Assembly: GCA_016215465.1 (NCBI GenBank)
Contig: JACRJT010000051.1
Span: 1-64,000, forward strand
Source of the DNA: Nitrososphaerota archaeon
GTDB taxonomy: Archaea; Thermoproteota; Nitrososphaeria; Nitrososphaerales; Nitrosopumilaceae
DNA length: 64,000 bases
Direction: 5' to 3'
In this document: positions 1 through 64,000 of the stretch, piece by piece
Numbering within the stretch: the first letter of the stretch is position 1
How the letters are laid out: each line of letters starts with the position of its first letter
Program-made: the position numbers and the translations under genes
Notes under the pieces: generated by a model
Told to the model about the DNA's origin: nothing
Databases searched by the model: none
The model's input: the letters and a program-made list of their open reading frames with translations, nothing else

Positions 1-87
1 CCATCGCTCAGAAAATGGGGCATGCGCCCACAAGATACTGATGAGTATCAGGGAGACATGCAGGTCAAGGGGACAGAATTTTTATGA
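1..87 (+). pseudogene. Partial reading frame at window edge, possible integrase tail
   Basis: An open frame enters from the left edge and stops at 85-87. A second frame ends at 39 with a peptide containing QKMGHAPTRY, which loosely recalls the GH...RY end of tyrosine recombinases. The two frames could be one gene broken by an indel. The position, about 200 bp from a copy of a tRNA 3' end, is where an element-encoded integrase would be expected. Too little is visible to be sure. Confidence 0.2.
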
Positions 88-137
88 TTATTCACTAGAA
101 TATCTTGGTAATGTGACTTCAAAAAGGTAGACAGTTA

Positions 138-158
138 CGAACAAACTAAATTTGTTCG
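138..158. repeat. 8-bp perfect inverted repeat
   Basis: CGAACAAA and TTTGTTCG face each other across a 5-nt spacer, downstream of the truncated reading frame at the window edge. It could be a terminator hairpin of that gene or a recombinase arm site. No gene overlaps it. Confidence 0.45.
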
Positions 159-289
159 AGTCCATGAACATATCCATTGACACTAGATGGTTCGACACCC
201 CCGACATGGATTCGAACTTTTAGTTTGAAGCCCCACAAGACTTGCCAAAAACTCTAAAAAATCAGGTTCAAACTATTTAAAGAAAAAAG

Positions 290-311
290 TCTAGGCGCCA
301 GGTAAGGGATT
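290..311 (-). repeat. Attachment-site copy: 22-nt duplicate of tRNA-Ser 3' end
   Basis: These 22 nt are identical to 1356-1377, which cover the 3' end of the tRNA-Ser gene (acceptor strand, discriminator and part of the T-arm) plus a few flanking bases. Identity stops inside the T-loop region. A direct repeat of a tRNA 3' end is the usual footprint of tyrosine-recombinase integration, so this is a probable att site bounding about 1.07 kb. Confidence 0.75.
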
Positions 312-521
312 GGTACAAAAAGTTTGACGCCCCTACATTAGATTCACGCAGTAAGCCAAATGAGTCTGACACAGTGAATTTGGATGCCGTGATCCAAAGA
401 TTATGGGAGCCAACCCGAGTCATGGTAATAGAATGTGTCAAAAGACGGATTAATCACACATACAAACTTATATTATACAAATATGTATATATACAATAAA
501 TTCCTATTCACAGATAGAAAA

Positions 522-836
522 ATGAGCACAAAAGTTGTTTTACAGAAGAGGGGATCCAGGAAACATAATTCCAGAACTTCGTCACGCCACATGCCACGTC
601 TCGACACTATCGAGATGGTGGAAAAAATAATCTCCGATAAAAAAGAGTTTAGTTCTAAAAACAAACTCTGGAGAGATCTTCCAAAGCAGATGCAGTATCC
701 GACTTTGCTTACAATTCTGAACTATCTCGAAAAGTCAAACAAGATAATGTACGACAAGAAGGGTGCCATTCTCTGGATATTTGCAGACAATCCAAAGCTA
801 AAGAAACTGCACGAGAAATCAGATGTACTTAGATAA
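522..836 (+). CDS. Small winged-helix-like protein
   Basis: This encodes about 104 residues from the ATG at 522; an in-frame start at 435 would add a poorly supported tail. The last 65 residues match the protein at 9193-9435 closely: both share LNYLEKSNKI, a beta-hairpin-like stretch with a WIF core, and the ending D(N/D)PKLKK. The helix-rich body followed by a two-strand wing suggests a small wHTH DNA-binding protein. The N-terminus is basic (KRGSRKHNSR). It lies inside the tRNA-flanked segment and converges on a broken toxin gene. Function is unknown; a regulator of a mobile element is a reasonable guess. Confidence 0.6.
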   Translation: MSTKVVLQKRGSRKHNSRTSSRHMPRLDTIEMVEKIISDKKEFSSKNKLWRDLPKQMQYPTLLTILNYLEKSNKIMYDKKGAILWIFADNPKLKKLHEKSDVLR

Positions 837-837
837 G

Positions 838-1148
838 CTAGTATCCAAATCGCTTTTCGTATTGTTTGTGATCAAAGGCTTCCAAAATAGTACACGCCTT
901 TTCGTATTTTGTGCCAGAAACTGTGTAAACTAGTCTCCAGCCTGATCGTAGGTTGTACCTAAACAAGGTATGAATTTGATGTATTTTTTGGGCCATCGAT
1001 CTCTTGGAATTTTGTCTCCCCTTGCATAATCTTTCTTGAGTATATCCAATGCTTCGTTGATCTCTTTGCACATAACATCTTGCTCATCAAGCAAATTGAA
1101 AAATTTCATAAAATCAGGAGTACCTTGTACAGATATTTTCTCTTTCAA
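838..1148 (-). pseudogene. RelE/ParE-superfamily toxin, frameshifted
   Basis: Two overlapping minus-strand frames form one protein. The first (from 1148) gives the N-terminal half, ending near RDRWPKKYIKF. The second continues with LFRYNLRSGWRLVYTVSG and ends ILEAFDHKQYEKRFGY, which is the typical C-terminal half of archaeal RelE-like mRNA interferases. The switch falls near 970-975, where a single indel restores the full domain of about 100 residues. No antitoxin gene is visible beside it, and it is probably inactive. It is convergent with the winged-helix gene at 522-836. Confidence 0.7.
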
Positions 1149-1241
1149 GACAGGTCTGATCTGATTACAGAATTCATTATTTAACCATAATTGGTGCTAC
1201 TGCTGCAGTACCTATTATTTTGGTTTAGTTTAGGAACCACT

Positions 1242-1377
1242 AAGGGATTTGTACTAACGGTTTGATGCCCTAACATGGATACAACCCAAAAGTTCGAATT
1301 CCCGGAAATGCAACAGAATCTAGGTTCAAAATTTGCGGTTTTTGACATGAAAAAATCTAGGCGCCAGGTAAGGGATT
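1242..1377. repeat. Degenerate element-end repeat overlapping tRNA 3' end
   Basis: This segment resembles 186-345. 'AAGGGATT' followed by a TTTGA(T/C)GCCC word and an ACATGGAT-like word occurs at 1242-1275 and again after the att copy at 304-345, and 'AGGTTCAAA' precedes both tRNA-end copies. The similarity suggests more than one integration or excision event at this tRNA. Confidence 0.45.
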
Positions 1378-1458
1378 CGAACCCCTGAGTGCAAATGCAC
1401 AGCCGCTATCCTGTTAATTGATCTCGAGGCGGCCGCCGTACCACTTGGCTAACCTGGC
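1362..1458 (-). tRNA. tRNA-Ser(CGA) with intron
   Basis: The minus strand folds as a class II tRNA: acceptor GCCAGGU/ACCUGGC, discriminator G73 (typical of Ser), a 3-bp D stem GCC/GGC, an anticodon stem GCCGC/GCGGC, a long variable arm GUGCA-UU-UGCAC, and a T arm with loop UUCGAAU. The anticodon loop reads CUCGAG then A once an intron of about 15 nt after position 37 is removed, giving anticodon CGA. The 3' end faces the integrated segment at 290-1361. CCA is not encoded. Confidence 0.88.
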
Positions 1459-1538
1459 ACTTATCATACAGTCAAGATTGCCCCTAATATAGCAAATCAG
1501 CAGTAGGTACAAAAATAAGATTTGTACAAGACAAAATA

Positions 1539-2564
1539 ATGGGTTTAGATCTAAAAGGACTACTAACAAAAGAAAAAACAAGGTTGGAGGCGTTCTCGTC
1601 CAAAGTGATTGCAGTTGACGCGTACAACACAATATACCAGTTTTTGGCAATCATCAGGGGCCCAGACGGTACGTCGCTGTCAGACTCGCACGGCCGAATA
1701 ACGAGCCACCTAAGCGGCTTGTTCTATAGGAACATCAACTTTCTATCGCTTGGAATAAAGCCGGTTTATGTCTTTGACGGCAAGTCGCCATCCCTCAAGT
1801 CAGCAGAAATTGCGCGCAGAAAACAGATCAAAAAAGATGCCACGGTAAAATACGAAAGGGCCGTAGCCGAGAAAAACATAGAAGACATGCGAAAGTTTGC
1901 CCAGCAGACCACTGCAATGCAGGACGGGATGGTCGATGATGCAAAATACCTGCTCGGATTATTTGGGATACCGTACATACAGGCACCATCAGAGGGAGAG
2001 GCAACTGCTGCCCACCTGACCAAGACAGGCCTTGCATATGCGACCGCAAGTCAGGATTATGACGCGTTGTTGTTTGGAACGACAAGACTTGTCAGGAACT
2101 TTACAAACAGTGGAAGGCGCAAGATTCCAAATCGCAATACATACATCGAGATAGAGCCAGAAATAATCGAAACACAAAAGGTGTTAGATAGTCTCGGAGT
2201 GACAAAGGAGCAGCTTGTCGATATTGGTATACTGATTGGTACTGACTTTAATCCAGACGGTTTTGACAGAATCGGACCAAAGACTGCGCTAAAAATGATA
2301 AAAGAGCACAGGAAACTTGAAGATGTTCCTCAAATTCAGGAGAAATTGGCCCAAATCGACTATGCTGAAATAAGAAACATTTTCCTCAACCCCAAGGTAG
2401 CCGACGTATCAGAAATCAAATTTGGCACAGTAAACTATTCTGAGATAATTCGATATTTATCCGAGGAGCGAAGCTTTTCAAAGGAAAGGCTTGAATCATC
2501 ACTAAGCAGATTGCAAAAGACTACAGAAAAACGTAGTCACACTTTGGAACAATGGTTCGTTTAG
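1539..2564 (+). CDS. fen: Flap endonuclease 1 (FEN-1)
   Basis: This structure-specific 5' nuclease removes flaps during Okazaki-fragment maturation and repair. The 341 residues match the family length. The N-terminus is MGLDLKGLL, the first metal ligand sits in VIAVDAYNT (D27), a second in YVFDGKSP, the acidic pair in APSEGEAT, and a further one in [18 protein letters not shown] begins the helix-hairpin-helix region. The last residues, TLEQWFV, form a PCNA-binding peptide. It is a core gene next to the tRNA, so the accessory DNA on either side must have entered around it. A T-rich run follows the stop. Confidence 0.97.
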
Positions 2565-2655
2565 ACTGTGTTTTCTTTTTATTATATGAGATTAAAAATA
2601 AGTTCAAATGAAATTTAATCAAAATCTATATTCATTCATTACAAAATAAGATAGA

Positions 2656-3555
2656 ATGCGTAGAAACATCGACATTATTGTATTAATATCAATAACGGTA
2701 ATGATTGTAGTCATAACAAACTCATCCGAAGCATATGCTAAATCTGAAAAAACTTACTATTATTCAGATAATTATGGATATCATAAAATACAATACAGTC
2801 TGAAATATGGAGAGATTACAAAAATAGAGTGTAGTCAAGGCGGTCTTACTATTGATGTAAATACTAAACGTGATGATGTGATGGTTCTTTTTGTTCCAAA
2901 AACTTTGTTAGATATGACAGGACAGGTAAATATCGATATTTCTGTTAATAGTACTCAAACCGTTGGTGGCTCTTGGGATTATAATAGAGAACAACTTGAT
3001 GACTCATTAAAGTTAACATTTGAAGTTGAAAAGGGGTATTCTCCAACACGTATTCAAACTAGTGTATATGCCAGAGAATGTAAAGTGGCACCGCCAGAAG
3101 ATACTCACTATAAATTAAATTCTCTAAAGACTCAGCTTGAGAACGGCATTCTACCTCAGAAAATAATTTGTAAACAAGATCAGACGCTCATATTCAAAAC
3201 CTCAGATCGTTCTCCAGCATGTGTTAAACCAGAAACAAAAAAAATACTTGCGGAACGAAGTTATCATGAAGAGAGAATCTGGATCAGATTGAAATTAGAT
3301 TGCAACCTTAGTGGATGCATGATGCCCATCTGGATTTGCCCACAAGGGCATACTGAAAATCCACAAGACCAGTTTATGGCATATTTCAAAAATAAAAATA
3401 TTGAGATTTTAGATACAAAAACCAGACTTACCAGTACCAATAACGCAAGATGTGAATGGGGAGAATGTGGTGGTGATGGAATAGAATTTTCCTTCCATAT
3501 ATTCAAAAATGACTTTGAAAAGATTACAGATGAAGGATTTGATCTTGTACGTTAA
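2656..3555 (+). CDS. Secreted protein of a thaumarchaeal Cys-motif family
   Basis: This is a 299-residue protein with a signal peptide (hydrophobic residues about 7-27, cleavage after AYA). The middle carries a lineage motif: an LKTQLENGI segment, then QKIICKQ, then SPACVKPETKKILAERS. The same layout recurs in the protein at 7268-8257 and in a decayed copy at 13408. The C-terminal part has four more cysteines (CNLSGC, CEWGEC) that could form disulfides. The upstream half is beta-rich. The role is unknown; cell-surface or S-layer-associated is plausible. Confidence 0.7.
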   Translation: MRRNIDIIVLISITVMIVVITNSSEAYAKSEKTYYYSDNYGYHKIQYSLKYGEITKIECSQGGLTIDVNTKRDDVMVLFVPKTLLDMTGQVNIDISVNSTQTVGGSWDYNREQLDDSLKLTFEVEKGYSPTRIQTSVYARECKVAPPEDTHYKLNSLKTQLENGILPQKIICKQDQTLIFKTSDRSPACVKPETKKILAERSYHEERIWIRLKLDCNLSGCMMPIWICPQGHTENPQDQFMAYFKNKNIEILDTKTRLTSTNNARCEWGECGGDGIEFSFHIFKNDFEKITDEGFDLVR

Positions 3556-3571
3556 CGAACAAATCACATTT

Positions 3572-3663
3572 AAAATCTAAAAAATAGCAATGAAACTTTA
3601 AGATCGTCTTTCCAGACCTAACCAATGGTTCGCTTGAAATAATGTGTAGCACAACTTAAGAAC
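3572..3663 (+). repeat. Intergenic cassette repeat, copy 1
   Basis: Core words in order are TGAAACTTTAAGATCG, TCTTTCCAGACC and ACCAATGGTTCGCTTGA, ending in a TATA-like tail CACAACTTAAGAAC. It is preceded by AAAATCTAAAAAATAG, as in copies 7 and 9. It lies between two convergent genes, so its promoter-like tail points into the 3' end of an opposing gene. Confidence 0.85.
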
Positions 3664-3699
3664 TTTGTATGCTTCTCTTAATCACAGATTGAAGCTGGT

Positions 3700-4905
3700 T
3701 TATCTGATCTTTTTGGAATCATCCTTGTAGATGAGATGTGGAATAGATACTTTTTGATCACCACGATCCATGTCTAAAACATCATTTCTTTTTTCCAGAT
3801 CTTTTAGGAGTTTAGCTGGAACTTCAGCATATAGAATATTGATAGGATAGGGTTTAGATAGTATTTTACCATCATTGCTTATCATAAATTTGACAAGATC
3901 TTTTTGAAGTTCTTTAACATAGGCAGTACGCTTTACCGTCACTTCTTTTCTTTGCTCTTGTGTAAGTTCTGCCATAGCATAATACTCGCCTGATGATTTA
4001 GTTGGTCTAAAATCAGGAACTGTACCATTTACACTTATGTATGTCCTGATCCTTTCTTGTCCAGAGTCAACTAGTTTTTGAAGATCATCTGAGATCTTCT
4101 TGTGTGGAGTTGGTGATCTTGGCGATGGGGATAGTTTTATCTTGATATTTGGATCCTTACAAATTTTCATTGGAACTTGAATTTTTTGCAGTCGTATCTT
4201 ACCGTCTACCTTTTTTTGGACGATTTGTTCATGCATTAGGATTTGACATTGGTCTGTTGAGTTAGAATTGGTTATCTGATTATTTGATATTTGATTAGAT
4301 TGAACAGAATCTTTTGTAACATATTTCCTTTCGGCGTTGCTAATTTTCGAGATATCAGTTCGTTTTTCCAACTCTTTTACAAGTCCAGCTGGGACTTCAA
4401 CAAATAACAAATTTGATAATGTAGATTGGTATGTTACTTTTCCTCCATTATCGGTTATGAATTTGACTAGATCTTTTTGAAGTTCTTTAACATATGCTTT
4501 ACTTTTTGCACTAATTTCGTTTCTTTGTTCTGGCGTAAGATCTGACATTGCATAATATTCGCTGGAAGGTTTTGTTGGACGAAAGTCAGGAACCGCGCCA
4601 TTGCCTCTTATCGATACTTTGATTATTTCTTTCCCAGAATCAACCAGTTGTTGAACTGAGTTGTCAATCTTTTTGTATTGTGGTTTTGATGGTTTTGTAG
4701 ATTCTGTTTTGATATTTGGATCCTTACAAATTTTCATTGGAACTTGAATTTTCTCTAATCTGAGTTTGCCGTTTACCTTTTTTTGAACGATTTGCTCATG
4801 CATTACGGTCTGACATTGTTCAGATGAGTCAGATGTCTGAGAAAAAGCAACATTCAGAGTACTCAATAGAAGAATTGCAGCTAAGGTGATGGATAGTATT
4901 TTCAA
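3700..4905 (-). CDS. Secreted protein with two inhibitor-I9-like repeats
   Basis: This 401-residue protein has a signal peptide (residues 1-22, ending AFS). It is an internal tandem duplication: each half starts QC-x3-MHEQIVQKKV(N/D)GK(L/I)RL, continues with the identical block IQVPMKICKDPNIK, and ends in a module of about 70 residues, (E/K)YVKELQKDLVKF...(F/Y)(V/A)EVPA-x-L-x-K(E/D)LEKR. That module looks like the I9 propeptide/inhibitor fold of subtilisins, although no protease is attached. It may be a free extracellular protease inhibitor or an adhesion protein. Cassette-repeat copies 1 and 2 flank the gene. Confidence 0.65.
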   Translation of the reverse strand: MKILSITLAAILLLSTLNVAFSQTSDSSEQCQTVMHEQIVQKKVNGKLRLEKIQVPMKICKDPNIKTESTKPSKPQYKKIDNSVQQLVDSGKEIIKVSIRGNGAVPDFRPTKPSSEYYAMSDLTPEQRNEISAKSKAYVKELQKDLVKFITDNGGKVTYQSTLSNLLFVEVPAGLVKELEKRTDISKISNAERKYVTKDSVQSNQISNNQITNSNSTDQCQILMHEQIVQKKVDGKIRLQKIQVPMKICKDPNIKIKLSPSPRSPTPHKKISDDLQKLVDSGQERIRTYISVNGTVPDFRPTKSSGEYYAMAELTQEQRKEVTVKRTAYVKELQKDLVKFMISNDGKILSKPYPINILYAEVPAKLLKDLEKRNDVLDMDRGDQKVSIPHLIYKDDSKKIR

Positions 4906-5008
4906 TCCAGACTGAGATTAATTCAAGTTGTTTTAAATGCCACGTAGAAAAGAACAGTGATCTATTTACAGAGAGAAATAATGCGAAATCGAACAGCACA
5001 TCATAGAC

Positions 5009-5090
5009 AGTCATACGCTGAAACTTTTAGCTCGTGTTTATTCACCTATCCAATGGTTTGGCTAGGACATGCAAAGATAGAACTTGCAAA
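5009..5090 (+). repeat. Intergenic cassette repeat, copy 2
   Basis: Core words are GTCATACGCTGAAACTTTT, AGCTCGTGTTT and CTATCCAATGGTTTGG. The tail AGGACATGCAAAGATAGAAC is of the second type, shared with copies 4 and 8. It lies between two minus-strand genes but keeps the same orientation as the other copies. Confidence 0.85.
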
Positions 5091-5175
5091 ACCTGAACCT
5101 TCAGAATTTGAAATGAAATAGATTCATGTTTTCTGTTCAGAAGTCATATTCGGTTTTGATTGCAACGTGTGATGA

Positions 5176-6972
5176 TCACGGAATTAGTTTTGGTACAAAC
5201 ATGTAAAGCAGTAATATGATCTCGATTCTTCCAAAAATCATCAAAAACGAAAATACAGTAATTGTAAACGAGTCCAAACTCGCGGTCACCGTTCCTGCAC
5301 CAAGTCCGGTAGTAGTCAGGGCAGAAACAGCATCAAAATATGAATCTTCAAAATCATACCCTAAAGAATACATATGATTTGCGACAAATAACGGAATTAT
5401 TGGAAACAAAACAGCCAGTATTAATGCAGTAATTATCTCATTTTTATCTGATGATGTTAGATTCTTTCTGAATAGATTTCTTATGCTTGCAAGTTTGATC
5501 AATCTGAAAACCTTTAGTCCACCAGCTGTTGAAAATCCACATCCTCCAATCAACATCGCAACAGTAATTATTATTCCGGATAAAGAATTAAGATTCTGTA
5601 GATTAATTGTCTGAAAACCAGTAGTAGTGCTGGCAGAAGTAATATTGAATATGCTATCCATTGGATTCGTATTCATTGAAAACAAAAAGATAGTCGATGC
5701 AATCACAAGAATTCCAAAATATAACGCAACTTCTTTGCTTATGTGAATGGACATGAATTTTGTTCTAACAAGCGCATAATGAAATCCAAATGGGAGTGCA
5801 CCAAGAATCATCCCAATCATGATTATAATGTATTCGGGATTGCTCAATCCTACCAAGATTTGTGAATTAGGGATCCATCCACCGGTAGATACAGCACTCA
5901 TTGCCAAGGAAAAATTATCAATCAGATTGCGTTTTCCTAAATAAAACAATACGATAGCGATAATTGTGATATAGATTGAAAATAGAAGTGTAATTGTGAT
6001 TAATAATTCTCGTAGCTGCGGTATTTTGCCTGAAATAAAACTGCGCATTGTACGTAATTTATGCTCTGGAAAAAATGTGGTTACTATCAGATAGACGAAA
6101 CTTAGTCCGCCAACAAACTGAGTGTAGCTTCTATAGAAAGTAAAACTTTGTGGCAAATCCTCAGGGGTTAAGATTAATGATAGACCTCCTGTCGTAAATC
6201 CAGCTGAGCTCTCAAAGAAGCTGTTTGCAAAGTGTTCTAGAGGTTTTGTCGTGTCATATGGAACCACTAGCATGTAAGGTATTGTACCAAATAACACAAG
6301 TAGTACAAAGCTCACAAAAACCAGAATTGCCACATCTCTTAACTTTAAGGGATGGCGTTCCCCATACGTATTCATAAAAAACCCCGTCACAAACAACAAT
6401 GTTGACATTAGATAAATTCCAGTAGCTGGGATTGTCTCCCAAAGTACGGTGGCAATCACTGCTGGAATAAACATCAGAACACCTGCAAACTGCAACACGA
6501 TTCCTAGATTCCAAATTATAGACCAAAACGATGAGTGTTTTTCATGCTTTGCCGCCAGATGATTTTTCATGAGACCGATAATGGTATTTTTGTACAACAT
6601 ACCAACAATCCTGTTTTCACCTGAGAGGACGACAAGCTTTCTTACCTTATACTCACGCATCTGCTCCAAGGCATCAGAAAGAGTCTTGTTTTGATTTATA
6701 GAAATGACTGGAAATGTCATGATATCGCCCAAAGTGGTTTTTGCGGGATTGACAAATGCCTCAGATGTCTTTTTTAGGATATCCTCGTCGGTTACCAGAC
6801 CTATTGGGGTTTCGTTTTTATCAACTACTATGATCTCATCTATGTTTATTTTGATCATTTGTTTGCAGGCATCTGGAATGAGTGAGGATTCGGCAAGCTT
6901 TACCACGTCTACGTTTGCATAAGATTTAACCGGCTGATTAAGAGGAGTTGAAAGATCAGGAACTTTTGGCAA
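5176..6972 (-). CDS. trkH: TrkH/KtrB-family K+ transporter with N-terminal CBS pair
   Basis: In this 598-residue protein, residues about 10-135 form two CBS domains (VVDKNETPIGLVTDEDIL; IVGMLYKNTIIGLMK), which in other transporters bind adenine nucleotides and gate activity. From about 150 onward there are many membrane helices with the four P-loop signatures of TrkH: SSAGFTTGGLS, SAVSTGGW, SASTTTGFQT and SALTTTGLGAGT. CBS fusion to the N-terminus of TrkH is uncommon; a TrkA-type RCK protein would normally regulate it. The start is TTG at 6972. Repeat copies 2 and 3 flank it. Confidence 0.88.
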   Translation of the reverse strand: MPKVPDLSTPLNQPVKSYANVDVVKLAESSLIPDACKQMIKINIDEIIVVDKNETPIGLVTDEDILKKTSEAFVNPAKTTLGDIMTFPVISINQNKTLSDALEQMREYKVRKLVVLSGENRIVGMLYKNTIIGLMKNHLAAKHEKHSSFWSIIWNLGIVLQFAGVLMFIPAVIATVLWETIPATGIYLMSTLLFVTGFFMNTYGERHPLKLRDVAILVFVSFVLLVLFGTIPYMLVVPYDTTKPLEHFANSFFESSAGFTTGGLSLILTPEDLPQSFTFYRSYTQFVGGLSFVYLIVTTFFPEHKLRTMRSFISGKIPQLRELLITITLLFSIYITIIAIVLFYLGKRNLIDNFSLAMSAVSTGGWIPNSQILVGLSNPEYIIIMIGMILGALPFGFHYALVRTKFMSIHISKEVALYFGILVIASTIFLFSMNTNPMDSIFNITSASTTTGFQTINLQNLNSLSGIIITVAMLIGGCGFSTAGGLKVFRLIKLASIRNLFRKNLTSSDKNEIITALILAVLFPIIPLFVANHMYSLGYDFEDSYFDAVSALTTTGLGAGTVTASLDSFTITVFSFLMIFGRIEIILLLYMFVPKLIP

Positions 6973-7162
6973 CTAGATCAATTCCACGCCAAGATCAGTT
7001 ACTGATTAACGTTGTGTAGTGCTTTGATTCAGTGGAAATAACGGTTTTAAATAATGCGTAGATTGTGCGGAGTTTTTGAACTGGATGCGCTAAAAACAAT
7101 TCAGAGTGTGTCATCCCAATGATAACCATAACATCTAATGAGAAACTGAATCATGTGGATGT

Positions 7163-7244
7163 AGTCACATTCTGAAACTTTAAGCTCGTGTTTCCAGACC
7201 TATCCAATGGTTCGCTTGAGAAAATCAGTAGTACGATTTAAGAG
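7163..7244 (+). repeat. Intergenic cassette repeat, copy 3 (with promoter)
   Basis: Core words are CTGAAACTTTAAGCTCGTG, TTTCCAGACC and TATCCAATGGTTCGCTTGA, then AGTAGTACGATTTAAGAG. The TTTAAGA at 7237-7243 serves as the TATA box of the following gene. Confidence 0.88.
7237..7243 (+). promoter_or_regulatory. TATA box for 7268 gene
   Basis: TTTAAGA is centred 28 nt before the ATG at 7268, the spacing expected of a leaderless archaeal transcript. It is part of cassette-repeat copy 3. Confidence 0.6.
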
Positions 7245-7267
7245 TCACAAAATCAAGAAAAGTGCAA

Positions 7268-8257
7268 ATGAAATTTCTTGTAATATTTCTAATTATTTCA
7301 ATGGTAATGGTTTCTGCACAAAGTGTATTCGCTGAGGAAAATCTCTGCATTAGTCAACTCTCCCAATTCCAGCCATTGAAATTACAATATTCTTTTGACG
7401 GAATGGGAACAGTAGAAAACATCTGTATCTCAGCGTCTCGTTCTATCCTAGTTTATGTTAATGTGACTGATGACAGTTCAATTACAATTAACATTCCAAA
7501 GAATTTTCTATGTTTCTTAGGTTTGTATGATGAACAATATGGTGATCAAGATCTCATTGTTCTAATTAATGGTGGAGAAGTAGATTTTACTCAATCCATG
7601 AGGAAAAATAGATCTCAGGATATTACTATTAATGTTAAAGATGGCAGAAACAAAATAGAAATTATAGGTGGTAGTTTGATAAACTCAACTTTAGCATGCC
7701 TGTCGCCAAAAGTTCAACAACAAGTAGGATTTTCAGCTGATCAGATAATGTGTAAATCAGATATGTTCAAGATGATAAAGATATCTAATAACACTCCTGT
7801 TTGTGTTACCCCTTCTTCTGCACAAAAATTAATTGAACGTGGTTGGGGCTCTAAACTTGAAACGATACAAGATTCTAAAACGCCAAATGAGACTTTAGAT
7901 AAAAAATACACATTACGAGTTAATGACAATATCTTTGAAATCAGATATTCGATTATCGGAGCTCAACTGCAAGAAATAACTGTAGACACCAATGCCAAAT
8001 CCATCATCGTTAACTTGGAGAATTCTGGAAAAGGGCATCTGATTATTGAGATTCCTAGGAAATGGATTGATGCAAAAAACGGGCTGGTCGGTACATTTGG
8101 AGAGGATGGAGATTTCTTGGCATATGTTGATGGATCGGAAGTAGACTTTGAAGAAACCAGTTCTATAATTGCCCGCACCTTGACAATCCCATTTGAAAAT
8201 GACTCATCTCAAATAGAAATCATTGAAACATTCCCCTACCTTAAGAAATTGGGTTGA
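7268..8257 (+). CDS. Secreted protein of the thaumarchaeal Cys-motif family
   Basis: This encodes 329 residues from the ATG at 7268; a GTG at 7262 is in frame but lies too near the TATA box. A signal peptide covers residues 1 to about 21 (ending VFA). Two beta-rich modules, each with a NIPKNFL or EIPRKWI strand and a hydrophobic acidic pattern around GGEVDF or GSEVDF, flank the lineage motif DQIMCKSD...TPVCVTPSSAQKLIERGWG. It is related in design to the protein at 2656-3555. The promoter is supplied by cassette-repeat copy 3. Function is unknown. Confidence 0.72.
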   Translation: MKFLVIFLIISMVMVSAQSVFAEENLCISQLSQFQPLKLQYSFDGMGTVENICISASRSILVYVNVTDDSSITINIPKNFLCFLGLYDEQYGDQDLIVLINGGEVDFTQSMRKNRSQDITINVKDGRNKIEIIGGSLINSTLACLSPKVQQQVGFSADQIMCKSDMFKMIKISNNTPVCVTPSSAQKLIERGWGSKLETIQDSKTPNETLDKKYTLRVNDNIFEIRYSIIGAQLQEITVDTNAKSIIVNLENSGKGHLIIEIPRKWIDAKNGLVGTFGEDGDFLAYVDGSEVDFEETSSIIARTLTIPFENDSSQIEIIETFPYLKKLG

Positions 8258-8309
8258 TGATTTACAGTACCTTTCCTAATATGTGACAGTCCTAACAGAT
8301 ATGCCTCAT

Positions 8310-8390
8310 AGTCATACTCTGAAACTTTTAGCTCGTGTTACTTGACCTAACCATGGTTTGCTTAGGACATAAAATAGAACTTTGCAGACA
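8310..8390 (+). repeat. Intergenic cassette repeat, copy 4
   Basis: Core words are GTCATACTCTGAAACTTTT, AGCTCGTGTTACTTGACC and ATGGTTTGCTTAGGACA. The tail AAAATAGAACTTTGCAGACA matches copies 2 and 8. It lies between convergent genes. Confidence 0.87.
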
Positions 8391-8528
8391 TGAATCCCTT
8401 CATTTCGAACTTATTTTCTCTTATTGCGAAAAGAAAACATAGTATAGATTTGACTTAAAATGTGAATTATCCCCCAATTAATTTCAATCGTAGGTTTTCA
8501 ATCAAGAATAGAATTCAGATATGAAAAA

Positions 8529-8924
8529 TTACCAAGGCTGATTTATGACCTGAGTTATGATTTGTAATGCATATTGTTTAGTAAAGGGTTTTAACAAGAC
8601 GCCACTTATTTTATAACCCTTTGACTGTTCTATGAAAGGTATATTTTTAGATGCGGATGTGACTATTATCTTAGCTTGTTTGTTGAGTTTATTCAAGGCA
8701 TGTAATACCTGTAGCCCGTCTGCTCTTGGCATGAATATGTCTAAAATTATGAGATCAGGCTTGTATTGCTGATATAATTTTACGGCATCAACTCCATTGT
8801 CTGCTTCAACAATCTTTTTCTTGATATTACCTAAAGCAATCACTTCTTTTAGCAATATTCGTATAGATTCTGAATCATCTACAATAAGTAACACATTTGA
8901 TTTTGTTTTGGTTGCTAATGACAT
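8529..8924 (-). CDS. Single-domain response regulator (CheY-like)
   Basis: This 131-residue receiver domain has no output domain. The acidic pair is D16-D17, the phospho-acceptor is D62 (LIILDIFMP), the switch Ser/Thr lies in KIIVTSA, and the conserved Lys is in VLLKPF. No kinase is adjacent; the nearest is at 41868. Repeat copies 4 and 5 flank it, so it forms one unit of the cassette-like array. The partner is unknown. Confidence 0.9.
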   Translation of the reverse strand: MSLATKTKSNVLLIVDDSESIRILLKEVIALGNIKKKIVEADNGVDAVKLYQQYKPDLIILDIFMPRADGLQVLHALNKLNKQAKIIVTSASKNIPFIEQSKGYKISGVLLKPFTKQYALQIITQVINQPW

Positions 8925-9064
8925 AAAATCACCATATCATCACATGTTAAATTATTCTGTTTGTGAAATGAAAACACACAGATTGTTCTCAATTAGGAAC
9001 AGAACAAATCAGATAAATATGCCCGAAATGGTCAAACCATACTTTTACAGGATCCATTGGAGCA

Positions 9065-9146
9065 AGTCATACTCTGAAACTTTTAGCTCGTGTTTCTAGA
9101 CCTAGCTAATGGTTCGCCTGAAATGATCAGTAGTACGGCTTAAGAG
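9065..9146 (+). repeat. Intergenic cassette repeat, copy 5
   Basis: Core words are GTCATACTCTGAAACTTTT, AGCTCGTGTTTCTAGACC and CTAATGGTTCGCCTGAAA, then AGTAGTACGGCTTAAGAG. The promoter-like tail points into the 3' end of the opposing gene at 9193, so it appears to be an orphan. Confidence 0.88.
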
Positions 9147-9192
9147 TGAAAAGCATGCTACTTGAATTGGTTTATGAAAAAATCAAACATAA

Positions 9193-9435
9193 TTACAATG
9201 GGACTGACTCTTTCCATACTTTCTTTAGCTTTGGATCATCTGAAAATATCCAAACAACTGCACGATTCTTGGTAAATATGATCTTGTTTGACTTTTCCAG
9301 GTAGTTCAAAATCCTGTTAAATGTCTGAGTTTGTATCGTTTTGGGCAAAGCTCTTTGCAGGGCACTTTTTGATGTAAATTCATGATGTTCTTTTAGGATA
9401 TTTTTTAAGGTCGGAGTGTATTTTGGCATATTCAA
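9193..9435 (-). CDS. Small winged-helix-like protein, paralogue of 522-836
   Basis: An 80-residue protein. The region from about residue 15 to 75 matches the product of 522-836: HEFTSKS-x-L-x-R-x-LPK, ILNYLEKSNKI, VVWIFSDDPKLKK. It is probably a small wHTH DNA-binding protein. It is the last gene of a three-gene minus-strand operon, 2 bp after the DUF2283 gene, so it may regulate or accompany that toxin-antitoxin-like pair. The other paralogue also sits beside a toxin gene. Confidence 0.62.
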   Translation of the reverse strand: MNMPKYTPTLKNILKEHHEFTSKSALQRALPKTIQTQTFNRILNYLEKSNKIIFTKNRAVVWIFSDDPKLKKVWKESVPL

Positions 9436-9437
9436 AA

Positions 9438-9662
9438 TTACTGAAGTATTTCTATCATAGGCTTTGATTTCATCATAGCCTTTATTGCTTCATCAGGCAT
9501 GGCAGTCGGAAATAAAATTTCAATTCCAATGGTCTTTCCTGATTTGTCAACATCCATGAACCTATCTTTACCCAAGGAGATTGTTTTTGCTATTGGAGTC
9601 TTTGTTTTAGCTATTTTAAAGTACAACGCATTTGCTTCTTTATCATAACTTACTAAAACCAT
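9438..9662 (-). CDS. DUF2283 protein, putative antitoxin
   Basis: A 74-residue protein with the DUF2283 pattern: SYDKEANALYFKI at the start, an ISLGKDRFMDVDKSGKTIGIEIL core, then a short helix. The family is often paired with DUF4258, and such pairs are proposed toxin-antitoxin systems. Here the start overlaps the end of the DUF4258 gene by 20 bp, showing translational coupling. The toxin/antitoxin assignment is inference from family pairing. Confidence 0.78.
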   Translation of the reverse strand: MVLVSYDKEANALYFKIAKTKTPIAKTISLGKDRFMDVDKSGKTIGIEILFPTAMPDEAIKAMMKSKPMIEILQ

Positions 9663-9939
9663 GACCTTTCAATCCTCCTTTTCCTTTCCACATTACTGTA
9701 ATAACCTTAACATTGCTATTAAATTTTCTATGTACGATCAAAAGATATGGTTGTTCTTTCATTAACGGGTTAGTCGGCATGCCAAAACTTTTGTAGTTTT
9801 TTCGTTCTTTATCGTAGATTGTTTCGATTGGGTTTTTCAGTACTGATTCAATCTGTTTTTTATCTATTCCCCTGTCAAAACTTCTGCCATATGCGTGTGG
9901 GGTCATTCTAATACGAATATCATGAGGTGGTTTTGACAA
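9643..9939 (-). CDS. DUF4258 protein, putative toxin
   Basis: A 98-residue protein. The DUF4258 signature is visible: RMTPHAYGRSFDRGIDKKQIESVLKNP, then a tyrosine strand (IYDKERKNYKSFG) and a C-terminal strand VKVITVMW. The fold is thought to be RelE/BECR-like. It is the first gene of a minus-strand operon with DUF2283 and a winged-helix-like gene. Repeat copies 5 and 6 flank the operon. Confidence 0.75.
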   Translation of the reverse strand: MSKPPHDIRIRMTPHAYGRSFDRGIDKKQIESVLKNPIETIYDKERKNYKSFGMPTNPLMKEQPYLLIVHRKFNSNVKVITVMWKGKGGLKGHGFSKL

Positions 9940-9995
9940 TTTTGTTTTGATTTACAAGATATAGTATGTGATATAGATTTTGTAAGTTTAGAAAA

Positions 9996-10084
9996 AGTCA
10001 TACTCTGAAACTTTAAGCTCGTGTTTCTAGACCTATCCAATGGTTTGGGTAGATAAAAAAAGGAACCATAGCATACTTTAAGAA
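9996..10084 (+). repeat. Intergenic cassette repeat, copy 6 (with promoter)
   Basis: Core words are GTCATACTCTGAAACTTTA, AGCTCGTGTTTCTAGACC and TATCCAATGGTTTGGGTAGA, then CATAGCATACTTTAAGAA. TTTAAGA at 10077-10083 is the likely TATA box of the next gene. Confidence 0.88.
10077..10083 (+). promoter_or_regulatory. TATA box for 10106 gene
   Basis: TTTAAGA is centred 26 nt before the GTG at 10106. It is too close to the alternative TTG at 10088 to serve it, so it decides the start. Confidence 0.55.
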
Positions 10085-10105
10085 TATTTGAGAATTACAA
10101 GTCAT

Positions 10106-10354
10106 GTGAAACGCGGTTTTGTAATTCTGATAATTGGAAGTGTTCTAGTTCTTTTTGGTTTCTCTTTTCTCATTTTGCATGATGAGGGGTTTGGTAAGAT
10201 GGACACTACAATCATGCAACCAATAGAGGGATTTGATTATGCTGTTTTTGTCATAGGCAGATTTGGTTTCATAATAGGAATAGTAGGAGTAATCATTCAA
10301 GTTGTCGGCGGAGTTATTCTATTCCTAGATAGAAGAATAGGTAGCACAACTTAA
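10106..10354 (+). CDS. Small two-helix membrane protein
   Basis: This encodes about 82 residues from GTG 10106 (a TTG at 10088 is the longer option). There are two strongly hydrophobic segments, roughly residues 4-24 and 50-74, separated by a loop with charged and Met residues, and a basic C-terminus. No family is recognised. The end of the gene contains the promoter of the next gene (AGCACAACTTAAGAAG overlaps its stop), so the two were probably joined as one cassette unit. Confidence 0.6.
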   Translation: MKRGFVILIIGSVLVLFGFSFLILHDEGFGKMDTTIMQPIEGFDYAVFVIGRFGFIIGIVGVIIQVVGGVILFLDRRIGSTT

Positions 10355-10356
10355 GA
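10350..10356 (+). promoter_or_regulatory. TATA box for 10379 gene
   Basis: CTTAAGA inside TAGCACAACTTAAGAA is centred about 27 nt before GTG 10379. The same words form the tail of repeat copy 1, although no repeat core precedes them here. Confidence 0.5.
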
Positions 10357-10378
10357 AGTATGAAATCCTAGTCTATCT

Positions 10379-10786
10379 GTGCAAATTAGCAGAGAACTCA
10401 CAGATTCGGCAATTAGTCTCTTCAAAGGAAAGAATTTTGCATGCATAGCATCATTAATGAGCGATGGTTCTCCACAGATAACTCCAGTCTGGATTGATTA
10501 TGATGGTCAATTCTTTCTAGTCAATACTGCAGAGGGAAGAACAAAGCAAAAAAACTTTGAACGAGATTCACGAGTGGCACTATCAGTAGTTGATCAAACC
10601 AATCCTTACAACACAGTTAGTATTAGGGGAAGAGTGGCAGAGCAAACCACAAATGGTGCTGATGAGCATATAGACAAGCTTGCAAAAAAATACTTGGGAG
10701 TAGACAAGTATCCATTCAAAGCACCCGGAGAAAAGCGGATTATTTTGAAGATAAAGCCAGAGAAGATCTTTCACATGTCTAGTTGA
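10379..10786 (+). CDS. PPOX-class FMN/F420-binding oxidoreductase
   Basis: This 135-residue split-barrel protein belongs to the pyridoxamine-5'-phosphate-oxidase-like superfamily. The pattern FACIASLMSDGSPQITPVWIDYDG, then FFLVNTAEGRTKQKNFERDSRVALSV, then VSIRGRVAE is typical of the F420-dependent branch. CofE (47 kb) shows that the organism makes F420, so F420 is the likely cofactor. The start is GTG at 10379. The substrate is unknown. Confidence 0.82.
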   Translation: MQISRELTDSAISLFKGKNFACIASLMSDGSPQITPVWIDYDGQFFLVNTAEGRTKQKNFERDSRVALSVVDQTNPYNTVSIRGRVAEQTTNGADEHIDKLAKKYLGVDKYPFKAPGEKRIILKIKPEKIFHMSS

Positions 10787-10810
10787 GGGAGATTTTGGTG
10801 CAAACCATAC

Positions 10811-10930
10811 TAAAATCTAAAAAATAGTCACACTGTGAAACTTTTAGCTTGTGTTTCTAGACATATCCAATGGATAGATTAATCCAAATTTTCATTAAGT
10901 TCAGTAACATTCTATAGCACACTTTAAGAA
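10811..10930 (+). repeat. Intergenic cassette repeat, copy 7 (with promoter)
   Basis: It opens with AAAATCTAAAAAATAG. The core words are TGTGAAACTTTTAGCTTGTG, TTTCTAGACATATCCAATGG; an insertion of about 25 bp follows, then TATAGCACACTTTAAGAA. It is the longest copy, because the spacer between core and promoter is expanded. Confidence 0.85.
10923..10929 (+). promoter_or_regulatory. TATA box for 10954 gene
   Basis: TTTAAGA is centred 28 nt before the TTG start at 10954, supporting that unusual start and a leaderless transcript. Confidence 0.55.
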
Positions 10931-10953
10931 CAAGTCAACTTTTTAAAAATTAA

Positions 10954-12396
10954 TTGAAGTGTTTTCTCTTACTAGCATTCGTAGTCTTGTTTGGAATAGT
11001 ATCTTATGCCTATGCAGACGATGCCCAAACTAGCAAAGTCATAGTAAGCAAACAAACTACACTCTCAAGGAATCTGGCAAATGATCCAGTTGCACAAGAC
11101 ATTCTAAAAAAGATAGAACTTACAAAGCAATGGATTGCAGAACTAGAAAAAGCAAACTATGAAAAACTTGAGATTAAAAAAGAGTTAGAAGAAAAACGAG
11201 CCACTGCCCTAGAGAATTTGAATCGAGATCTCAAAGAATGGGACACACTGTGGAGCAAATATAGCTCACGTGCGGCTTTTCAGAAATTTGCATTTGACAA
11301 ACCATCCGGAGTAAAAGAAGTGTTCTGGGATGCATTCGAATACAAAGAAATGAAAGTAAAAGCTGGAAAAGATGCATTAAAGAAGGTAATTGCAGATGGT
11401 GGAACCCTGCTAGAGGCAAGATCCGCGTATAACAAGGCAGCTGAAACTAAAAAAATCGAGATAATCGAGGCAAACGCGCAGTTCAACGTAAAACACAATC
11501 TAGCGTACTACAAACAACAGATCCTTTTTGACGCACATGGCAAGTTTGTAAATACTTCCGAAACTATTGGAAAGTTAAACCAGTATTATACTGACTATAA
11601 GGCAAATCCGGCATATCTTGCTGCTAATCCAGATGATAAATTTGCATATGAGTCACTTGGAAAAACAAACCCAGATACTGAATGCAGGAAAGGATATGTT
11701 GTGATATACAGATTCCATGCAAACGATTATGCATGTGTAACTGAATCTACTGCAGAAATGTGGATTCGACTAGGAATGGGCGAAATTCAAGGTAGTGCGT
11801 TGACACTTCAGGGCGAAAACGCCGAATCTACCAAGGCAAACCCGCTAACTGCCTGCAAAGAAGGCTACAAAGTATTGTATGTCTTGTCGACAAAAGAGTA
11901 TTCTTGCGTCATGGGATCCACAGCAGACGAATGGGTCAGTCAAGGAATTGCAACAATTCCAGATGCCGGACAATACATCTTAGACCAAATCAAAGAAAGA
12001 GACGCCAGAACCATAGCATTCGAAATCAACGAACGAATCAAACTAGTCAATGATGAAATGGCTCTTAAAGAAATTGACCTGATAAAACATTACGACACTT
12101 TATACAAAAATGAAGAAATACAATCAAAAAACACTGAAAAACTAGTCCTCCTAAAAATTCAATCCAACAGCACCATGACAAAAAAAGAACAAAGTGACCA
12201 AGTCATGACAGTTAGAAACCAACACAAGTATTACATTGGAAAAATCCTTGACGATAAAATATTGGCACTAGATGAATTGAGAAAAGAGGCAGACGTCAAA
12301 GTGCTGAATATTGCAAAGGAATATGAAAATAATCCAAAAATAAAGATAGTTTGGAACTATGATACATCTAGCTATGAGGCTGTTGAAAATCCTTAG
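10954..12396 (+). CDS. Large secreted coiled-coil protein with two Cys motifs
   Basis: This 480-residue protein starts at TTG 10954. A signal peptide covers residues 1 to about 22 (ending AYA). Long charged helices follow (about 40-190 and 345-465), rich in Lys, Glu and Ala. Between them are two copies of a short module: TECRKGYVVIYRFHANDYAC-VTESTAEMW and TACKEGYKVLYVLSTKEYSC-VMGSTADEW. These resemble the Cys...CV...A...G motif of the secreted proteins at 2656 and 7268. It is probably a cell-surface protein; function is unknown. Repeat copies 7 and 8 flank it. Confidence 0.68.
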   Translation: MKCFLLLAFVVLFGIVSYAYADDAQTSKVIVSKQTTLSRNLANDPVAQDILKKIELTKQWIAELEKANYEKLEIKKELEEKRATALENLNRDLKEWDTLWSKYSSRAAFQKFAFDKPSGVKEVFWDAFEYKEMKVKAGKDALKKVIADGGTLLEARSAYNKAAETKKIEIIEANAQFNVKHNLAYYKQQILFDAHGKFVNTSETIGKLNQYYTDYKANPAYLAANPDDKFAYESLGKTNPDTECRKGYVVIYRFHANDYACVTESTAEMWIRLGMGEIQGSALTLQGENAESTKANPLTACKEGYKVLYVLSTKEYSCVMGSTADEWVSQGIATIPDAGQYILDQIKERDARTIAFEINERIKLVNDEMALKEIDLIKHYDTLYKNEEIQSKNTEKLVLLKIQSNSTMTKKEQSDQVMTVRNQHKYYIGKILDDKILALDELRKEADVKVLNIAKEYENNPKIKIVWNYDTSSYEAVENP

Positions 12397-12401
12397 TTGA
12401 T

Positions 12402-12485
12402 AGTCATATTGTGAAAATTCAAGATTGTCTTTCCAGACCCATCCAATGATTTGATCAGTACGGTAAAATAAAACTTTGCAGAACA
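12402..12485 (+). repeat. Intergenic cassette repeat, copy 8
   Basis: This is the most diverged copy: GTCATATTGTGAAAATTC, AAGATTGTCTTTCCAGACC and ATCCAATGATTTG, then the tail AAAATAAAACTTTGCAGAAC shared with copies 2 and 4. It lies between convergent genes. Confidence 0.78.
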
Positions 12486-12530
12486 GGAGATTAGTATTTT
12501 TTCTTTAGAACTAGAATAAAGAATTTAGAT

Positions 12531-13097
12531 TTAGGCAAGAGAAGTCAAGGCGACAGATGCAATAATGGAATCATCAGTTGTCTTGAATTTGATTTGAGAA
12601 TTATCAATAAATTCTCCAAATATTGATTTGAACAACTGCTCTAAGACCAAAGACCACGCTATTCCAAGATTATGGCTTATCAAGAATCTATGGGTGTTTC
12701 CTTCCTTCAAGTGAACCAGTTGTGAATTTGACATCTGTATGTACATCGATAACGAATCAAGAGTTGTGCTAAGATCATATCGTCCATATCTGATGGTGCT
12801 GAAATTCTTGATCATAGAGGAGATGTCTTCTACAATACTGTTTATCGATGTGTAGTCAAGATGCTCACTCAGTTTTCGAAGCGATTCTTTTGTGATTGGC
12901 ATCATTCCAATTCCTTTTGAGAGTCTAAACCAATCCACATAGTTTGTAAGGATTTGCCTTACTAAGACATTCTCAGAAACGTTGTTTTGTTCTGCTTCCA
13001 ATTCAACTTGTTCTAGGATTCTTTTTGGCAATCTGAAAGTAATGCTTTTCGTCTCTTCATGGTTGGATAATTGTTCTATTCCCATGTTGATAGCCAC
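12531..13097 (-). CDS. Ribbon-helix-helix regulator with C-terminal sensor-like domain
   Basis: About 188 residues. The N-terminal stretch SITFRLPKRILEQVELEAEQN plus a following helix (VRQILTNYVDWF) is an RHH DNA-binding unit. The remaining 130 residues match a type seen in thaumarchaeal regulators but no named domain. I prefer GTG 13097 because a TATA-like TTTTATATG at 13119-13128 lies 27 nt upstream; ATG 13112 (too close) and ATG 13085 are alternatives. A perfect 10-bp palindrome TGTTCGAACA at 13281-13290 lies further upstream. Confidence 0.7.
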   Translation of the reverse strand: MAINMGIEQLSNHEETKSITFRLPKRILEQVELEAEQNNVSENVLVRQILTNYVDWFRLSKGIGMMPITKESLRKLSEHLDYTSINSIVEDISSMIKNFSTIRYGRYDLSTTLDSLSMYIQMSNSQLVHLKEGNTHRFLISHNLGIAWSLVLEQLFKSIFGEFIDNSQIKFKTTDDSIIASVALTSLA

Positions 13098-13280
13098 AAA
13101 TAGACAATGCATTCATCGCATATAAAATGGATCAATGAACTTTATAGATATCGTACAATTTAATCAGATTTTTCAAAAAATTCAACATCCTACCCTACCC
13201 CTGTAAGAAATAGTGCAAAATCCAAGATTAAGTTACTATTTGGTTCAAATTTGACCGAGTTTCATTATAATTATTCAACA

Positions 13281-13290
13281 TGTTCGAACA
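13281..13290. promoter_or_regulatory. Palindrome TGTTCGAACA
   Basis: A perfect 10-bp palindrome upstream of the RHH regulator. A related inverted repeat containing TTCGAACAGAC occurs before the histidine kinase gene at 41788-41808. It could be an operator, but chance cannot be excluded. Confidence 0.3.
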
Positions 13291-13303
13291 GAACAACCTT
13301 ACC

Positions 13304-13392
13304 AAAATCTAAAAAATAGCCATACTCTGAAACTTTAAGCTCGTCTTTCTAGACATATCTAATGGTTTGCTTAAAGATTCTATAGCACACTG
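13304..13392 (+). repeat. Intergenic cassette repeat, copy 9
   Basis: It opens with AAAATCTAAAAAATAG. The core words are CATACTCTGAAACTTTAAGC, TCGTCTTTCTAGACATATC and TAATGGTTTGCTTAAAG. The tail TATAGCACACTG has lost the TTTAAGA box, and a decayed gene follows. Confidence 0.85.
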
Positions 13393-13407
13393 AAAATTCC
13401 CTCAGAT

Positions 13408-13601
13408 ATCAAATTAACAGTATCTTTCCGCCTCAGCATAAAGATCCTTACTTCATCACTGCAACAACTCAAATCTGGAATTTCAATCGATAAAATACAA
13501 GGCAGAGAAAACCTTCAACTTGTAATTAAGACAAGTGGTTGAAATCCGTTTGTGTCAAGCCTGAAACCAATGCAAAACTCATTGAAGCAAGGTTACGGTA
13601 A
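13408..13601 (+). pseudogene. Decayed secreted Cys-motif protein
   Basis: One frame gives SLQQLKSGISIDKIQGREN followed by LQLVIKTSG and a stop at 13540. A shifted frame then gives VCVKPETNAKLIEARLR and a stop at 13599-13601. Together they match the family motif (LK-x-GI...C-x-Q/E...CVKPETA-x-KLIERG) of the proteins at 2656 and 7268. The first Cys is replaced by Gly, a frameshift splits the motif, and no signal peptide or start remains. It follows repeat copy 9, just where intact family members follow other copies. Confidence 0.65.
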
Positions 13602-14075
13602 CACTACTAGTTGGCCTATCATACTTGGCAAATCATACGTGCAATAATAGGTAAATGTTCCAATGGTGTCCGCCGTAAAACTAAATGTGGTAGATTCTCC
13701 TCCTGCCAGGTCATAATTCATTTTGTATGGCGCATCCATGGTGAAAGTATGTCTGTCGTCTGGTTCCTCTGCTGGATTGATAAAGTGAATTGTGACTTGG
13801 TCTCCTTTATGAACTACAATTTCTGTTAACGAGAATACTGCCACGGGCACGCCAATTTTTTCTTCATCCGCATCCAATTCTTGTGTGAAAATGTAAAATT
13901 CGTTTTTGTTAATGCCAGGTGCCCCAATCTCCAAGTTCTCATTCTGCTCATGGCCAATCACCGTGTCTACTTTGTCATTTAGGTTAACAAGCATCACTAA
14001 CGCAACAGATGACATTGCGATTGCCACTGCAATTCCTACAATCAGTCCAGCTGTGACAACGTTGCTTAAAGCCAT
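13593..14075 (-). CDS. Membrane-anchored cupredoxin
   Basis: A 160-residue protein. A hydrophobic N-terminal segment (residues about 6-30) serves as anchor or signal. The cupredoxin beta-barrel follows: the first copper-ligand His is in DDRHTFTM and the Cys in FTYYCTYDLPSM. In type 1 sites the pattern C-x2-H-x3-M is expected, but here the second His position is Asp (codon GAT). Thaumarchaea rely on many small blue copper proteins for electron transfer. This one may have an altered copper site or have lost copper. Confidence 0.82.
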   Translation of the reverse strand: MALSNVVTAGLIVGIAVAIAMSSVALVMLVNLNDKVDTVIGHEQNENLEIGAPGINKNEFYIFTQELDADEEKIGVPVAVFSLTEIVVHKGDQVTIHFINPAEEPDDRHTFTMDAPYKMNYDLAGGESTTFSFTADTIGTFTYYCTYDLPSMIGQLVVLP

Positions 14076-14547
14076 TTTATTCTCATCAGATTATTGTTCA
14101 TTATCATATTAAAGGAAATACGTTGATTTTTAATCTCGATATTCAATCATAAAAGTGCAAAATACTAAACATGAACTATAATTCCCTGGCAAAAGTAGGG
14201 GGCAGTCAAATTTGAACCAAATTCATTACACCTGAAGATTGAACTCTAGCAACTGCTTTGTTTGGGATGAGTCAAATGCTGTGGATGCACTTTTCGAGTC
14301 AAACCCGTTTGATGATCAGAGTGGAACGATAGACCTCACATTTCCAAAAGACACTAACAAATATCGATCATCGACACATACGCAGTGCCAGAATTTTGCA
14401 CAGGGACAACAATAATTCTCACCATGTCAACCACATCAATAATTGTCATATCTGCCAAAACGCAGCTCAATTTATTATTCAGGTACCAATCAACTTTGCG
14501 CATTCAACAAATCAATTCATGTTTTGCTTGTTGAACCACAACTCAAA
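14076..14547. other. Gene-free stretch with a possible decayed gene fragment
   Basis: No complete gene is seen. On the plus strand, 14240-14400 reads through a peptide containing FVWDESNAVDALFESN and GTIDLTFPKDT. The latter resembles the 'NIPKNFL/EIPRKWI' strands of the secreted family in this island. It has no start, signal peptide or Cys motif, so it is probably a relic. The promoter of the cupredoxin must lie near 14080-14130. Confidence 0.35.
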
Positions 14548-14913
14548 TCACATGTGGGTTATTCTTTTTTTCATTACCCATTTAATCAACGGAGAGCTTG
14601 CAACAATTAGATCGATTCCTTTCTTTGTTATGCTGTACTCTACTTTGAATGGAGGGGTTTTCCCATATCTGGCACGTGTTATCAGCCCATTTCTTTCCAA
14701 GCTTTTCAAGGTAGAAGAGAGCGTAGATGGGGAGATCCCAGCAAGAGATGACAGCAATTGATTAAATCTCATTTTTTTATTATTACGTAATTCCCAGATT
14801 ACTCCAAAATTCCAGCGTTTACCTACAAAAGTGCTTACTTCACCAAGATAAGGTCTAACATAATCTTGCTGGCGAGCTGAAAACATTTCCATGCCTATGC
14901 CATGGAGAATCAT
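14548..14913 (-). CDS. HxlR-family transcriptional regulator
   Basis: 121 residues or slightly fewer (Met8 or Met10 are possible starts). The winged helix matches HxlR/MarR-like regulators: KRWNFGVIWELRNNKKMRFNQLL, then ISPSTLSSTLKSLERNGLI and a wing with KVEYSITKKG. These regulators usually sense redox or reactive species and control a neighbouring operon. The lone wing residues near YGKTPPFKVEY are typical. It lies 16 bp downstream of the NitrOD5-like gene on the same strand. Confidence 0.85.
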   Translation of the reverse strand: MILHGIGMEMFSARQQDYVRPYLGEVSTFVGKRWNFGVIWELRNNKKMRFNQLLSSLAGISPSTLSSTLKSLERNGLITRARYGKTPPFKVEYSITKKGIDLIVASSPLIKWVMKKRITHM

Positions 14914-14929
14914 GTTTTTAAGAGTAGTC

Positions 14930-15208
14930 TTATTCTCTTAGAGCATTCAGAAAATCTTTAATTTCTTTTTCGGAGGCAATTTCCCCCAACTCAGTTTCCA
15001 AGTCATCCAATATTCTACCATAAGAATTTTCATAAACGTCCTTTAGTACATTTTTTAGATACTCTGGATGCTCAAAACAGTCAGCAATCTTACATCCATA
15101 GTCTCGTTCTAATCTCGAAAGAGTCAAGAAATATTGAGGTCCGCTTGTTCTCATTAAAACAACCTCGATCGATATCGTAACTAATGCTTTGAGGTCATTG
15201 TTTTGCAT
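14930..15208 (-). CDS. NitrOD5-like small protein
   Basis: A 92-residue helical protein. The pattern YFLTLSRLERDYGCKI, then HPEYLKNVLKDVY and a terminal acidic helix resembles the NitrOD5 output domain described for thaumarchaeal signalling proteins, here standing alone. It is immediately upstream of the HxlR gene, so the two probably form an operon. Molecular function is unknown. Confidence 0.5.
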   Translation of the reverse strand: MQNNDLKALVTISIEVVLMRTSGPQYFLTLSRLERDYGCKIADCFEHPEYLKNVLKDVYENSYGRILDDLETELGEIASEKEIKDFLNALRE

Positions 15209-15360
15209 ACGGGGTTAATTTCAAACTAGTGTAGAAGAGATAGATGTTGATCATTTAGCACATACAACTTTGTTTTTATTTAACATTTACAGTTTCCAGT
15301 TAACTTCGATTCATCGAAGTTTACATATTAAATAAGCTAATCGCAACAAAATTTTTACAG

Positions 15361-15567
15361 ATGGTAAAAAAACGAGTGACGTTTACTATAGATAAAGAAC
15401 TTGACGAAAAAATTCACCACATACAAGCGGATTTTATTTCCAAATCAAGTAGGAGTTGGAGTTATTCTTCAGTTTTGAGCATGATTATTGACGAGGGCAT
15501 AAGAACTTTGAACCATAAAACAAAAAATATGATGGAAGAAAAACATGCCCAAAAAAACACTAATTAA
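15361..15567 (+). CDS. Small ribbon-helix-helix-like DNA-binding protein
   Basis: A 68-residue protein. It starts VKKRVTFTIDKELDEKIHHIQ, a typical RHH strand and helix, followed by SSVLSMIIDEGIRTL as the second helix, and a Lys-rich tail. The ATG at 15361 is preceded by an AT-rich promoter region. A response-regulator gene begins 12 bp after its stop, so the two may be transcribed together. Confidence 0.65.
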   Translation: MVKKRVTFTIDKELDEKIHHIQADFISKSSRSWSYSSVLSMIIDEGIRTLNHKTKNMMEEKHAQKNTN

Positions 15568-15578
15568 AAATTTAACTG

Positions 15579-15956
15579 ATGATGGACAAAATACCTACAG
15601 CGATTGTGATAGATGACGACAAAGATGTGCTTGATCTTTTTGCAGAATATTTGAAAATAATCCAAGTCGAGGTCGTAGGGAAAGGCCATAACGGCAAAAA
15701 AGCCGTTGAATTGTATCAAGAAAAAAACCCAGACATTACATTTGTGGACTTGGTAATGCCCGAATACGACGGCATTTTTGCATTGCAAAACATTCGAAAA
15801 ATAAATCCAAAGGCAAACGTCATCATAATAACAGGCAATTTACAAAAAGACACTTCGAAAAAACTGGATTATTTGAACCCAAATAAGATATTGCAAAAAC
15901 CATTCGAAGTTGACAAAGTCATAGAGGCGGTAAACGAGATCAAAAATTCAAAATAA
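15579..15956 (+). CDS. Single-domain response regulator
   Basis: A 125-residue receiver domain: IDDDKD at the start, phospho-acceptor Asp in TFVDLVMPEYDG, Thr in VIIITG, Lys in ILQKPF. It is a close paralogue of the receiver at 28406-28786, with the shared words VVG(K/R)GH(N/S)GKKAV and MPEYDG. There is no output domain and no adjacent kinase. It follows a small RHH gene on the same strand. Confidence 0.9.
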   Translation: MMDKIPTAIVIDDDKDVLDLFAEYLKIIQVEVVGKGHNGKKAVELYQEKNPDITFVDLVMPEYDGIFALQNIRKINPKANVIIITGNLQKDTSKKLDYLNPNKILQKPFEVDKVIEAVNEIKNSK

Positions 15957-16099
15957 CAGCCAGATCAGAGTATTGAAAATCAGAGTAATTTTGGTGTAAA
16001 AAAGAGACGCAGGAGACAGAATGGGTACTAAATCAGGGTTTCACGATAGTGTAATTGTTACGCAAAATTTTTTAATTGCCTCTTTAGAGAGTTTACGAA

Positions 16100-16462
16100 A
16101 TGAAGATAATAGCAATATCAGCATTGGTCTTATCAGTACTGCTTTTTGCCGCACCGCACAGTCACGCATTTGCAGAAGTAAAAGGGGCTGCAAAATTCGA
16201 CGTAAAGTCAATTATGACCACATACAAGATTGCAGTTGAAAAAGCAAGGGCCGATTTTAAGGCAGCAGTTGAAAAATCACAGGCAGATGCAAGAAATGCA
16301 ATATCAAAAGGAATACCGACTGATAAAATCAATGCAGATTCCAAAGCGGCAATTGACAAGGCAAGGTTAGACTATAGTGCAGCAATGAAAAAGGCTCAGG
16401 CCGAATCAAAGGCAAGTCTAAACCAAATAAAGGCCGGAATTGGTAAAAAACTATCAAAATAG
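16100..16462 (+). CDS. Small secreted Ala/Lys-rich helical protein
   Basis: A 120-residue protein. The signal peptide covers residues 1-25 (ending AFA). The rest is a near-continuous helix of alternating Ala and Lys/Asp with repeated words such as K(A/S)-x-ADA-R and KA-x-LDYSAAMKKAQAESKAS. This low-complexity periodic pattern suggests a coiled coil or a surface-layer-associated rod. No named family is recognised. A TATA-like TTTTTTAATTG lies near 16070, about 28 nt before the ATG. Confidence 0.65.
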   Translation: MKIIAISALVLSVLLFAAPHSHAFAEVKGAAKFDVKSIMTTYKIAVEKARADFKAAVEKSQADARNAISKGIPTDKINADSKAAIDKARLDYSAAMKKAQAESKASLNQIKAGIGKKLSK

Positions 16463-16510
16463 ACCAATCAGGTCATTTACCGGATTTTTCTTTCATGTTT
16501 TAGGTAGAGT

Positions 16511-18421
16511 TTATGCTCGTGAGATCTGATTTTTTAGATCATCAAATGCGGCTTGGATTTCGCTCACTGCTGCGCCATCTTCAAGCGTACTGATATCACC
16601 AGCTTTTTCATTGCTGGCCATTGCCTTTAGCAGTCTTCTCATTATCTTACCACTTCTTGTTTTTGGCAGCTTTGATACAAAATAGATTTGTTGTGGGGTT
16701 GCAATTGCCCCAACATCTGACCTAACCTTAGATACAATTTCGCTTTGAAGTGTTTCTGAAACTTGGATTCCTTCCCTTAGTACCAAAAATGCAATTATGG
16801 CCTCACCTTTAATTTCGTGCGGAATTCCGCATACGGCTGCCTCTGCCACTCCTTTATGCGACACCAGACTACTTTCAAGTTCAGCAGTACCTATTCTATG
16901 TCCTGCAACTTTTAAGATGTCGTCTGCACGACCAAGCAGCCAAAAGTATCCGTCATCGTCCTTTATCGCATAGTCCCCAGTGTAGTAGAAGTTTTGATAC
17001 TTTGACCAATAAACCGACTTGTATTTTTCATCATCGCCCCACAGTGTCAAAAGCATTCCAGGCCATGGCTTTCGGATTACAAGATACCCCTTTGTGTTAG
17101 GCAGTGTTTCTTTTCCGGTATCATCAACCACTACGATATCGACTCCTGGAATTGGAAATGTCGCAGAGCCAGGTTTTAGTGGGACTGTTTCAAGGCCAGG
17201 TAGTGACGATAGCATCATACCACCAGTTTCGGTTTGCCACCAAGTATCAATTATTGGGCATTTGTTATTTCCTATTGTTCTAAAATACCACTTCCATACC
17301 TCTGGATTTATCGGTTCTCCGACAGTTCCCAACAATCGAAGGGAAGACAAGTCAAATGAATTCGGAATAGAATCACCGTATTTCATAAACATTCGGAGTG
17401 CCGTTGGGGTGGTGTAAAATATTGTAACCTTGTATCTTTGTATTACATCCCACATCCTAGATGAGGATGGATAGTCAGGTGCTCCCTCATACATCACCTG
17501 TGTTGCGCCACACAGTAGTGGACCATATGCCACATAGCTGTGTCCAGTAACCCAACCAATATCAGCAGTACAAAAATACACATCGGAGTCTTTTATGTCA
17601 AATGCCCATCTAAAGGTCGAATGCAGATGGGTCAAATACCCACCAGTATCATGCAACACTCCTTTTGGTTTGCCTGTTGTGCCAGACGTATACAGAATAT
17701 ACAGTGGGTGCGTACTTTCCAAGGATTCTGCGCCACATATTGCAGATGAGTTTTTTACAATATCCTCCCACAGGATGTCCTTTTTGTTTTGCGTGATTGG
17801 GATTTTTGCTCGTTTTAGCACTATTACATTTTGCACAAAGTCCAAGTTTTCGACTGCGGCGTCAACTACTTCTTTTAGTTTTACAACAGTTCCCCGCCTA
17901 TACCCGCCATCGGCAGTGATGATTATTTTTGATTGCGAGTCCAAAACCCGATCCCGGATGGATGCTGCGCTAAAACCTGAAAATATCACAGTATGTATTG
18001 CGCCAATTCTTGCACAGGCAAGTATTGCCACCATTATCTCTGGCACCATCGGAAGATAGATTGTGACCCGGTCGCCTTTTGTCACACCAAGGGATTTTAG
18101 CCCATTTGATACTTTTTGAACTTCAGAATATAGATCCCCATACGTGATTGTACGCCTCTCCTCGTTTTCACCCTCCCATAGGATGGCAGGCTTGTCCTTT
18201 TGATTTTGATGAACATCTAGTGCATTATACGAGGCATTTATCTTTCCGCCAATAAACCAGCGGGCAAAAGGCACGTTCCATTCCAAGGTTTTGTCCCATT
18301 CCCTAAACCACACCAATTTCTTTGCCTGATTTGCCCAAAACACAACATAATCGTTGGACGCATCAGTTCTTGTTTTGACATCATTGTTTCCAAGACCGAC
18401 GGAAAACTTTTCAGATTCCAC
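16511..18421 (-). CDS. acs: Acetyl-CoA synthetase (AMP-forming)
   Basis: A 636-residue protein of the ANL superfamily that activates acetate (or a close short-chain acid) to its CoA thioester with ATP. The P-loop-like YTSGTTGKPKGVLHD, the A5-type WWQTETGG, the TGDYAIKDDDGY/GRADD hinge and the acetylatable Lys in KTRSGKIMRRLL are all present. The length is normal for Acs. In this lineage it may also supply or salvage CoA esters for the 3-hydroxypropionate/4-hydroxybutyrate cycle, but substrate specificity cannot be read from sequence. Confidence 0.93.
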   Translation of the reverse strand: MESEKFSVGLGNNDVKTRTDASNDYVVFWANQAKKLVWFREWDKTLEWNVPFARWFIGGKINASYNALDVHQNQKDKPAILWEGENEERRTITYGDLYSEVQKVSNGLKSLGVTKGDRVTIYLPMVPEIMVAILACARIGAIHTVIFSGFSAASIRDRVLDSQSKIIITADGGYRRGTVVKLKEVVDAAVENLDFVQNVIVLKRAKIPITQNKKDILWEDIVKNSSAICGAESLESTHPLYILYTSGTTGKPKGVLHDTGGYLTHLHSTFRWAFDIKDSDVYFCTADIGWVTGHSYVAYGPLLCGATQVMYEGAPDYPSSSRMWDVIQRYKVTIFYTTPTALRMFMKYGDSIPNSFDLSSLRLLGTVGEPINPEVWKWYFRTIGNNKCPIIDTWWQTETGGMMLSSLPGLETVPLKPGSATFPIPGVDIVVVDDTGKETLPNTKGYLVIRKPWPGMLLTLWGDDEKYKSVYWSKYQNFYYTGDYAIKDDDGYFWLLGRADDILKVAGHRIGTAELESSLVSHKGVAEAAVCGIPHEIKGEAIIAFLVLREGIQVSETLQSEIVSKVRSDVGAIATPQQIYFVSKLPKTRSGKIMRRLLKAMASNEKAGDISTLEDGAAVSEIQAAFDDLKNQISRA

Positions 18422-18488
18422 GAGTATTATCTTTGTCAGTTATTTGTAAACGTTAAAAATTATAAAAAAAGAGCAGTGCCTTCGAATG

Positions 18489-19435
18489 TTATGCAGTTTC
18501 CATACCCGCAAACCAATCAGTCCTGTTTTTGTCAGGATTTGGTTTTATAGGTGCGGAAGGATCATCAGTGTTTTGAGCTACCGGTGACCGCCAGGTTTCC
18601 TCCCTATTTGATTCGGCCGGAGAAGGAGTGCTGACAGATGCGCCAAGTGGCTCTACATGATGCGGTCCCAAAGATTGACTTACTTGCACGTTCGTCTGAT
18701 CAGGATTCGGTGCTTCAGTTTTCACTTCGTTTGCGTGGTAAGAAGGCGGTGTGTGAGATTCGACTTGTTTTCCATCGTTGGTTACAAGGTATGAAACTGC
18801 GGATTGTTCTATTTGCTCTTTTTGGTTTATCTGTGTTTGAGCTCCATCCAATGACATGTCAGTCATTCTTCTTTGGATGTTGACAATCTCTGCTTTTTCA
18901 TGATCAATATGCTCTATTATTTCACCAGTATTGGTCTTTATGAGATCATATTTTGATTCAGAGATTTCGTTGCTCTTGAATTGTACCTTTGCGTCAAATA
19001 GCAAAATCTTGACTGATTTTAGTTGGCCGTTTAGTTCTTCTAGTCGTTCTGTTAGTTTGTATGTGATTTGTTTTCGGCTTCCTCCAGTGTCAGCAGTTTT
19101 GACTTGTACTTTTCATGGATGATTTCTGCGTCGTCTCGCATGTCGTCGTTTTCTGAAACTATATCAATTAACGCCTTGAGACGTCTTAATGTGAGTCCTT
19201 TCTCACGCAGGAATCGTTGTGAATCGAGTCTCCATTTTGGTATAAAGATCACGACTTCGCCCTGAACTACGAGTTGTTCAAATGGGACTTGTCGCAGTCC
19301 TTCAAGACCACAATCAATTCCCACAGTCTGCACGGAGCCATCAATGTCAGTTATTGTTCCAATAACTTTACCCATGTGGGTACCGTACATGTCTTTGACT
19401 TGCTTGCCGATAATCTCTATTTCGTCCTTGTTCAT
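18489..19435 (-). pseudogene. cdvA: CdvA cell-division protein, split by a frameshift
   Basis: CdvA recruits the ESCRT-III-like CdvB in archaeal cytokinesis. The frame from ATG 19435 gives the PRC-barrel-like N-terminus (KDMYGTHMGKVIGT...FIPKWRLDSQRFLREKGLTLRRLKALI) and stops at 19052 after LLTLEEAENKS. The coiled coil continues in the -1 frame (RKQITYKLTERLEELNGQL) to a Pro/Ser-rich linker and a C-terminal peptide RTDWFAGMETA, ending at 18489. One missing base near 19073-19077, perhaps in a short C run, would restore about 315 residues. Because CdvA is expected to be needed, a sequencing error is at least as likely as true loss. Confidence 0.75.
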
Positions 19436-19557
19436 TGGTAAAACTTGAGCGTTTCATATAACCTAGGAAGTGTTAACAAGCTTTCTAGTTTTGGTAAGAA
19501 CAATTTAACAAACCAGTTTTCGCAATTTTAAAATGCAAAGTCGAAAAAACACATTCC

Positions 19558-19833
19558 ATGATAGAAAAAGACGGATTAGACCAAATTCTTCATTTTGTGT
19601 CAAAACGCTGGATAGAATTAAGTCGGGATCCAAACAACGAAGCAATGAAAAACTTGCCAACAGATTTTTGGATGAATTCGGTTGGAGGTCAAGCTGGAAA
19701 AGGTCGCTGGATTACAACGCTAATGTATACAGAAAATGAAAATGATGCAAATGCGATGAAAGAAGTGTTGTTAAGATGGCAATCCAAGGCAAAGACCAAA
19801 GGACCAGATCTGATTCAGATAAACCGGAAATAG
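19558..19833 (+). CDS. Conserved small protein of unknown function
   Basis: A 91-residue protein from ATG 19558. It is mixed helical with aromatic-rich segments (SKRWIELSR, TDFWMNSVGGQAGKGRWITTLMYTE). No signal peptide or membrane segment is present. No family is recognised. It lies just upstream of the ThyX gene on the same strand (30 bp gap) and may share its transcript. Confidence 0.55.
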   Translation: MIEKDGLDQILHFVSKRWIELSRDPNNEAMKNLPTDFWMNSVGGQAGKGRWITTLMYTENENDANAMKEVLLRWQSKAKTKGPDLIQINRK

Positions 19834-19863
19834 TTTATTTAGAATCAAAAAGTCTGGGATCTG

Positions 19864-21477
19864 TTGACAGGAGAATTCAGTGCATCAGAGGAAAAAATTC
19901 TTTTGGAACATTTCTCAAATGCAGATGATTCAGTGTTTGCAATAATCACACCGCAGCAGGTGGATCGCGGCGCCCTCATGTCGCGATACAGCAGGACTGA
20001 CAAAAGCATGAGGCGCATATTTTTAGACGAATTTTTGATAAACAAAAACCGCGGAGAGGAATTCTACAACAAGGTCCTAATCGAGTATGGTGATGATTCC
20101 GTTGCAGAGCTTGGAATTGCACAGATTGCAATTGAAGGAATATCAAACATCGCGGTAAAAAAAATCGAAGACAGGAGAATCGGCATGTCATATTTGGAAA
20201 AATCATCGCGCTATGTAACATGGGATAAAAAAATTAACGACAAGTACAAATTTTACAGGGATCCCACAATAATGAATTCAAAATTTGCTGACAGATATGT
20301 CGAGTCATGCAATTTGGATTTTGATGTTTATTCAAAAAACATACAGCCGATGATTGATCATGTTAGGGGAAAAGAACCAATTGCTAATTTTAAATTTAAA
20401 GACTCTACTTTGGGAAAGGAAGTAGTTTTCACAAAGCTGAAAAACGATTCTGACATAAAATCTGCCACTTTCATATACAACGCGTCAACTAAAGCAAAAG
20501 CACTAGACATTCTAAGGGGATTACTCCCAGCCTCAACCCTAACCAATGTCGGCGTAACTGGGAATGGTCGAGCCTTTGAGTACCTGCTTACAATTTTGTT
20601 TGGATCCGGCCTCGAGGAAGAAAGAACACTTGCACAAAAAATCAAGCACGAACTTGACACTACAATCAAGTCATTTGTTAGACGCTCAGACGACAAATAT
20701 GGAATTGCCATGCAAGAATACCTCAAGAAACTGCAAAAAACAGGCCTCAGCCTAGCAAAGAAAGTACGAGTCAAAGCGGCAGGACCACTAGTACGTTTGG
20801 TAGAATCAGAGTCAGAGTCAGATGCAATAAACAAAATAGTCGCAGCTGCAATGTATGAGCAGTCACGCGGTTCGCCATACCAAGATATTTTATCAGTAGT
20901 AAAGAAGATGGGTCCTTTAGAAAAAATCAAAATCATAAACACGTTTGTAAAACTAAGGCAAAATCGAAGGCAAAGACTGCCGCGTGCCTTTGAGATGACA
21001 CAGTATACATTTGACATAATTGGCAACTTCGGGATGTTCCGAGATTTACACAGACATCGAATACTCACGCTTGAAAGACAGCTTCTGACAACAGATCACG
21101 GCCATGTCACTCCAAAGGAAATCACAGAGCTCGGAATTGAAAAAGAGTACAGAGAATGCATGAGTGTTTCAAAACAAGTCTTTGATTCATTGCGTATAAG
21201 ATATCCAGATCAAGCCCAGTATGTTGTGAACTTTGCATACAACTATCCGTTTTTTATGAGATTAAACTTGCGTGAGGCAACTCACCTAATTGAGCTAAGA
21301 ACCATACCTCAAGGACATATAGACTACAGACAGGTGGCGCAAAAAATGTTTTTGGCAATAAAGAAAGCACACCCCAATCTATCAAAGATCATCAAGTTTG
21401 TAGATCTTAACATGTATGACCTTGAGCGATTCGAAGCAGAAAAACGAATTGAAGAAAAAAGAAAAAGCCACAAATAA
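19864..21477 (+). CDS. thyX: ThyX-superfamily thymidylate synthase with two ThyX-like domains
   Basis: FAD-dependent thymidylate synthases methylate dUMP. This protein has 537 residues, about twice a single ThyX. The N-terminal half contains [21 protein letters not shown] and the [23 protein letters not shown] region. The C-terminal half has a second [16 protein letters not shown] segment and the flavin-binding-like [12 protein letters not shown], and ends near [16 protein letters not shown]. It starts at TTG 19864. A single-domain thyX or thyA elsewhere in the genome would argue for a different role. Confidence 0.8.
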
Positions 21478-21519
21478 AACTGGAACAATCCTCTAATACT
21501 TTGCACACATACGGATTTC

Positions 21520-21936
21520 ATGGACGAGATTTCAAAGTCTGACCAAGAATGGAGGCAGATCCTCAGCCCAGAGGAATTTGACGTCTGTAGGAAAAAGGAA
21601 ACCGAGGCCCCATTTACAGGCAAATATACCCACAGCGAGGACGATGGAACTTACAGGTGCGCTTGTTGCGGAAATGAGCTGTTTAGTTCAGACACCAAGT
21701 TTGACTCAGGGACTGGTTGGCCTAGCTTCTTTGAGCCGCTAAAGGAAAACAGTGTAAAATACGAAACAGACATTGCTTACGGTATGACTCGAACTGAAGT
21801 AATGTGTGCAAAATGTGGCTCGCATCTAGGACATGTTTTCGATGACGGTCCAAAGCCCACGTTTGCCAGATATTGTATAAATTCAGTCTCGTTGAAACTA
21901 GAAAAAATAACTGACAATAAAACTAACCAAACATGA
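21520..21936 (+). CDS. msrB: Peptide-methionine (R)-S-oxide reductase
   Basis: A 138-residue protein that reduces methionine-R-sulfoxide in oxidised proteins. Zinc-binding pairs CACC and CAKC, the substrate pocket GTGWPSF, and the catalytic Cys in RYCINSVSL are all present. It is of normal MsrB length with no export signal, so it is cytoplasmic. It lies between thyX and hom on the same strand. Confidence 0.96.
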   Translation: MDEISKSDQEWRQILSPEEFDVCRKKETEAPFTGKYTHSEDDGTYRCACCGNELFSSDTKFDSGTGWPSFFEPLKENSVKYETDIAYGMTRTEVMCAKCGSHLGHVFDDGPKPTFARYCINSVSLKLEKITDNKTNQT

Positions 21937-22025
21937 TACCAATACCATTAATAAAATAGCAATAAAATAAAACGATTGGAAATGAGATGTCTTTTGGTTT
22001 ATTTGCAAAACAGGAGTAGAAAGAT

Positions 22026-23036
22026 TTGCGCATAATTATTTGTGGATTTGGTACAGTTGCACAAAGCTTGGCAAAACTATTGGTTTCAAGGACAGACGAC
22101 CTATATGCAAAATACGGACTTAAGCCAAGAATAGTTGGAGCGTTTGACAGCAAGGGCGGAGTGGTAGAGTCATCAGGACTTGATCTCAATAGGCTAGTCG
22201 AGGTCAAAAAAAAATTCGGCACGATAAAAAATTACGATAAAACAAAGAAAAGCAGATCAGGACTGGACATCATAAATAATGTAGAAGCAGATGTGTTGAT
22301 TGAGACTACTGCAAGCAACTACAAGGATGCAGAACCAGGCATGTCGCACATAATATCTGCCATGAAAAACGGAATGCATGTAATATCTGTTAACAAAGGA
22401 CCACTCGCATTGGCGTTTCCATCACTGATGGAGCTTGCAACGTACAACCAAGTGTTGTTAAAATTTAGCGGAACTGTTGGCGGAGGAACGCCAATTTTGG
22501 ATTATGCAAAAAACAGTTTACGTGGAGAACAGATAACGTCTTTTGCAGGAATCCTAAATGGTACTACAAACTACATTTTGACCAATATGGAGCACGGTAT
22601 GAGTTTTGGGGAAGCCCTAAAGGATGCAAAATCAAGAGGATATGTAGAGGCAGACGAATCACTTGATTTGGACGGTTTTGACGCAGCGGCAAAGCTTGTG
22701 ATTTTGGCAAATTGGATAATGGGCATGAAGGTAACAATGCCAGACATACAAAGAACAGGCATACGAAATGTTACTACCAAAGACATCAAAGAGGCGGCAA
22801 AGAAAAACTGCGCAATCAAGTTAATCGCATCCTGTAACAAGGAATTAGTTGTCGGCCCACGTGAGATATCCACAGACGATCCGCTTTGTGTAAACGGCAC
22901 ATTAAACGCAATATCATTTACATCGGAGCATTCTGGTACTCAGACCATCATTGGTAAAGGGGCAGGCGGCACAGAGACTGCAAGTTCCATACTCAGAGAT
23001 CTACTAGACATTCGCAAGGAAATATCAAGAGATTGA
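22026..23036 (+). CDS. hom: Homoserine dehydrogenase
   Basis: A 336-residue protein that converts aspartate semialdehyde to homoserine for Thr and Met synthesis. It starts at TTG 22026 with the NAD(P) fold IIICGFGTVAQSLA; TTASNYKDAEPG, VNKGPLALAF and the catalytic region GTVGGGTPILD...GILNGTTNYIL...DLDGFDAAAKL follow. There is no ACT domain, so feedback control by threonine is not evident. It overlaps the next gene by 4 bp. Confidence 0.95.
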   Translation: MRIIICGFGTVAQSLAKLLVSRTDDLYAKYGLKPRIVGAFDSKGGVVESSGLDLNRLVEVKKKFGTIKNYDKTKKSRSGLDIINNVEADVLIETTASNYKDAEPGMSHIISAMKNGMHVISVNKGPLALAFPSLMELATYNQVLLKFSGTVGGGTPILDYAKNSLRGEQITSFAGILNGTTNYILTNMEHGMSFGEALKDAKSRGYVEADESLDLDGFDAAAKLVILANWIMGMKVTMPDIQRTGIRNVTTKDIKEAAKKNCAIKLIASCNKELVVGPREISTDDPLCVNGTLNAISFTSEHSGTQTIIGKGAGGTETASSILRDLLDIRKEISRD

Positions 23037-23509
23037 AATCAAATCTCATTTCAAAAACTGAAACCTCGGATGTCCTAAAGGAGATCAGTTCGCAATGGAA
23101 AATTGAGCTGCCAAAAATAAAGAATCTAAAAATCTACGAGTTAGACGAGGGCGCAAGAATAATAATCGGTGAAGGTTTGACTGCGCTAAAGATAGGGGAA
23201 AACTATCTGCCATTTCTGACAGACACAAAAATACTAGAGAGATTTCCAAGCGTCACCGTAGATATGGGCGCAGTAAAATTCATGTGCAATGGAGCAAATG
23301 TCATGAGACCTGGTGTGAAAGCATTTACAGAATTTGAAAAGGGTCAGCTTGTGCGTATAATAGAGGAATCGCAAAAAAAGGTTCTCGCCGTCGGGCGTGC
23401 GCTAGTATCTAGTAAAGAATTACCAGAGATGGCAAAAGGCCAAGTCGTTGAAAACATGCATTATATTTCTGATATGTATTGGGAAATTAAAAAATCTCTA
23501 AAAGACTAG
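23033..23509 (+). CDS. PUA-domain RNA-binding protein
   Basis: A 158-residue protein. The C-terminal 75 residues are a PUA domain (VTVDMGAVKFMCNGANVMRPGV...KGQLVRIIEE...AVGRALVSSKEL). The N-terminal half resembles the pre-PUA module of MCT-1/Tma20-type proteins, which act with ribosomes or on tRNA. It is translationally coupled to hom by an ATGA-type overlap (starts TTGA at 23033). No catalytic domain is present. Confidence 0.85.
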   Translation: MKSNLISKTETSDVLKEISSQWKIELPKIKNLKIYELDEGARIIIGEGLTALKIGENYLPFLTDTKILERFPSVTVDMGAVKFMCNGANVMRPGVKAFTEFEKGQLVRIIEESQKKVLAVGRALVSSKELPEMAKGQVVENMHYISDMYWEIKKSLKD

Positions 23510-24102
23510 AGTTTTTCTGTAAATTCTTTTATGCCTTGTTTTGTAATTACAAGAACATCGATCCCATCACCGCTAAATGAATCCCTCATAGTTGCAGCCT
23601 TGATTGATCTTATTGCAAGGTCAACTGCGTCTTTTTCTGACATTCCTACCTTGAATTGCGGATCCAAGACACCAAGTGCCATTTCTGCACCGGTTCCCAC
23701 CGCAGCATATTCATCAGGCAATACGGAGCCTAGCGGATCCAGCGTATAGATTGCTGGCTTGTCAACTATCCCTCCAACTATTACTTGCGTGAGAAGTGGA
23801 AAGAATCTGCGTTCATACATCAAATTAGATATCATTTTTGCGACAGAATTTGGCGGAACGTCACGTTTTAGTTCCATTTTTCTAATTTTTGTAAGTGCCC
23901 TTATTTGTAAAGCAAGAATTTGCATGTCTGCTACGAGTCCGGCGCATGCTGCCCCTACCTTATCTGTGAGTGGGAATGTCTTTTTGGTTGTTTTGCTTAC
24001 CAGAAAGTTCCCATATGCGATTCTTTTTTCGCTTGCGATGACCACACCATCATTGAATGTTATTCCCACGGCTGTTGCACCAGGCATATACATTGCAGTC
24101 AT
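23506..24102 (-). CDS. psmB: Proteasome beta subunit, probably non-catalytic
   Basis: A 198-residue protein with a proteasome beta fold: AVGITFNDGVVIASEKRIAYG, AACAGLVADMQ, and a GSDG-like VGTGAEMALG. In active subunits the mature chain begins TTTVG with catalytic Thr1 and has Asp17 before the R/K19 position. Here the aligned residues are Ala-Thr-Ala-Val-Gly and Glu, so both key residues differ. The propeptide is at most a few residues. It likely assembles with an active beta subunit encoded elsewhere. Confidence 0.85.
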   Translation of the reverse strand: MTAMYMPGATAVGITFNDGVVIASEKRIAYGNFLVSKTTKKTFPLTDKVGAACAGLVADMQILALQIRALTKIRKMELKRDVPPNSVAKMISNLMYERRFFPLLTQVIVGGIVDKPAIYTLDPLGSVLPDEYAAVGTGAEMALGVLDPQFKVGMSEKDAVDLAIRSIKAATMRDSFSGDGIDVLVITKQGIKEFTEKL

Positions 24103-24160
24103 GTTTTCAACCCCCTCTATTGCACATTAAAGTCTTTTCGGGACAATTACGCATGATCGA

Positions 24161-25519
24161 TTAGTTGTGTTTTGAAAACTTGTCCATGATCAGGCACATG
24201 CATTTTGTGGTTTTTCTCAAAAGATCAATTCTCGCAAATTCGTTTGGAGAGTGAATTCTTGAAAACATGTACGTGGACCCAATCGAAACACATGGTGCTC
24301 CAAGCACATTTACAAATGAATGCATTGGCCCAGTTCCGGCATTCGATACGTTTACTATAAAATCTCCAAAAGATTCCTTTGCTGCCTCTTTAATTTGTGC
24401 AACAAATGGATCGGATGGGTTTGTTCTTGCAGCAGCCTCACCATGGTACATTTTGACTTTTATGTCAGAAAATCCATTTTGTTTTAGGTGTTTTTGCAGT
24501 CTAGCAAACTGTTTTTTTGGATCCATTTTTGGAACAAGTCTAAAATCAATTTTGACAAGCGCCGATGACGGAAGGACTGTTTTTGCACCTTCCAAAGTAT
24601 ATCCAGATACAAGTCCAGCTATGTTGCATGTAGGGTCTCCCGCCAGTGCTTTTTTGATTTCAAGTCCGCTTTTGTCGTTAACGAATCCTTTGATTCCGTA
24701 TTCGTTTTTGAAAGAGTTTTCATCAAACGGCTCTTTGCTTAGTAGTTTCAAGTCGCTTTTACTAAATGGTACTACCTCCAGGTACCAGTCCTTGATGAGA
24801 ATTTTGCCAGATGGGTCTCGCAGTGTTTTTAATGCCTCAACCAGACGCCAGGCGGGGTTTTTTACAATCACTGCAAGACTAGAGTGTGCGTCTCGGATTG
24901 ATTCCTTTACGGATAGTTCTACATATAGTAACCCTTTCATGCCAAGCCCAATGATTGGCCTGCTCTTAGAATCCACATAGCCAAATTCCCAGATCACTCC
25001 ATCGCATGAGAATTTTTGTCTGAATCGCTTTAGATATGCTTCAATGTTTGCACTTCCAGTTTCTTCTTCGCCTTCAATTACAAATTTTATGTTGCATGGA
25101 ATATCACCAGTCGTTTTCAAAAAGGACTCGACTGCCTTTATTCTTGTTATGAGTTCGCCCTTGTCATCAGCTGAGCCGCGGCCAAAAATCTTGTTACCCT
25201 TTACTCTGCCACTAAACGGATCATCGTCCCACAGATCAAGCGGCTCCACGGGCTGGACGTCATAATGATTGTAAAACAGTAGTGTTTTGTTCGGATTTTT
25301 CTTTGACTTTACTTCTCCAAAGACGATTGGTGCTGCTCCCTTTTTTAGGCAAAGTACTTCAGATGAAATTCCAGATTTTTTTAATATGTTACTTACAAGT
25401 TTTGCACATTCTTCGATCCCTTGATTTTTTGCAGAAACACTTGGTTGCCGTATCAGTACTTGGAGGTCTCGGATTATATGGTTAATGTTTTTGTCAACGT
25501 GTCTTAGTACGTGATTCAT
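24161..25519 (-). CDS. M20-family metallopeptidase/deacylase
   Basis: A 452-residue dinuclear zinc enzyme of the M20 (carnosinase/DapE/ArgE) family. Metal ligands are in YNHYDVQP, GRGSADDKGE and VIEGEEETGS; the dimerisation lid follows at about 190-300. The exact substrate (dipeptide, acyl-amino acid or succinyl-DAP) is not evident; length and VQP motif favour a carboxypeptidase/dipeptidase type. It overlaps nnrD by 4 bp on the same strand. Confidence 0.9.
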   Translation of the reverse strand: MNHVLRHVDKNINHIIRDLQVLIRQPSVSAKNQGIEECAKLVSNILKKSGISSEVLCLKKGAAPIVFGEVKSKKNPNKTLLFYNHYDVQPVEPLDLWDDDPFSGRVKGNKIFGRGSADDKGELITRIKAVESFLKTTGDIPCNIKFVIEGEEETGSANIEAYLKRFRQKFSCDGVIWEFGYVDSKSRPIIGLGMKGLLYVELSVKESIRDAHSSLAVIVKNPAWRLVEALKTLRDPSGKILIKDWYLEVVPFSKSDLKLLSKEPFDENSFKNEYGIKGFVNDKSGLEIKKALAGDPTCNIAGLVSGYTLEGAKTVLPSSALVKIDFRLVPKMDPKKQFARLQKHLKQNGFSDIKVKMYHGEAAARTNPSDPFVAQIKEAAKESFGDFIVNVSNAGTGPMHSFVNVLGAPCVSIGSTYMFSRIHSPNEFARIDLLRKTTKCMCLIMDKFSKHN

Positions 25520-26379
25520 TTTATCACCCTGTCAAGGGGTTTCATCACTGCAGGTATGTTATCTATAAGGTCAGTTGCGACAATGTGCAGTCCATTCTTT
25601 TTTTGTGCCATCTTACCTGCCATCCCATTGATGTAAGATGCTGCCACCGCAGATTCTAGTGGATTACGATTCCGTGCAAGCAGTCCTGCAACAAGCCCGG
25701 ACAGTACATCTCCTGTTCCTCCAACTGTCATCGCTGCAAGGTTCTTTGGATTTACATAGGTTTGATTTCCATTTGATATTACGTCTGTGCTTCCTTTGAG
25801 AAGTATTGTTACAGAATGTTCTTTTGCAAATTTTTCAACTAGCCTAGTTCTTTCTTTTATTGACGATGGAGGCATAACCCCAGACATCCTCTTAAATTCG
25901 CCTGCGTGCGGGGTAAGTACGATATTTTTTTGCGGAAGATGCGGTAAAATGTAGCTTACAATGGCGCTTGCATCAAGAGATATTCTTACATCCTGAGAAG
26001 CAAGCGACTTTACAAGCAGTTTTAGCGCCTCCTCATCAGGTATAGAAAGGCCCATTCCTATTGTTGCAGAATCCAAATCGCTTGGCGTTTGCCCAAGCAG
26101 CTTGTTTGCAGCACCTCGTGTAAGCTTGGCATCTACCATCGGAATCACAATAAGATTTGGAGATATTGCACGAACCGAGGAGGTGATAATTTTTGGAACA
26201 CATGTGTATACCAGATCAGTGCCGGATCGTAGTGCCGCAAGAGACGCCAAAATTGGTGCGCCATGGTACATGTAGCTCCCCCCAACAACCAATACCTTTC
26301 CGTTATCCCCCTTGCGAGAATTTTGCTTTCTTGGAGGAATGAATTTCCTTATTACTGTTGGTTGTAGTCGTGTCGCCAC
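25516..26379 (-). CDS. nnrD: ADP-dependent NAD(P)H-hydrate dehydratase
   Basis: A 287-residue ribokinase-like repair enzyme that dehydrates the S form of NAD(P)HX. GKVLVVGGSYMYHGAPILAS is the nucleotide-binding start; LTPHAGEFKRM and MTVGGTGDVLSGLVAGLLA are the diagnostic motifs. The fused epimerase domain (NnrE) found in many bacteria is absent here. It is the first gene of a pair with the M20 peptidase. Confidence 0.92.
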   Translation of the reverse strand: MATRLQPTVIRKFIPPRKQNSRKGDNGKVLVVGGSYMYHGAPILASLAALRSGTDLVYTCVPKIITSSVRAISPNLIVIPMVDAKLTRGAANKLLGQTPSDLDSATIGMGLSIPDEEALKLLVKSLASQDVRISLDASAIVSYILPHLPQKNIVLTPHAGEFKRMSGVMPPSSIKERTRLVEKFAKEHSVTILLKGSTDVISNGNQTYVNPKNLAAMTVGGTGDVLSGLVAGLLARNRNPLESAVAASYINGMAGKMAQKKNGLHIVATDLIDNIPAVMKPLDRVIK

Positions 26380-26414
26380 ACTTGGAATTGAAACAAGTAT
26401 GGATAAATTTTCTT

Positions 26415-26939
26415 CTATTTGGAGGGTACCTTGTCCTTGCCTTCAGTCTTGATCATTTGCCTAATTGTTTCAATGACCTCTAGTGATTTTATCTCCACTT
26501 GCTCAACAAGCCAGTCTCTTTCCAAGGTCAGTTGTTCTTCGGAGTGGCGCAATTTCTGAAGAGTCTCCTGCAGCTGGCCATTTAGATCATCGGAGCGTTT
26601 CTTTTCTTCTGCCAGATGAGCATTTGCCTGTTCTAGCTGGGTTATTTTTTCATTTAATGCCAAATTAAGTTCCTGCAGCATTGTTTCTTTCCATTTTTCT
26701 TCTTGTTCTTGGCGCTCTAGATCACGTATCTTGCCGTTAAGAAGACAAGATAGGTCTTCTAGCATCTTTTCTCTTTTGATTGATTTTAGTTTACTGATGT
26801 CGCCTGCAAAGCTAAGCTTTTGTAGATCCTCTTTTGTCACGTGATTCTCAGGATTAATCATTCCAAAATTATTTAGATTTTGTTTTGCCTTATTTACCTG
26901 AGAAAGGACATTGTTGGACTTTTTAGATTCCGAGGGCAA
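26415..26939 (-). CDS. Coiled-coil protein of unknown function
   Basis: A 174-residue protein. After a short N-terminal region (about residues 1-50) it is almost entirely coiled coil with heptad-like Leu spacing (LNLALNEKITQLEQANAHLAEE...LNGQLQETLQKLRHSEEQL) and a helical tail. It has no enzymatic motif and no signal peptide. It lies upstream of nnrD in the same direction. A structural or scaffold role is possible but unproven. Confidence 0.6.
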   Translation of the reverse strand: MPSESKKSNNVLSQVNKAKQNLNNFGMINPENHVTKEDLQKLSFAGDISKLKSIKREKMLEDLSCLLNGKIRDLERQEQEEKWKETMLQELNLALNEKITQLEQANAHLAEEKKRSDDLNGQLQETLQKLRHSEEQLTLERDWLVEQVEIKSLEVIETIRQMIKTEGKDKVPSK

Positions 26940-27010
26940 AGCACATCAATAGTACAACAGATAAAAAGACTATTAGATTGTGTTTGTGCGGTACGTTCAA
27001 ACAGCACGGA

Positions 27011-27820
27011 TTATTCGGCGTGGGTTTCTTTTTTCTCTTTTCTATCATAGAATGCCTTTCTTGCAAACGCAAGATAGGTTGTATGTCCTATTCCCCTAAA
27101 AGAATGGCGAGTTTTTCCTTCCCTTGCGTCGATAGTTCGCAAAATGTGTTCGGTGCACTCAATGTCTGTAAATTCATTTTCCACCAGCCCCATAGTTAGT
27201 TTTTCAAGTTGGTTCATGGTAGGGCAGATAGCAATAAACGCACCGCTTCCTTTGAGCATTTTGCGCACCTGTGGCAGAACAACCCAAGGATCACCCAGAT
27301 CAACTACTGCCACATCAGCATCAGATAGCGGCATTTTCTTGGCGGTCTTGATATCAAGCTCGTTCATGGTCACGTATTTTATCATCCCTGCTTTAGTGAT
27401 ATTTTTCTTGGCAATTTCCATGAATTGTGGCTCCACATCAAATGTGTGCACGTGCCCGCGGGGTTTTACTATGCTTGCCAAAAATGTAGTCAGTGCTCCA
27501 CTCCCAGTTCCAATTTCAAGTATGGTTTGGCCACTTTGAATTCCAGCCCTTGCCATGATATACCCCAAGTCTTTTGGGTATACGATTTGTGTTCCATGCT
27601 GGCTTTTCATTACAAAGTCATGGATTGTCGGTTTGAGAAGGTAAACGTACTTGTCCTTGTTTGTACGCAGTCGTGAGCCATATTCCTTGCCAATTGCATC
27701 ACTGTGTCGGATAACTCCAACATGCGTGTGCAAGACCTGCTCCTTTGAGATTTTGTTTAACCATTTTTTAGAATCATTGTAAAAGAACAAAACATACGAG
27801 TTGGTTTTTATCGTATTCAT
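27011..27820 (-). CDS. trmI: tRNA (adenine-58-N1)-methyltransferase
   Basis: A 269-residue protein. The N-terminal beta domain includes GVIRHSDAIGKEYGSRL; the Rossmann methyltransferase follows with the SAM motif ILEIGTGSGALTTFLA, acidic FDVEPQF and VDLGDPW. Archaeal TrmI methylates A57 and A58 in the T loop. Downstream a TRHSFRGIGHTTYLAFARK segment closes the domain as usual. The family acts as a tetramer. Confidence 0.95.
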   Translation of the reverse strand: MNTIKTNSYVLFFYNDSKKWLNKISKEQVLHTHVGVIRHSDAIGKEYGSRLRTNKDKYVYLLKPTIHDFVMKSQHGTQIVYPKDLGYIMARAGIQSGQTILEIGTGSGALTTFLASIVKPRGHVHTFDVEPQFMEIAKKNITKAGMIKYVTMNELDIKTAKKMPLSDADVAVVDLGDPWVVLPQVRKMLKGSGAFIAICPTMNQLEKLTMGLVENEFTDIECTEHILRTIDAREGKTRHSFRGIGHTTYLAFARKAFYDRKEKKETHAE

Positions 27821-27867
27821 GATTTTGTGAAAAATTTTTTAGATAAGAATCTAACTAATGGTAGTTT

Positions 27868-28365
27868 TTAGAAGGTTTTGGCCTTTTGGATTTTTCTTAA
27901 TGCGTCAAGATAGTCACGTATTTGTGCGTGTGTTGGATCCAGATCTTTGAGATTTTGCACGTCGACGTTTAATTTTGTAAGCTCATCGTATATGTTCTTG
28001 TCCTCTATGGTGTCAATCAAATCTTGAAGACTGAAGGGTTTTTGCAACAGTTCCACGATTTGTTTGAGGTTCTTAATTGAGTCAATCAAAGTCTCCTGAA
28101 CATATGCAGATGCAAATATTATTCTCTGAGACGGATTGATTGCAAGTATTTCTTTTGCTGCATCAAGACCATTCATGTTCGGCATGGAATAGTCAAGGAC
28201 TACTGCACCAAAGGGGTTTTCTTGGCCTGCAGCATATTCTTTTGCATAAGCAGTTACGCATAGTTCTCCGTCAGATGCAGTCATAACAAAATGGCCCCGA
28301 TCCTCAAGGACAGTAGTGTATTGGGCAAGCAGGTCGGGTTCATCGTCGGCTAGCAGTATTCGCAT
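27868..28365 (-). CDS. Response regulator with short helical tail
   Basis: A 165-residue protein. The receiver domain (LADDEPD, phospho-Asp in AVVLDYSMPNMNG, Ser in IIFASAY, Lys in LLQKPF) is followed by about 45 helical residues. It is a paralogue of the regulator at 43361-43750 (shared AKEIL...P-x-QRIIFASAY, EKPFSL-like end). It lies 40 bp downstream of another receiver gene on the same strand, suggesting a signalling operon without a local kinase. Confidence 0.9.
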   Translation of the reverse strand: MRILLADDEPDLLAQYTTVLEDRGHFVMTASDGELCVTAYAKEYAAGQENPFGAVVLDYSMPNMNGLDAAKEILAINPSQRIIFASAYVQETLIDSIKNLKQIVELLQKPFSLQDLIDTIEDKNIYDELTKLNVDVQNLKDLDPTHAQIRDYLDALRKIQKAKTF

Positions 28366-28405
28366 GTTTGGTGTAACAGACTTTCACACATATAGGGTTT
28401 GTCAG

Positions 28406-28786
28406 TTATTGCAGGATTGTAATTATGCCGTTATTGACCTTGTGTATTGTTTCAATGACACTGTCAATTTCGTACGGTTTGTAGATTACTGCAGATGCAT
28501 TAAGTTCCTTTAGCTTTTTTTCTGTATCATAGGTAAGATCAGCTGTAACCATGATTACTTTGGCTTCAGGATTAATGTTTTTGATGTTTGCCAAACCATA
28601 GAACCCGTCATATTCGGGCATCATCACATCAAGTAAAACAACATCAGGTCGTAGATTTTCATACAGATCAACTGCTTTTTTGCCGCTATGTCCTCGTCCG
28701 ACAACCTCAATGTCTTTAATTTCCAGATATTCGCAGAATACCTCTACAGTATCCACATCATCGTCTACTACAATTACCTTTACCAT
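28406..28786 (-). CDS. Single-domain response regulator
   Basis: A receiver domain of 126 residues from Met at 28786; an ATG at 28798 is an alternative. VVDDDVD, phospho-Asp in VVLLDVMMPEYDG, Thr in VIMVTAD and Lys in IYKPYE are visible. It is a close paralogue of 15579-15956. Its start overlaps the end of a small zinc-finger gene (28758-28934), so the two are probably translated from one transcript. Confidence 0.9.
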   Translation of the reverse strand: MVKVIVVDDDVDTVEVFCEYLEIKDIEVVGRGHSGKKAVDLYENLRPDVVLLDVMMPEYDGFYGLANIKNINPEAKVIMVTADLTYDTEKKLKELNASAVIYKPYEIDSVIETIHKVNNGIITILQ

Positions 28787-28934
28787 AATAACCACCATTG
28801 TTTTTTGTTAAATCATCCCAGCATTTTTCGTGATACCATTTCCCATCATACAGGACAGTTCCATCTGTAACAGGGACAGTTTTATTACAAAATCCACACG
28901 TATTGCACAATTTAGGTACGTACAACTGGGTCAT
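28758..28934 (-). CDS. 58-residue LIM-like zinc-finger microprotein
   Basis: ATG at 28934 opens a frame of 58 codons. It carries LCNTCGFCNKTV, then GKWYHEKCW: Cys-x2-Cys-x2-Cys near the start and His-x2-Cys about 20 residues later, as in a LIM-like or treble-clef zinc site. The aromatic WYHEKCW is characteristic. It overlaps the start of the downstream receiver gene by about 29-41 bp in another frame. It may act as an adaptor for that regulator; this is inference. Confidence 0.65.
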   Translation of the reverse strand: MTQLYVPKLCNTCGFCNKTVPVTDGTVLYDGKWYHEKCWDDLTKNNGGYYGKGNCSRR

Positions 28935-28997
28935 GATACAATTTTTAAAATTAATCGATATTATTCCCTAGTTTGTTTAAAGTAAACATACGTGCAA

Positions 28998-30875
28998 CTA
29001 CATTCTAGTTGGAGTTTCAATGCCTAATAGGTTCAACGCGCCCTCAAGACAAGACTTGAAAGAGTAAACAAGGCAAAGTCTCACATTAACGGTATCGGCA
29101 TTCTCAGAATCCAAGACCTTAACATGTTCGTAAAACGCATTAAATGTAACTGCCAAATTATAGCAATATTTTGCAATTACTTTTGGGGATAGGTTATTTG
29201 CCGCATCTTGGATGTTTAGATCAAATCTTCCAATCAGTTTTACAAGATTTGTCTCATATTCGCCATCAAGCAGTTTGTATGATGCGTCAAAGTTAGGCTT
29301 CACCTGTGCCTTTTCAAGAATTCTTACGGCTCTGGCATACGCATATTGGATGTATGGTGCAGTGTCGCCTTCCAAACTAAGGGACTTAGAATAATCAAAT
29401 GTTATAATTTTGTCAAGATCCTGTTTTATCATTTCATATCGAAGGGTTGCTACTGCAACCTTGTTTGCAATTTCATGCAGATGTTCGTCAGGAAGATTTG
29501 GATTTCGTTTCCTTGTTTCGTCTACTGTCTTTTGTTCCAGCATGTCAAGTACCGAGTCAGCATTTATGTACAAACCCTTTCGGCCAGACATCTGAGTGTT
29601 TTTGCCTTTTGTATCAATGCCAAGTGCATTTGCAGTATCTGCGCTAAGCGTCACAGATTCATACCCTAGGTGCAGGTATGATTTTTGTGAAGAGTCAAAC
29701 TTTGAGATCAGTTCAGTAATTATGTTTTGTAATCTTGCTTGTCTTGAATCAATAACTGTAACCACCATGTTACTTCTAAAGTGCTGCTTTTGGTCATTGT
29801 TTTCTTCCAGCGTTGTTTGCCACAAGACCCTGTTGTTTTTCTGAACGGCGTATTTTTTGTAGTAAAAGGGATCATCCACCAGTTCAAGCTTCCATGCAGC
29901 ATATGGGATATCTTTTGCAATGTACGTCGCAGTACCATTACTTCGCACCAACACCTTGTCTTCATCTTTTGATAAGATTACCCAACAGCCAGCATTTTTT
30001 CCCTCAGTCTCATATTTTATGAGGTTCAGTTGCTTTAGTTTTTCAAAGATTTCAGGCCAAAGATGCGAGCGCACTATTTCGGATTCAAAGTTAAGACAGT
30101 CGTAATATGCGCCTAATCGCCAGCATGTCTTTAGCTGTTCGGCGAGAACTCTGTTCGTTATGCTTTTGCCAAACTTTGCAATCTCAGAGCTGCCATCCTC
30201 TAATTCTTTTAGGATGTTATTTCGAATTTCTTCAAGACTTTTGTTCTGGGCATATTGCTCGGTTGTCTTGACATAAACATCATCTCCACAATAATGATCA
30301 AATTTTTGTCCCGCTGGAGGTGTTTCTGAAAATCCCAAGTGTTTGAAGCCAACTATGATGTCGGCCACTTGAAGACCGGAATCGTCCACATAATTAAGCA
30401 CCACGACATCGTGATTTGCCTTTGTCAGAATACGCGCAATTGTATCTCCAATCACAACATTTCTAACATGGCCAATATGCAATGCCTTGTTAGGATTCAC
30501 ACTAGTGTGTTCGACTATTACTTTGGATTTTTTTCCAATGTCGATTGCCCCATAATTTTCATCTTGGGCTGCAGTTATTATGAGTCGATTTAGCGGAGCA
30601 TTGTTTGCATGAAAATTCAAATATCCAGACGGATGTGGCTCTACTTTTGAAACGAGAGCCCCCAGATTTTTTTGGTATTCGTCAGAAATCAATTTTGCAA
30701 TGTCGTGAGGGTTTTTCTTCAAATGCTTTGAGGCCAGAAATGCAACGTTGCAGGTGACATCGCCAAATCCAGATTTTGCTGGCTCCAATGTAAAAGGAAT
30801 TTCCGGAATTTGTAGCCTTTTTGTAATTTGCAAGAGATTTGCTCGTATCTCATCAAGTAGAATGCGAAAGCTCAT
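28998..30875 (-). CDS. argS: Arginyl-tRNA synthetase
   Basis: A 625-residue class I synthetase. The N-terminal Arg-tRNA-specific domain is followed by the HIGH motif in ALHIGHVRNVVIGDT; MSGRKG stands at the KMSKS position; the C-terminal DALR anticodon-binding domain is visible in the last 120 residues (YIQYAYARAVRIL...YCYNLAVTFNAFYEH). It is the usual length and has no insertion. It lies 2 bp downstream of the PGP-type phosphatase. Confidence 0.97.
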   Translation of the reverse strand: MSFRILLDEIRANLLQITKRLQIPEIPFTLEPAKSGFGDVTCNVAFLASKHLKKNPHDIAKLISDEYQKNLGALVSKVEPHPSGYLNFHANNAPLNRLIITAAQDENYGAIDIGKKSKVIVEHTSVNPNKALHIGHVRNVVIGDTIARILTKANHDVVVLNYVDDSGLQVADIIVGFKHLGFSETPPAGQKFDHYCGDDVYVKTTEQYAQNKSLEEIRNNILKELEDGSSEIAKFGKSITNRVLAEQLKTCWRLGAYYDCLNFESEIVRSHLWPEIFEKLKQLNLIKYETEGKNAGCWVILSKDEDKVLVRSNGTATYIAKDIPYAAWKLELVDDPFYYKKYAVQKNNRVLWQTTLEENNDQKQHFRSNMVVTVIDSRQARLQNIITELISKFDSSQKSYLHLGYESVTLSADTANALGIDTKGKNTQMSGRKGLYINADSVLDMLEQKTVDETRKRNPNLPDEHLHEIANKVAVATLRYEMIKQDLDKIITFDYSKSLSLEGDTAPYIQYAYARAVRILEKAQVKPNFDASYKLLDGEYETNLVKLIGRFDLNIQDAANNLSPKVIAKYCYNLAVTFNAFYEHVKVLDSENADTVNVRLCLVYSFKSCLEGALNLLGIETPTRM

Positions 30876-30877
30876 TA

Positions 30878-31573
30878 TTATATCTCCAAAAGACGGGGAG
30901 CAATTTTATCAAGGGCTTCAATTACGCCATCTCCGGCGTGTGCAGAAACGGACATTGTTGCATGTGATTTTACTTTGTCAGAAGCATTGCCAACTGCAAT
31001 GCTAATCTTTGATACTTTAAACAACGGAATGTCAGTATCGCTATCACCTATTGAGATCACATCTTCATGTGAGACATTGAGTTTTTTCATGACCTCTTCA
31101 AAACCCCGTGCCTTGTTAATCCCAGCAGAATTTATGTGAATTGCATATTGGCTATCAGACAATATTACGTCCAGTTTGTTGCGTTCTACAACCTGCTTTG
31201 CCTTTTCAATGTCAAATGTTCGCTCAAGTACCACTTCGGTCATTCGAGGAAATACAGGTTTTTCTACAATGTCGCTCATTTGTGAGCGGATCATTTGTAA
31301 TGCGTCAACGCATTTTTCCTTGTTTCCAAGAAGAATGTGGTCATTTGCACCGTATGTAATACAGCCGCCATTTTCACCCACTGCGATGGTACTTAGTCCC
31401 CCATACACGGCAAGAAGATACCCCTCAATTGATGAGCGGCCGGAGACAAAAATCACATTATGACCCAGTTTTCGGATGTAACGCAGTGAGTTCAATGCAT
31501 CAAGATTTATTCTGCCACCTCCATTTTCAGTTATGGTTCCATCAATATCGACTGCAAACGTCTTGCGTTTCAT
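30878..31573 (-). CDS. HAD phosphatase, archaeal phosphoglycolate-phosphatase type
   Basis: About 231 residues from ATG 31573; the frame extends upstream to 31606 without a good start. Motif I FAVDIDGTITENG, motif II VIFVSGRS, and motif IV ISIGDSDTDIPLF mark a Cof-type HAD hydrolase like the archaeal phosphoglycolate phosphatases. The cap region contains EVVLERTFDIEKA. It is adjacent to argS on the same strand. Substrate assignment rests on family similarity only. Confidence 0.85.
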   Translation of the reverse strand: MKRKTFAVDIDGTITENGGGRINLDALNSLRYIRKLGHNVIFVSGRSSIEGYLLAVYGGLSTIAVGENGGCITYGANDHILLGNKEKCVDALQMIRSQMSDIVEKPVFPRMTEVVLERTFDIEKAKQVVERNKLDVILSDSQYAIHINSAGINKARGFEEVMKKLNVSHEDVISIGDSDTDIPLFKVSKISIAVGNASDKVKSHATMSVSAHAGDGVIEALDKIAPRLLEI

Positions 31574-31656
31574 AGAGTCGCTTGCACACGCCCAGATAAT
31601 AATCAATCAAGGAAAAATAAGATTTTATTAAGAAAAGTAAAATGTGGTAATTAAAA

Positions 31657-32760
31657 ATGGGAATTCCTGAAAAAATAAAAGCAATTCAAGACGAGATATT
31701 GAAGACTCAGTTAAACAAGGCAACTGAGCACCACGTAGGTTTACTGAAAGCAAAAATTGCAAAGCTAAGAAGAGAGCAAGAAAAAGTTCAAACTAAAAAA
31801 AGCGGAATCAGCTCCGATGGATTCGATGTTAGACGAACGGGAGATGCAACAGTAGTGTTCATTGGACTGCCAAGTGTCGGCAAATCAACTCTTCTCAACA
31901 AACTAACAGGATCAAGGTCGGCAGTAGCTGCGTACCAATTCACAACACTAACAGTAGTTCCAGGAATTCTAGACTATCGGGGAGCAAGAATTCAAGTGTT
32001 GGACTTGCCTGGAATCATAGAAGGCGCATCAAAAGGAAAAGGTCTAGGAAAAAGAATATTGTCAGTTGCCCGAAACGCAGATTTGGTTTTGCTCATACTT
32101 GATGTTTTTCAGCCATATCATGAAGATGTGCTCAGGACTGAGCTTAATAACATAGGAATAAGGCTCGACCAAAAACCTCCAAACATAGTGATAGAAAAAG
32201 CTGCAATTGGCGGAATTTCAATAGCTCAACAGGTAAAGCTTACAAAACTATCCGAAAAACTTCTCAAAGAAATCCTACACGTTTATGGAATCACAAGTGC
32301 AAGAGTACTCATACGAGAAGACATCACTGCCGAGCAGCTAGTTGACCACATCACAGGTGACAAAAATTATGCACAGTCCATTACAGTACTCAACAAGATT
32401 GATCTAGTGGATGAGAAATTCCTAAAAAATGTAAAGACAAAAATAAAATCCGAAGTGGTGCCAGTTTCTGCAGACTCCGGCATAAACGTTGATTTGTTAA
32501 AAGAAAAAATTTACGAAAAGCTCGATTTTATTAGAATATACATGAGGCCAAAGGGCGGTGAAACTGACTTCAAGGAACCGTTGATCATCAGAAGAGATTC
32601 CACAATAGAAGATGTCTGTAACAAGTTGCATCGCAGCATGAAAAAAGAATTTCGTTATGGATTAGTCTGGGGCAAGAGTGTCAAATTTGCAGGTCAACGT
32701 GTTAGCATTCATCATGTTTTAGAAGACGAGGATGTCTTGACAATAATAAAGTCACGTTAA
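31657..32760 (+). CDS. DRG-family GTPase
   Basis: A 367-residue OBG/DRG GTPase. N-terminal helices are followed by the G1 motif GLPSVGKSTLLNKLTG, switch region FTTLTVVPG, G3 DLPGIIEGA, G4 NKID, and a C-terminal TGS domain (IRRDSTIEDVCNKLH...RVSIHHVLEDEDVL). Archaeal and eukaryotic DRGs associate with translating ribosomes. TATA-like TTTTATTAAGA at 31622-31632 is about 28 nt before the ATG, fitting a leaderless mRNA. Confidence 0.96.
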   Translation: MGIPEKIKAIQDEILKTQLNKATEHHVGLLKAKIAKLRREQEKVQTKKSGISSDGFDVRRTGDATVVFIGLPSVGKSTLLNKLTGSRSAVAAYQFTTLTVVPGILDYRGARIQVLDLPGIIEGASKGKGLGKRILSVARNADLVLLILDVFQPYHEDVLRTELNNIGIRLDQKPPNIVIEKAAIGGISIAQQVKLTKLSEKLLKEILHVYGITSARVLIREDITAEQLVDHITGDKNYAQSITVLNKIDLVDEKFLKNVKTKIKSEVVPVSADSGINVDLLKEKIYEKLDFIRIYMRPKGGETDFKEPLIIRRDSTIEDVCNKLHRSMKKEFRYGLVWGKSVKFAGQRVSIHHVLEDEDVLTIIKSR

Positions 32761-32781
32761 AAAAATCAAAATGCGATCAAC

Positions 32782-32958
32782 ATGGATCATGAAACTGAAA
32801 ATAGATGGTGCAAATTTTGCATGACAAAAACAAAGCAGGAGATTGTTTTTCTCCCTCAAAATGCAACATACAAACGTAGAAGGCAGTACAAATGCACAAT
32901 TTGCAACCATACAAGTTGGTTACAAGGAAAAAGACCATCAGCTGAAAGTGTTTATTGA
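32782..32958 (+). CDS. 58-residue zinc-ribbon protein
   Basis: ATG 32782 opens 58 codons. The sequence has RWCKFCMTKT and YKCTICNHTSW, a Cys-x2-Cys pair at residues 10/13 and another at 38/41, giving a four-Cys zinc ribbon with very basic residues between (YKRRRQYK). This layout resembles small ribosome- or nucleic-acid-binding ribbons. It lies 21 bp after the DRG GTPase on the same strand. Confidence 0.65.
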   Translation: MDHETENRWCKFCMTKTKQEIVFLPQNATYKRRRQYKCTICNHTSWLQGKRPSAESVY

Positions 32959-33073
32959 AAAAATTGCGATCTGAAAAAATATTTTTGGAAAAAAATCGTT
33001 TACTATTTGTAATCACTTTGTGTAATTTTGTTTAGTTTAGCTATAGAAAAGATAGTAAACGTTATTTTCAGTA

Positions 33074-33217
33074 ATGGCTACTAAACGTAAGTCAAAAGCT
33101 AAACGTGCAGCTCCAAAGCGAAAGGCAGCTCCAAAGCGAAAGGCAGCTCCAAAGCGAAAGGCAGCTCCAAAGCGAAAAGCCGCAAAGAAAACTGCAGCTA
33201 AAAAGCGACGACGATAA
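33074..33217 (+). CDS. Histone-H1-like Lys/Ala/Arg-rich small protein
   Basis: ATG 33074 opens 47 codons of almost only Lys, Arg, Ala and Pro. After MATKRKSKAKR, the hexapeptide AAPKRK repeats four times, encoded by four near-identical 18-bp units at 33107-33178, and the chain ends KKTAAKKRRR. The composition matches tails of histone H1 and bacterial H1-like proteins, so it probably binds DNA or RNA without a fixed fold. Alba (59 kb) is the other chromatin protein in the window. The tandem DNA repeat invites copy-number change. Confidence 0.75.
   Translation: MATKRKSKAKRAAPKRKAAPKRKAAPKRKAAPKRKAAKKTAAKKRRR
33107..33178 (+). repeat. Four 18-bp tandem units in the H1-like gene
   Basis: The unit GCAGCTCCAAAGCGAAAG occurs four times head to tail; the last differs slightly at its end. 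Each encodes one AAPKRK hexapeptide. Confidence 0.95.
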
Positions 33218-33285
33218 ATTCGTCAACGCAAAAAAAATTCGTCAATCACAATTGACGTAATTTTACTATTTTTATGAAATTTTTC

Positions 33286-33567
33286 TCAACTAAACATTTG
33301 TCCAGGTGGCGGCGTATGTTTATCGTTAATGTTTTTCTCAACTGAGAATGTTCGCTCACTTGGAATCACAGTTATCTTTATCGAGGTATTGACAGCATAA
33401 TGTGGGGTTCCATCAGGATTTTTGTGATTTGTTGCGATACCAACTCGGTCTAAATCAACTTTAACTTTAACAAGCGTTCCATCCTCCAGCTTGAATGCAA
33501 CAAAGTCATTTCCGACTCGTTCGTAGTCGAGCATCTTAAATTCAATTTTGGATTTTGTTTCACTCAA
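33286..33567 (-). CDS. Conserved small beta-rich protein
   Basis: A 93-residue soluble protein. It has alternating strands (IEFKMLDYERVGNDFVAFKLEDGTLVKVKVDLDRVG...YAVNTSIKITVIP) and a disordered Pro-rich tail. No family is recognised. It lies 27 bp downstream of the collagen-like gene on the same strand and may be co-transcribed with it. Confidence 0.6.
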   Translation of the reverse strand: MSETKSKIEFKMLDYERVGNDFVAFKLEDGTLVKVKVDLDRVGIATNHKNPDGTPHYAVNTSIKITVIPSERTFSVEKNINDKHTPPPGQMFS

Positions 33568-33594
33568 TTTTTTAGCACCATCATATCAGAGCAT

Positions 33595-35088
33595 CTAGTA
33601 GAGATAACTCATTAATTTTATTTGTTCTTCAGTTGTAATCATGTTCTTTGCAGTAAGAATCTCAAGTAATTCTCTAAACAACGCTTTTTGTTCATCAGAC
33701 ATGCCAGCTTGACCAGTTGGACCTGGTGGACCTGGTGGACCTCTTGGACCCTTATCCCCTGATGGACCCTGTGGACCAATTGGACCCTTTTCTCCGGCAG
33801 GACCTCTCTGACCTGGCGGACCGCGTTCACCTTGCGGACCCTGAATGCCTTGTGGACCTTGCGGGCCTTTTTCTCCGGACAGTCCCTGTGGACCTATCTC
33901 GCCTTGTGGACCATGTGGACCAGTTGGACCTTTGTCGCCTTGTTGACCTTGCGGACCAGTTAATCCTTTCTCTCCGGCAGGACCCTGTGAGCCCCTCGGA
34001 CCGCGTTCACCTTGCGGACCGGGAACTCCAGTCAATCCTTTCTCTCCGGCAGGACCCTGTGGACCCTGTGGACCCTTGTCGCCAACTTCTCCTTGTGGGC
34101 CGCGCAGTCCCTTGTCGCCAGCAGGACCTAATGGTCCCTGAGGACCCTTGTCGCCAGCAGGACCCTGTGGGCCGCGTGGACCAAGTTCGCCAGGTCTTCC
34201 AGGTATTCCTTTATCACCAGGTGGGCCAGATGGACCTGTCGGGCCTTTGTCGCCTTGCAGACCAAGTGGGCCAGTAACTCCTTTGTCGCCTTGCAGACCA
34301 AGTGGGCCAGTAACTCCTTTGTCGCCTTGCAGACCAAGTGGGCCAGTAACTCCTTTGTCACCAGCAGGACCTAAGGGGCCCTTGTCGCCCTTGTCGCCAA
34401 CAGGTCCAGTTGATCCTTTGTCGCCCTTGTCGCCCTTGTCGCCAGTTAACCCCTTGTCGCCTTTGTCGCCCTTGTCGCCAGGTGGACCTGTAACTCCCCT
34501 ATCGCCTTTATCCCCAAGAGGACCGGTCGGGCCTTTGTCGCCCTTGTCGCCAGATGGACCTGACGGGCCTTTGTCGCCCTTGTCGCCTTTTTCTCCAGGT
34601 TGGCCTTTGTCGCCCTTGTCGCCAGATGGACCTGACGGGCCTTTGTCTCCAGTTGGACCCCTAAGTCCAGGTGGGCCACGTTCTTCTCTTGCACTATATC
34701 TTTTATCGTCATGTGATGAGACAGATTCAATGGGTTCTGGTGTTGGTTCTCTTTTTCTTTGTCTTGGTGGAGCATCTTCAGTTGGCCTAATTTGCACTTC
34801 AAATGCAGAGTATAATGATGAAAATTGATCGCGTACGACTATCCAGACAGAGGATAGATCAAAGACAGACGCAGGTATTGGATTACTATCACTTCCTAAA
34901 ACTTGGGAAAACGAATTGTCCTTTACATGTAAGTGGAAGATGTCATGCCATAAAGCACTGAATCTTTTACCCTTGATTTCTTCCATAGACGGTTGGGCAC
35001 CACAAACTGAAATTTGAACTTCATATACGCCTGATTGTTTAAACGGTGCCGCGCCTTGAATTTCTAATTTTTTCATGTCGCTAGGCAA
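33595..35088 (-). CDS. Collagen-like Gly-X-Y repeat protein
   Basis: A 497-residue protein. Residues 1 to about 125 form a globular beta-type domain ([18 protein letters not shown]...[22 protein letters not shown]) with a charged linker. Residues about 136-462 are an almost unbroken Gly-X-Y tract rich in GDKG, GPQG, GPAG and GPSG, the sequence of a collagen triple helix. The last 35 residues are helical. No signal peptide is obvious. Collagen-like proteins are known in bacteria and viruses, and a tract this long in an archaeon is noteworthy. Pro and Lys/Asp pairs would stabilise the helix without hydroxylation. Confidence 0.9.
33702..34683 (-). repeat. Gly-X-Y coding repeat tract
   Basis: 9-bp-periodic DNA encodes the collagen-like triplets. 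Within it a 36-bp unit ([12 protein letters not shown]) is repeated three times almost exactly at about 34246-34365, showing recent expansion by slippage or unequal recombination. Confidence 0.92.
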
Positions 35089-35196
35089 TATACAACCATT
35101 AATGTGGAACTATTTTTGTATTTTCTATCATTTGTCTGTTTTATGACGAGTAAATCAGGAATAGTATTTATTCAAAAGACATACCATTAGTGATAA

Positions 35197-36282
35197 ATGG
35201 ACGATCCGGCCAAAAACCTTCCAGAAGTTACAAACAAGAAAGAAACAAGCATTGTAAATCCAGATTATCAAAAAAATAAGCTCTTTAAGAAAGGCATTCA
35301 TCTCATGGCAGATGAAAAACTAGAGGATGCTGTAAAGGTCTTTGAGCAGATATTGAGGCTTGATGCTACAGATACAGATACGCTCTTAAAATTAGGATAT
35401 TCCAAGTTTCATCTAGATGACTATGCGGGGGCGTTGCATGCCTATGACAAAGTCCTAGATATAGACGTGGCAAATAGTGAGGCATGGAATCTAAAATCAC
35501 TTGTTAATTATGAACAAAAAAATTATGGAAAAGCACTTGATTGTGTAGAAAAGGCAATAGAGTCAGATCCAACTTATGGCATGGCATGGTATAACAAGGC
35601 ATGCTATCTTTCATTGTTAAACGAGGTTCCACATTCCTTGGAATCATTAAAGCGCTCAATTGAAATCGATGTAAAGAACGCAAAACGAGCAGTAAGAGAC
35701 AAAGACTTTACAAATGTAAGAATTGAGGACGGCTTCAAAAGAATTGTAGAAGTTGTCGTTTTAGAATCAATCAGGCAAGGTTATCACACAGTCGGGGCAA
35801 TAGTTTGGACCACGTTTATCAGTAAAATCGAAACAGAGGAAGCATTAAAAAAATTATTAGAAAAGGGAATGATCATTAGAAGCGAGAAAAGACAAGGGCT
35901 GAACAAAATTGATACTTATGACTTAGTGCCAGAACTAGCAAACAAAGTTGGAACCGAACAGAAGAGCCTTCTCGGATCAACAAGAAGACTCCCAAGCACC
36001 ATCAAAAGCCTAAAAGAAGTAAGCCAGGCAATCCAGACAGCAAAGATGGTAATTGAAGAAGAGGATACTGAAAAGCTGACCAAGACTTTTGACTCATTTA
36101 TTGATCCGACCAAACTGGGAGGCCTTATGATTGATCAATTTCTAGAAGAACATCGGGAAATCAGATTGTTCAAAGTCAGGATTGATGAAAAAGGAAAAGA
36201 CTACCTAAAAGAAAACAAAGAAAAAATTCTCAAACTTTTTGACAATCTTGAAATCACAGTAACACAAAAGCTGCGCGGATAA
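35197..36282 (+). CDS. TPR protein with C-terminal winged-helix-like region
   Basis: A 361-residue protein. Residues about 25-165 contain four TPR helices pairs (LFKKGIHLMADEKLEDAVKVFEQIL, LLKLGYSKFHLDDYAGALHAYDKVL, AWNLKSLVNYEQKNYGKALDCVEKAI, AWYNKACYLSLLNEVPHSLESLKRSI). The later part (VGAIVWTTFISKIETEEALKKLLEKGMIIRS) looks like a winged helix, followed by a helical tail. It probably assembles protein complexes, perhaps regulatory; the partner is unknown. Confidence 0.8.
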   Translation: MDDPAKNLPEVTNKKETSIVNPDYQKNKLFKKGIHLMADEKLEDAVKVFEQILRLDATDTDTLLKLGYSKFHLDDYAGALHAYDKVLDIDVANSEAWNLKSLVNYEQKNYGKALDCVEKAIESDPTYGMAWYNKACYLSLLNEVPHSLESLKRSIEIDVKNAKRAVRDKDFTNVRIEDGFKRIVEVVVLESIRQGYHTVGAIVWTTFISKIETEEALKKLLEKGMIIRSEKRQGLNKIDTYDLVPELANKVGTEQKSLLGSTRRLPSTIKSLKEVSQAIQTAKMVIEEEDTEKLTKTFDSFIDPTKLGGLMIDQFLEEHREIRLFKVRIDEKGKDYLKENKEKILKLFDNLEITVTQKLRG

Positions 36283-36291
36283 TTTTTTAAT

Positions 36292-37092
36292 CTATTCTGC
36301 GGATAGGTCCCAATAGTCAGCATTTTCCTGTTTTACAATTGGCTTATTGAGATTTTTCCATTCCTTAAAGGAGCGAACATACAACTTTACGTTTGGATGA
36401 TCAATCGATTTTAGTGCATAATATGCAAGTCCGGATAGTGTACCGACGCTTCCACAGTATGTTATGACTTCGGCATTGTCTGAGATGCCCCTGTTTTGGA
36501 GTAGTCTTTTCAACTCATCTTTTGGACGCAGAATTTTGTCTTCGGATGCAAGGGTTCTATATGGAATGTTAATGGCACCCGGAATGTGTTGCTCCAGATA
36601 GTTTAGGCGCTCACGATTATCAAGTACGATTACGTTTTTGTTTTCTTTTGCTTTCTCAAGGTAATCTGCTGTCGCCATGATCTCAGGTTTGAGAGTCATA
36701 GAATGCGTTTTTGCTCCAACGTATGGCTCGTTTGCGTCTGTTTCAAGGCCGAGTGATTTCCATTGGCCATATGTCATTTCAAGTAATGACACGTCTCCAT
36801 GACCCAGATATTGAAGTGTCCATGCAACTCTTGAAGCCAGAGCACCAAAGGTATCATCATATGTAACAACTGGAGTTTGATCATCAATTCCAAGAGACTG
36901 AGCCATCTTGAGAATGCGCTCTGGACTGTCATCAGACAGCAGATCTGCTAGTGGAAGATTAACGGATTTTGGGATATGATCTTTTTTGTAATCTTCTTTG
37001 CGTCTTACATCAATTACTCTAACACTGTTATCCCTAATCAACGAGCGTAAAGAATCGGCATCTATTACTGGCTTGCCAGTCAAGCTGCACAT
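36292..37092 (-). CDS. Tandem-rhodanese sulfurtransferase
   Basis: A 266-residue protein with two rhodanese domains. The N-terminal one is inactive (VVTYDDTFG where Cys would be) and the C-terminal one carries the catalytic Cys in VITYCGSVGTLSG. It moves sulfane sulfur from thiosulfate or mercaptopyruvate to a thiol acceptor. Its start overlaps the end of the nitrite/sulfite reductase gene by 13 bp, so the two are coupled, which supports a role in reduced-sulfur metabolism. Confidence 0.92.
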   Translation of the reverse strand: MCSLTGKPVIDADSLRSLIRDNSVRVIDVRRKEDYKKDHIPKSVNLPLADLLSDDSPERILKMAQSLGIDDQTPVVTYDDTFGALASRVAWTLQYLGHGDVSLLEMTYGQWKSLGLETDANEPYVGAKTHSMTLKPEIMATADYLEKAKENKNVIVLDNRERLNYLEQHIPGAINIPYRTLASEDKILRPKDELKRLLQNRGISDNAEVITYCGSVGTLSGLAYYALKSIDHPNVKLYVRSFKEWKNLNKPIVKQENADYWDLSAE

Positions 37093-38975
37093 TCACCCTT
37101 GCCAGTTCTAGTGTGATAGCTTGAATCGCTTCCATAGTCGGCATAAAAGTCCTTGTCGTCAGCAATGGACGGCACAGTAGTAAGTGGCAAGAGTATTTTT
37201 TTGATATCAGCGATGGATTTTGTATTAGAGTCACTATGACCTGTAACAATTTTGTGAACCCAAGACTTGAGAGTGTCATTTGGTTTTTTATCTGCCTTGA
37301 ACGTTTCTATGATTTTCAAAATTGCTGGGATTACTCTTTTTGCAGGAATTCTAAGCACATTGACTCCAAGCATCGTCTCCCCGTCTGATCTACCGCCAAG
37401 TGAGAGTTGGTAAACAGGATACATGTCTTTGTCATTTCTTCCACCACCACCAAAGAATCCAATTGTCGCAATTTCGTGTTGCCCACATGAGTTTGGACAT
37501 CCGCTTATTTTGATATTAGAATCTCTAAGATCGTTGTCCTCATCCAGTTTTAGATCAAGGAATTTTCTTTGGATTTCTTTTGCTAATCTATGTGAATTTG
37601 TCAGTGCCAAATTACACGATGTCGTTCCAGAGCACCCAACAGGATGTGCCATTGTGATTGAGCCGGGGTTTGCCAGTCCTATTTCTAATAATCGTGAATA
37701 AAGTTGTACCAAATCCGATTCTTGTATCCACCTGATGAGTACGTCCTGATTAAATCCAGTTCTCGCATAGCCTTCTGCTGAAAATTCCCTGCAGACGTCA
37801 GCTAGTACTCGAAGTTGACTTGCAGTGATGTCTCCAGCTTCAAGCGTTAATGATACAGAATGATAGCCCTTTTGTTTTTGTTCATATGTGTTGTTTTTGC
37901 GCCATCGCGAAAAACCATCTGGAATAGATTTTCCATCAGAGCCAGAAATTTTAATTGGGTTTGAAATTTTTGCAGGAGCATCATCAATGTCTAGTGTAAC
38001 CACAACTGACTGGGTTGCTCTAACAACTGCTCTTTCTTTTAGGACCAAGTTTTGGAATTGTTCCCAGCCCATTTGATCAACCAGATATCTCATTCTGTTT
38101 CTGGCAGTGTTCTTCCTATCGCCAAGTCTATCAAATATTCTAAGCACTGCAATTGATGTGTACAGTAAATCTTCTTCCGGTGTAAAGTCTTCAAGCTGGT
38201 GTCCAACAAATGACTTGTTACCAAGACCGCCGCCAAGGAAAATTTTAAATCCGCGCTGAGGTTTCCCGTCAACTGATCTTATTTGTGGAATTAATCCAAC
38301 ATCAGTCATTCTTACCATTCCGTGTTTTTCACAGCATGTAAAATTGAATTTGAATTTTCTTGGTAATGCCTGGTTCAGTGGATTTCTAAGGAAAAACTTT
38401 GCAGTCGCAATGGCGTATGTAGTTGCATCGAATTCTTCTGCATCACAAACGCCTGCAAGCGGGCTACACATTACGTTTCGAACCGCATTTCCGCATGCCT
38501 CCCTTGAGGTAAGACCGACATCGGTAAGTCCTCGCATTATTTCAGATACATCTTCTAAGATCACCCAGTGAAGCTGAACGTTTTGTCTTGTTGATACATG
38601 CGCACTTCCTATTGAAAATGCCTCGCTAAGATGTGCCAGTTTTTCTAATTGGTTTGGATAAATTTCTCCGGCGGGGAGTTTAATTCTAACCATCGCATAA
38701 TCATCAGTCATTCTAGTGCCATATGCACCATGTTGTAAACGGAATCTCCTAAAGGAGTCAGAATCAATTTTGCCTTGCCTGAAGAGTTTGACGGTTTTTG
38801 CGAAATTTTCAGCCTCCTCTACCCTGGCCCAATTGATTTTGGGGGCTTTGCTGTCCCTTGCCGGTTTTACCACAGTACTGCTCAAATTCACATAAGCTTT
38901 TTTAAATTTGGATATAAATTTTTGAAAGAAGGTATTTTCGTCACAATACATGAAATGACAGTCATAATTTTCCAC
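37080..38975 (-). CDS. Siroheme nitrite/sulfite reductase, ferredoxin-type
   Basis: A 631-residue protein with two ferrodoxin-like half-domains and two siroheme/4Fe-4S domains. Cluster and siroheme ligands are in GCSGTTSCNLALTNSHRL and ISGCPNSCGQHEIATIGF. VSTRQNVQLHW is the substrate-site Arg motif. The family reduces nitrite or sulfite by six electrons with ferredoxin. The translation coupling to a rhodanese favours sulfite; ammonia oxidisers have little need for nitrite assimilation. The start may be Met9 rather than GTG 38975. Confidence 0.88.
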   Translation of the reverse strand: MENYDCHFMYCDENTFFQKFISKFKKAYVNLSSTVVKPARDSKAPKINWARVEEAENFAKTVKLFRQGKIDSDSFRRFRLQHGAYGTRMTDDYAMVRIKLPAGEIYPNQLEKLAHLSEAFSIGSAHVSTRQNVQLHWVILEDVSEIMRGLTDVGLTSREACGNAVRNVMCSPLAGVCDAEEFDATTYAIATAKFFLRNPLNQALPRKFKFNFTCCEKHGMVRMTDVGLIPQIRSVDGKPQRGFKIFLGGGLGNKSFVGHQLEDFTPEEDLLYTSIAVLRIFDRLGDRKNTARNRMRYLVDQMGWEQFQNLVLKERAVVRATQSVVVTLDIDDAPAKISNPIKISGSDGKSIPDGFSRWRKNNTYEQKQKGYHSVSLTLEAGDITASQLRVLADVCREFSAEGYARTGFNQDVLIRWIQESDLVQLYSRLLEIGLANPGSITMAHPVGCSGTTSCNLALTNSHRLAKEIQRKFLDLKLDEDNDLRDSNIKISGCPNSCGQHEIATIGFFGGGGRNDKDMYPVYQLSLGGRSDGETMLGVNVLRIPAKRVIPAILKIIETFKADKKPNDTLKSWVHKIVTGHSDSNTKSIADIKKILLPLTTVPSIADDKDFYADYGSDSSYHTRTGKGECAA

Positions 38976-39074
38976 TTTATCGGATTTATTGAAATTAGTG
39001 TCGCCTAATCAGATCTGCAAAAGCTTTTTTTCTTGGAATTTTCAACCGAATTCATAGCAAAGTAACCATACCGG

Positions 39075-39106
39075 CAGTATATGGTGGGTTCTCTCACCAT
39101 ATACTG
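39075..39106. promoter_or_regulatory. 12-bp perfect inverted repeat upstream of thi4
   Basis: CAGTATATGGTG and CACCATATACTG face each other across 8 nt (39087-39094). The element ends about 50 nt before the thi4 ATG and just upstream of its TATA box. It is a strong candidate operator, or an RNA hairpin if transcribed. No TPP-riboswitch core is recognisable. Confidence 0.6.
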
Positions 39107-39127
39107 AAATCATGTTTTTGACAATAA

Positions 39128-39136
39128 ACTATTAAT
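39128..39136 (+). promoter_or_regulatory. TATA box for thi4
   Basis: ACTATTAAT is centred about 28 nt before the ATG at 39159, consistent with a leaderless thi4 transcript. Confidence 0.45.
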
Positions 39137-39158
39137 TGGTTCTAACAAGTCTAAATTC

Positions 39159-39977
39159 ATGCAAAGCACATCAGTCACAGAGAAGACAAAAATTTTCACA
39201 GATGTCAGTGAAGCTCAAATAACAAGAGCGATTGCAGACGAATTCTTCTCAGTGTTTACAGATCACATTACCTCAGATGTAATAATTATCGGAGCAGGTC
39301 CGGCAGGCCTTACGGCAGGACGCGAGCTTTCACTTATGGGCTACAAGGTTTTGATTATCGAGCAGAACAACTACCTTGGCGGCGGATACTGGCTCGGAGG
39401 ATATATGATGAATCCAGTTACAGTGCGTGCACCGGCACAAAAGGTATGGGATGAGTTAGGAGTTCCATACAAAAAAGTCTCAGACGGATTATACATCACA
39501 GCAGGCCCTCACGCAGTGTCAAAGCTGATAGCAGCAACGTGTGATGCAGGAGTAAAGTTCCTTAATTTGACTAAATTTGATGATCTGGTTCTAAAATACG
39601 GTAGAGTATCAGGATTAGTTGTCAACTGGATGCCAGTTTCTGCCCTACCAAGAAACATCACATGCGTAGACCCAGTAGCACTTGAATCAAAAATGGTAAT
39701 TGATGCATCAGGTCACGATTCTGTTGCAGTAAAAAGACTAGTCGATAGAAAGCTAGTAGAATGGAAGGGAATGAACCCAATGTGGGTTGAAGATGGCGAG
39801 GACAAAGTTGTAGAGTATACGGGTGAGATTTACCCAGGACTGGTAATTGCTGGAATGTCAGTTACCGAGACACATGGTCTTCCAAGAATGGGGCCTACGT
39901 TTGGTTCAATGTTGTTTTCGGGAAAAAGAGCAGCTGAGATTACGGCTGCAAAACTAAAAGAACTGAACAGAAGCTAA
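39159..39977 (+). CDS. thi4: Thiazole synthase Thi4
   Basis: A 272-residue protein that makes the thiamine thiazole precursor from NAD and glycine. The FAD/NAD fold is in IIIGAGPAGLTAGREL and the GGGYWLGGYMMNP loop; the key segment is NITCVDPVALESKMVIDASGHD. The Cys before VDP is where suicide-type Thi4 enzymes carry their sulfur-donor Cys; in methanogen enzymes that use free sulfide this position is His. It is followed by an uncharacterised gene 7 bp downstream. Confidence 0.94.
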   Translation: MQSTSVTEKTKIFTDVSEAQITRAIADEFFSVFTDHITSDVIIIGAGPAGLTAGRELSLMGYKVLIIEQNNYLGGGYWLGGYMMNPVTVRAPAQKVWDELGVPYKKVSDGLYITAGPHAVSKLIAATCDAGVKFLNLTKFDDLVLKYGRVSGLVVNWMPVSALPRNITCVDPVALESKMVIDASGHDSVAVKRLVDRKLVEWKGMNPMWVEDGEDKVVEYTGEIYPGLVIAGMSVTETHGLPRMGPTFGSMLFSGKRAAEITAAKLKELNRS

Positions 39978-39984
39978 CAACTCT

Positions 39985-40776
39985 GTGAGAATATCCAGAA
40001 TTTTTCTATATAACGAGCCCTCCGTCCCAGAAATATCCATCAGCAACTTGGCAGATTTTTTACAAAATACATTTCATGTCAAGACGATAAAACGAGAAAA
40101 TATTTTCAAAAATGCGACAGAGGATACTGCACATAATCTCGCATCATCTAGGATTTTCAATATGCGCCAACCATTTCAAAAACACGTGCCTACCAATGAA
40201 GAAATAGAATTTGAAAAACAAACGTTCCACAATACGTCCAAAGTTGAAAACATCGTACTTTATGACGGTTTTGAGTTTCAGAGAACAGTTTCAAGTTTGA
40301 TACCAAGCGACGAACTGACCACAGAAGACTTTCACTTTGTCTTCACAAACAAGCTTACCTGTACTTTTGATTCCAATGATTATAGATATCATGGAAGGGC
40401 GTTAATTGGCGCAAATCCATCCATCGTTTCAACTACTGGAATAATTGAGGCGCCGGCAAAACCGCGTGAATACTATATGGAGTTAATGGTAAATTACGGA
40501 CAAGGTCTAAACGTCGAGTCTATCAAAAAAAAGTATCAAGGAACATACTTGGAATACCACGACTTGCGCCTTGGAAAAATAATTGAGGGGTACTGCTTAC
40601 AGGCATTATTCTATTACATTACAGGCGAATCATTTTGTGATCTTTTAGATTGCAGATTGAACAACGCTCATTGGCAACGCGATCTTTTGTATTCACAGCT
40701 CGAATTTGGAAAACTTTGCAACAAACATTCGGAGATTCTAAAAAACTGGATTGCCTTGAATGACTTAAATTGTTGA
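39985..40776 (+). CDS. DUF6775-like putative metallopeptidase
   Basis: A 263-residue protein from GTG 39985. The mid-region has FVFTNKLTCTFDSNDYRYHGRALIG, STTGIIEAPAKPREYY and the C-terminal GYCLQALFYYITGESFCDLLDCRLNNAHWQRDLL...LCNKH. This matches my recollection of the archaeal DUF6775 family, whose conserved Cys/His pattern suggests a zinc site. Function is not established. It lies between thi4 and trxB on the same strand, so a role in thiamine or thiol metabolism is possible but speculative. Confidence 0.62.
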   Translation: MRISRIFLYNEPSVPEISISNLADFLQNTFHVKTIKRENIFKNATEDTAHNLASSRIFNMRQPFQKHVPTNEEIEFEKQTFHNTSKVENIVLYDGFEFQRTVSSLIPSDELTTEDFHFVFTNKLTCTFDSNDYRYHGRALIGANPSIVSTTGIIEAPAKPREYYMELMVNYGQGLNVESIKKKYQGTYLEYHDLRLGKIIEGYCLQALFYYITGESFCDLLDCRLNNAHWQRDLLYSQLEFGKLCNKHSEILKNWIALNDLNC

Positions 40777-40794
40777 TATTTTTTACTCATATTC

Positions 40795-41784
40795 ATGATG
40801 TCAGATGCTGGCTCTTCAGTATTAGTTGAAAGAGACAGTCCAAGTAAGCCAGAAAAAAAGAAAACAAAATACGATGTGGTCATAATTGGGGCAGGTCCAG
40901 CAGGATACACTGCGGGGATTTACTGTTCTCGTGCACGACGCGATACTTTGATAATATCTGGGATTTTGCCCGGCGGTCAGCTAATGAACACAACGGATGT
41001 TGAGAATTATCCAGGATTTGCAGACGGGATAATGGGTCCGGATCTTATGATAACAATGAGAAAGCAAACAGAAAGAATGGGAACTACAATCATCGATGAT
41101 GAGGTCATCGACGTAGACTTTAGACACAGGCCGTTTAAGATATTGACTGCATCAGAAGAATACGAATGCAAAGCAGTAATTATTGCAACCGGCGCATCGC
41201 CAAGAAAATTAGGGTTGCGGGGAGAGACTACTTTTGGAGGTAAGGGCGTATCATATTGTGCCACATGTGATGGACCATTTTTTAGAAATCAGGAAATAGT
41301 GGTAGTAGGCGGAGGTGATTCTGCTATTGAAGAAGGTACGTTTTTGGCAAAATTTGGCAGCAAGGTTCACATGGTACACCGACGAGATCAGCTCAGAGCA
41401 AGCAAGGTAATGCAGGAAAGGGCCATGACCAATCCAAAGATACAATTTCATTGGAATAGCGAAATCACAGACATACAAGGTGATCAAAAAGTCCAAAAGG
41501 CGATATTAAAAAACATAAAGACTGGAGAAATCACAGCACTAACAGCTGGTGGAATATTTGTCGCAATTGGTCACACTCCAAACACCAAGATTTTTGAAAA
41601 CCAAGTGGAGCTTGATTCCCAAGGATATATTGTTCTAAAAGACCACACCAAGACAAACGTGGAAGGAGTGTTTGCAGCAGGAGACGTCCACGACCACAGA
41701 TACAGGCAGGCAATTACCGCTGCAGGCTATGGATGCATGGCTGCAATTGATGTTGACAAATACCTAACTGAAAGCAAAGCATAG
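40795..41784 (+). CDS. trxB: Thioredoxin reductase
   Basis: A 329-residue flavoprotein: FAD motif VVIIGAGPAGYTAGIYCSRA, active-site CATC in VSYCATCDGPFF, NADPH motif VVVGGGDSAIEEGTFLA, and C-terminal GVFAAGDVHDHRYRQAITAAGYGCMAA. It passes electrons from NADPH to thioredoxin. The N-terminal 20 residues are a charged extension before the fold. A 9-bp inverted repeat follows its stop. Confidence 0.95.
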   Translation: MMSDAGSSVLVERDSPSKPEKKKTKYDVVIIGAGPAGYTAGIYCSRARRDTLIISGILPGGQLMNTTDVENYPGFADGIMGPDLMITMRKQTERMGTTIIDDEVIDVDFRHRPFKILTASEEYECKAVIIATGASPRKLGLRGETTFGGKGVSYCATCDGPFFRNQEIVVVGGGDSAIEEGTFLAKFGSKVHMVHRRDQLRASKVMQERAMTNPKIQFHWNSEITDIQGDQKVQKAILKNIKTGEITALTAGGIFVAIGHTPNTKIFENQVELDSQGYIVLKDHTKTNVEGVFAAGDVHDHRYRQAITAAGYGCMAAIDVDKYLTESKA

Positions 41785-41787
41785 TTG

Positions 41788-41808
41788 GTCTGTTCGGTTC
41801 GAACAGAC
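41788..41808. repeat. 9-bp inverted repeat between trxB and histidine kinase
   Basis: GTCTGTTCG and CGAACAGAC face each other across GTT. It is 60 bp before the kinase start. A shorter related repeat GTCTG-N7-CAGAC lies at 43306-43322 before the partner regulator. It could be a trxB terminator or an operator of the two-component pair. Confidence 0.45.
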
Positions 41809-41867
41809 ATTCACAGAAAGAATCCAGAAAACAACCAACATCATGAACAGTTTTTCAAGGTGATAAC

Positions 41868-43295
41868 ATGTTTGCCGGAAAGACTAGCTTTAAGATTAGC
41901 GGCATGATTGGAATAATCATCCTACTGTTAGGAATTACCATCCTATTTGGCACATATCAAATGTCCAAAGTCAGTAAAGAAATCATCAACATATCACAAG
42001 AATACGAGCCGCTGCAAAATACTCTTGGTGAAATCAAATATCACCAGGCAAATCAGGTTGCAAATTTTGAAAAGATCAAAACTGGGCAATTATCAGAGAC
42101 GGATTCAGATATTGCAAAAGAAGAATTTTGGTCAAGTAACACCATCATAAAATCAAACACAATGCAAGGAAAAAAGATAGCCGAAACAGGGTACAATATG
42201 GCACCAACAGACGTGGTGGGCAGCGACTTTAAACAGATTCACAAAATGTTCTTAGATATTGAGCAAACTCATAATGAGTTCGAAGACATAGTAAAGGACT
42301 CGCTAGGTTCTGCTCAAAGCGATTTTCTGCTAAAACAAATCACATTAAAAGAAACCCAGCTTAAAGAGAAAATAGACGACGCATCAAATGAGATCAAAAG
42401 GCTCAACGAACAATCAATTAACGCAATTGAGGATCATGAGCGCGAATGGCTCACAATACAGATTGGAATCATGGTGGTTGTAGGAATAATTGCAATTTCT
42501 CTTAGACATTTTATGCATGAAAATAACGCTGAGCTAAAAAAAGAGATAGAATCAAAAACTCTAGAACTGCAAGAGGCAAACAAAAAACTTCGTGATCTTG
42601 ACAAGCTAAAAGATGACTTCATAAGCATAGCATCTCATGAACTAAAAAGCCCCATTCAACCAATCTTCGGCTTTGCAGAGCTTGCTCAATCAGGAGATAT
42701 TGACCAAAAAGAGGCATGGGATGGAGTAACTACACTTGCAAAAAAATTACAAGATCTGGCAAATGACGTACTTGATGTAACCAGAATTGAGAGCAATCGC
42801 CTAACATTATATCAAGAAAAATCTAGAATTAACGAATTAATTTTAGAGACGACTAGGATGTTAAAGACTGGACTGAACAAGAACATCAGAATCATAGAAG
42901 AGCTAGACGGGGATATTGAAATAACATTAGACAGGACACGAATTGATCAAGTACTTCGAAACATCGTCAATAATTCAATCAAATTTACGGAAAATGGTAC
43001 AATCAAGATAAAGACTTTGGTTAATAAGAAATCAGACGAATTGCTCATCACGGTAAGTGATACGGGTCTTGGTATACCAGAGGAGGTTTTGCCAAACATT
43101 TTTGGCAAGTTTGTGACAAAGGGCCATGAAAGCGAGAATCAGGGCGGTAACGGCCTCGGACTATTCCTGTGCAGGGGGATAATTTCCGCGCACGGGGGCA
43201 GAATCACTGCACGAAACAACAAAGATGGCGGAGCGACATTTGAGTTTTCATTGCCACTATCACAAAGAAAAACCGTCGATCCGTTGACCAATTAA
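41868..43295 (+). CDS. Membrane sensor histidine kinase
   Basis: A 475-residue protein. TM1 is at about residues 13-33 and TM2 at about 190-210, with an extracellular four-helix-type sensor between. A coiled linker leads to HisKA (phospho-His in SIASHELKSPIQPIFGF) and HATPase: NIVNNSIKFTENG, SDTGLGIPEEVLPNIFGKF, GGNGLGLFLCRGIISAHGG. No PAS or HAMP domain is clear. The response regulator starts 66 bp downstream, so these two are the likely cognate pair in the window. Confidence 0.93.
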   Translation: MFAGKTSFKISGMIGIIILLLGITILFGTYQMSKVSKEIINISQEYEPLQNTLGEIKYHQANQVANFEKIKTGQLSETDSDIAKEEFWSSNTIIKSNTMQGKKIAETGYNMAPTDVVGSDFKQIHKMFLDIEQTHNEFEDIVKDSLGSAQSDFLLKQITLKETQLKEKIDDASNEIKRLNEQSINAIEDHEREWLTIQIGIMVVVGIIAISLRHFMHENNAELKKEIESKTLELQEANKKLRDLDKLKDDFISIASHELKSPIQPIFGFAELAQSGDIDQKEAWDGVTTLAKKLQDLANDVLDVTRIESNRLTLYQEKSRINELILETTRMLKTGLNKNIRIIEELDGDIEITLDRTRIDQVLRNIVNNSIKFTENGTIKIKTLVNKKSDELLITVSDTGLGIPEEVLPNIFGKFVTKGHESENQGGNGLGLFLCRGIISAHGGRITARNNKDGGATFEFSLPLSQRKTVDPLTN

Positions 43296-43360
43296 CGCAT
43301 TGTTCGTCTGGTTTAGACAGACTTAACTTAATGTATGAATCTGCGAATGAAGAATTGAAA

Positions 43361-43750
43361 ATGACTCTAAACATATTGGTTGCAGAAGACAATGCGTTTA
43401 CCATTACCCAGTACACAAAAATACTTGAAAAAAATGGTCACAGTGTAACTGTTGCAAGAGACGGTCAAGAGTGCCTAGAAAAATATACGCAAGAGCTAGC
43501 AAAGACAGAGTTTGAATCATTAGACAGAAACCCGTTCGATGTGGTCTTGCTAGACAACAACATGCCTAAAAAAAGTGGAGTCGAGGTGGCAAAGGAGATT
43601 CTAGACAAAAGACCGAATCAGAGAATCATTTTTGCATCTGCCTACGATATCAATTCTCTGCTCAAAGCACCGGGAACAATACCAGAGTCTGTTGAAATTC
43701 TTGAAAAACCATTTTCACTAAATACGATGATCAGCAAAATCCAAGCATAG
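43361..43750 (+). CDS. Response regulator paired with the histidine kinase
   Basis: A receiver domain of about 129 residues from ATG 43361, where ILVAEDN begins; an ATG at 43331 is the longer option. Phospho-Asp is in VVLLDNNMPKKSG, Ser in IIFASAYD, Lys in ILEKPFS. There is no output domain. It is a paralogue of 27868-28365. Its position directly after the kinase suggests that it is the direct phosphorylation target. Confidence 0.9.
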   Translation: MTLNILVAEDNAFTITQYTKILEKNGHSVTVARDGQECLEKYTQELAKTEFESLDRNPFDVVLLDNNMPKKSGVEVAKEILDKRPNQRIIFASAYDINSLLKAPGTIPESVEILEKPFSLNTMISKIQA

Positions 43751-43751
43751 A

Positions 43752-44750
43752 TTACAGATAGACAATATTTGAAAGATATTTTGCCTCTTTAAGGGCAAGA
43801 TCAAAATCACCTTCTGTGAAAATCTTTTGTTGTGCGTATAAGCTCTTGAATTTCCTTCCATCATCTGCAAAAATGCCAACTACGTGTCCTTCGTGGACGG
43901 GATAGTTCTTCATTCCAGCATAAACTGCGGCAGATGATGGGCTAACAAGTAGTTTTTCTTTTTGGAATATTTCTTTAACAGCTGCAAATGCTTGCTCGTT
44001 TGTTATTGTTATCCAATCATCAACTACGTTTTCTCGCCTTAGGAACAAATCAGGCTTTGCAGACTCTTGAAAGTTGCGCAATCCCTGAATTAGGTGGTTT
44101 TGTTGTGGTTGAACTGCGATTGTTTTAACTTTAGGGTTTTGTTCTTTAAGAAAAGCAGAAATTCCAGTAACAGTCCCTCCAGTTCCAACGCCTGTGAAAA
44201 AATGAGTTATCCGCCCTTCGGTCTGTTTCCAGATTTCAGGTCCGGTTCCCTTGTAATGGCCCATGTAATTTGCCTCATTTGAATACTGGTTTGGCGAGAA
44301 ATACTTGTCAGGTCGTGAGGACACAATTGATGTAGCAAGTGCGATGCTTTGATCAGTTCCAGCGCCAACCTTTGGGCAAAGATCATCGCTTGTTTGGTGG
44401 ATTGTGGCACCAAGGTCTGAGATTATCTTTTTTGTTTCTTCGCTTGCCTTTTCTGGGATAACTATTTCGACTTTGTATCCAAGAATGCTCGCAATTCCAG
44501 TAAGGGCGATGCCCGTGTTTCCAGATGTTGGTTCTATGATTATTGTTTCGCCGCGTTTTAGTCTGCCTTTTTCTTCTGCATCCTTAATCATCCAGTATGC
44601 GGCTCTATCCTTTACGGAACCAAACGGATTGTGACTTTCTAGTTTTGCATAATAATTTACTTTGTCATTTGATAACGATTCTAGTTTTACAAGCGGAGTA
44701 TTCCCAATTCTGTTTAGGATGTCTGCATCAGTCAGGACTTTGGTTGCCAC
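43752..44750 (-). CDS. cysM: Cysteine synthase family PLP enzyme
   Basis: A 332-residue fold-type II PLP enzyme. The PLP Lys is in NPFGSVKDRAAY, the substrate loop is PTSGNTGIAL, the phosphate loop GVGTGGTVTG, and the end has VSPSSAAVYAG. It makes cysteine from O-acetyl- or O-phosphoserine and sulfide. The tusA-like gene lies 3 bp upstream on the same strand, which suggests a sulfur-carrier link. Cystathionine beta-synthase activity cannot be excluded. Confidence 0.9.
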   Translation of the reverse strand: MATKVLTDADILNRIGNTPLVKLESLSNDKVNYYAKLESHNPFGSVKDRAAYWMIKDAEEKGRLKRGETIIIEPTSGNTGIALTGIASILGYKVEIVIPEKASEETKKIISDLGATIHQTSDDLCPKVGAGTDQSIALATSIVSSRPDKYFSPNQYSNEANYMGHYKGTGPEIWKQTEGRITHFFTGVGTGGTVTGISAFLKEQNPKVKTIAVQPQQNHLIQGLRNFQESAKPDLFLRRENVVDDWITITNEQAFAAVKEIFQKEKLLVSPSSAAVYAGMKNYPVHEGHVVGIFADDGRKFKSLYAQQKIFTEGDFDLALKEAKYLSNIVYL

Positions 44751-44753
44751 TAA

Positions 44754-44987
44754 CTATTTCACCTTTTTAATTGAGAATTCTAATTCGGTGTCCCTTTTTT
44801 GAAGAGATAAGAGTTCGTGTCCAGTTCGTTTGACCCAACGCGATATGTCTTCTTCAGCATTTGGATCATCTGCAAGAACAGTCAGTGTTTCGCCCACTTG
44901 CATTTTTTCAACCTCGATTTTCGTTCTAAATACAGGTTCTGGGCAGAACAATCCACGCGCATCTAGTTTTTTAGTTGTCGCACTCAT
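44754..44987 (-). CDS. tusA: TusA/SirA-family sulfur-carrier protein
   Basis: A 77-residue protein. The diagnostic CPEP motif is in LDARGLFCPEPVFRTK, followed by VGETLTVLADDPNAEEDISRWVKRTGHELL. The Cys accepts persulfide and passes it on. Directly upstream of the cysteine-synthase gene (3 bp), it may deliver sulfur to that enzyme or to a thiolation pathway. Confidence 0.93.
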   Translation of the reverse strand: MSATTKKLDARGLFCPEPVFRTKIEVEKMQVGETLTVLADDPNAEEDISRWVKRTGHELLSLQKRDTELEFSIKKVK

Positions 44988-45087
44988 CGATATTTGTCAA
45001 AGACTTGTTTGTCATATTAAAATCTATTTAACTTAGTTTTAGCTAAATCAAATTTTTAATAAATTATCCTAATTATAAAATCATAAG

Positions 45088-45915
45088 ATGAACTACGCAA
45101 ACGACATTGCCAAGGCGGAAGTAATTACTAAAAAATACAGAATGGACGATAAAATTTCTTTACTTGTTCTCAATGCAATGAAAAGAATTCTTGCGATAAA
45201 TGAGAAAAACACATTTGCGTATCAAGATCTTGCACATTTTGAAAAAAGCCTCCCAAAAATCCAGGGAATGAAAAAACTTGCAACCGAATCATTTAGACAA
45301 TTTGCCACTAGATATCACACATCATTATGTGCATCAATGGGATTTCCGATGATGAATGCAATTACAGATTCAAAAACTGCAGGCGTGTACGAGGCATTTT
45401 ATGAAATATTTGGAATTACAAATGCCAAGGCAAAAAGATTTGGGCTTGCGGCACTATACAGCGCAATAAAAGGTGAAAAAACCAACATTCCAAACAATGG
45501 CGGAATTTACAATATTGTGTTTGACAGGGACTCGCCTTGGACATATAGAAACGAGGCAGAACACATGGAAGAATATGCAAGATATCACTTTAACAGTTAC
45601 TTGATCAATGAAATTATGAAAAAACCAAACTCCACAAACCCGTTTGACCCAGTCATATCGCTGTATGAGAGTGGTGCAGCTGACTTTATTTTCATGCAGA
45701 CAAAACAAGACGGAATCACTGAGGAAAGGCTTTGCACGTTTCACACAGTAAAGACATCAGCAGGCGATGTAATAGGAGTTCATATGATGGATGATGACAG
45801 ATTGCAATATTACCGAAAATGGGGAGATCCATATTTTAAAATCCGAACTATTGATGGGACCACAGCAAAAATCAAAATAGTTGGTATTGCAGATCAGAGA
45901 TTCATTCCAGATTAG
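45088..45915 (+). CDS. Conserved protein of unknown function
   Basis: A 275-residue soluble protein. The N-terminal half is helical (MKRILAINEKNTFAYQDLAHFEKSL...FRQFATRYHTSLCASMGFPMM); the C-terminal half is beta-rich (ERLCTFHTVKTSAGDVIGVHMM...KIRTIDGTTAKIKIVGIADQRF). There is no recognised catalytic motif, signal or membrane segment. It is monocistronic by orientation, facing the PHP gene convergently. A TATA-like TTTTAATAAAT lies about 30 nt before the ATG. Confidence 0.6.
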   Translation: MNYANDIAKAEVITKKYRMDDKISLLVLNAMKRILAINEKNTFAYQDLAHFEKSLPKIQGMKKLATESFRQFATRYHTSLCASMGFPMMNAITDSKTAGVYEAFYEIFGITNAKAKRFGLAALYSAIKGEKTNIPNNGGIYNIVFDRDSPWTYRNEAEHMEEYARYHFNSYLINEIMKKPNSTNPFDPVISLYESGAADFIFMQTKQDGITEERLCTFHTVKTSAGDVIGVHMMDDDRLQYYRKWGDPYFKIRTIDGTTAKIKIVGIADQRFIPD

Positions 45916-45934
45916 GTTGTTGTTCGGCAGTGGA

Positions 45935-46852
45935 TCAGATGGCCATTCTTAGCATATCGGCGATATTTCTATTCTTTAATGGCGAAGCATCATAATCAAG
46001 TAGATTGATTTTCTTTGATATTCGCTTCATCAGATACACTGACAGTTTGTATATTAGCGACCAGAGATAGCTGTTTTGATTCAAGTCATACATTTTTAGT
46101 AGCAATGAAAACATCCATTGTGAGTTTGGGTAATATTCTCGGATGTATTCTGCAAGATAGTCCTTTGAATTGTTGATTTTGTACTTGATGTGTTCTAGTG
46201 TTTCCTTTTCATGCGCATAACCGATGTTCTGTATGGTTATTCTGTTATGTTTCATTGCATACAGTATATCGTCTAGAGTGTTTTCTGATTCGACTAGATT
46301 TACACATCTTCCAAGTGTTGAAAGAACATGCGAGTCACTTCCAGCGATACCAATTTTGTTATTGTCAAGCGAAAACTTGGTTGCACGCGCGTTTGATATT
46401 ACATCTACATTATTGCTATTGAAAATCTCAACTAAATCACACATCTTTGCCTTTTCTCTTAGTGCATCAAGTAGGCTAAACGGATGCGGGGCACACGATA
46501 CTGCATCTTGTTTGCGGATTTCATCAATTATCTCCTCTAACGTGAGACCTGCCTTGATTTCTTTTGATATTCCATATGCTATTACATGTGCGCCAGCATT
46601 GGTTGTGATTTCTTCTGCAGGCAGAATTTGGATCTTTTTGTATTTTGCATGGTCGTTTTTGTATTCCAAAATTTGCCTATAACCATTCAGAGTGTTGTGG
46701 TTTGTTACAAAAAGCGCATCAAGTCCAATGGCATGCGATCTTTCCAGCTGCTCAGATATTGTGATATCACAGTCATATGGCGCCTCATCTTCACCCACAT
46801 GGAAATTTGAGAAATTGTTATGACAGTGCAGTTCAGCTTTTAGAGGATTCAA
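45935..46852 (-). CDS. PHP-domain phosphoesterase
   Basis: A 305-residue protein with metal-ligand motifs in order: ELHCHNNFSNF, FVTNHNT, ILPAEEIT, CAPHPF and GIAGSDSHV. It is a PHP hydrolase like histidinol phosphatase or nucleoside 3',5'-bisphosphate phosphatases. The C-terminal 70 residues are helical and extend beyond the usual core. Substrate unknown. Confidence 0.85.
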   Translation of the reverse strand: MNPLKAELHCHNNFSNFHVGEDEAPYDCDITISEQLERSHAIGLDALFVTNHNTLNGYRQILEYKNDHAKYKKIQILPAEEITTNAGAHVIAYGISKEIKAGLTLEEIIDEIRKQDAVSCAPHPFSLLDALREKAKMCDLVEIFNSNNVDVISNARATKFSLDNNKIGIAGSDSHVLSTLGRCVNLVESENTLDDILYAMKHNRITIQNIGYAHEKETLEHIKYKINNSKDYLAEYIREYYPNSQWMFSLLLKMYDLNQNSYLWSLIYKLSVYLMKRISKKINLLDYDASPLKNRNIADMLRMAI

Positions 46853-46897
46853 TCAATTGGAAATTTTTTTTGTTATTATTATAATCCTTTTTCTAGG

Positions 46898-47632
46898 TTA
46901 CCTGAATAGATCAGTCTTTTCTGATCGAATTAACGGCTTTACCGTATTATCGGACGGGTTAAAATCAAAATTACGAATAATTGCAAATAGACAATTCTCA
47001 GTCTTCTTCATCACAAGTTCGGCCGCACCGCAAAGTTCGTCCGCTTCTGCAATGGCGGTAATACGCAGTGTCTTTCCAAATGTGTCCTTTGTTCCTGCGT
47101 AATCATGAATTGGTTTCATTCCAGACACACCAATTGCACAATTTGTTTGGCCTTCACGAAATGGTCTGCCAAACGTGTCTGCTATCAGAACCGCAATTTT
47201 TTTCCCAGTTATCTCTTGTAGTTTAGTATGGAAGTTTGATGCAGATTCGTCGGAGTTTTCTGGAAGCATTGAGGCAAATCCCTGTGGGAGATTACTTTCG
47301 TCAACCCCAGCGTTTGCACAGATAAAACCGTGTCTTGTTTCGGTGATCAACACACGATTTTCCATTCGAATTATTCTTTTTGTTTCGTAGAGAATAACTT
47401 CGATTAGCCTTGGATCCTTTTCATACTCTGCCGCAATTCCAACAGCAAGAAGAGATGGAATTACGCCAGATAATTCAACTAGCCGTCCTTCTTGTTTTGA
47501 TATCACTTTTTGCGATATTACAATAACGTCGCCGTCCAGTAGGCCCTTGTATGAGGATGTAAAAATTTTTACCAGATCGTCGCCTTTTTTAATTTCTTTA
47601 TTTGTGATAATAGGAATTATTTCAAGTGACAT
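46898..47632 (-). CDS. cofE: Coenzyme F420-0:L-glutamate ligase
   Basis: A protein of about 244 residues from Met at 47632 (ATG 47638 possible). It adds glutamate to F420-0. Family words LLDGDVIVISQKVISKQEG, ITETRHGFICANAGVDESN, VLIADTFGRPFREGQTNCAIGVSG and AIAEADELCGAAEL are all present. It shows that the organism makes F420 and supports F420 use by the PPOX protein at 10379. Confidence 0.95.
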   Translation of the reverse strand: MSLEIIPIITNKEIKKGDDLVKIFTSSYKGLLDGDVIVISQKVISKQEGRLVELSGVIPSLLAVGIAAEYEKDPRLIEVILYETKRIIRMENRVLITETRHGFICANAGVDESNLPQGFASMLPENSDESASNFHTKLQEITGKKIAVLIADTFGRPFREGQTNCAIGVSGMKPIHDYAGTKDTFGKTLRITAIAEADELCGAAELVMKKTENCLFAIIRNFDFNPSDNTVKPLIRSEKTDLFR

Positions 47633-47673
47633 CAGCATTATGCAATATTATCTTTTATTAAAATCTAGTAAGG

Positions 47674-48324
47674 TTAGGCAATAGTTTGAAGCTGTAGGTT
47701 CGTCTTGTAGTGTTTATTTATTATGCCAATTAGGTTTGAGAGATTTTTTTCTTCAATTATTACATTTGCCCTTTCTTTTACAACATCTTGAGCCCTAAAT
47801 GCAATTCCAAGACCACAGATATCAAAAAGAGTTAGGTCGTTTGCACCGTCAACTGTAACTATGATGTCGTCCTTATTTTCCTGCCATTCGGCTATTTTTA
47901 CTCGTGCTGACTTTGCCTTATCTGATGTGACATGGATTTGTACATCATCGAGTTTTCCGTCCTTGAAGACGAGTTCGTTAGAATACACATAATCAAGACC
48001 CAGTTCTTCTTTCAGTCTATCAGTCATAATTGTAAATCCGCCAGAGACAGCAAGTAGTTTCCAGCCAGCAGCCTTTAGCACGCGGCATGTTTCCTTTGCA
48101 CCAGTCATTATCGGTAGTTCATCTGCTACCTGCTTACATGTATCATAGCTTAGTCCCCGTAAAGCATGGACCCGTGTTCTGAGTCCATCTTCCCAGTTTA
48201 TCAGCCCTTGAATTCCCTTTCTTGTGATTTCCCAGATTTCTTTTTCTTTGTTTATCTTTTCCGCAAGAATCGGCAGATATTCTGCATCAAAGAGGACTCC
48301 TTCCACATCAAAAATTGCAAGCAA
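47674..48324 (-). CDS. SerB/ThrH-like HAD phosphatase
   Basis: A 216-residue protein. Motif I is FDVEGVLFD, with Glu at the second acidic position rather than the usual Asp, as in ThrH (phosphoserine phosphatase/homoserine phosphotransferase). Motif II is LLAVSGGFTIM and motif IV VTVDGANDLTLF. It probably dephosphorylates phosphoserine. Because homoserine dehydrogenase is present, a ThrH-type phosphotransfer is another possibility. Confidence 0.85.
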   Translation of the reverse strand: MLAIFDVEGVLFDAEYLPILAEKINKEKEIWEITRKGIQGLINWEDGLRTRVHALRGLSYDTCKQVADELPIMTGAKETCRVLKAAGWKLLAVSGGFTIMTDRLKEELGLDYVYSNELVFKDGKLDDVQIHVTSDKAKSARVKIAEWQENKDDIIVTVDGANDLTLFDICGLGIAFRAQDVVKERANVIIEEKNLSNLIGIINKHYKTNLQLQTIA

Positions 48325-48360
48325 TTGTTTCCAATTTTTGGAAAAAATCTATCAATATAA

Positions 48361-48661
48361 AAGTTGAAGTTTATTTTTAGATCGCGTACCCATAGTAGTG
48401 AACTACCACCAGACAAGTCCAGTGGTCTCTTCCTGCTTCAACGACCGAGCTTTTGATCCCTACAGGCGTGCATTCCCGCAGGAACTGCGGGAATCTGTCT
48501 GAACTCAATCCTGTTTCGGCTTTACATGATAACAGGTAGAGGCTCATACCATGACGTTCTTCCACTCTGCCTAGCTCTGACAGTGCATGTTATGAATCCA
48601 TCCAATTTATGAGAAGGGTTATTGCGTTATTACCTACAATTTGTCCACAGGACAAATTAGG
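48361..48661 (-). mobile_element. IS200/IS605-type remnant or structured RNA
   Basis: A 300-bp stretch between genes. On the minus strand 48377-48565 reads as a C-terminal peptide with LRECTPVGIKSSVVEAG, reminiscent of TnpB ends, then two hairpins: a perfect 10-bp stem with a 3-nt loop (48472-48494) and a 9-bp stem at 48406-48425 whose two central pairs are G-U only if the RNA is copied from the minus strand. Another hairpin, AATTTGTCC-ACA-GGACAAATT (48638-48658), marks the far end. This fits a deleted element keeping both ends. An independent ncRNA is the alternative. Confidence 0.4.
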
Positions 48662-48713
48662 TGATCTTCCCAATTCAAAATACTATAAATCACGGTAGGA
48701 AAATTATCAAAAC

Positions 48714-49010
48714 ATGGGTGAGCTTGAGCACAAGTACGAAGTCGAAGTAAAGACAGCCGAAAAACTGCAAAAACTTCCAGACGAGGTCAAAGACGAATTA
48801 AAAGCATCTGGGATGATGGACGATAAAGGAAAACTCAAACTCAAAGGCGTTAGTCCAAAAATGCTAAAGAAAATGAAACAAGAGTATGTCGAGTGTCCCG
48901 TTTTAAAACAAGACATTCAATTTGTCCAGTGTTTTGTCTGCTCCAATTTCCAAAGCAGAGTCATGGGAAAGGTGCTTTGTAAAGGGGATTCTCTTAAAAA
49001 ACAGACATAA
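48714..49010 (+). CDS. Small Cys-containing protein of unknown function
   Basis: A 98-residue protein. The Lys/Glu-rich N-terminal half (VEVKTAEKLQKLPDEVKDELKASG) is helical. The C-terminal half has four Cys (VECPVL, VQCFVCSNF, GKVLC) able to bind zinc or iron-sulfur. No named family is recognised. It lies 135 bp upstream of proS on the same strand. Confidence 0.6.
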   Translation: MGELEHKYEVEVKTAEKLQKLPDEVKDELKASGMMDDKGKLKLKGVSPKMLKKMKQEYVECPVLKQDIQFVQCFVCSNFQSRVMGKVLCKGDSLKKQT

Positions 49011-49146
49011 TTTAAATTCAAAGTTTTAAGAAAAATAAAATTTAGAATCAGATCTGGAAATTATCCAACCACGAATTACACGTCTGAAGGTCATTTCCTT
49101 TACAACTAGGAAAAGCTCATTAGTCAAAATTTTTGTCACATATACA

Positions 49147-50592
49147 TTGAGTAAAGAAAGTGTCGGAATTACAGTTTCAAAAAACACAGATTTTAGTGAA
49201 TGGTACACACAAGTTGTCCTAAAGGCTCAGCTTGCAGATTATGCCCCAGTAAAAGGCCTCATTGTTCTACGACCTGATGGATACGCAATTTGGGAATCAA
49301 TTAGGGAAACACTTGATGAAAAATTCAAAAAGACAGGACATCGGAACGGCTTTCTGCCAGTACTAATTCCAGAATCACTACTTACAAAAGAAAAAGACCA
49401 TTTTGCAGGATTCAATCCGGAGGTTTTTTGGGTAACGCACTCTGGAGACGCTGAAATTGGCGACAAATTAGCTCTGCGTCCCACATCTGAGACACTTGCA
49501 TATTCAATGTATGCCAAATGGATTCATAGCTGGAGTGACCTGCCTCTGAAAATTAATTTTTGGAATACCGCGCTGCGTGCGGAAATCAAGGCAACAAAAC
49601 CGTTTCTTAGAACATCAGAATTTTTGTGGCAGGAAGGACATACGGTACACGCTACACGCGAAGAGGCTGAAAAAGAAGTCTTGGATATTTTAGAGATTTA
49701 TAAAAATACAGTTGAGCAAACGCTTGCAATTCCAGTCATCACAGGTAAGAAAAGCGAGAAGGAGAAATTTGTCGGGGCAGTATACACCACAGCCATTGAA
49801 TCCATGATGCCAGACGGTAAGGCATTGCAAATGGGAACGTCGCATTTTCTTGGCCAGAACTTTTCAAAACCATTTGAGGTCAAGTTCCTAGATAAAAACA
49901 ATGTAGAAACTTTTTCCTGGCAGACATCATGGGGTGTATCATGGAGATTAATAGGCGCCATGATAATGGTACATGGCGACGACAAAGGACTTGTATTGCC
50001 ACCAAGAGTTGCACCAATTCAAATAGTCATTGTTCCAATCTATTATTCAGAAAAAGATGCAGATAGAGTTCAAGTAAAAGCAAACGAAATTGAGAAAATG
50101 CTACTAAACAAGGGTTTGCGCATTCATGTGGATAGAAGGGATGAACTCACACCAGGCTTCAAGTTCAATGACTGGGAGCTAAAAGGGGTTCCATTGCGAA
50201 TTGAAATTGGCCCAAAGGATCTGGACAAAAGTAAAGTTACAGTAGCTAGACGTCACAATAGGCAAAAATCGGACCTACCACTTGACAAAATAGAATCAGA
50301 TATTGAATCCATACTGCAGCAAATTCAAGATGAGATGTTTGCAGCAGCAAAGAAAATCCTCAAGGAAAGAACGGTAAGAGGGATAGACTACAACCAGTTC
50401 AAATCCGAGGTTGAAAATGGGTCATTCATTAGCGCATGTTGGTGCGGAAAAATAAGCTGTGAGGAAAAGATCAAAGAGGAAACCATGGCGGACATTCGAG
50501 TAATCCCATTTGGGAGTGATGATAGTGAAGGAAAATGCATATACTGTAGTGAAAAAAGCGTTGCAAGTGCAATATTTGCTCGCGCTTATTAA
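49147..50592 (+). CDS. proS: Prolyl-tRNA synthetase, archaeal type
   Basis: A 481-residue class II synthetase from TTG 49147. Motif 2 lies in LRPTSETLAYSMYAKW and RTSEFLWQEGHT; motif 3 is in WGVSWRLIGAMIMVHGDDKGLVLPP. The anticodon domain follows, and the archaeal/eukaryotic C-terminal zinc-binding domain ends with CWCGKISC and GKCIYCSEKSVASAIFARAY. It ends in an aromatic Tyr as in the family. Confidence 0.96.
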   Translation: MSKESVGITVSKNTDFSEWYTQVVLKAQLADYAPVKGLIVLRPDGYAIWESIRETLDEKFKKTGHRNGFLPVLIPESLLTKEKDHFAGFNPEVFWVTHSGDAEIGDKLALRPTSETLAYSMYAKWIHSWSDLPLKINFWNTALRAEIKATKPFLRTSEFLWQEGHTVHATREEAEKEVLDILEIYKNTVEQTLAIPVITGKKSEKEKFVGAVYTTAIESMMPDGKALQMGTSHFLGQNFSKPFEVKFLDKNNVETFSWQTSWGVSWRLIGAMIMVHGDDKGLVLPPRVAPIQIVIVPIYYSEKDADRVQVKANEIEKMLLNKGLRIHVDRRDELTPGFKFNDWELKGVPLRIEIGPKDLDKSKVTVARRHNRQKSDLPLDKIESDIESILQQIQDEMFAAAKKILKERTVRGIDYNQFKSEVENGSFISACWCGKISCEEKIKEETMADIRVIPFGSDDSEGKCIYCSEKSVASAIFARAY

Positions 50593-50633
50593 TCTCCAAT
50601 TCTTGATATAGGATATGACATAATTCAGACATA

Positions 50634-51602
50634 TTGGATGAAATTCTAATTGTTGAAAATTTACAGAAATACTTTATCAAAACGAATTGGTTAGGGAAAC
50701 AGTCCTCGCTTGTAAAGGCAGTTGACGGGATATCGTTTTCGGTCAAATGTGGGGAAATCTTTGTTTTGGCTGGAGAGTCAGGCTCAGGTAAATCAACCAT
50801 CGCAAAACTAATTTTAAAATCAACTGATTCAGATGCAGGAAAAATAATCTTTGATGGAACTGAGATTACCAACAAAAAGGAACCACTGAAAAAAATCAGA
50901 ATGGGTTGCCAGATGGTCTATCAAGACCCATATGATTCCATAAATCCAAGAATGAAAATAAAGGACATAATTTCCGAGCCAATTGAAATTCACAAAATCG
51001 GCAACTCAAAACAGCGTGAAGAATTAGTTAGAGAGGCATTACACGAAGTAAGATTAGAACCTGCAGACGAAATTATGGAAAAATACCCAGGAATGCTGTC
51101 AGGAGGTCAAAGACAGAGAGTAGTACTTGCAAGAGCACTCGTGATGAAGCCAAAACTGATCATTGCCGATGAGCCAGTATCAATGCTTGATGTGTCAGTT
51201 AGAGCCGAAATCCTTGAACTGATGGAGGGTTTGCGCCAGAAATACAACATCTCCTTTGTTTACATCACACATGATTTGGCAACTGCCAGATACTTTGGCC
51301 ACACCATTGCAATTTTGTACCTTGGAAAGATAGTTGAAATTGGCCCAATTAATGACGTTTTACTTCAACCCAAGCATCCGTACACACAGGCACTGCTTGA
51401 TGCAATATCAGAGCCGAACCCAGATAACATCTACAAGGAAAAGATAGTCAGAATCAAAGAGCCACTTGACATTGACATATACCAAGGTTGTAGATTTCAA
51501 GCAAGATGCCCATATGCCTTTGAAAAGTGTAAAACTGAGCCGAACTTAGAAGATGTTGGAAGCGACAGAAAAGTTGCTTGTTTTGCTAAATTAGAAAATT
51601 AG
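50634..51602 (+). CDS. ABC transporter ATPase, oligopeptide (OppF) type
   Basis: A 322-residue protein. Walker A GESGSGKST, Q-loop YQDPYDSINPRM, signature LSGGQRQRVVLARAL, Walker B LIIADEPVSMLDV, and the C-terminal oligopeptide-type CRFQARCPYAFEKC motif, which in homologues holds an iron-sulfur cluster, are present. It starts at TTG 50634. No permease, binding protein or second ATPase is in the window, so it is an orphan locally; the rest may lie elsewhere. Confidence 0.9.
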   Translation: MDEILIVENLQKYFIKTNWLGKQSSLVKAVDGISFSVKCGEIFVLAGESGSGKSTIAKLILKSTDSDAGKIIFDGTEITNKKEPLKKIRMGCQMVYQDPYDSINPRMKIKDIISEPIEIHKIGNSKQREELVREALHEVRLEPADEIMEKYPGMLSGGQRQRVVLARALVMKPKLIIADEPVSMLDVSVRAEILELMEGLRQKYNISFVYITHDLATARYFGHTIAILYLGKIVEIGPINDVLLQPKHPYTQALLDAISEPNPDNIYKEKIVRIKEPLDIDIYQGCRFQARCPYAFEKCKTEPNLEDVGSDRKVACFAKLEN

Positions 51603-51671
51603 TTTTTCATTCACTAATTTGGATAAATGCTAAAAATTAATCTAATTTTATACTGTTACGGCGGAGAATAT

Positions 51672-54600
51672 TTAGCTCGTAATTGACGGCATTCGTTTGT
51701 CCTTGTACGTAACAACGTGTGACACACCATTTTTTGGATAAACCCCGTAGATCAGTTTGGCTTTTTGTACAACAGAGTCCTTGAGTGACACCATGATGAA
51801 CTGGCTTCCGTTTGAGCGTTGTTCTATTATTTTGGCTAGTTTTTCAGCGTTTGGTGCATCCAGGTGTGCGTCAACCTCATCAAACAGGTAAAACACAGAA
51901 GGTTTGAGCTTTTGTAGAGCCAAAACGAATACAATTGCTGCAAGCGTTTTTTCCCCACCAGAAATTGATGTTGATTCTCTTTTCGGTTTGTTTGGGAACT
52001 GGATCAAATAGGATATTCCGGAATTGAAAATATCATCCTCGTTTTGCAGTTCAAGCCAAGCCTGTCCCCCAGTCATGGTGTTAAACGCCTCGCGGATTTC
52101 CTTGTCTACTTTGTCAAATGCGTCAAGGAATGTTTGGCGCTTGTCTTTGTCAATTTCTTCGATAAACTTGACAATTGCATTTCGTTCTTCCTCTAGTTCG
52201 TTCTTTCTATCAGACATCGAGCGGTATCCGTGCGATATCTCAAGGTAGGTTTCAGGTGCACTGGCATTAAGCTTTGATGCAAGGGAATTCATCTCAGATT
52301 CAAGTGAGTGTAACATCGGATCAACTTCAAACGTTTCTGTGATTTCCTCGTAGCCATATTTTTCGAGAATTTTTTGGATTTTTACCTCATTTTCCACTAT
52401 ATCTCGAATGTCTCTTGAGAGAGAATCAGATTGCCTTTCGCGTGAACTGATTTCACGTATAAAGAATCTCTCCCTTTCATTTAGCTTGCCTAGCAGTTCG
52501 TCAAATTCCTGCAGTTTTGATATGGATGTGCCCGATGTTGAGATTAGAACTTGTTCTTTTTCCCTTAGTTTTACCAGATTTTCATTTGCAGTTTCCTTTT
52601 CTTTTACTAATACATTGAGTCTTGATTCAATTTCATGTTTTTCATGATTAAGTGATGATTGTTCCTCGTGCAAGTTTCGCATCTTTGTTTTTTCGCCAAT
52701 CTCTTGCGCAGACAGAGTGGCAACTTGGGATTCTTTTTCTCGAAGTTCATTTATGATAGTCGATTGCCTTGCCATAACAGAGGTGCGTTTTTCATTAAGT
52801 CTATTAAGCTCATTTGCGATACGATTGTTTTCCCCGTCAGCATAGTTATCATGTACAAGTGAGATTCTTTCCTCAAGGGATGCAAGGTACGACTCTTCTT
52901 TTGCAAGATCCATGCGTAGCCTTTCATCATGTCGTTCAAGCTGAGATATTCTTGTTTCAAGCTGAGATTTCATCTTGTCAATTGATGTTATCTTGAATTT
53001 CAGGTCTGAATAACTCATATCTGCGTTTGAGAGGCCGGTTTCAGAAATTGATAGCCTGCTTTGGTAGTTTTGGACTATCCCCTCTACTTTTTTTAGCGAA
53101 AATCTTTTCTTTTGTATGTATTTTTTGAGCAAATTAATCGATTGGATAAGGCCGTCAACTGAGGTGCTCATCGAGATGATTTTTGTGAGCTTTGAAATCT
53201 TGGAGTTTATGTCAATAATTACGGCACTTGCCTTTGCTTCAAAGAACTCACCTTCCAGAGTCACAGTCTTGTAGCCGGACTTTGAGATACGAATTGCAGC
53301 ATCCCTAGAATCTACCAAGACTACATTTCCGAACAAAAAGGTCTTTAGTGGTGCGTATTTTTCATCGCATTTTACAAAATCAGATAGCACTCCCACAACA
53401 GAAGAGTCATTGGGCAGTGTCAGACGGAAATTAGGGATTGCCTCCAGAGGAATTATCTTTAGCTTCGGTAGTTTTCTTGTTCGCGCAACTTCAGCCAGAC
53501 TCAAAAGCGTTGCAAAATCTTTAACCACAAAAGACTTTATCCAATCAGATGCGCCAGCCAGAATCGCTCGCTCGTATTGTCTATCCCAAGATATCATCTC
53601 ATAGACGAGTCCCTCTATCCCAAGTTCTGCACTATGTTCTTTGAGGTTTGCAATTGTATAATCCTCATGCATTATTCCCTTTACTACTTTAATTTTTGCA
53701 TCGTATTGCGCTGCTGCCTTACTCGCCTTCTCCAGAATAATTGAAATTTCTTCAATATCGTTTTCGATTCTTGCGTGCTTTGTTGTCTGAGTGGAAATTC
53801 TTGACTTTAATTCAGTTATTGTGTCCTTATGATTTATTCTAATTGATTCTAATCTTATTTTTAATAATTCAAGTTTTTTTGATTCTTCTATTATATCTGC
53901 GTGTCTTTGCCGATTGCCTTCAATCCTTGTTTTGATATCTTGAATATCAGAAGTTATTTTTCCAAACGTTACTTTTGCTTGGTTCAGCTTTGTTGTGAGG
54001 CTTTGGATTTTTGTATCAACTTCTTTTCTTTGCGCAACGACCTGTGCTTGCTGCCGATATACCTGGGAGCTTTCAGATTCTATTGATTTTACGTCTTGAT
54101 AGACTTGGTTCTTTTCCTCTCTAATTTGTGCAAGGGATGTTTTTTGTTCTGTGATTTGTGATTCTATGGTAAGCCTTGCTTGACGTAGTGATTCTAATTC
54201 GATTGCAATTTCCGGAATACGCGTCTGAATCTGATTCAGTCTTCTTGTTTTTGTCAGGGTTTCAGTATTGGCACTTTCATACAACTGCATTGCGGCACTG
54301 AGATCAGAATCAATTGCTGCCTTTGCGTGGTTGTAGGCATTTGCTTCTGCCATAAATGATGATTTTTGAGCCTCTAGTTCTGAGATTTCCTTTTTGATTG
54401 CGGTCCTTTCCTCATCAAGCTTCTTTGTCTCAGACACAAGTGAGTGCATGCTACGTTCTTTTGATAGTTTTTCAGTCTGGATTACCTTCATTTTGTTTGA
54501 TGCAGAAATTGCATGGAGTCGTCCAAGCTCACGGTTTATCAGCTCATATCTTAGCTTTAGGTTTCTCTCAACTTCCAGCTCATCAATTCTCTTTTTGATT

Positions 54601-55196
54601 TCGTCCATTCTTGCCAAAGCGACCTCTAAGCGTCGGTCTGCATCTTCTAGCTGCTTGATGGATTCTGATTTTTTTTCATCAAAATATGATAAACCGATCA
54701 GGTCTTCAATTACGGTTCTTTTTTCCTCTGCCGTAAATTCAGAAATTCTTGTAACTGTTCCCTGCTGTACGGCGTTAAGCTGATTTAGGCTAGCGTTTGC
54801 GACCTCTAAAAGATCAAGGATCTGGTTACGGTTTGTTTGCTTTTGATTTAGATAATAGGTATTTTCTCCCTGCTCATCCATTTCTCTTGTTATGACAACA
54901 GAGTTGGAATCAACTGGAATCTTTCTATCAGAGTTATCAAATTGGAGGCTTACTCGTGCCATCTTTGGCCCACGTCGTGTTCCCTCAATATCATGGATCA
55001 GGGATCGGAGTTTGTCCACCCTCATTATCTTTGGTCGGTTTTCACCTAGCGCAAAAATTATCGCATCAAGTATGTTGCTTTTACCAGATCCATTTGGACC
55101 TGAGATCGATACAAGTCCAGGCTCAAAGCTTACAGTACTGTTTGTGAACCCGAACGATTTGAAGCCAAAAATGTCAACCTTTTTGATATGAACCAA
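51672..55196 (-). CDS. smc: SMC chromosome-segregation ATPase
   Basis: A 1174-residue protein that compacts and helps segregate chromosomes. Walker A is in SISGPNGSGKSNILDAI near the start; two long coiled coils flank a hinge at about 500-670 (YDVIK-like IANLKEHSAELGIEGLVYEM...VLVDSRDAAIRIS). The C-terminal head has the signature SISGGEKTLAAIVFVLAL and Walker B VFYLFDEVDAHLD. Length is normal. No scpA/scpB is visible beside it. Confidence 0.98.
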   Translation of the reverse strand: MVHIKKVDIFGFKSFGFTNSTVSFEPGLVSISGPNGSGKSNILDAIIFALGENRPKIMRVDKLRSLIHDIEGTRRGPKMARVSLQFDNSDRKIPVDSNSVVITREMDEQGENTYYLNQKQTNRNQILDLLEVANASLNQLNAVQQGTVTRISEFTAEEKRTVIEDLIGLSYFDEKKSESIKQLEDADRRLEVALARMDEIKKRIDELEVERNLKLRYELINRELGRLHAISASNKMKVIQTEKLSKERSMHSLVSETKKLDEERTAIKKEISELEAQKSSFMAEANAYNHAKAAIDSDLSAAMQLYESANTETLTKTRRLNQIQTRIPEIAIELESLRQARLTIESQITEQKTSLAQIREEKNQVYQDVKSIESESSQVYRQQAQVVAQRKEVDTKIQSLTTKLNQAKVTFGKITSDIQDIKTRIEGNRQRHADIIEESKKLELLKIRLESIRINHKDTITELKSRISTQTTKHARIENDIEEISIILEKASKAAAQYDAKIKVVKGIMHEDYTIANLKEHSAELGIEGLVYEMISWDRQYERAILAGASDWIKSFVVKDFATLLSLAEVARTRKLPKLKIIPLEAIPNFRLTLPNDSSVVGVLSDFVKCDEKYAPLKTFLFGNVVLVDSRDAAIRISKSGYKTVTLEGEFFEAKASAVIIDINSKISKLTKIISMSTSVDGLIQSINLLKKYIQKKRFSLKKVEGIVQNYQSRLSISETGLSNADMSYSDLKFKITSIDKMKSQLETRISQLERHDERLRMDLAKEESYLASLEERISLVHDNYADGENNRIANELNRLNEKRTSVMARQSTIINELREKESQVATLSAQEIGEKTKMRNLHEEQSSLNHEKHEIESRLNVLVKEKETANENLVKLREKEQVLISTSGTSISKLQEFDELLGKLNERERFFIREISSRERQSDSLSRDIRDIVENEVKIQKILEKYGYEEITETFEVDPMLHSLESEMNSLASKLNASAPETYLEISHGYRSMSDRKNELEEERNAIVKFIEEIDKDKRQTFLDAFDKVDKEIREAFNTMTGGQAWLELQNEDDIFNSGISYLIQFPNKPKRESTSISGGEKTLAAIVFVLALQKLKPSVFYLFDEVDAHLDAPNAEKLAKIIEQRSNGSQFIMVSLKDSVVQKAKLIYGVYPKNGVSHVVTYKDKRMPSITS

Positions 55197-55451
55197 TGAT
55201 TATCTTTCAGAAACTGGTTTGTTAATCAAATACTGACAAGTTTAGTTGACTAAATTATGCTGTTTTGTTTAGTTTGGAACGGGTTTTTTTGATACGATAC
55301 GAGAAATGTCGTAATGGGATCACAGCATTTTACTTGGCTACATCTTGGCGCTTGGGGCATCCAAAAAAAGCCATGAATCTTGCGGTAGGAACTATACAGT
55401 ACAAGCGAGGTCCATTTATGTATAATTAGGTCAAAGTGATAGTAAGGGCAT

Positions 55452-56189
55452 TTGATAAAGCTAGGTTTAGTTCAGGCTCACACGTATGGCGCCAATGAAA
55501 TAGGAATCAGCATTATTTCCAAACTAGTAGAAAAACTTGGAAAACAGGAAACAGACATTGTTTGTCTTCCAGAGCAGTGGCTAAAGGAAAACAGGATTGT
55601 CGATTTTAGTATAGAGTTTTCAAGATTTAAAAAAATTGCAAAAGAGTATTCCATGACTATCATTCCAGGTGCGTTTTATGAGAAAAGAAAAAACGGTCAC
55701 GTAATTTCATCTCCAATAATAGACCAGACAGGAGAAATCATGGGAACGCAGGAAAAGATTCATCCATTTGACTATGAAAAAGGCCTAGTCAAACCAGGCA
55801 CGGACGCCAAGGTGTTCAAGACTGCGTGCAAATTTGGCATAATAATTTGCTATGACATGGTGTTTTCAGACGTAGCGGAAACTTTGGTAAAGAAAGGCGC
55901 CCAGGTGCTGTTTTCACCCTCAAGGATAGTCAAAAGGGGCATAACCCCATGGCATTTGTATGTGCAAGTCAGGGCACTAGAAAACCGTATCCCAATATTG
56001 GCTGCAAATGTACAAAACAATCGCTTTGGTGGAAACAGCATCATCGTAAGCATGTATGAGCGCGACAGGGTAATGATACCAAGCGTACTAACCCTAAAGG
56101 GAGAATCTGCAAAATCACTAGAGTTTGACTTGTCAAAATACGAAAAAAGCCGCAAAGGGAGATTTGCTGATCACCGAAAATTCACCTAG
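55452..56189 (+). CDS. Carbon-nitrogen hydrolase (nitrilase superfamily)
   Basis: A 245-residue amidase-type protein from TTG 55452. The catalytic triad is visible: Glu in VCLPEQWL, Lys in QEKIHPFDYEKGL, Cys in FGIIICYDMVFSD. The family includes omega-amidases and NitFhit-like repair amidases. Substrate unknown. It shares a strand with the deoxyhypusine synthase gene 41 bp downstream. Confidence 0.88.
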   Translation: MIKLGLVQAHTYGANEIGISIISKLVEKLGKQETDIVCLPEQWLKENRIVDFSIEFSRFKKIAKEYSMTIIPGAFYEKRKNGHVISSPIIDQTGEIMGTQEKIHPFDYEKGLVKPGTDAKVFKTACKFGIIICYDMVFSDVAETLVKKGAQVLFSPSRIVKRGITPWHLYVQVRALENRIPILAANVQNNRFGGNSIIVSMYERDRVMIPSVLTLKGESAKSLEFDLSKYEKSRKGRFADHRKFT

Positions 56190-56230
56190 ATTTCAGGACG
56201 ATTTTATAACCCAAAACATCTGCTAGAGAC

Positions 56231-57172
56231 ATGATAGAGTCCGGAAATCCAGTACGAGACATTAACATCACATCTCAGAGTAGCATTGAAGAGATTTTTG
56301 AGCAGATGTCAAAGTCAGGCGGATTTGAGTCAAGAAACCTTGCAGACGGGTTGGAAATTCTCACAGCGATGATTTCGGATAAAAGCTGCCTCAAATTTCT
56401 GTCATTTGTAGGAGCTGTAGTATCGACTGGAACTAGAGGCATAATAAAAGAAATGATCAAAAACAAGTGGTTCGACGTTGTGATTACTACCTGTGGTGCG
56501 CTAGACCACGACATTGCAAGATATTTTTCAAATTACAAAGAAGGCTCGTTCACAATGGATGACGGACAGCTTGCAGACCAACACATACACAGATTAGGAA
56601 ATGTTTTGGTCCCAATGGAGAGCTATGGACCGTTAATTGAAGAGAAAATGCAGGAAATTTTGGAAGAAGCATACAAGCACGGCAAAAAAGAGATGTCAAC
56701 TGCAGACATCACAAGAGAGATAGGAAAGAAACTTGGTGAAAACTCGTTTTTACATTGGGCATACAAAAATGAGATTCCAGTAATAGTCCCAGGAATAATG
56801 GATGGTGCAGTTGGAAGTCAAATTTGGTTATTTACACAAAAACATCACGATTTCAAATTAAACATGACGCAGGATGCAGACACATTATCAGGTTTGGTCT
56901 TCAAGGCAGAAAAGTCAGGCGCACTCATGCTCGGAGGAGGGATATCAAAGCATCATACATTATGGTGGAATCAGTACCGCGATGGGCTAGATTATGCAGT
57001 GTATGTCACAACTGCCCAAGAATTTGACGGTAGTCTTTCCGGAGCACTGGTACGTGAAGCAATATCTTGGGGCAAGGTAACCCAGGAAGCCAAACAGACA
57101 ACAATTCATGCAGAAATCACCACCATGTTGCCATTTCTGTACAGAGCTCTGTTGTCAAAGATAAACCAGTAA
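56231..57172 (+). CDS. dys: Deoxyhypusine synthase
   Basis: A 313-residue protein that transfers the aminobutyl group of spermidine to a Lys of aIF5A. SFVGAVVSTGTRGIIKEM, VITTCGALDHDIARY, MLGGGISKHHTLW, and the catalytic Lys in AISWGKVTQEAK are present. In the usual family motif, a GSDSGA segment precedes it; here it reads GSLSGA, so one acidic residue differs. An archaeal hypusination pathway is therefore expected. Confidence 0.93.
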   Translation: MIESGNPVRDINITSQSSIEEIFEQMSKSGGFESRNLADGLEILTAMISDKSCLKFLSFVGAVVSTGTRGIIKEMIKNKWFDVVITTCGALDHDIARYFSNYKEGSFTMDDGQLADQHIHRLGNVLVPMESYGPLIEEKMQEILEEAYKHGKKEMSTADITREIGKKLGENSFLHWAYKNEIPVIVPGIMDGAVGSQIWLFTQKHHDFKLNMTQDADTLSGLVFKAEKSGALMLGGGISKHHTLWWNQYRDGLDYAVYVTTAQEFDGSLSGALVREAISWGKVTQEAKQTTIHAEITTMLPFLYRALLSKINQ

Positions 57173-57216
57173 GACTTCGGTAAAAGTATATCAGTATTAA
57201 TTTAGAACATTCATCT

Positions 57217-57933
57217 ATGTTTCCACGACTTTGGGTCAAGGAGCTCAAGCCAATAGACCTGGAAGGAGGATATCTTATTGACGGTTTTCCATCAATTGGG
57301 TTCACAAGTGCAATTGCAAGTGAATCATTAATGCATTCAGCACCGTACGAGCTTGTTGGATTTATCGACTCGCTTGATTTCCCAACTGTCTCCATAATTA
57401 AAGATGGAGTGCCAAATTACGCGACACGTATTTTTGTAAACAAGGACCTCAAGGTAGGAGTGTTTACGTCGTATTTGACAATCAACGAGCCACATCACAG
57501 AGCAATTGCAAAATTAATGCTAAAGTGGGCAAAAAAACACAAGTGCTCACTGGTTGTCAGCAGTGCACCAATGAAAGTACTAATAGAAAACGCAGATCAA
57601 GTAATTGCTGCAGGCAGTACCCAGGAGGCAAGAGAAAAGATCAAGCATGCAGGAATGACAATATTGCAAAATGGCACCATTCCGGGAATTCCAGGAGCAT
57701 TGCTTAATGAGGGAATGCTAAACGGCCAAAATGTAGTAGTTGTTCTAGTCGATGTAGATGAATCAGGTCCGGATTTCAAGTCCAGTGTGCGCCTTTGTAT
57801 GGCAATGTCAAAGATTTTGCCAGGGGTGTCATGTGATCTTGGATTAATGCAAAAACAGACAGAGATAGTGGAAAAAGAAATCAGGGAAAGAGAAAAGGAA
57901 ACAAGCGCCATTAAAAAATCAATGTATGGCTAG
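57217..57933 (+). CDS. PAC2-family protein (proteasome assembly chaperone-like)
   Basis: A 238-residue protein. PAC2-fold words are GYLIDGFPSIGFTSAIASESLM, ELVGFIDSLDFPTVSIIKDG and GTIPGIPGALLNEGM, with a helical coiled tail (EKEIREREKETSAI). Archaeal PAC2 proteins are thought to help proteasome assembly. It sits 3 bp before the LysE gene, probably on one transcript. Confidence 0.9.
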   Translation: MFPRLWVKELKPIDLEGGYLIDGFPSIGFTSAIASESLMHSAPYELVGFIDSLDFPTVSIIKDGVPNYATRIFVNKDLKVGVFTSYLTINEPHHRAIAKLMLKWAKKHKCSLVVSSAPMKVLIENADQVIAAGSTQEAREKIKHAGMTILQNGTIPGIPGALLNEGMLNGQNVVVVLVDVDESGPDFKSSVRLCMAMSKILPGVSCDLGLMQKQTEIVEKEIREREKETSAIKKSMYG

Positions 57934-57936
57934 TAC

Positions 57937-58554
57937 ATGCAAGACTTTTTCCAGTTCGGTATTGCAATAGTGATAATTTCAGCATCCGGGGTGATGTCAC
58001 CTGGGCCGTTATTTGTAGCAACAATCGCAAGCGGCATAAGGCAGGGCGCAAGGGCAGGATTCAAGATAGCATTCGGACACACACTGGTGGAATTACCGTT
58101 GGTTATTTTGATTGGGCTTGGAATTTTGTCACTTGACGCAATGCCACAATTTAGGGTTGTAGTTGGAATTTTGGGCGCTCTGAGTCTTTTTGGGTTTGCA
58201 GGATTACAGATAATATCAGTGTTAAAAAAAGATTCCACGCAGCACAAATCCAAATATGGTTCGTTTCTTACAGGCATATTTCTAACTGGATTGAACCCAT
58301 TTTTTCTGATATGGTGGTTTACGATTGGGTTTAAGCTTATTTCGGACGCACTCTTGTTGTGGTCGATGTGGGGAATTTTGATAATGTTTGGATTGCACAT
58401 CTGGATGGATTATGCATGGCTTGTTTTGGTTTCGTTTCTTTCTTCAAGGGGGAAAGTGTTTCTTTCAAACAAGAGGTATAAAATAGGTATGATTGGAATT
58501 AATTTTATCCTGATTTATTTTGGAATATCATTTATCTTGCAAGCAAAAGTCTAG
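57937..58554 (+). CDS. LysE-family amino-acid exporter
   Basis: A 205-residue membrane protein with about six helices. The family N-terminus is visible as SASGVMSPGPLFVATIASGIRQGARAGFKIAFGH, and GIFLTGLNPFFLIWW is the second conserved loop. It probably exports an amino acid or related amine. It begins 3 bp after the PAC2 gene and its stop overlaps the convergent gene at 58551. Confidence 0.88.
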   Translation: MQDFFQFGIAIVIISASGVMSPGPLFVATIASGIRQGARAGFKIAFGHTLVELPLVILIGLGILSLDAMPQFRVVVGILGALSLFGFAGLQIISVLKKDSTQHKSKYGSFLTGIFLTGLNPFFLIWWFTIGFKLISDALLLWSMWGILIMFGLHIWMDYAWLVLVSFLSSRGKVFLSNKRYKIGMIGINFILIYFGISFILQAKV

Positions 58555-58784
58555 CCGCAGTCAAGGATATCAAATTCTGTTTTGCATTCGTTGTTCAGGC
58601 TTGTGATTTTATCCACCAAAATCACACATTGTTGTGGATCCTGTAATTTTTTGTATTCCTCAATTTCTGACATTATAGAGAGTTGCTTTAATGAGCATGA
58701 GTTAAACACTTGAATTAAAACAAGGCCGGCAATTACAGAGACAGCAATTAGAATAGCGAATTTCCTATTCTTTTGTAATGTCAA
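58551..58784 (-). CDS. Small single-pass membrane protein
   Basis: A 77-residue protein. One TM segment at about residues 9-27 (ILIAVSVIAGLVLIQVF) is followed by a short exposed domain with Cys residues (NSCSL, PQQCVIL, NECKTEF, LDCG). The four cysteines could form two disulfides outside the cell. It starts inside the Alba gene's end (20 bp overlap) on the same strand. Confidence 0.6.
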   Translation of the reverse strand: MTLQKNRKFAILIAVSVIAGLVLIQVFNSCSLKQLSIMSEIEEYKKLQDPQQCVILVDKITSLNNECKTEFDILDCG

Positions 58785-59148
58785 TTTCTATTGTGGAAAC
58801 ATTTCTTGTTTTCCCATCTTGAGATAAAAGCGAATCAGATGAAATACGAACATCTTTGATTTTATATCCCACAGTGTTCATTCGTTTTACAATCATTTGA
58901 GATACATCAACTGCTTGTGTGATTCTCTGGCCCCTTGCCTTTATTGTCACAAATGACTGGTTCGAAAGCTGTGTCAGCGTAGCAGTGACATAAGTCATTA
59001 TTGGTTTTGTTCCAACAAAAATCACGTCACGTGTCTTTCTCGAATCTTCTTCGTCTGTGGATTTTGTCTCGTCTACTGTAGTGTTATCTTTGAGTTTTTG
59101 CGATTCTGTAAAGATTTCTTCGGCTTCAGTAGGTGTGTCTTCGCTCAT
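58765..59148 (-). CDS. albA: Alba chromatin protein
   Basis: A 127-residue protein. After a 40-residue acidic tail (DTPTEAEEIFTESQK...KSTDEEDSRK) the Alba fold reads VIFVGTKPIMTYVTATLTQL...VTIKARGQRITQAVDVSQMIVKRM...IEIDITKE. It binds DNA and RNA as dimers; the usual acetylated Lys near the start is replaced by the KPIM segment. The acidic N-terminal extension is unusual compared with crenarchaeal Alba. Confidence 0.92.
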   Translation of the reverse strand: MSEDTPTEAEEIFTESQKLKDNTTVDETKSTDEEDSRKTRDVIFVGTKPIMTYVTATLTQLSNQSFVTIKARGQRITQAVDVSQMIVKRMNTVGYKIKDVRISSDSLLSQDGKTRNVSTIEIDITKE

Positions 59149-59189
59149 TTTGTTTTGGCCTTAGGTTGTTCCTGCCCTTCGGCGTTTAT

Positions 59190-59456
59190 TTAATGTTTAA
59201 TATTTTCTTTTTGAATATAATTTTCTATAATTTTTTCAATCTCGTCTGGATTAGAGCAGGTTTTGACAGATTCAACCAAATCCTTTTCTTCAATTTCATA
59301 ACAGTTTAGAAATTCCTGGTCGTCTTTGTAGACTAGAACCACCTTCTCATGGTGAACGCAGTAATACATTTTTTCTTTTTCCATGTTTTCTGGCTTCATC
59401 TTGATGCCGTTTTCGTCAACAGATAATGGATAAACCACAATTGTCAATGCGTGCAT
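59190..59456 (-). CDS. Small soluble protein of unknown function
   Basis: Up to 88 residues; Met20 (about 59399) could be the true start. The core is a beta-strand pair around MYYCVHHEKVVLVYKDDQEFLNCYEI and a helical tail. Two Cys and an His pair are present, but no named family is seen. It diverges from the dinB gene on the other strand. Confidence 0.5.
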   Translation of the reverse strand: MHALTIVVYPLSVDENGIKMKPENMEKEKMYYCVHHEKVVLVYKDDQEFLNCYEIEEKDLVESVKTCSNPDEIEKIIENYIQKENIKH

Positions 59457-59518
59457 CGATATTTAGATTCTTAGAATGATTCGATATTGTAATAAGGATT
59501 TTTTTCCATACCATACAC

Positions 59519-60613
59519 ATGTCAGAGAGAATTGTGTTCCATGTTGATTTTGATTATTTCTACGCCCAATGCGAGGAGATCAGAAATTCCAGTCTAAGAA
59601 CAAAGCCGGTCGCAGTCTGCATATTTTCGGATAGAGGAGGAGATAGTGGTGCAATAGCAACTGCAAACTATATTGCAAGAAAATATGGCGTAAAGTCAGG
59701 CATGCCGATTAAATTTGCAAAAGCTCGGCTAAAGCAAATTTCAGATGCTGTTTTTTTGCCAGCAGATTTTCCGTATTATTCAGACATTTCCGAAAAAGCA
59801 ATGGAAATAATGAAAAACCATGCAGACGTTTTTGAATATGTAGGACGGGATGAGGCTTACCTTGATGTGACAAAAAGAATACAGAACAATTTCAAAAACG
59901 CAAGCCATCTTGCCCAGCAGCTCAAAAACCAGATAAGAAACGAAATCAAAATGACGTGTTCAGTTGGCGTATCAGTCAACAAGCTTGTCTCAAAAATTGC
60001 TTCAAGCCATAAAAAACCAGACGGGTTGACCGTGATAGAACCGCAGAACACAGAATCATTCTTGGCACCGCTCAAAGTAAGCGATATTCCAGGAATAGGC
60101 AGGGTTACTGAGGAAAAACTTCACGAAATAAATCTAAACACAATAGAGGAGTTACGCAAAGTTGACATTTTTACTCTAAACAAAATGTTTGGCAGAAAGA
60201 TTTCCCTTTACATCTACAATGCTGCAAGGGGCATAGATGATGAGCCAGTAGCAGAAAGACAGCCAACCATACAGTACAGCAGAATAGTCACATTAAAAAA
60301 AGATTCAAAGGAATTAGATTTCCTTGCGAGCAGTCTTGAAGAGATATGTATTGATGTGTACGAAACTGCAGTTAAAAACAAAAAAATGTTCAAATCAGTT
60401 GGGATTCAATTCGTACAATCAGATTTAGCAAGCAAGACAAAGTCAAAGATGCTCAAAAACCCAACATTTAGCCTTGAGGAACTAAAAAAGACGGCGCATC
60501 AGCTGCTAGAAGAAGCTTTGATTGACCAAACATTAAGCGTTAGAAGATTGGGAGTAAAAATTTCAGAACTGTCAGACCTACAAGGGCAAAGTTCGATTAC
60601 TAACTTCTTTTAA
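59519..60613 (+). CDS. dinB: DNA polymerase IV (Y family, DinB/Dpo4-like)
   Basis: A 364-residue translesion polymerase. Metal-ligand motifs are VDFDYFYAQCEE and YVGRDEAYLDVT (the usual SIDEAYLD with Gly-Arg in place of Ser-Ile); palm and little-finger regions follow. It ends in GQSSITNFF, a PCNA-binding peptide with Ile and FF in the right spacing. Its 3' end overlaps the start of the next minus-strand gene by 4 bp. Confidence 0.95.
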   Translation: MSERIVFHVDFDYFYAQCEEIRNSSLRTKPVAVCIFSDRGGDSGAIATANYIARKYGVKSGMPIKFAKARLKQISDAVFLPADFPYYSDISEKAMEIMKNHADVFEYVGRDEAYLDVTKRIQNNFKNASHLAQQLKNQIRNEIKMTCSVGVSVNKLVSKIASSHKKPDGLTVIEPQNTESFLAPLKVSDIPGIGRVTEEKLHEINLNTIEELRKVDIFTLNKMFGRKISLYIYNAARGIDDEPVAERQPTIQYSRIVTLKKDSKELDFLASSLEEICIDVYETAVKNKKMFKSVGIQFVQSDLASKTKSKMLKNPTFSLEELKKTAHQLLEEALIDQTLSVRRLGVKISELSDLQGQSSITNFF

Positions 60614-61527
60614 GATACAAGTCGTTTCATCCGTTTTGTTTCAATCGATGTTACGATGAGTAAGAATATGAAAATCCAAGGCAAGAACATTATTTCTCCT
60701 GCAATACCATGAAATTCTTCAAACTTGTTGGGATCAGTAGAAACCTTGAGTACGAATATGGATAGGGAGAATATCCTAATCATGTTTATGCCAATGGTTC
60801 CAAGTATTCCAATGATAAAGTATACTGCCTTGCGTTTTCGCTCTATGTTCATCTTTAGCAAAAATGCCATCATGACAAGCGAGTAAATTATAATGCTATG
60901 AACTCCCGCCGATGGCCAAAATACCTGCAGTGCCATTGGTCCATGCTCTCCTCGCAGCAGCATCAAATTTTCTTTAGCAATTGCAGTGCCAAGATCCAGA
61001 CTGTTGATGATCCAAACATTCGTCTTTACTAAATATGGTACCACATATTGAAGCGGTCCAAGTGTGTCGTAAGGAAAGAATGCATCAAGGGATAGAATTG
61101 CCGCACTGCCACAAAGAAAGATAGGCCCTGCAGGAGCAATGCGTATCCATTTCTTTCCAAACAGTATACTTACTACGGCAACCAAAAATACGCCCATTAT
61201 GACAAAATCCCACATCCATGCCCACGAATCTACAAGATGGACATTAAACTGAGGAGCCACATTTACAAGATAGTCCTTCAGACTATGTTCACGTATTACA
61301 AGATATGCGATAGCTGCACCAGCAAGCGGAATGGTTGCAAGTACTCTTTTTTTAGACACTTGAAGTTTAACTCCAATTAGCTCTGCAATGATGAATGCCA
61401 TTGCAAAAAGGAATCCTCCACGCCCTTGGTTCCAGCTTAGACTAAACGTGTCAGGATATACTACAAGTGCAAACAAGACAGGACTAATAATTATCATAAT
61501 TGCAAGAAGGAGAGTTTTATTTTGCAA
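60610..61527 (-). CDS. Exosortase/archaeosortase-superfamily membrane protein
   Basis: A 305-residue protein with about eight helices. The superfamily catalytic triad is Cys in a C-S-G-type loop, Arg, and His. Here the loop reads FWPSAGVHSIIIY, with Ser where Cys is expected; Arg is kept in NMIRIFSL and His in FEEFHGIAGEI. It is probably a thaumarchaeal archaeosortase-like protein acting on surface proteins, but whether Ser supports catalysis is open. No sorted substrate with a C-terminal recognition motif was identified nearby. Confidence 0.75.
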   Translation of the reverse strand: MQNKTLLLAIMIIISPVLFALVVYPDTFSLSWNQGRGGFLFAMAFIIAELIGVKLQVSKKRVLATIPLAGAAIAYLVIREHSLKDYLVNVAPQFNVHLVDSWAWMWDFVIMGVFLVAVVSILFGKKWIRIAPAGPIFLCGSAAILSLDAFFPYDTLGPLQYVVPYLVKTNVWIINSLDLGTAIAKENLMLLRGEHGPMALQVFWPSAGVHSIIIYSLVMMAFLLKMNIERKRKAVYFIIGILGTIGINMIRIFSLSIFVLKVSTDPNKFEEFHGIAGEIMFLPWIFIFLLIVTSIETKRMKRLVS

Positions 61528-61590
61528 TACGGTTTGTGAATCTCAAACGAATAAAAACTAAGCAATCATCATAGGTAGATTCTTGTGCGA

Positions 61591-62136
61591 TTATTTTCTC
61601 TTTATAGTTAGAGTCTTTTGTATCTCATTTATGCCGCTGATGAACTTTTGTTTTGCATCATATTCGTTTGAGACCTTCACTATTATTTCAGATGAAGAGA
61701 GCAGTACATCTTTTACAACTAATGGAATGCTCAAGCCAAGCAATTCCCCAAGAAAGTCAAACAAATTCTGAAATTTTGCAGAATCGCGGTAATGAAACAA
61801 AACATTTCCATCTCGGAATATGGGTTTTGGATCAAGCGGAATTACCAGTTCTGGGGAGCTCATCTCGGCGATGAATGTGTCAGTGTCTTTCTTGATTGAT
61901 GACGCAAGCTGATCCTTTTGTGATTCAAGATTGAGTTTCATTTTTTCTAGTTGCTCCATTTGATCCTCATACTGGACTCCTATCATTTTTGCAAATGTCG
62001 ATTCTGTCGGTTTTTTTAGTGGTAGTTCGTGGAGCCGCATGTTCACTGACTTTAGTTCCTCATCTACTTGATGCAGATTAACTCGCTCAGACTTGACTCT
62101 TTTTGCCAAATCTTCTAAAAAATTGAAATCAGCCAT
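61591..62136 (-). CDS. Coiled-coil protein next to tubulin-like GTPase
   Basis: A 181-residue protein. Residues about 10-95 are coiled coil (SERVNLHQVDEELKSVNMRLHEL...DQMEQLEKMKLNLESQKDQL); a compact C-terminal domain (LFHYRDSAKFQNLFDFLGELLGLSIPLVVKDVLL) follows. It starts 17 bp after the tubulin-like gene ends, on the same strand, so it is a candidate partner or regulator. No family is recognised. Confidence 0.6.
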   Translation of the reverse strand: MADFNFLEDLAKRVKSERVNLHQVDEELKSVNMRLHELPLKKPTESTFAKMIGVQYEDQMEQLEKMKLNLESQKDQLASSIKKDTDTFIAEMSSPELVIPLDPKPIFRDGNVLFHYRDSAKFQNLFDFLGELLGLSIPLVVKDVLLSSSEIIVKVSNEYDAKQKFISGINEIQKTLTIKRK

Positions 62137-62152
62137 AATTATGAAACCTAGC

Positions 62153-63544
62153 TCAGCTAAACTGGTGCACTACATCCATCAGGCTTTGCTTAAAGTCCTC
62201 AGTGGTTAGCCCCCATTTGCCGTACTCGTCTTTGTAGGCATCCCAGGATTCTTCTGCCTCGCGTGCAATGTCTAAAATCTTAGGACCGATTGCCTTTGTG
62301 TTGACAAGTATTGTGACGTTTGCCTGTTCTTTATCTAGAATTGGAATCTTGACAAATATCATTCTTGAATCCTCGATGTTGAATTTGTCTTTGATTACTC
62401 GTTTGAGAATTTCTCTTTCTTTGATGTCAAATTCCCCCTTTACTTTAACTAGCGCGCAGCATGAATCCTTCGGTCCACCGTGATTTCGAACATCAGTTTC
62501 ATCAATATCAAACAGTAAGGCGTCTTGTTTTTTGTTAATGTTCTCAATGATAGAATCCATTGTGTTGCGCTTGTTGCCAGTTAATTGGTCTAGGCTCCAC
62601 TGATCTTCATCAGGCAAGACAGGTATTGCCCACGGGACTGCAAACTTGGGGCGTTTTGTCGCAAGCCACGTCCTATAGTTAGACATGTCCCATTCCGTTT
62701 CTCGTGCAAACGATGATACGTACATGGATATGGCATTTGCCGCAATCAAATTCATTCCCTTGTAGTCTTTCCATCCAACTTCGTGTTCTCTTGGCAGGTC
62801 ATCAATAATAGATGGAATCTTTTCTACTCGTTTTTCAAACTTGTGTGCAACCTCTCGTAGTCGTTTATTTGAAAATAAAATGGAGCAATCGCTGAACTTG
62901 ATTTGGTATTCAAGATTCATTACAATGTTAATTGCAGCTGCTTCCAAGATCACAGGGTCCCAACCAAATTCCGGAAGCAGTCCCAGTGTTGCAATTGTCG
63001 CGTGTTCTTTTGTATTGCTTCGAATAAACTCGATAAATGAGCATGCAAATGAGCTTCCAGTTCCGCCACCCATTGCAAATGGCACCACATAGCCTCGGAC
63101 AGGCTCTGGTGATAATGCAGATAGCTGTTTGGTAAAATCCCATTTTTGGGTTATTTCATTTTTGAATCTAGAGCGTCCTTCCGCCCAGTTTCTTGCAGCA
63201 CCTCCTGCGCCGTGAATCACATGTTTGTCACGCAGGGCAAAAAGGTCTGGATATGACTGCAAGATAAGATTAGCTGCTCTCGGATCCAAGTCAACTAGTA
63301 GTGCTCGGGGGATTAACGGGGTTTCCCCTCCAGTGTAAGCTCCAGGAAAACGCAAAATTGTACTTCCGTATCTCTTAAGAATTCGGGATTCGTCTTTACT
63401 GTCTTTTAAAACAGGTTTTAGCGGGTCTGCACCCACATCTAGCAACAGCCTACGATAGGATTCTGCTCCAAGGCCTATCCCACAGTGACCAAAACATGTC
63501 ACCAATACGGGTGCAGGCGGGAGTGGCGCTGTACCTTGTGACAT
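62153..63544 (-). CDS. Tubulin/FtsZ-superfamily GTPase, tubulin-like
   Basis: About 463 residues from ATG 63544; a longer frame reaches 63628 with no good start. T1 is CFGHCGIGLG, the next block PRALLVDLDPRAANLIL, then NWAEGRSRF, and the nucleotide-loop signature GGGTGSSF (last Gly changed to Ser). ILFSNKRL matches the tubulin S6 region. These resemble tubulin more than bacterial FtsZ. The T7 catalytic loop (N-x-D in the family) is not conserved: the region reads EWDMSNYRTWL. It could be a divergent thaumarchaeal FtsZ or an artubulin; GTP hydrolysis may be weak. Confidence 0.88.
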   Translation of the reverse strand: MSQGTAPLPPAPVLVTCFGHCGIGLGAESYRRLLLDVGADPLKPVLKDSKDESRILKRYGSTILRFPGAYTGGETPLIPRALLVDLDPRAANLILQSYPDLFALRDKHVIHGAGGAARNWAEGRSRFKNEITQKWDFTKQLSALSPEPVRGYVVPFAMGGGTGSSFACSFIEFIRSNTKEHATIATLGLLPEFGWDPVILEAAAINIVMNLEYQIKFSDCSILFSNKRLREVAHKFEKRVEKIPSIIDDLPREHEVGWKDYKGMNLIAANAISMYVSSFARETEWDMSNYRTWLATKRPKFAVPWAIPVLPDEDQWSLDQLTGNKRNTMDSIIENINKKQDALLFDIDETDVRNHGGPKDSCCALVKVKGEFDIKEREILKRVIKDKFNIEDSRMIFVKIPILDKEQANVTILVNTKAIGPKILDIAREAEESWDAYKDEYGKWGLTTEDFKQSLMDVVHQFS

Positions 63545-63702
63545 AATTACACCACGAGTCGATTGGACTTTAACCAAGCAGTGTAACAAAGTAAAGTTTC
63601 TACTTGATCGTTGTAGACAGTTATCCAAATCATGAATAAATCATGAACGGTTTTGCATTTAAGATTTAAGAAGAATTCATACTAGTGAAAACCAGTAGTT
63701 TG

Positions 63703-64000
63703 TCAAAAATAGTCCGCAATGGACTTTTGTTTTAGCATTTTCAATATGGTTCCTTTTGAGAGCCACTCGTTTTTGCTAATACTCATATGTTTGCAAGCTA
63801 AGTTCAGTCCATCATCTATGGCATCCACCAAAACTGGAATTTTTGACATTGCGGCTCTAATTGCCTCCCTTACCTGCCACACCCCAACAGGTACCGCATA
63901 TTCTGGCCTTATTTCGCGTAGAACCAAAACGCCTGCTTGTCTTTGTTTTCTTTTTAGATATTCTGCAATTCCAAGCTTTGCTGCAAAATACGCCCCAGCT
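63703..64000 (-). CDS. nreA: NreA DNA-repair protein, C-terminal part
   Basis: The frame is open to the window edge, so the gene is cut at its 5' end. The visible part reads GAYFAAKLGIAEYLKRKQRQAGVLVLREI...VPVGVWQVREAIRAAM, matching the C-terminal region of archaeal Nre proteins, and ends QKSIADYF, a PCNA-binding peptide. Nre proteins take part in DNA-damage response with PCNA. It is in the same direction as the tubulin-like gene. Confidence 0.85.
   Translation of the reverse strand, partial: AGAYFAAKLGIAEYLKRKQRQAGVLVLREIRPEYAVPVGVWQVREAIRAAMSKIPVLVDAIDDGLNLACKHMSISKNEWLSKGTILKMLKQKSIADYF

Follow-up and report, generated by a model that had tools for sequence, protein, structure and literature searches.

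Does an ammonia-oxidising archaeon that divides by Cdv also carry a separate tubulin-type filament system? The question is raised by two adjacent genes in a 64,000-nucleotide stretch of DNA (hereafter the window) whose source genome is a close relative of Nitrosotenuis. The first gene encodes a GTPase with tubulin-like segments and an altered catalytic loop, and the second encodes a coiled-coil protein. A first-pass annotation, made from the DNA letters and a list of open reading frames, had proposed that the two could form a cytoskeletal system of their own. Here, we describe what the GTPase is, how its T7 loop has changed, how tightly the second gene is bound to it and what the pair might do.

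Layout of the locus

The features discussed below all lie on the minus strand; coordinates are those of the window.

62153..63544, minus strand: gene for artubulin (463 aa), the interval taking in the stop codon (ATG at 63544, stop at 62153-62155)
63461..63496, minus strand: T1 segment CFGHCGIGLGAE, residues 17-28, containing GHCGIGLG and aligned with tubulin G10-Q11-A/C12
63281..63295, minus strand: VDLDP segment, residues 84-88, aligned with tubulin VDLEP (D69/E71)
63050..63070, minus strand: T4 segment GGGTGSS, residues 159-165, with G-G-T-G invariant in 41 artubulins
62750..62752, minus strand: N265 at the start of helix H7, the counterpart of the guanine-contacting Asn228 of tubulin in the HHalign register, invariant in 41 artubulins
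62663..62704, minus strand: residues 281-294, RETEWDMSNYRTWL, covering the rewritten T7 loop and the beginning of H8
62137..62152, minus strand: intergenic gap of 16 bp, from the artubulin stop to the partner ATG
61591..62136, minus strand: gene for the coiled-coil partner (181 aa), which follows artubulin in every testable locus

On the 3' side of the partner lies a gene for an exosortase-like membrane protein (60610-61527, minus strand), a placement that we saw only in Nitrosotenuis-type loci.

The GTPase is an artubulin and belongs with tubulins

The T1, VDLDP and GGGTGSS segments had been called tubulin-like at first pass. All three sit in one 463-residue frame (T1 as GHCGIGLG), which matched the Pfam Tubulin family PF00091 with an E value of 3.8e-14 (53.8 bits, cut-off 33) and had Asgard AtubA and gamma-tubulin as its best PDB matches by phmmer. 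Profile alignment of residues 11-461 with HHalign gave E 5e-16 (local) against tubulins, compared with 2.7e-7 against FtsZ. In a tree, artubulin and tubulin were split from FtsZ and CetZ-like sequences with support of 100/99, on long branches; the CetZ-like sequences, which fall on the FtsZ side, come from archaea of the host phylum and are the tree's only sampling of CetZ. The AlphaFold2 model of artubulin is poor (pLDDT 43) and was dropped as too weak a source of T7 geometry; in a fold search with this low-confidence model, the 50 best matches listed were all tubulin entries. Trees, profiles and fold searches thus place artubulin with tubulins, not FtsZ, and the suspicion that the protein is not an FtsZ was borne out by phylogeny.

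The assignment of the 62153-63544 protein to the artubulin family is near certain. It is 92-97% identical to the proteins of Nitrosotenuis-type loci, including 97% to that of Ca. Nitrosotenuis chungbukensis, and about 76-82% identical to those of other genera (Nitrosotalea- and Nitrosarchaeum-type, with 76-79% for Nitrosarchaeum-type loci); as a yardstick, artubulins of described ammonia-oxidising genera are 79% identical to each other. The GTPase is therefore of a known kind: the family has been known since 2012 (Yutin and Koonin; PMC3349469), and its presence in Ca. Nitrosotenuis uzonensis was reported in 2013 (PMC3835317). Where exactly artubulin falls among tubulins is left open by later papers (PMC9871819, PMC13394414). 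We found no report of artubulin function, including polymerisation or GTPase activity, in the open-access papers searched. It has been suggested in print that artubulins may be related to the ancestor of eukaryotic tubulins.

One record labelled Gammaproteobacteria bacterium BBSC-SA02 has a Nitrosotenuis-type artubulin locus, 94% identical (L007), and is probably a mislabelled or mixed assembly. Searches of mobile elements gave two IMG/VR matches (L168, L169), which are small phage structural-type proteins with only the peptide AARNWAE in common and were rejected as relatives. The partner had no IMG/VR match, the plasmid search returned no match and the phage search returned a single weak one (E 2e-3).

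The T7 loop has been rewritten

The first-pass annotation held that the T7 N-x-D motif is missing. Three alignments gave the same register: HHalign against tubulins, HHalign run separately against archaeal FtsZ, and MAFFT on a joint set. In this register, tubulin N249-x-D251-x-x-E254 corresponds to artubulin E284-W-D286-M-S-N289. The Asn is indeed gone, along with the catalytic acid, but the Asp is kept (D286), so the loop is rewritten from NxDxxE/D to ExDxxN, with two residues deleted just before the motif, and not simply absent. A placement of T7 at GMNLIAAN (263-270), which would mean loss of the Asp, was rejected by the profile alignments: this region is the start of H7 with its base-contacting Asn, and T7 lies at 283-289. 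In microtubules, Glu254 of alpha-tubulin activates hydrolysis in the next subunit and beta-tubulin has Lys there (PMC13394414). Artubulin has Asn289 in place of this catalytic Glu, and where canonical FtsZ has NxDxxD it reads ExDxxN in register.

Across 41 artubulins, no variation occurs at E284, W285, D286, M287 or S288; at position 289, the site of the catalytic acid, 40 have Asn and one has Ser. The whole segment RETEWDMSNYRTWL is nearly invariant in this set, down to 52% overall identity, indicating that the altered T7 is a conserved family trait and not a decayed loop. The pocket residues G19, D85, GGTG, N226, Y261 and N265 are likewise invariant.

These observations bear on whether artubulin polymerises at all. 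It could instead be a non-filamentous GTP sensor or regulator, with the partner as its effector or chaperone. Loss of the catalytic acid and a shortened T7 would suit such a protein, as would its extreme conservation across genera (mean column identity 85%) next to a partner that evolves faster (55.8% median identity where artubulin has 75-80%). However, the tubulin fold occurs chiefly in polymers, and the T7 Asp and the start of H8 show the strict conservation that a subunit contact would call for. We regard a sensor as rather unlikely.

The coiled-coil partner accompanies artubulin

The coiled-coil gene noted at first pass is present as described, on the same strand and 16 bases after the artubulin stop. 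In 88 artubulin loci, a set that counts some genomes twice, the partner lies directly 3' of artubulin in 83, always on the same strand and with gaps of 2-16 bp; at the remaining five (L004, L064, L052, L054, L056), the contig stops within or just past artubulin. Other neighbours vary among genera, and the artubulin-partner pair alone is constant. Seventy genomes in a draw of 200 from the family carry artubulin and partner, none carries artubulin only, 128 carry neither and two carry only partner relics bearing stops (L161, L162). Fisher's test on this co-occurrence gave p 3e-52, a value that ignores shared ancestry and so is not a probability. A class-wide draw recovered artubulin in three further families (f4, f5, f9), every time with the partner, at identities that fall to about 51% for artubulin and about 28% for the partner. 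The pair is also doubled as a unit in one genome (G248; L108, L123). Wherever co-occurrence could be tested, then, there was no exception, and the coiled-coil gene is more than a chance neighbour of artubulin. A further assembly-level observation is that L043 and L046 place the pair twice in one assembly.

Within the family, the two genes are also lost together. Each of the two relics fits one contiguous deletion, the loss at L161 resembling that at L162 and lying in a Nitrosotalea-like neighbourhood. Adjacency can yield a shared deletion without any functional need, a point against reading the two genes as a unit. In two genomes of one genus (G177, locus L163; G300, loci L164/L057), artubulin is cut at its 5' end, with the GTPase-domain half gone and no ATG, beside an intact partner, apparently a case of ongoing decay.

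One paper mentions in general terms that archaeal tubulin-like genes have coiled-coil neighbours (PMC9871819). In the open-access papers searched, we found no account of how universal the partner is, of the relatives it has apart from artubulin or of the T7 exchange.

The partner domain extends beyond artubulin

AlphaFold2 models the partner with confidence (pLDDT 92.1, pTM 0.78), and its two long helices agree with the coiled-coil call. The predicted architecture is a helical hairpin (aa 4-52 and 60-92), an alpha/beta domain (93-157) and a C-terminal helix (158-180). The protein has no Pfam or NCBIfam family match, and its fold has no PDB match at E 0.001. PDB sequence and fold matches were discarded as chance coiled-coil matches, and weak Pfam matches of partners (HMMR_N, Mis12 and others) as scattered coiled-coil noise. 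The families matched by 40 partners at E 0.1 did not include PF03357 (Snf7/ESCRT-III).

A deeper profile identified partner homologues in two families of the same order, f2 and f3 (L175-L191), in genomes where artubulin was not found. The f2 homologue is full-length (HHalign E 6.6e-33) and lies beside a radical SAM gene. The f3 homologue is a short form consisting of the C-terminal domain (HHalign 1e-21), with most of the coiled coil absent, and lies beside a Nep1 or phosphatase-like gene; this single-domain form is also near RNase P/ribosomal-type genes. A reciprocal profile built from f2 and f3 only recovered the artubulin partners (E 1e-21 to 1e-26), but where genomes of the host family have no artubulin it detected no intact homologue. 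The partner is thus older than artubulin or separable from it, and since it has relatives that occur without artubulin, its use is not limited to artubulin and it can serve another purpose. Its domain is spread over the order and is tied to artubulin in the artubulin-bearing families. The first-pass reading of the two genes as a pair stands as regards their constant linkage, but must make room for a partner whose relatives in two further families of the order have no artubulin beside them.

Upstream neighbours and the Cdv link

The only functional hypothesis that we found in print is the proposal of 2012, drawn from gene neighbourhood, that a Snf7/ESCRT-III gene is the functional neighbour of artubulin (PMC3349469). 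Artubulin would then act with ESCRT-III/Snf7 in cell division, and the coiled-coil gene would be incidental. A Snf7/CdvB-type gene does lie directly 5' of artubulin in seven Nitrosarchaeum-type loci (L042-L048), but only in these. The upstream gene is Nre in Nitrosotenuis-type loci and an unknown protein or others in Nitrosotalea-type loci and deeper lineages; that N. uzonensis is without a Snf7 neighbour had already been noted (PMC3835317). Moreover, L162 retains Snf7 and the flanking genes even though its artubulin is gone and its partner is a relic, and the neighbour that stays constant is the partner, not Snf7. The wider survey weakens the link to Cdv division, and we consider this explanation unlikely.

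In Nitrosotalea-like loci (L013-L041), two genes lie just 5' of artubulin, one for a TPR protein and one for a putative membrane protein that has no Pfam match. Bacterial tubulins likewise have a TPR neighbour, a likeness that may be due to chance.

CdvA is present in the host, which the first-pass annotation took to divide by Cdv, and so is a separate, divergent FtsZ. The CdvA gene (window 18489-19435, minus strand) is split into ORFs of 127 and 171 aa by an apparent frameshift near 19050-19082, which is either a sequencing error or a real break. We found two PF00091 genes in the genome, artubulin and the 314-aa FtsZ. The G-loop region of this FtsZ is degenerate and reads NLAGKAG, so that of the PF00091 proteins found in the genome, artubulin alone has an intact GGGTG loop. 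That artubulin is itself a divergent FtsZ with its function lost, as common superfamily membership and a Cdv-dividing host might suggest, is highly improbable: its placement with tubulins by tree and HHalign already refutes this, and it is strongly conserved across genera and coexists with a separate, far more divergent FtsZ.

Discussion

We favour the reading that artubulin and its partner are a two-gene unit, a GTP-binding filament plus an adaptor, and give this reading as a whole a probability of roughly 0.6. By analogy with tubulin and FtsZ, GTP probably occupies the usual T1-T6/H7 pocket of artubulin, and the protein probably assembles head to tail, with T7 of one subunit completing the site of the next. 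As the catalytic acid has become Asn and the preceding Asn has become Glu, hydrolysis would probably be slow or would proceed via E284, and the filaments might be stable or might depend on the partner for their turnover. One part of the partner may bind the filament, and the other part may connect it to some further structure. In the cell, the pair could serve shape, DNA organisation or membrane organisation beside Cdv division.

A more specific form of this model, in which the T7 catalytic acid has moved from the 254 to the 249 position and the partner controls assembly of a two-component filament system, is possible but doubtful. If true, a moved catalytic acid and a controlling partner would represent a novel mode of operation for a tubulin GTPase, and the partner family would predate its pairing with artubulin. 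From the T7 exchange, one would expect unusual hydrolysis, and the constancy of the partner provides a concrete handle on artubulin function. As a possible cytoskeleton of two components, the pair is a good candidate.

The closest described systems are the artubulins of Nitrosoarchaeum and Ca. Nitrosotenuis uzonensis (PMC3349469, PMC3835317), which are of the same family and have the same affinity to tubulin rather than FtsZ. Compared with described artubulins, the host locus is without a Snf7 neighbour; we found no discussion of the constant downstream partner or the T7 exchange in these two papers. The f2 and f3 partner-domain proteins are homologous to the partner, but have no artubulin and have other neighbours. 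With FtsZ, artubulin shares the superfamily, the GGGTG loop and the T7 Asp; it differs in lying outside the FtsZ clade and in having neither the Asn nor the final Asp of NxDxxD. Its likeness to eukaryotic alpha-, beta- and gamma-tubulins and to Asgard AtubA/B extends to a full-length profile match, the pocket residues and the position of T7. It departs from them in having Asn for Glu254 of alpha-tubulin (Lys in beta) and a two-residue deletion in T7, and, unlike the heterodimeric tubulins, it is the single artubulin of its genome.
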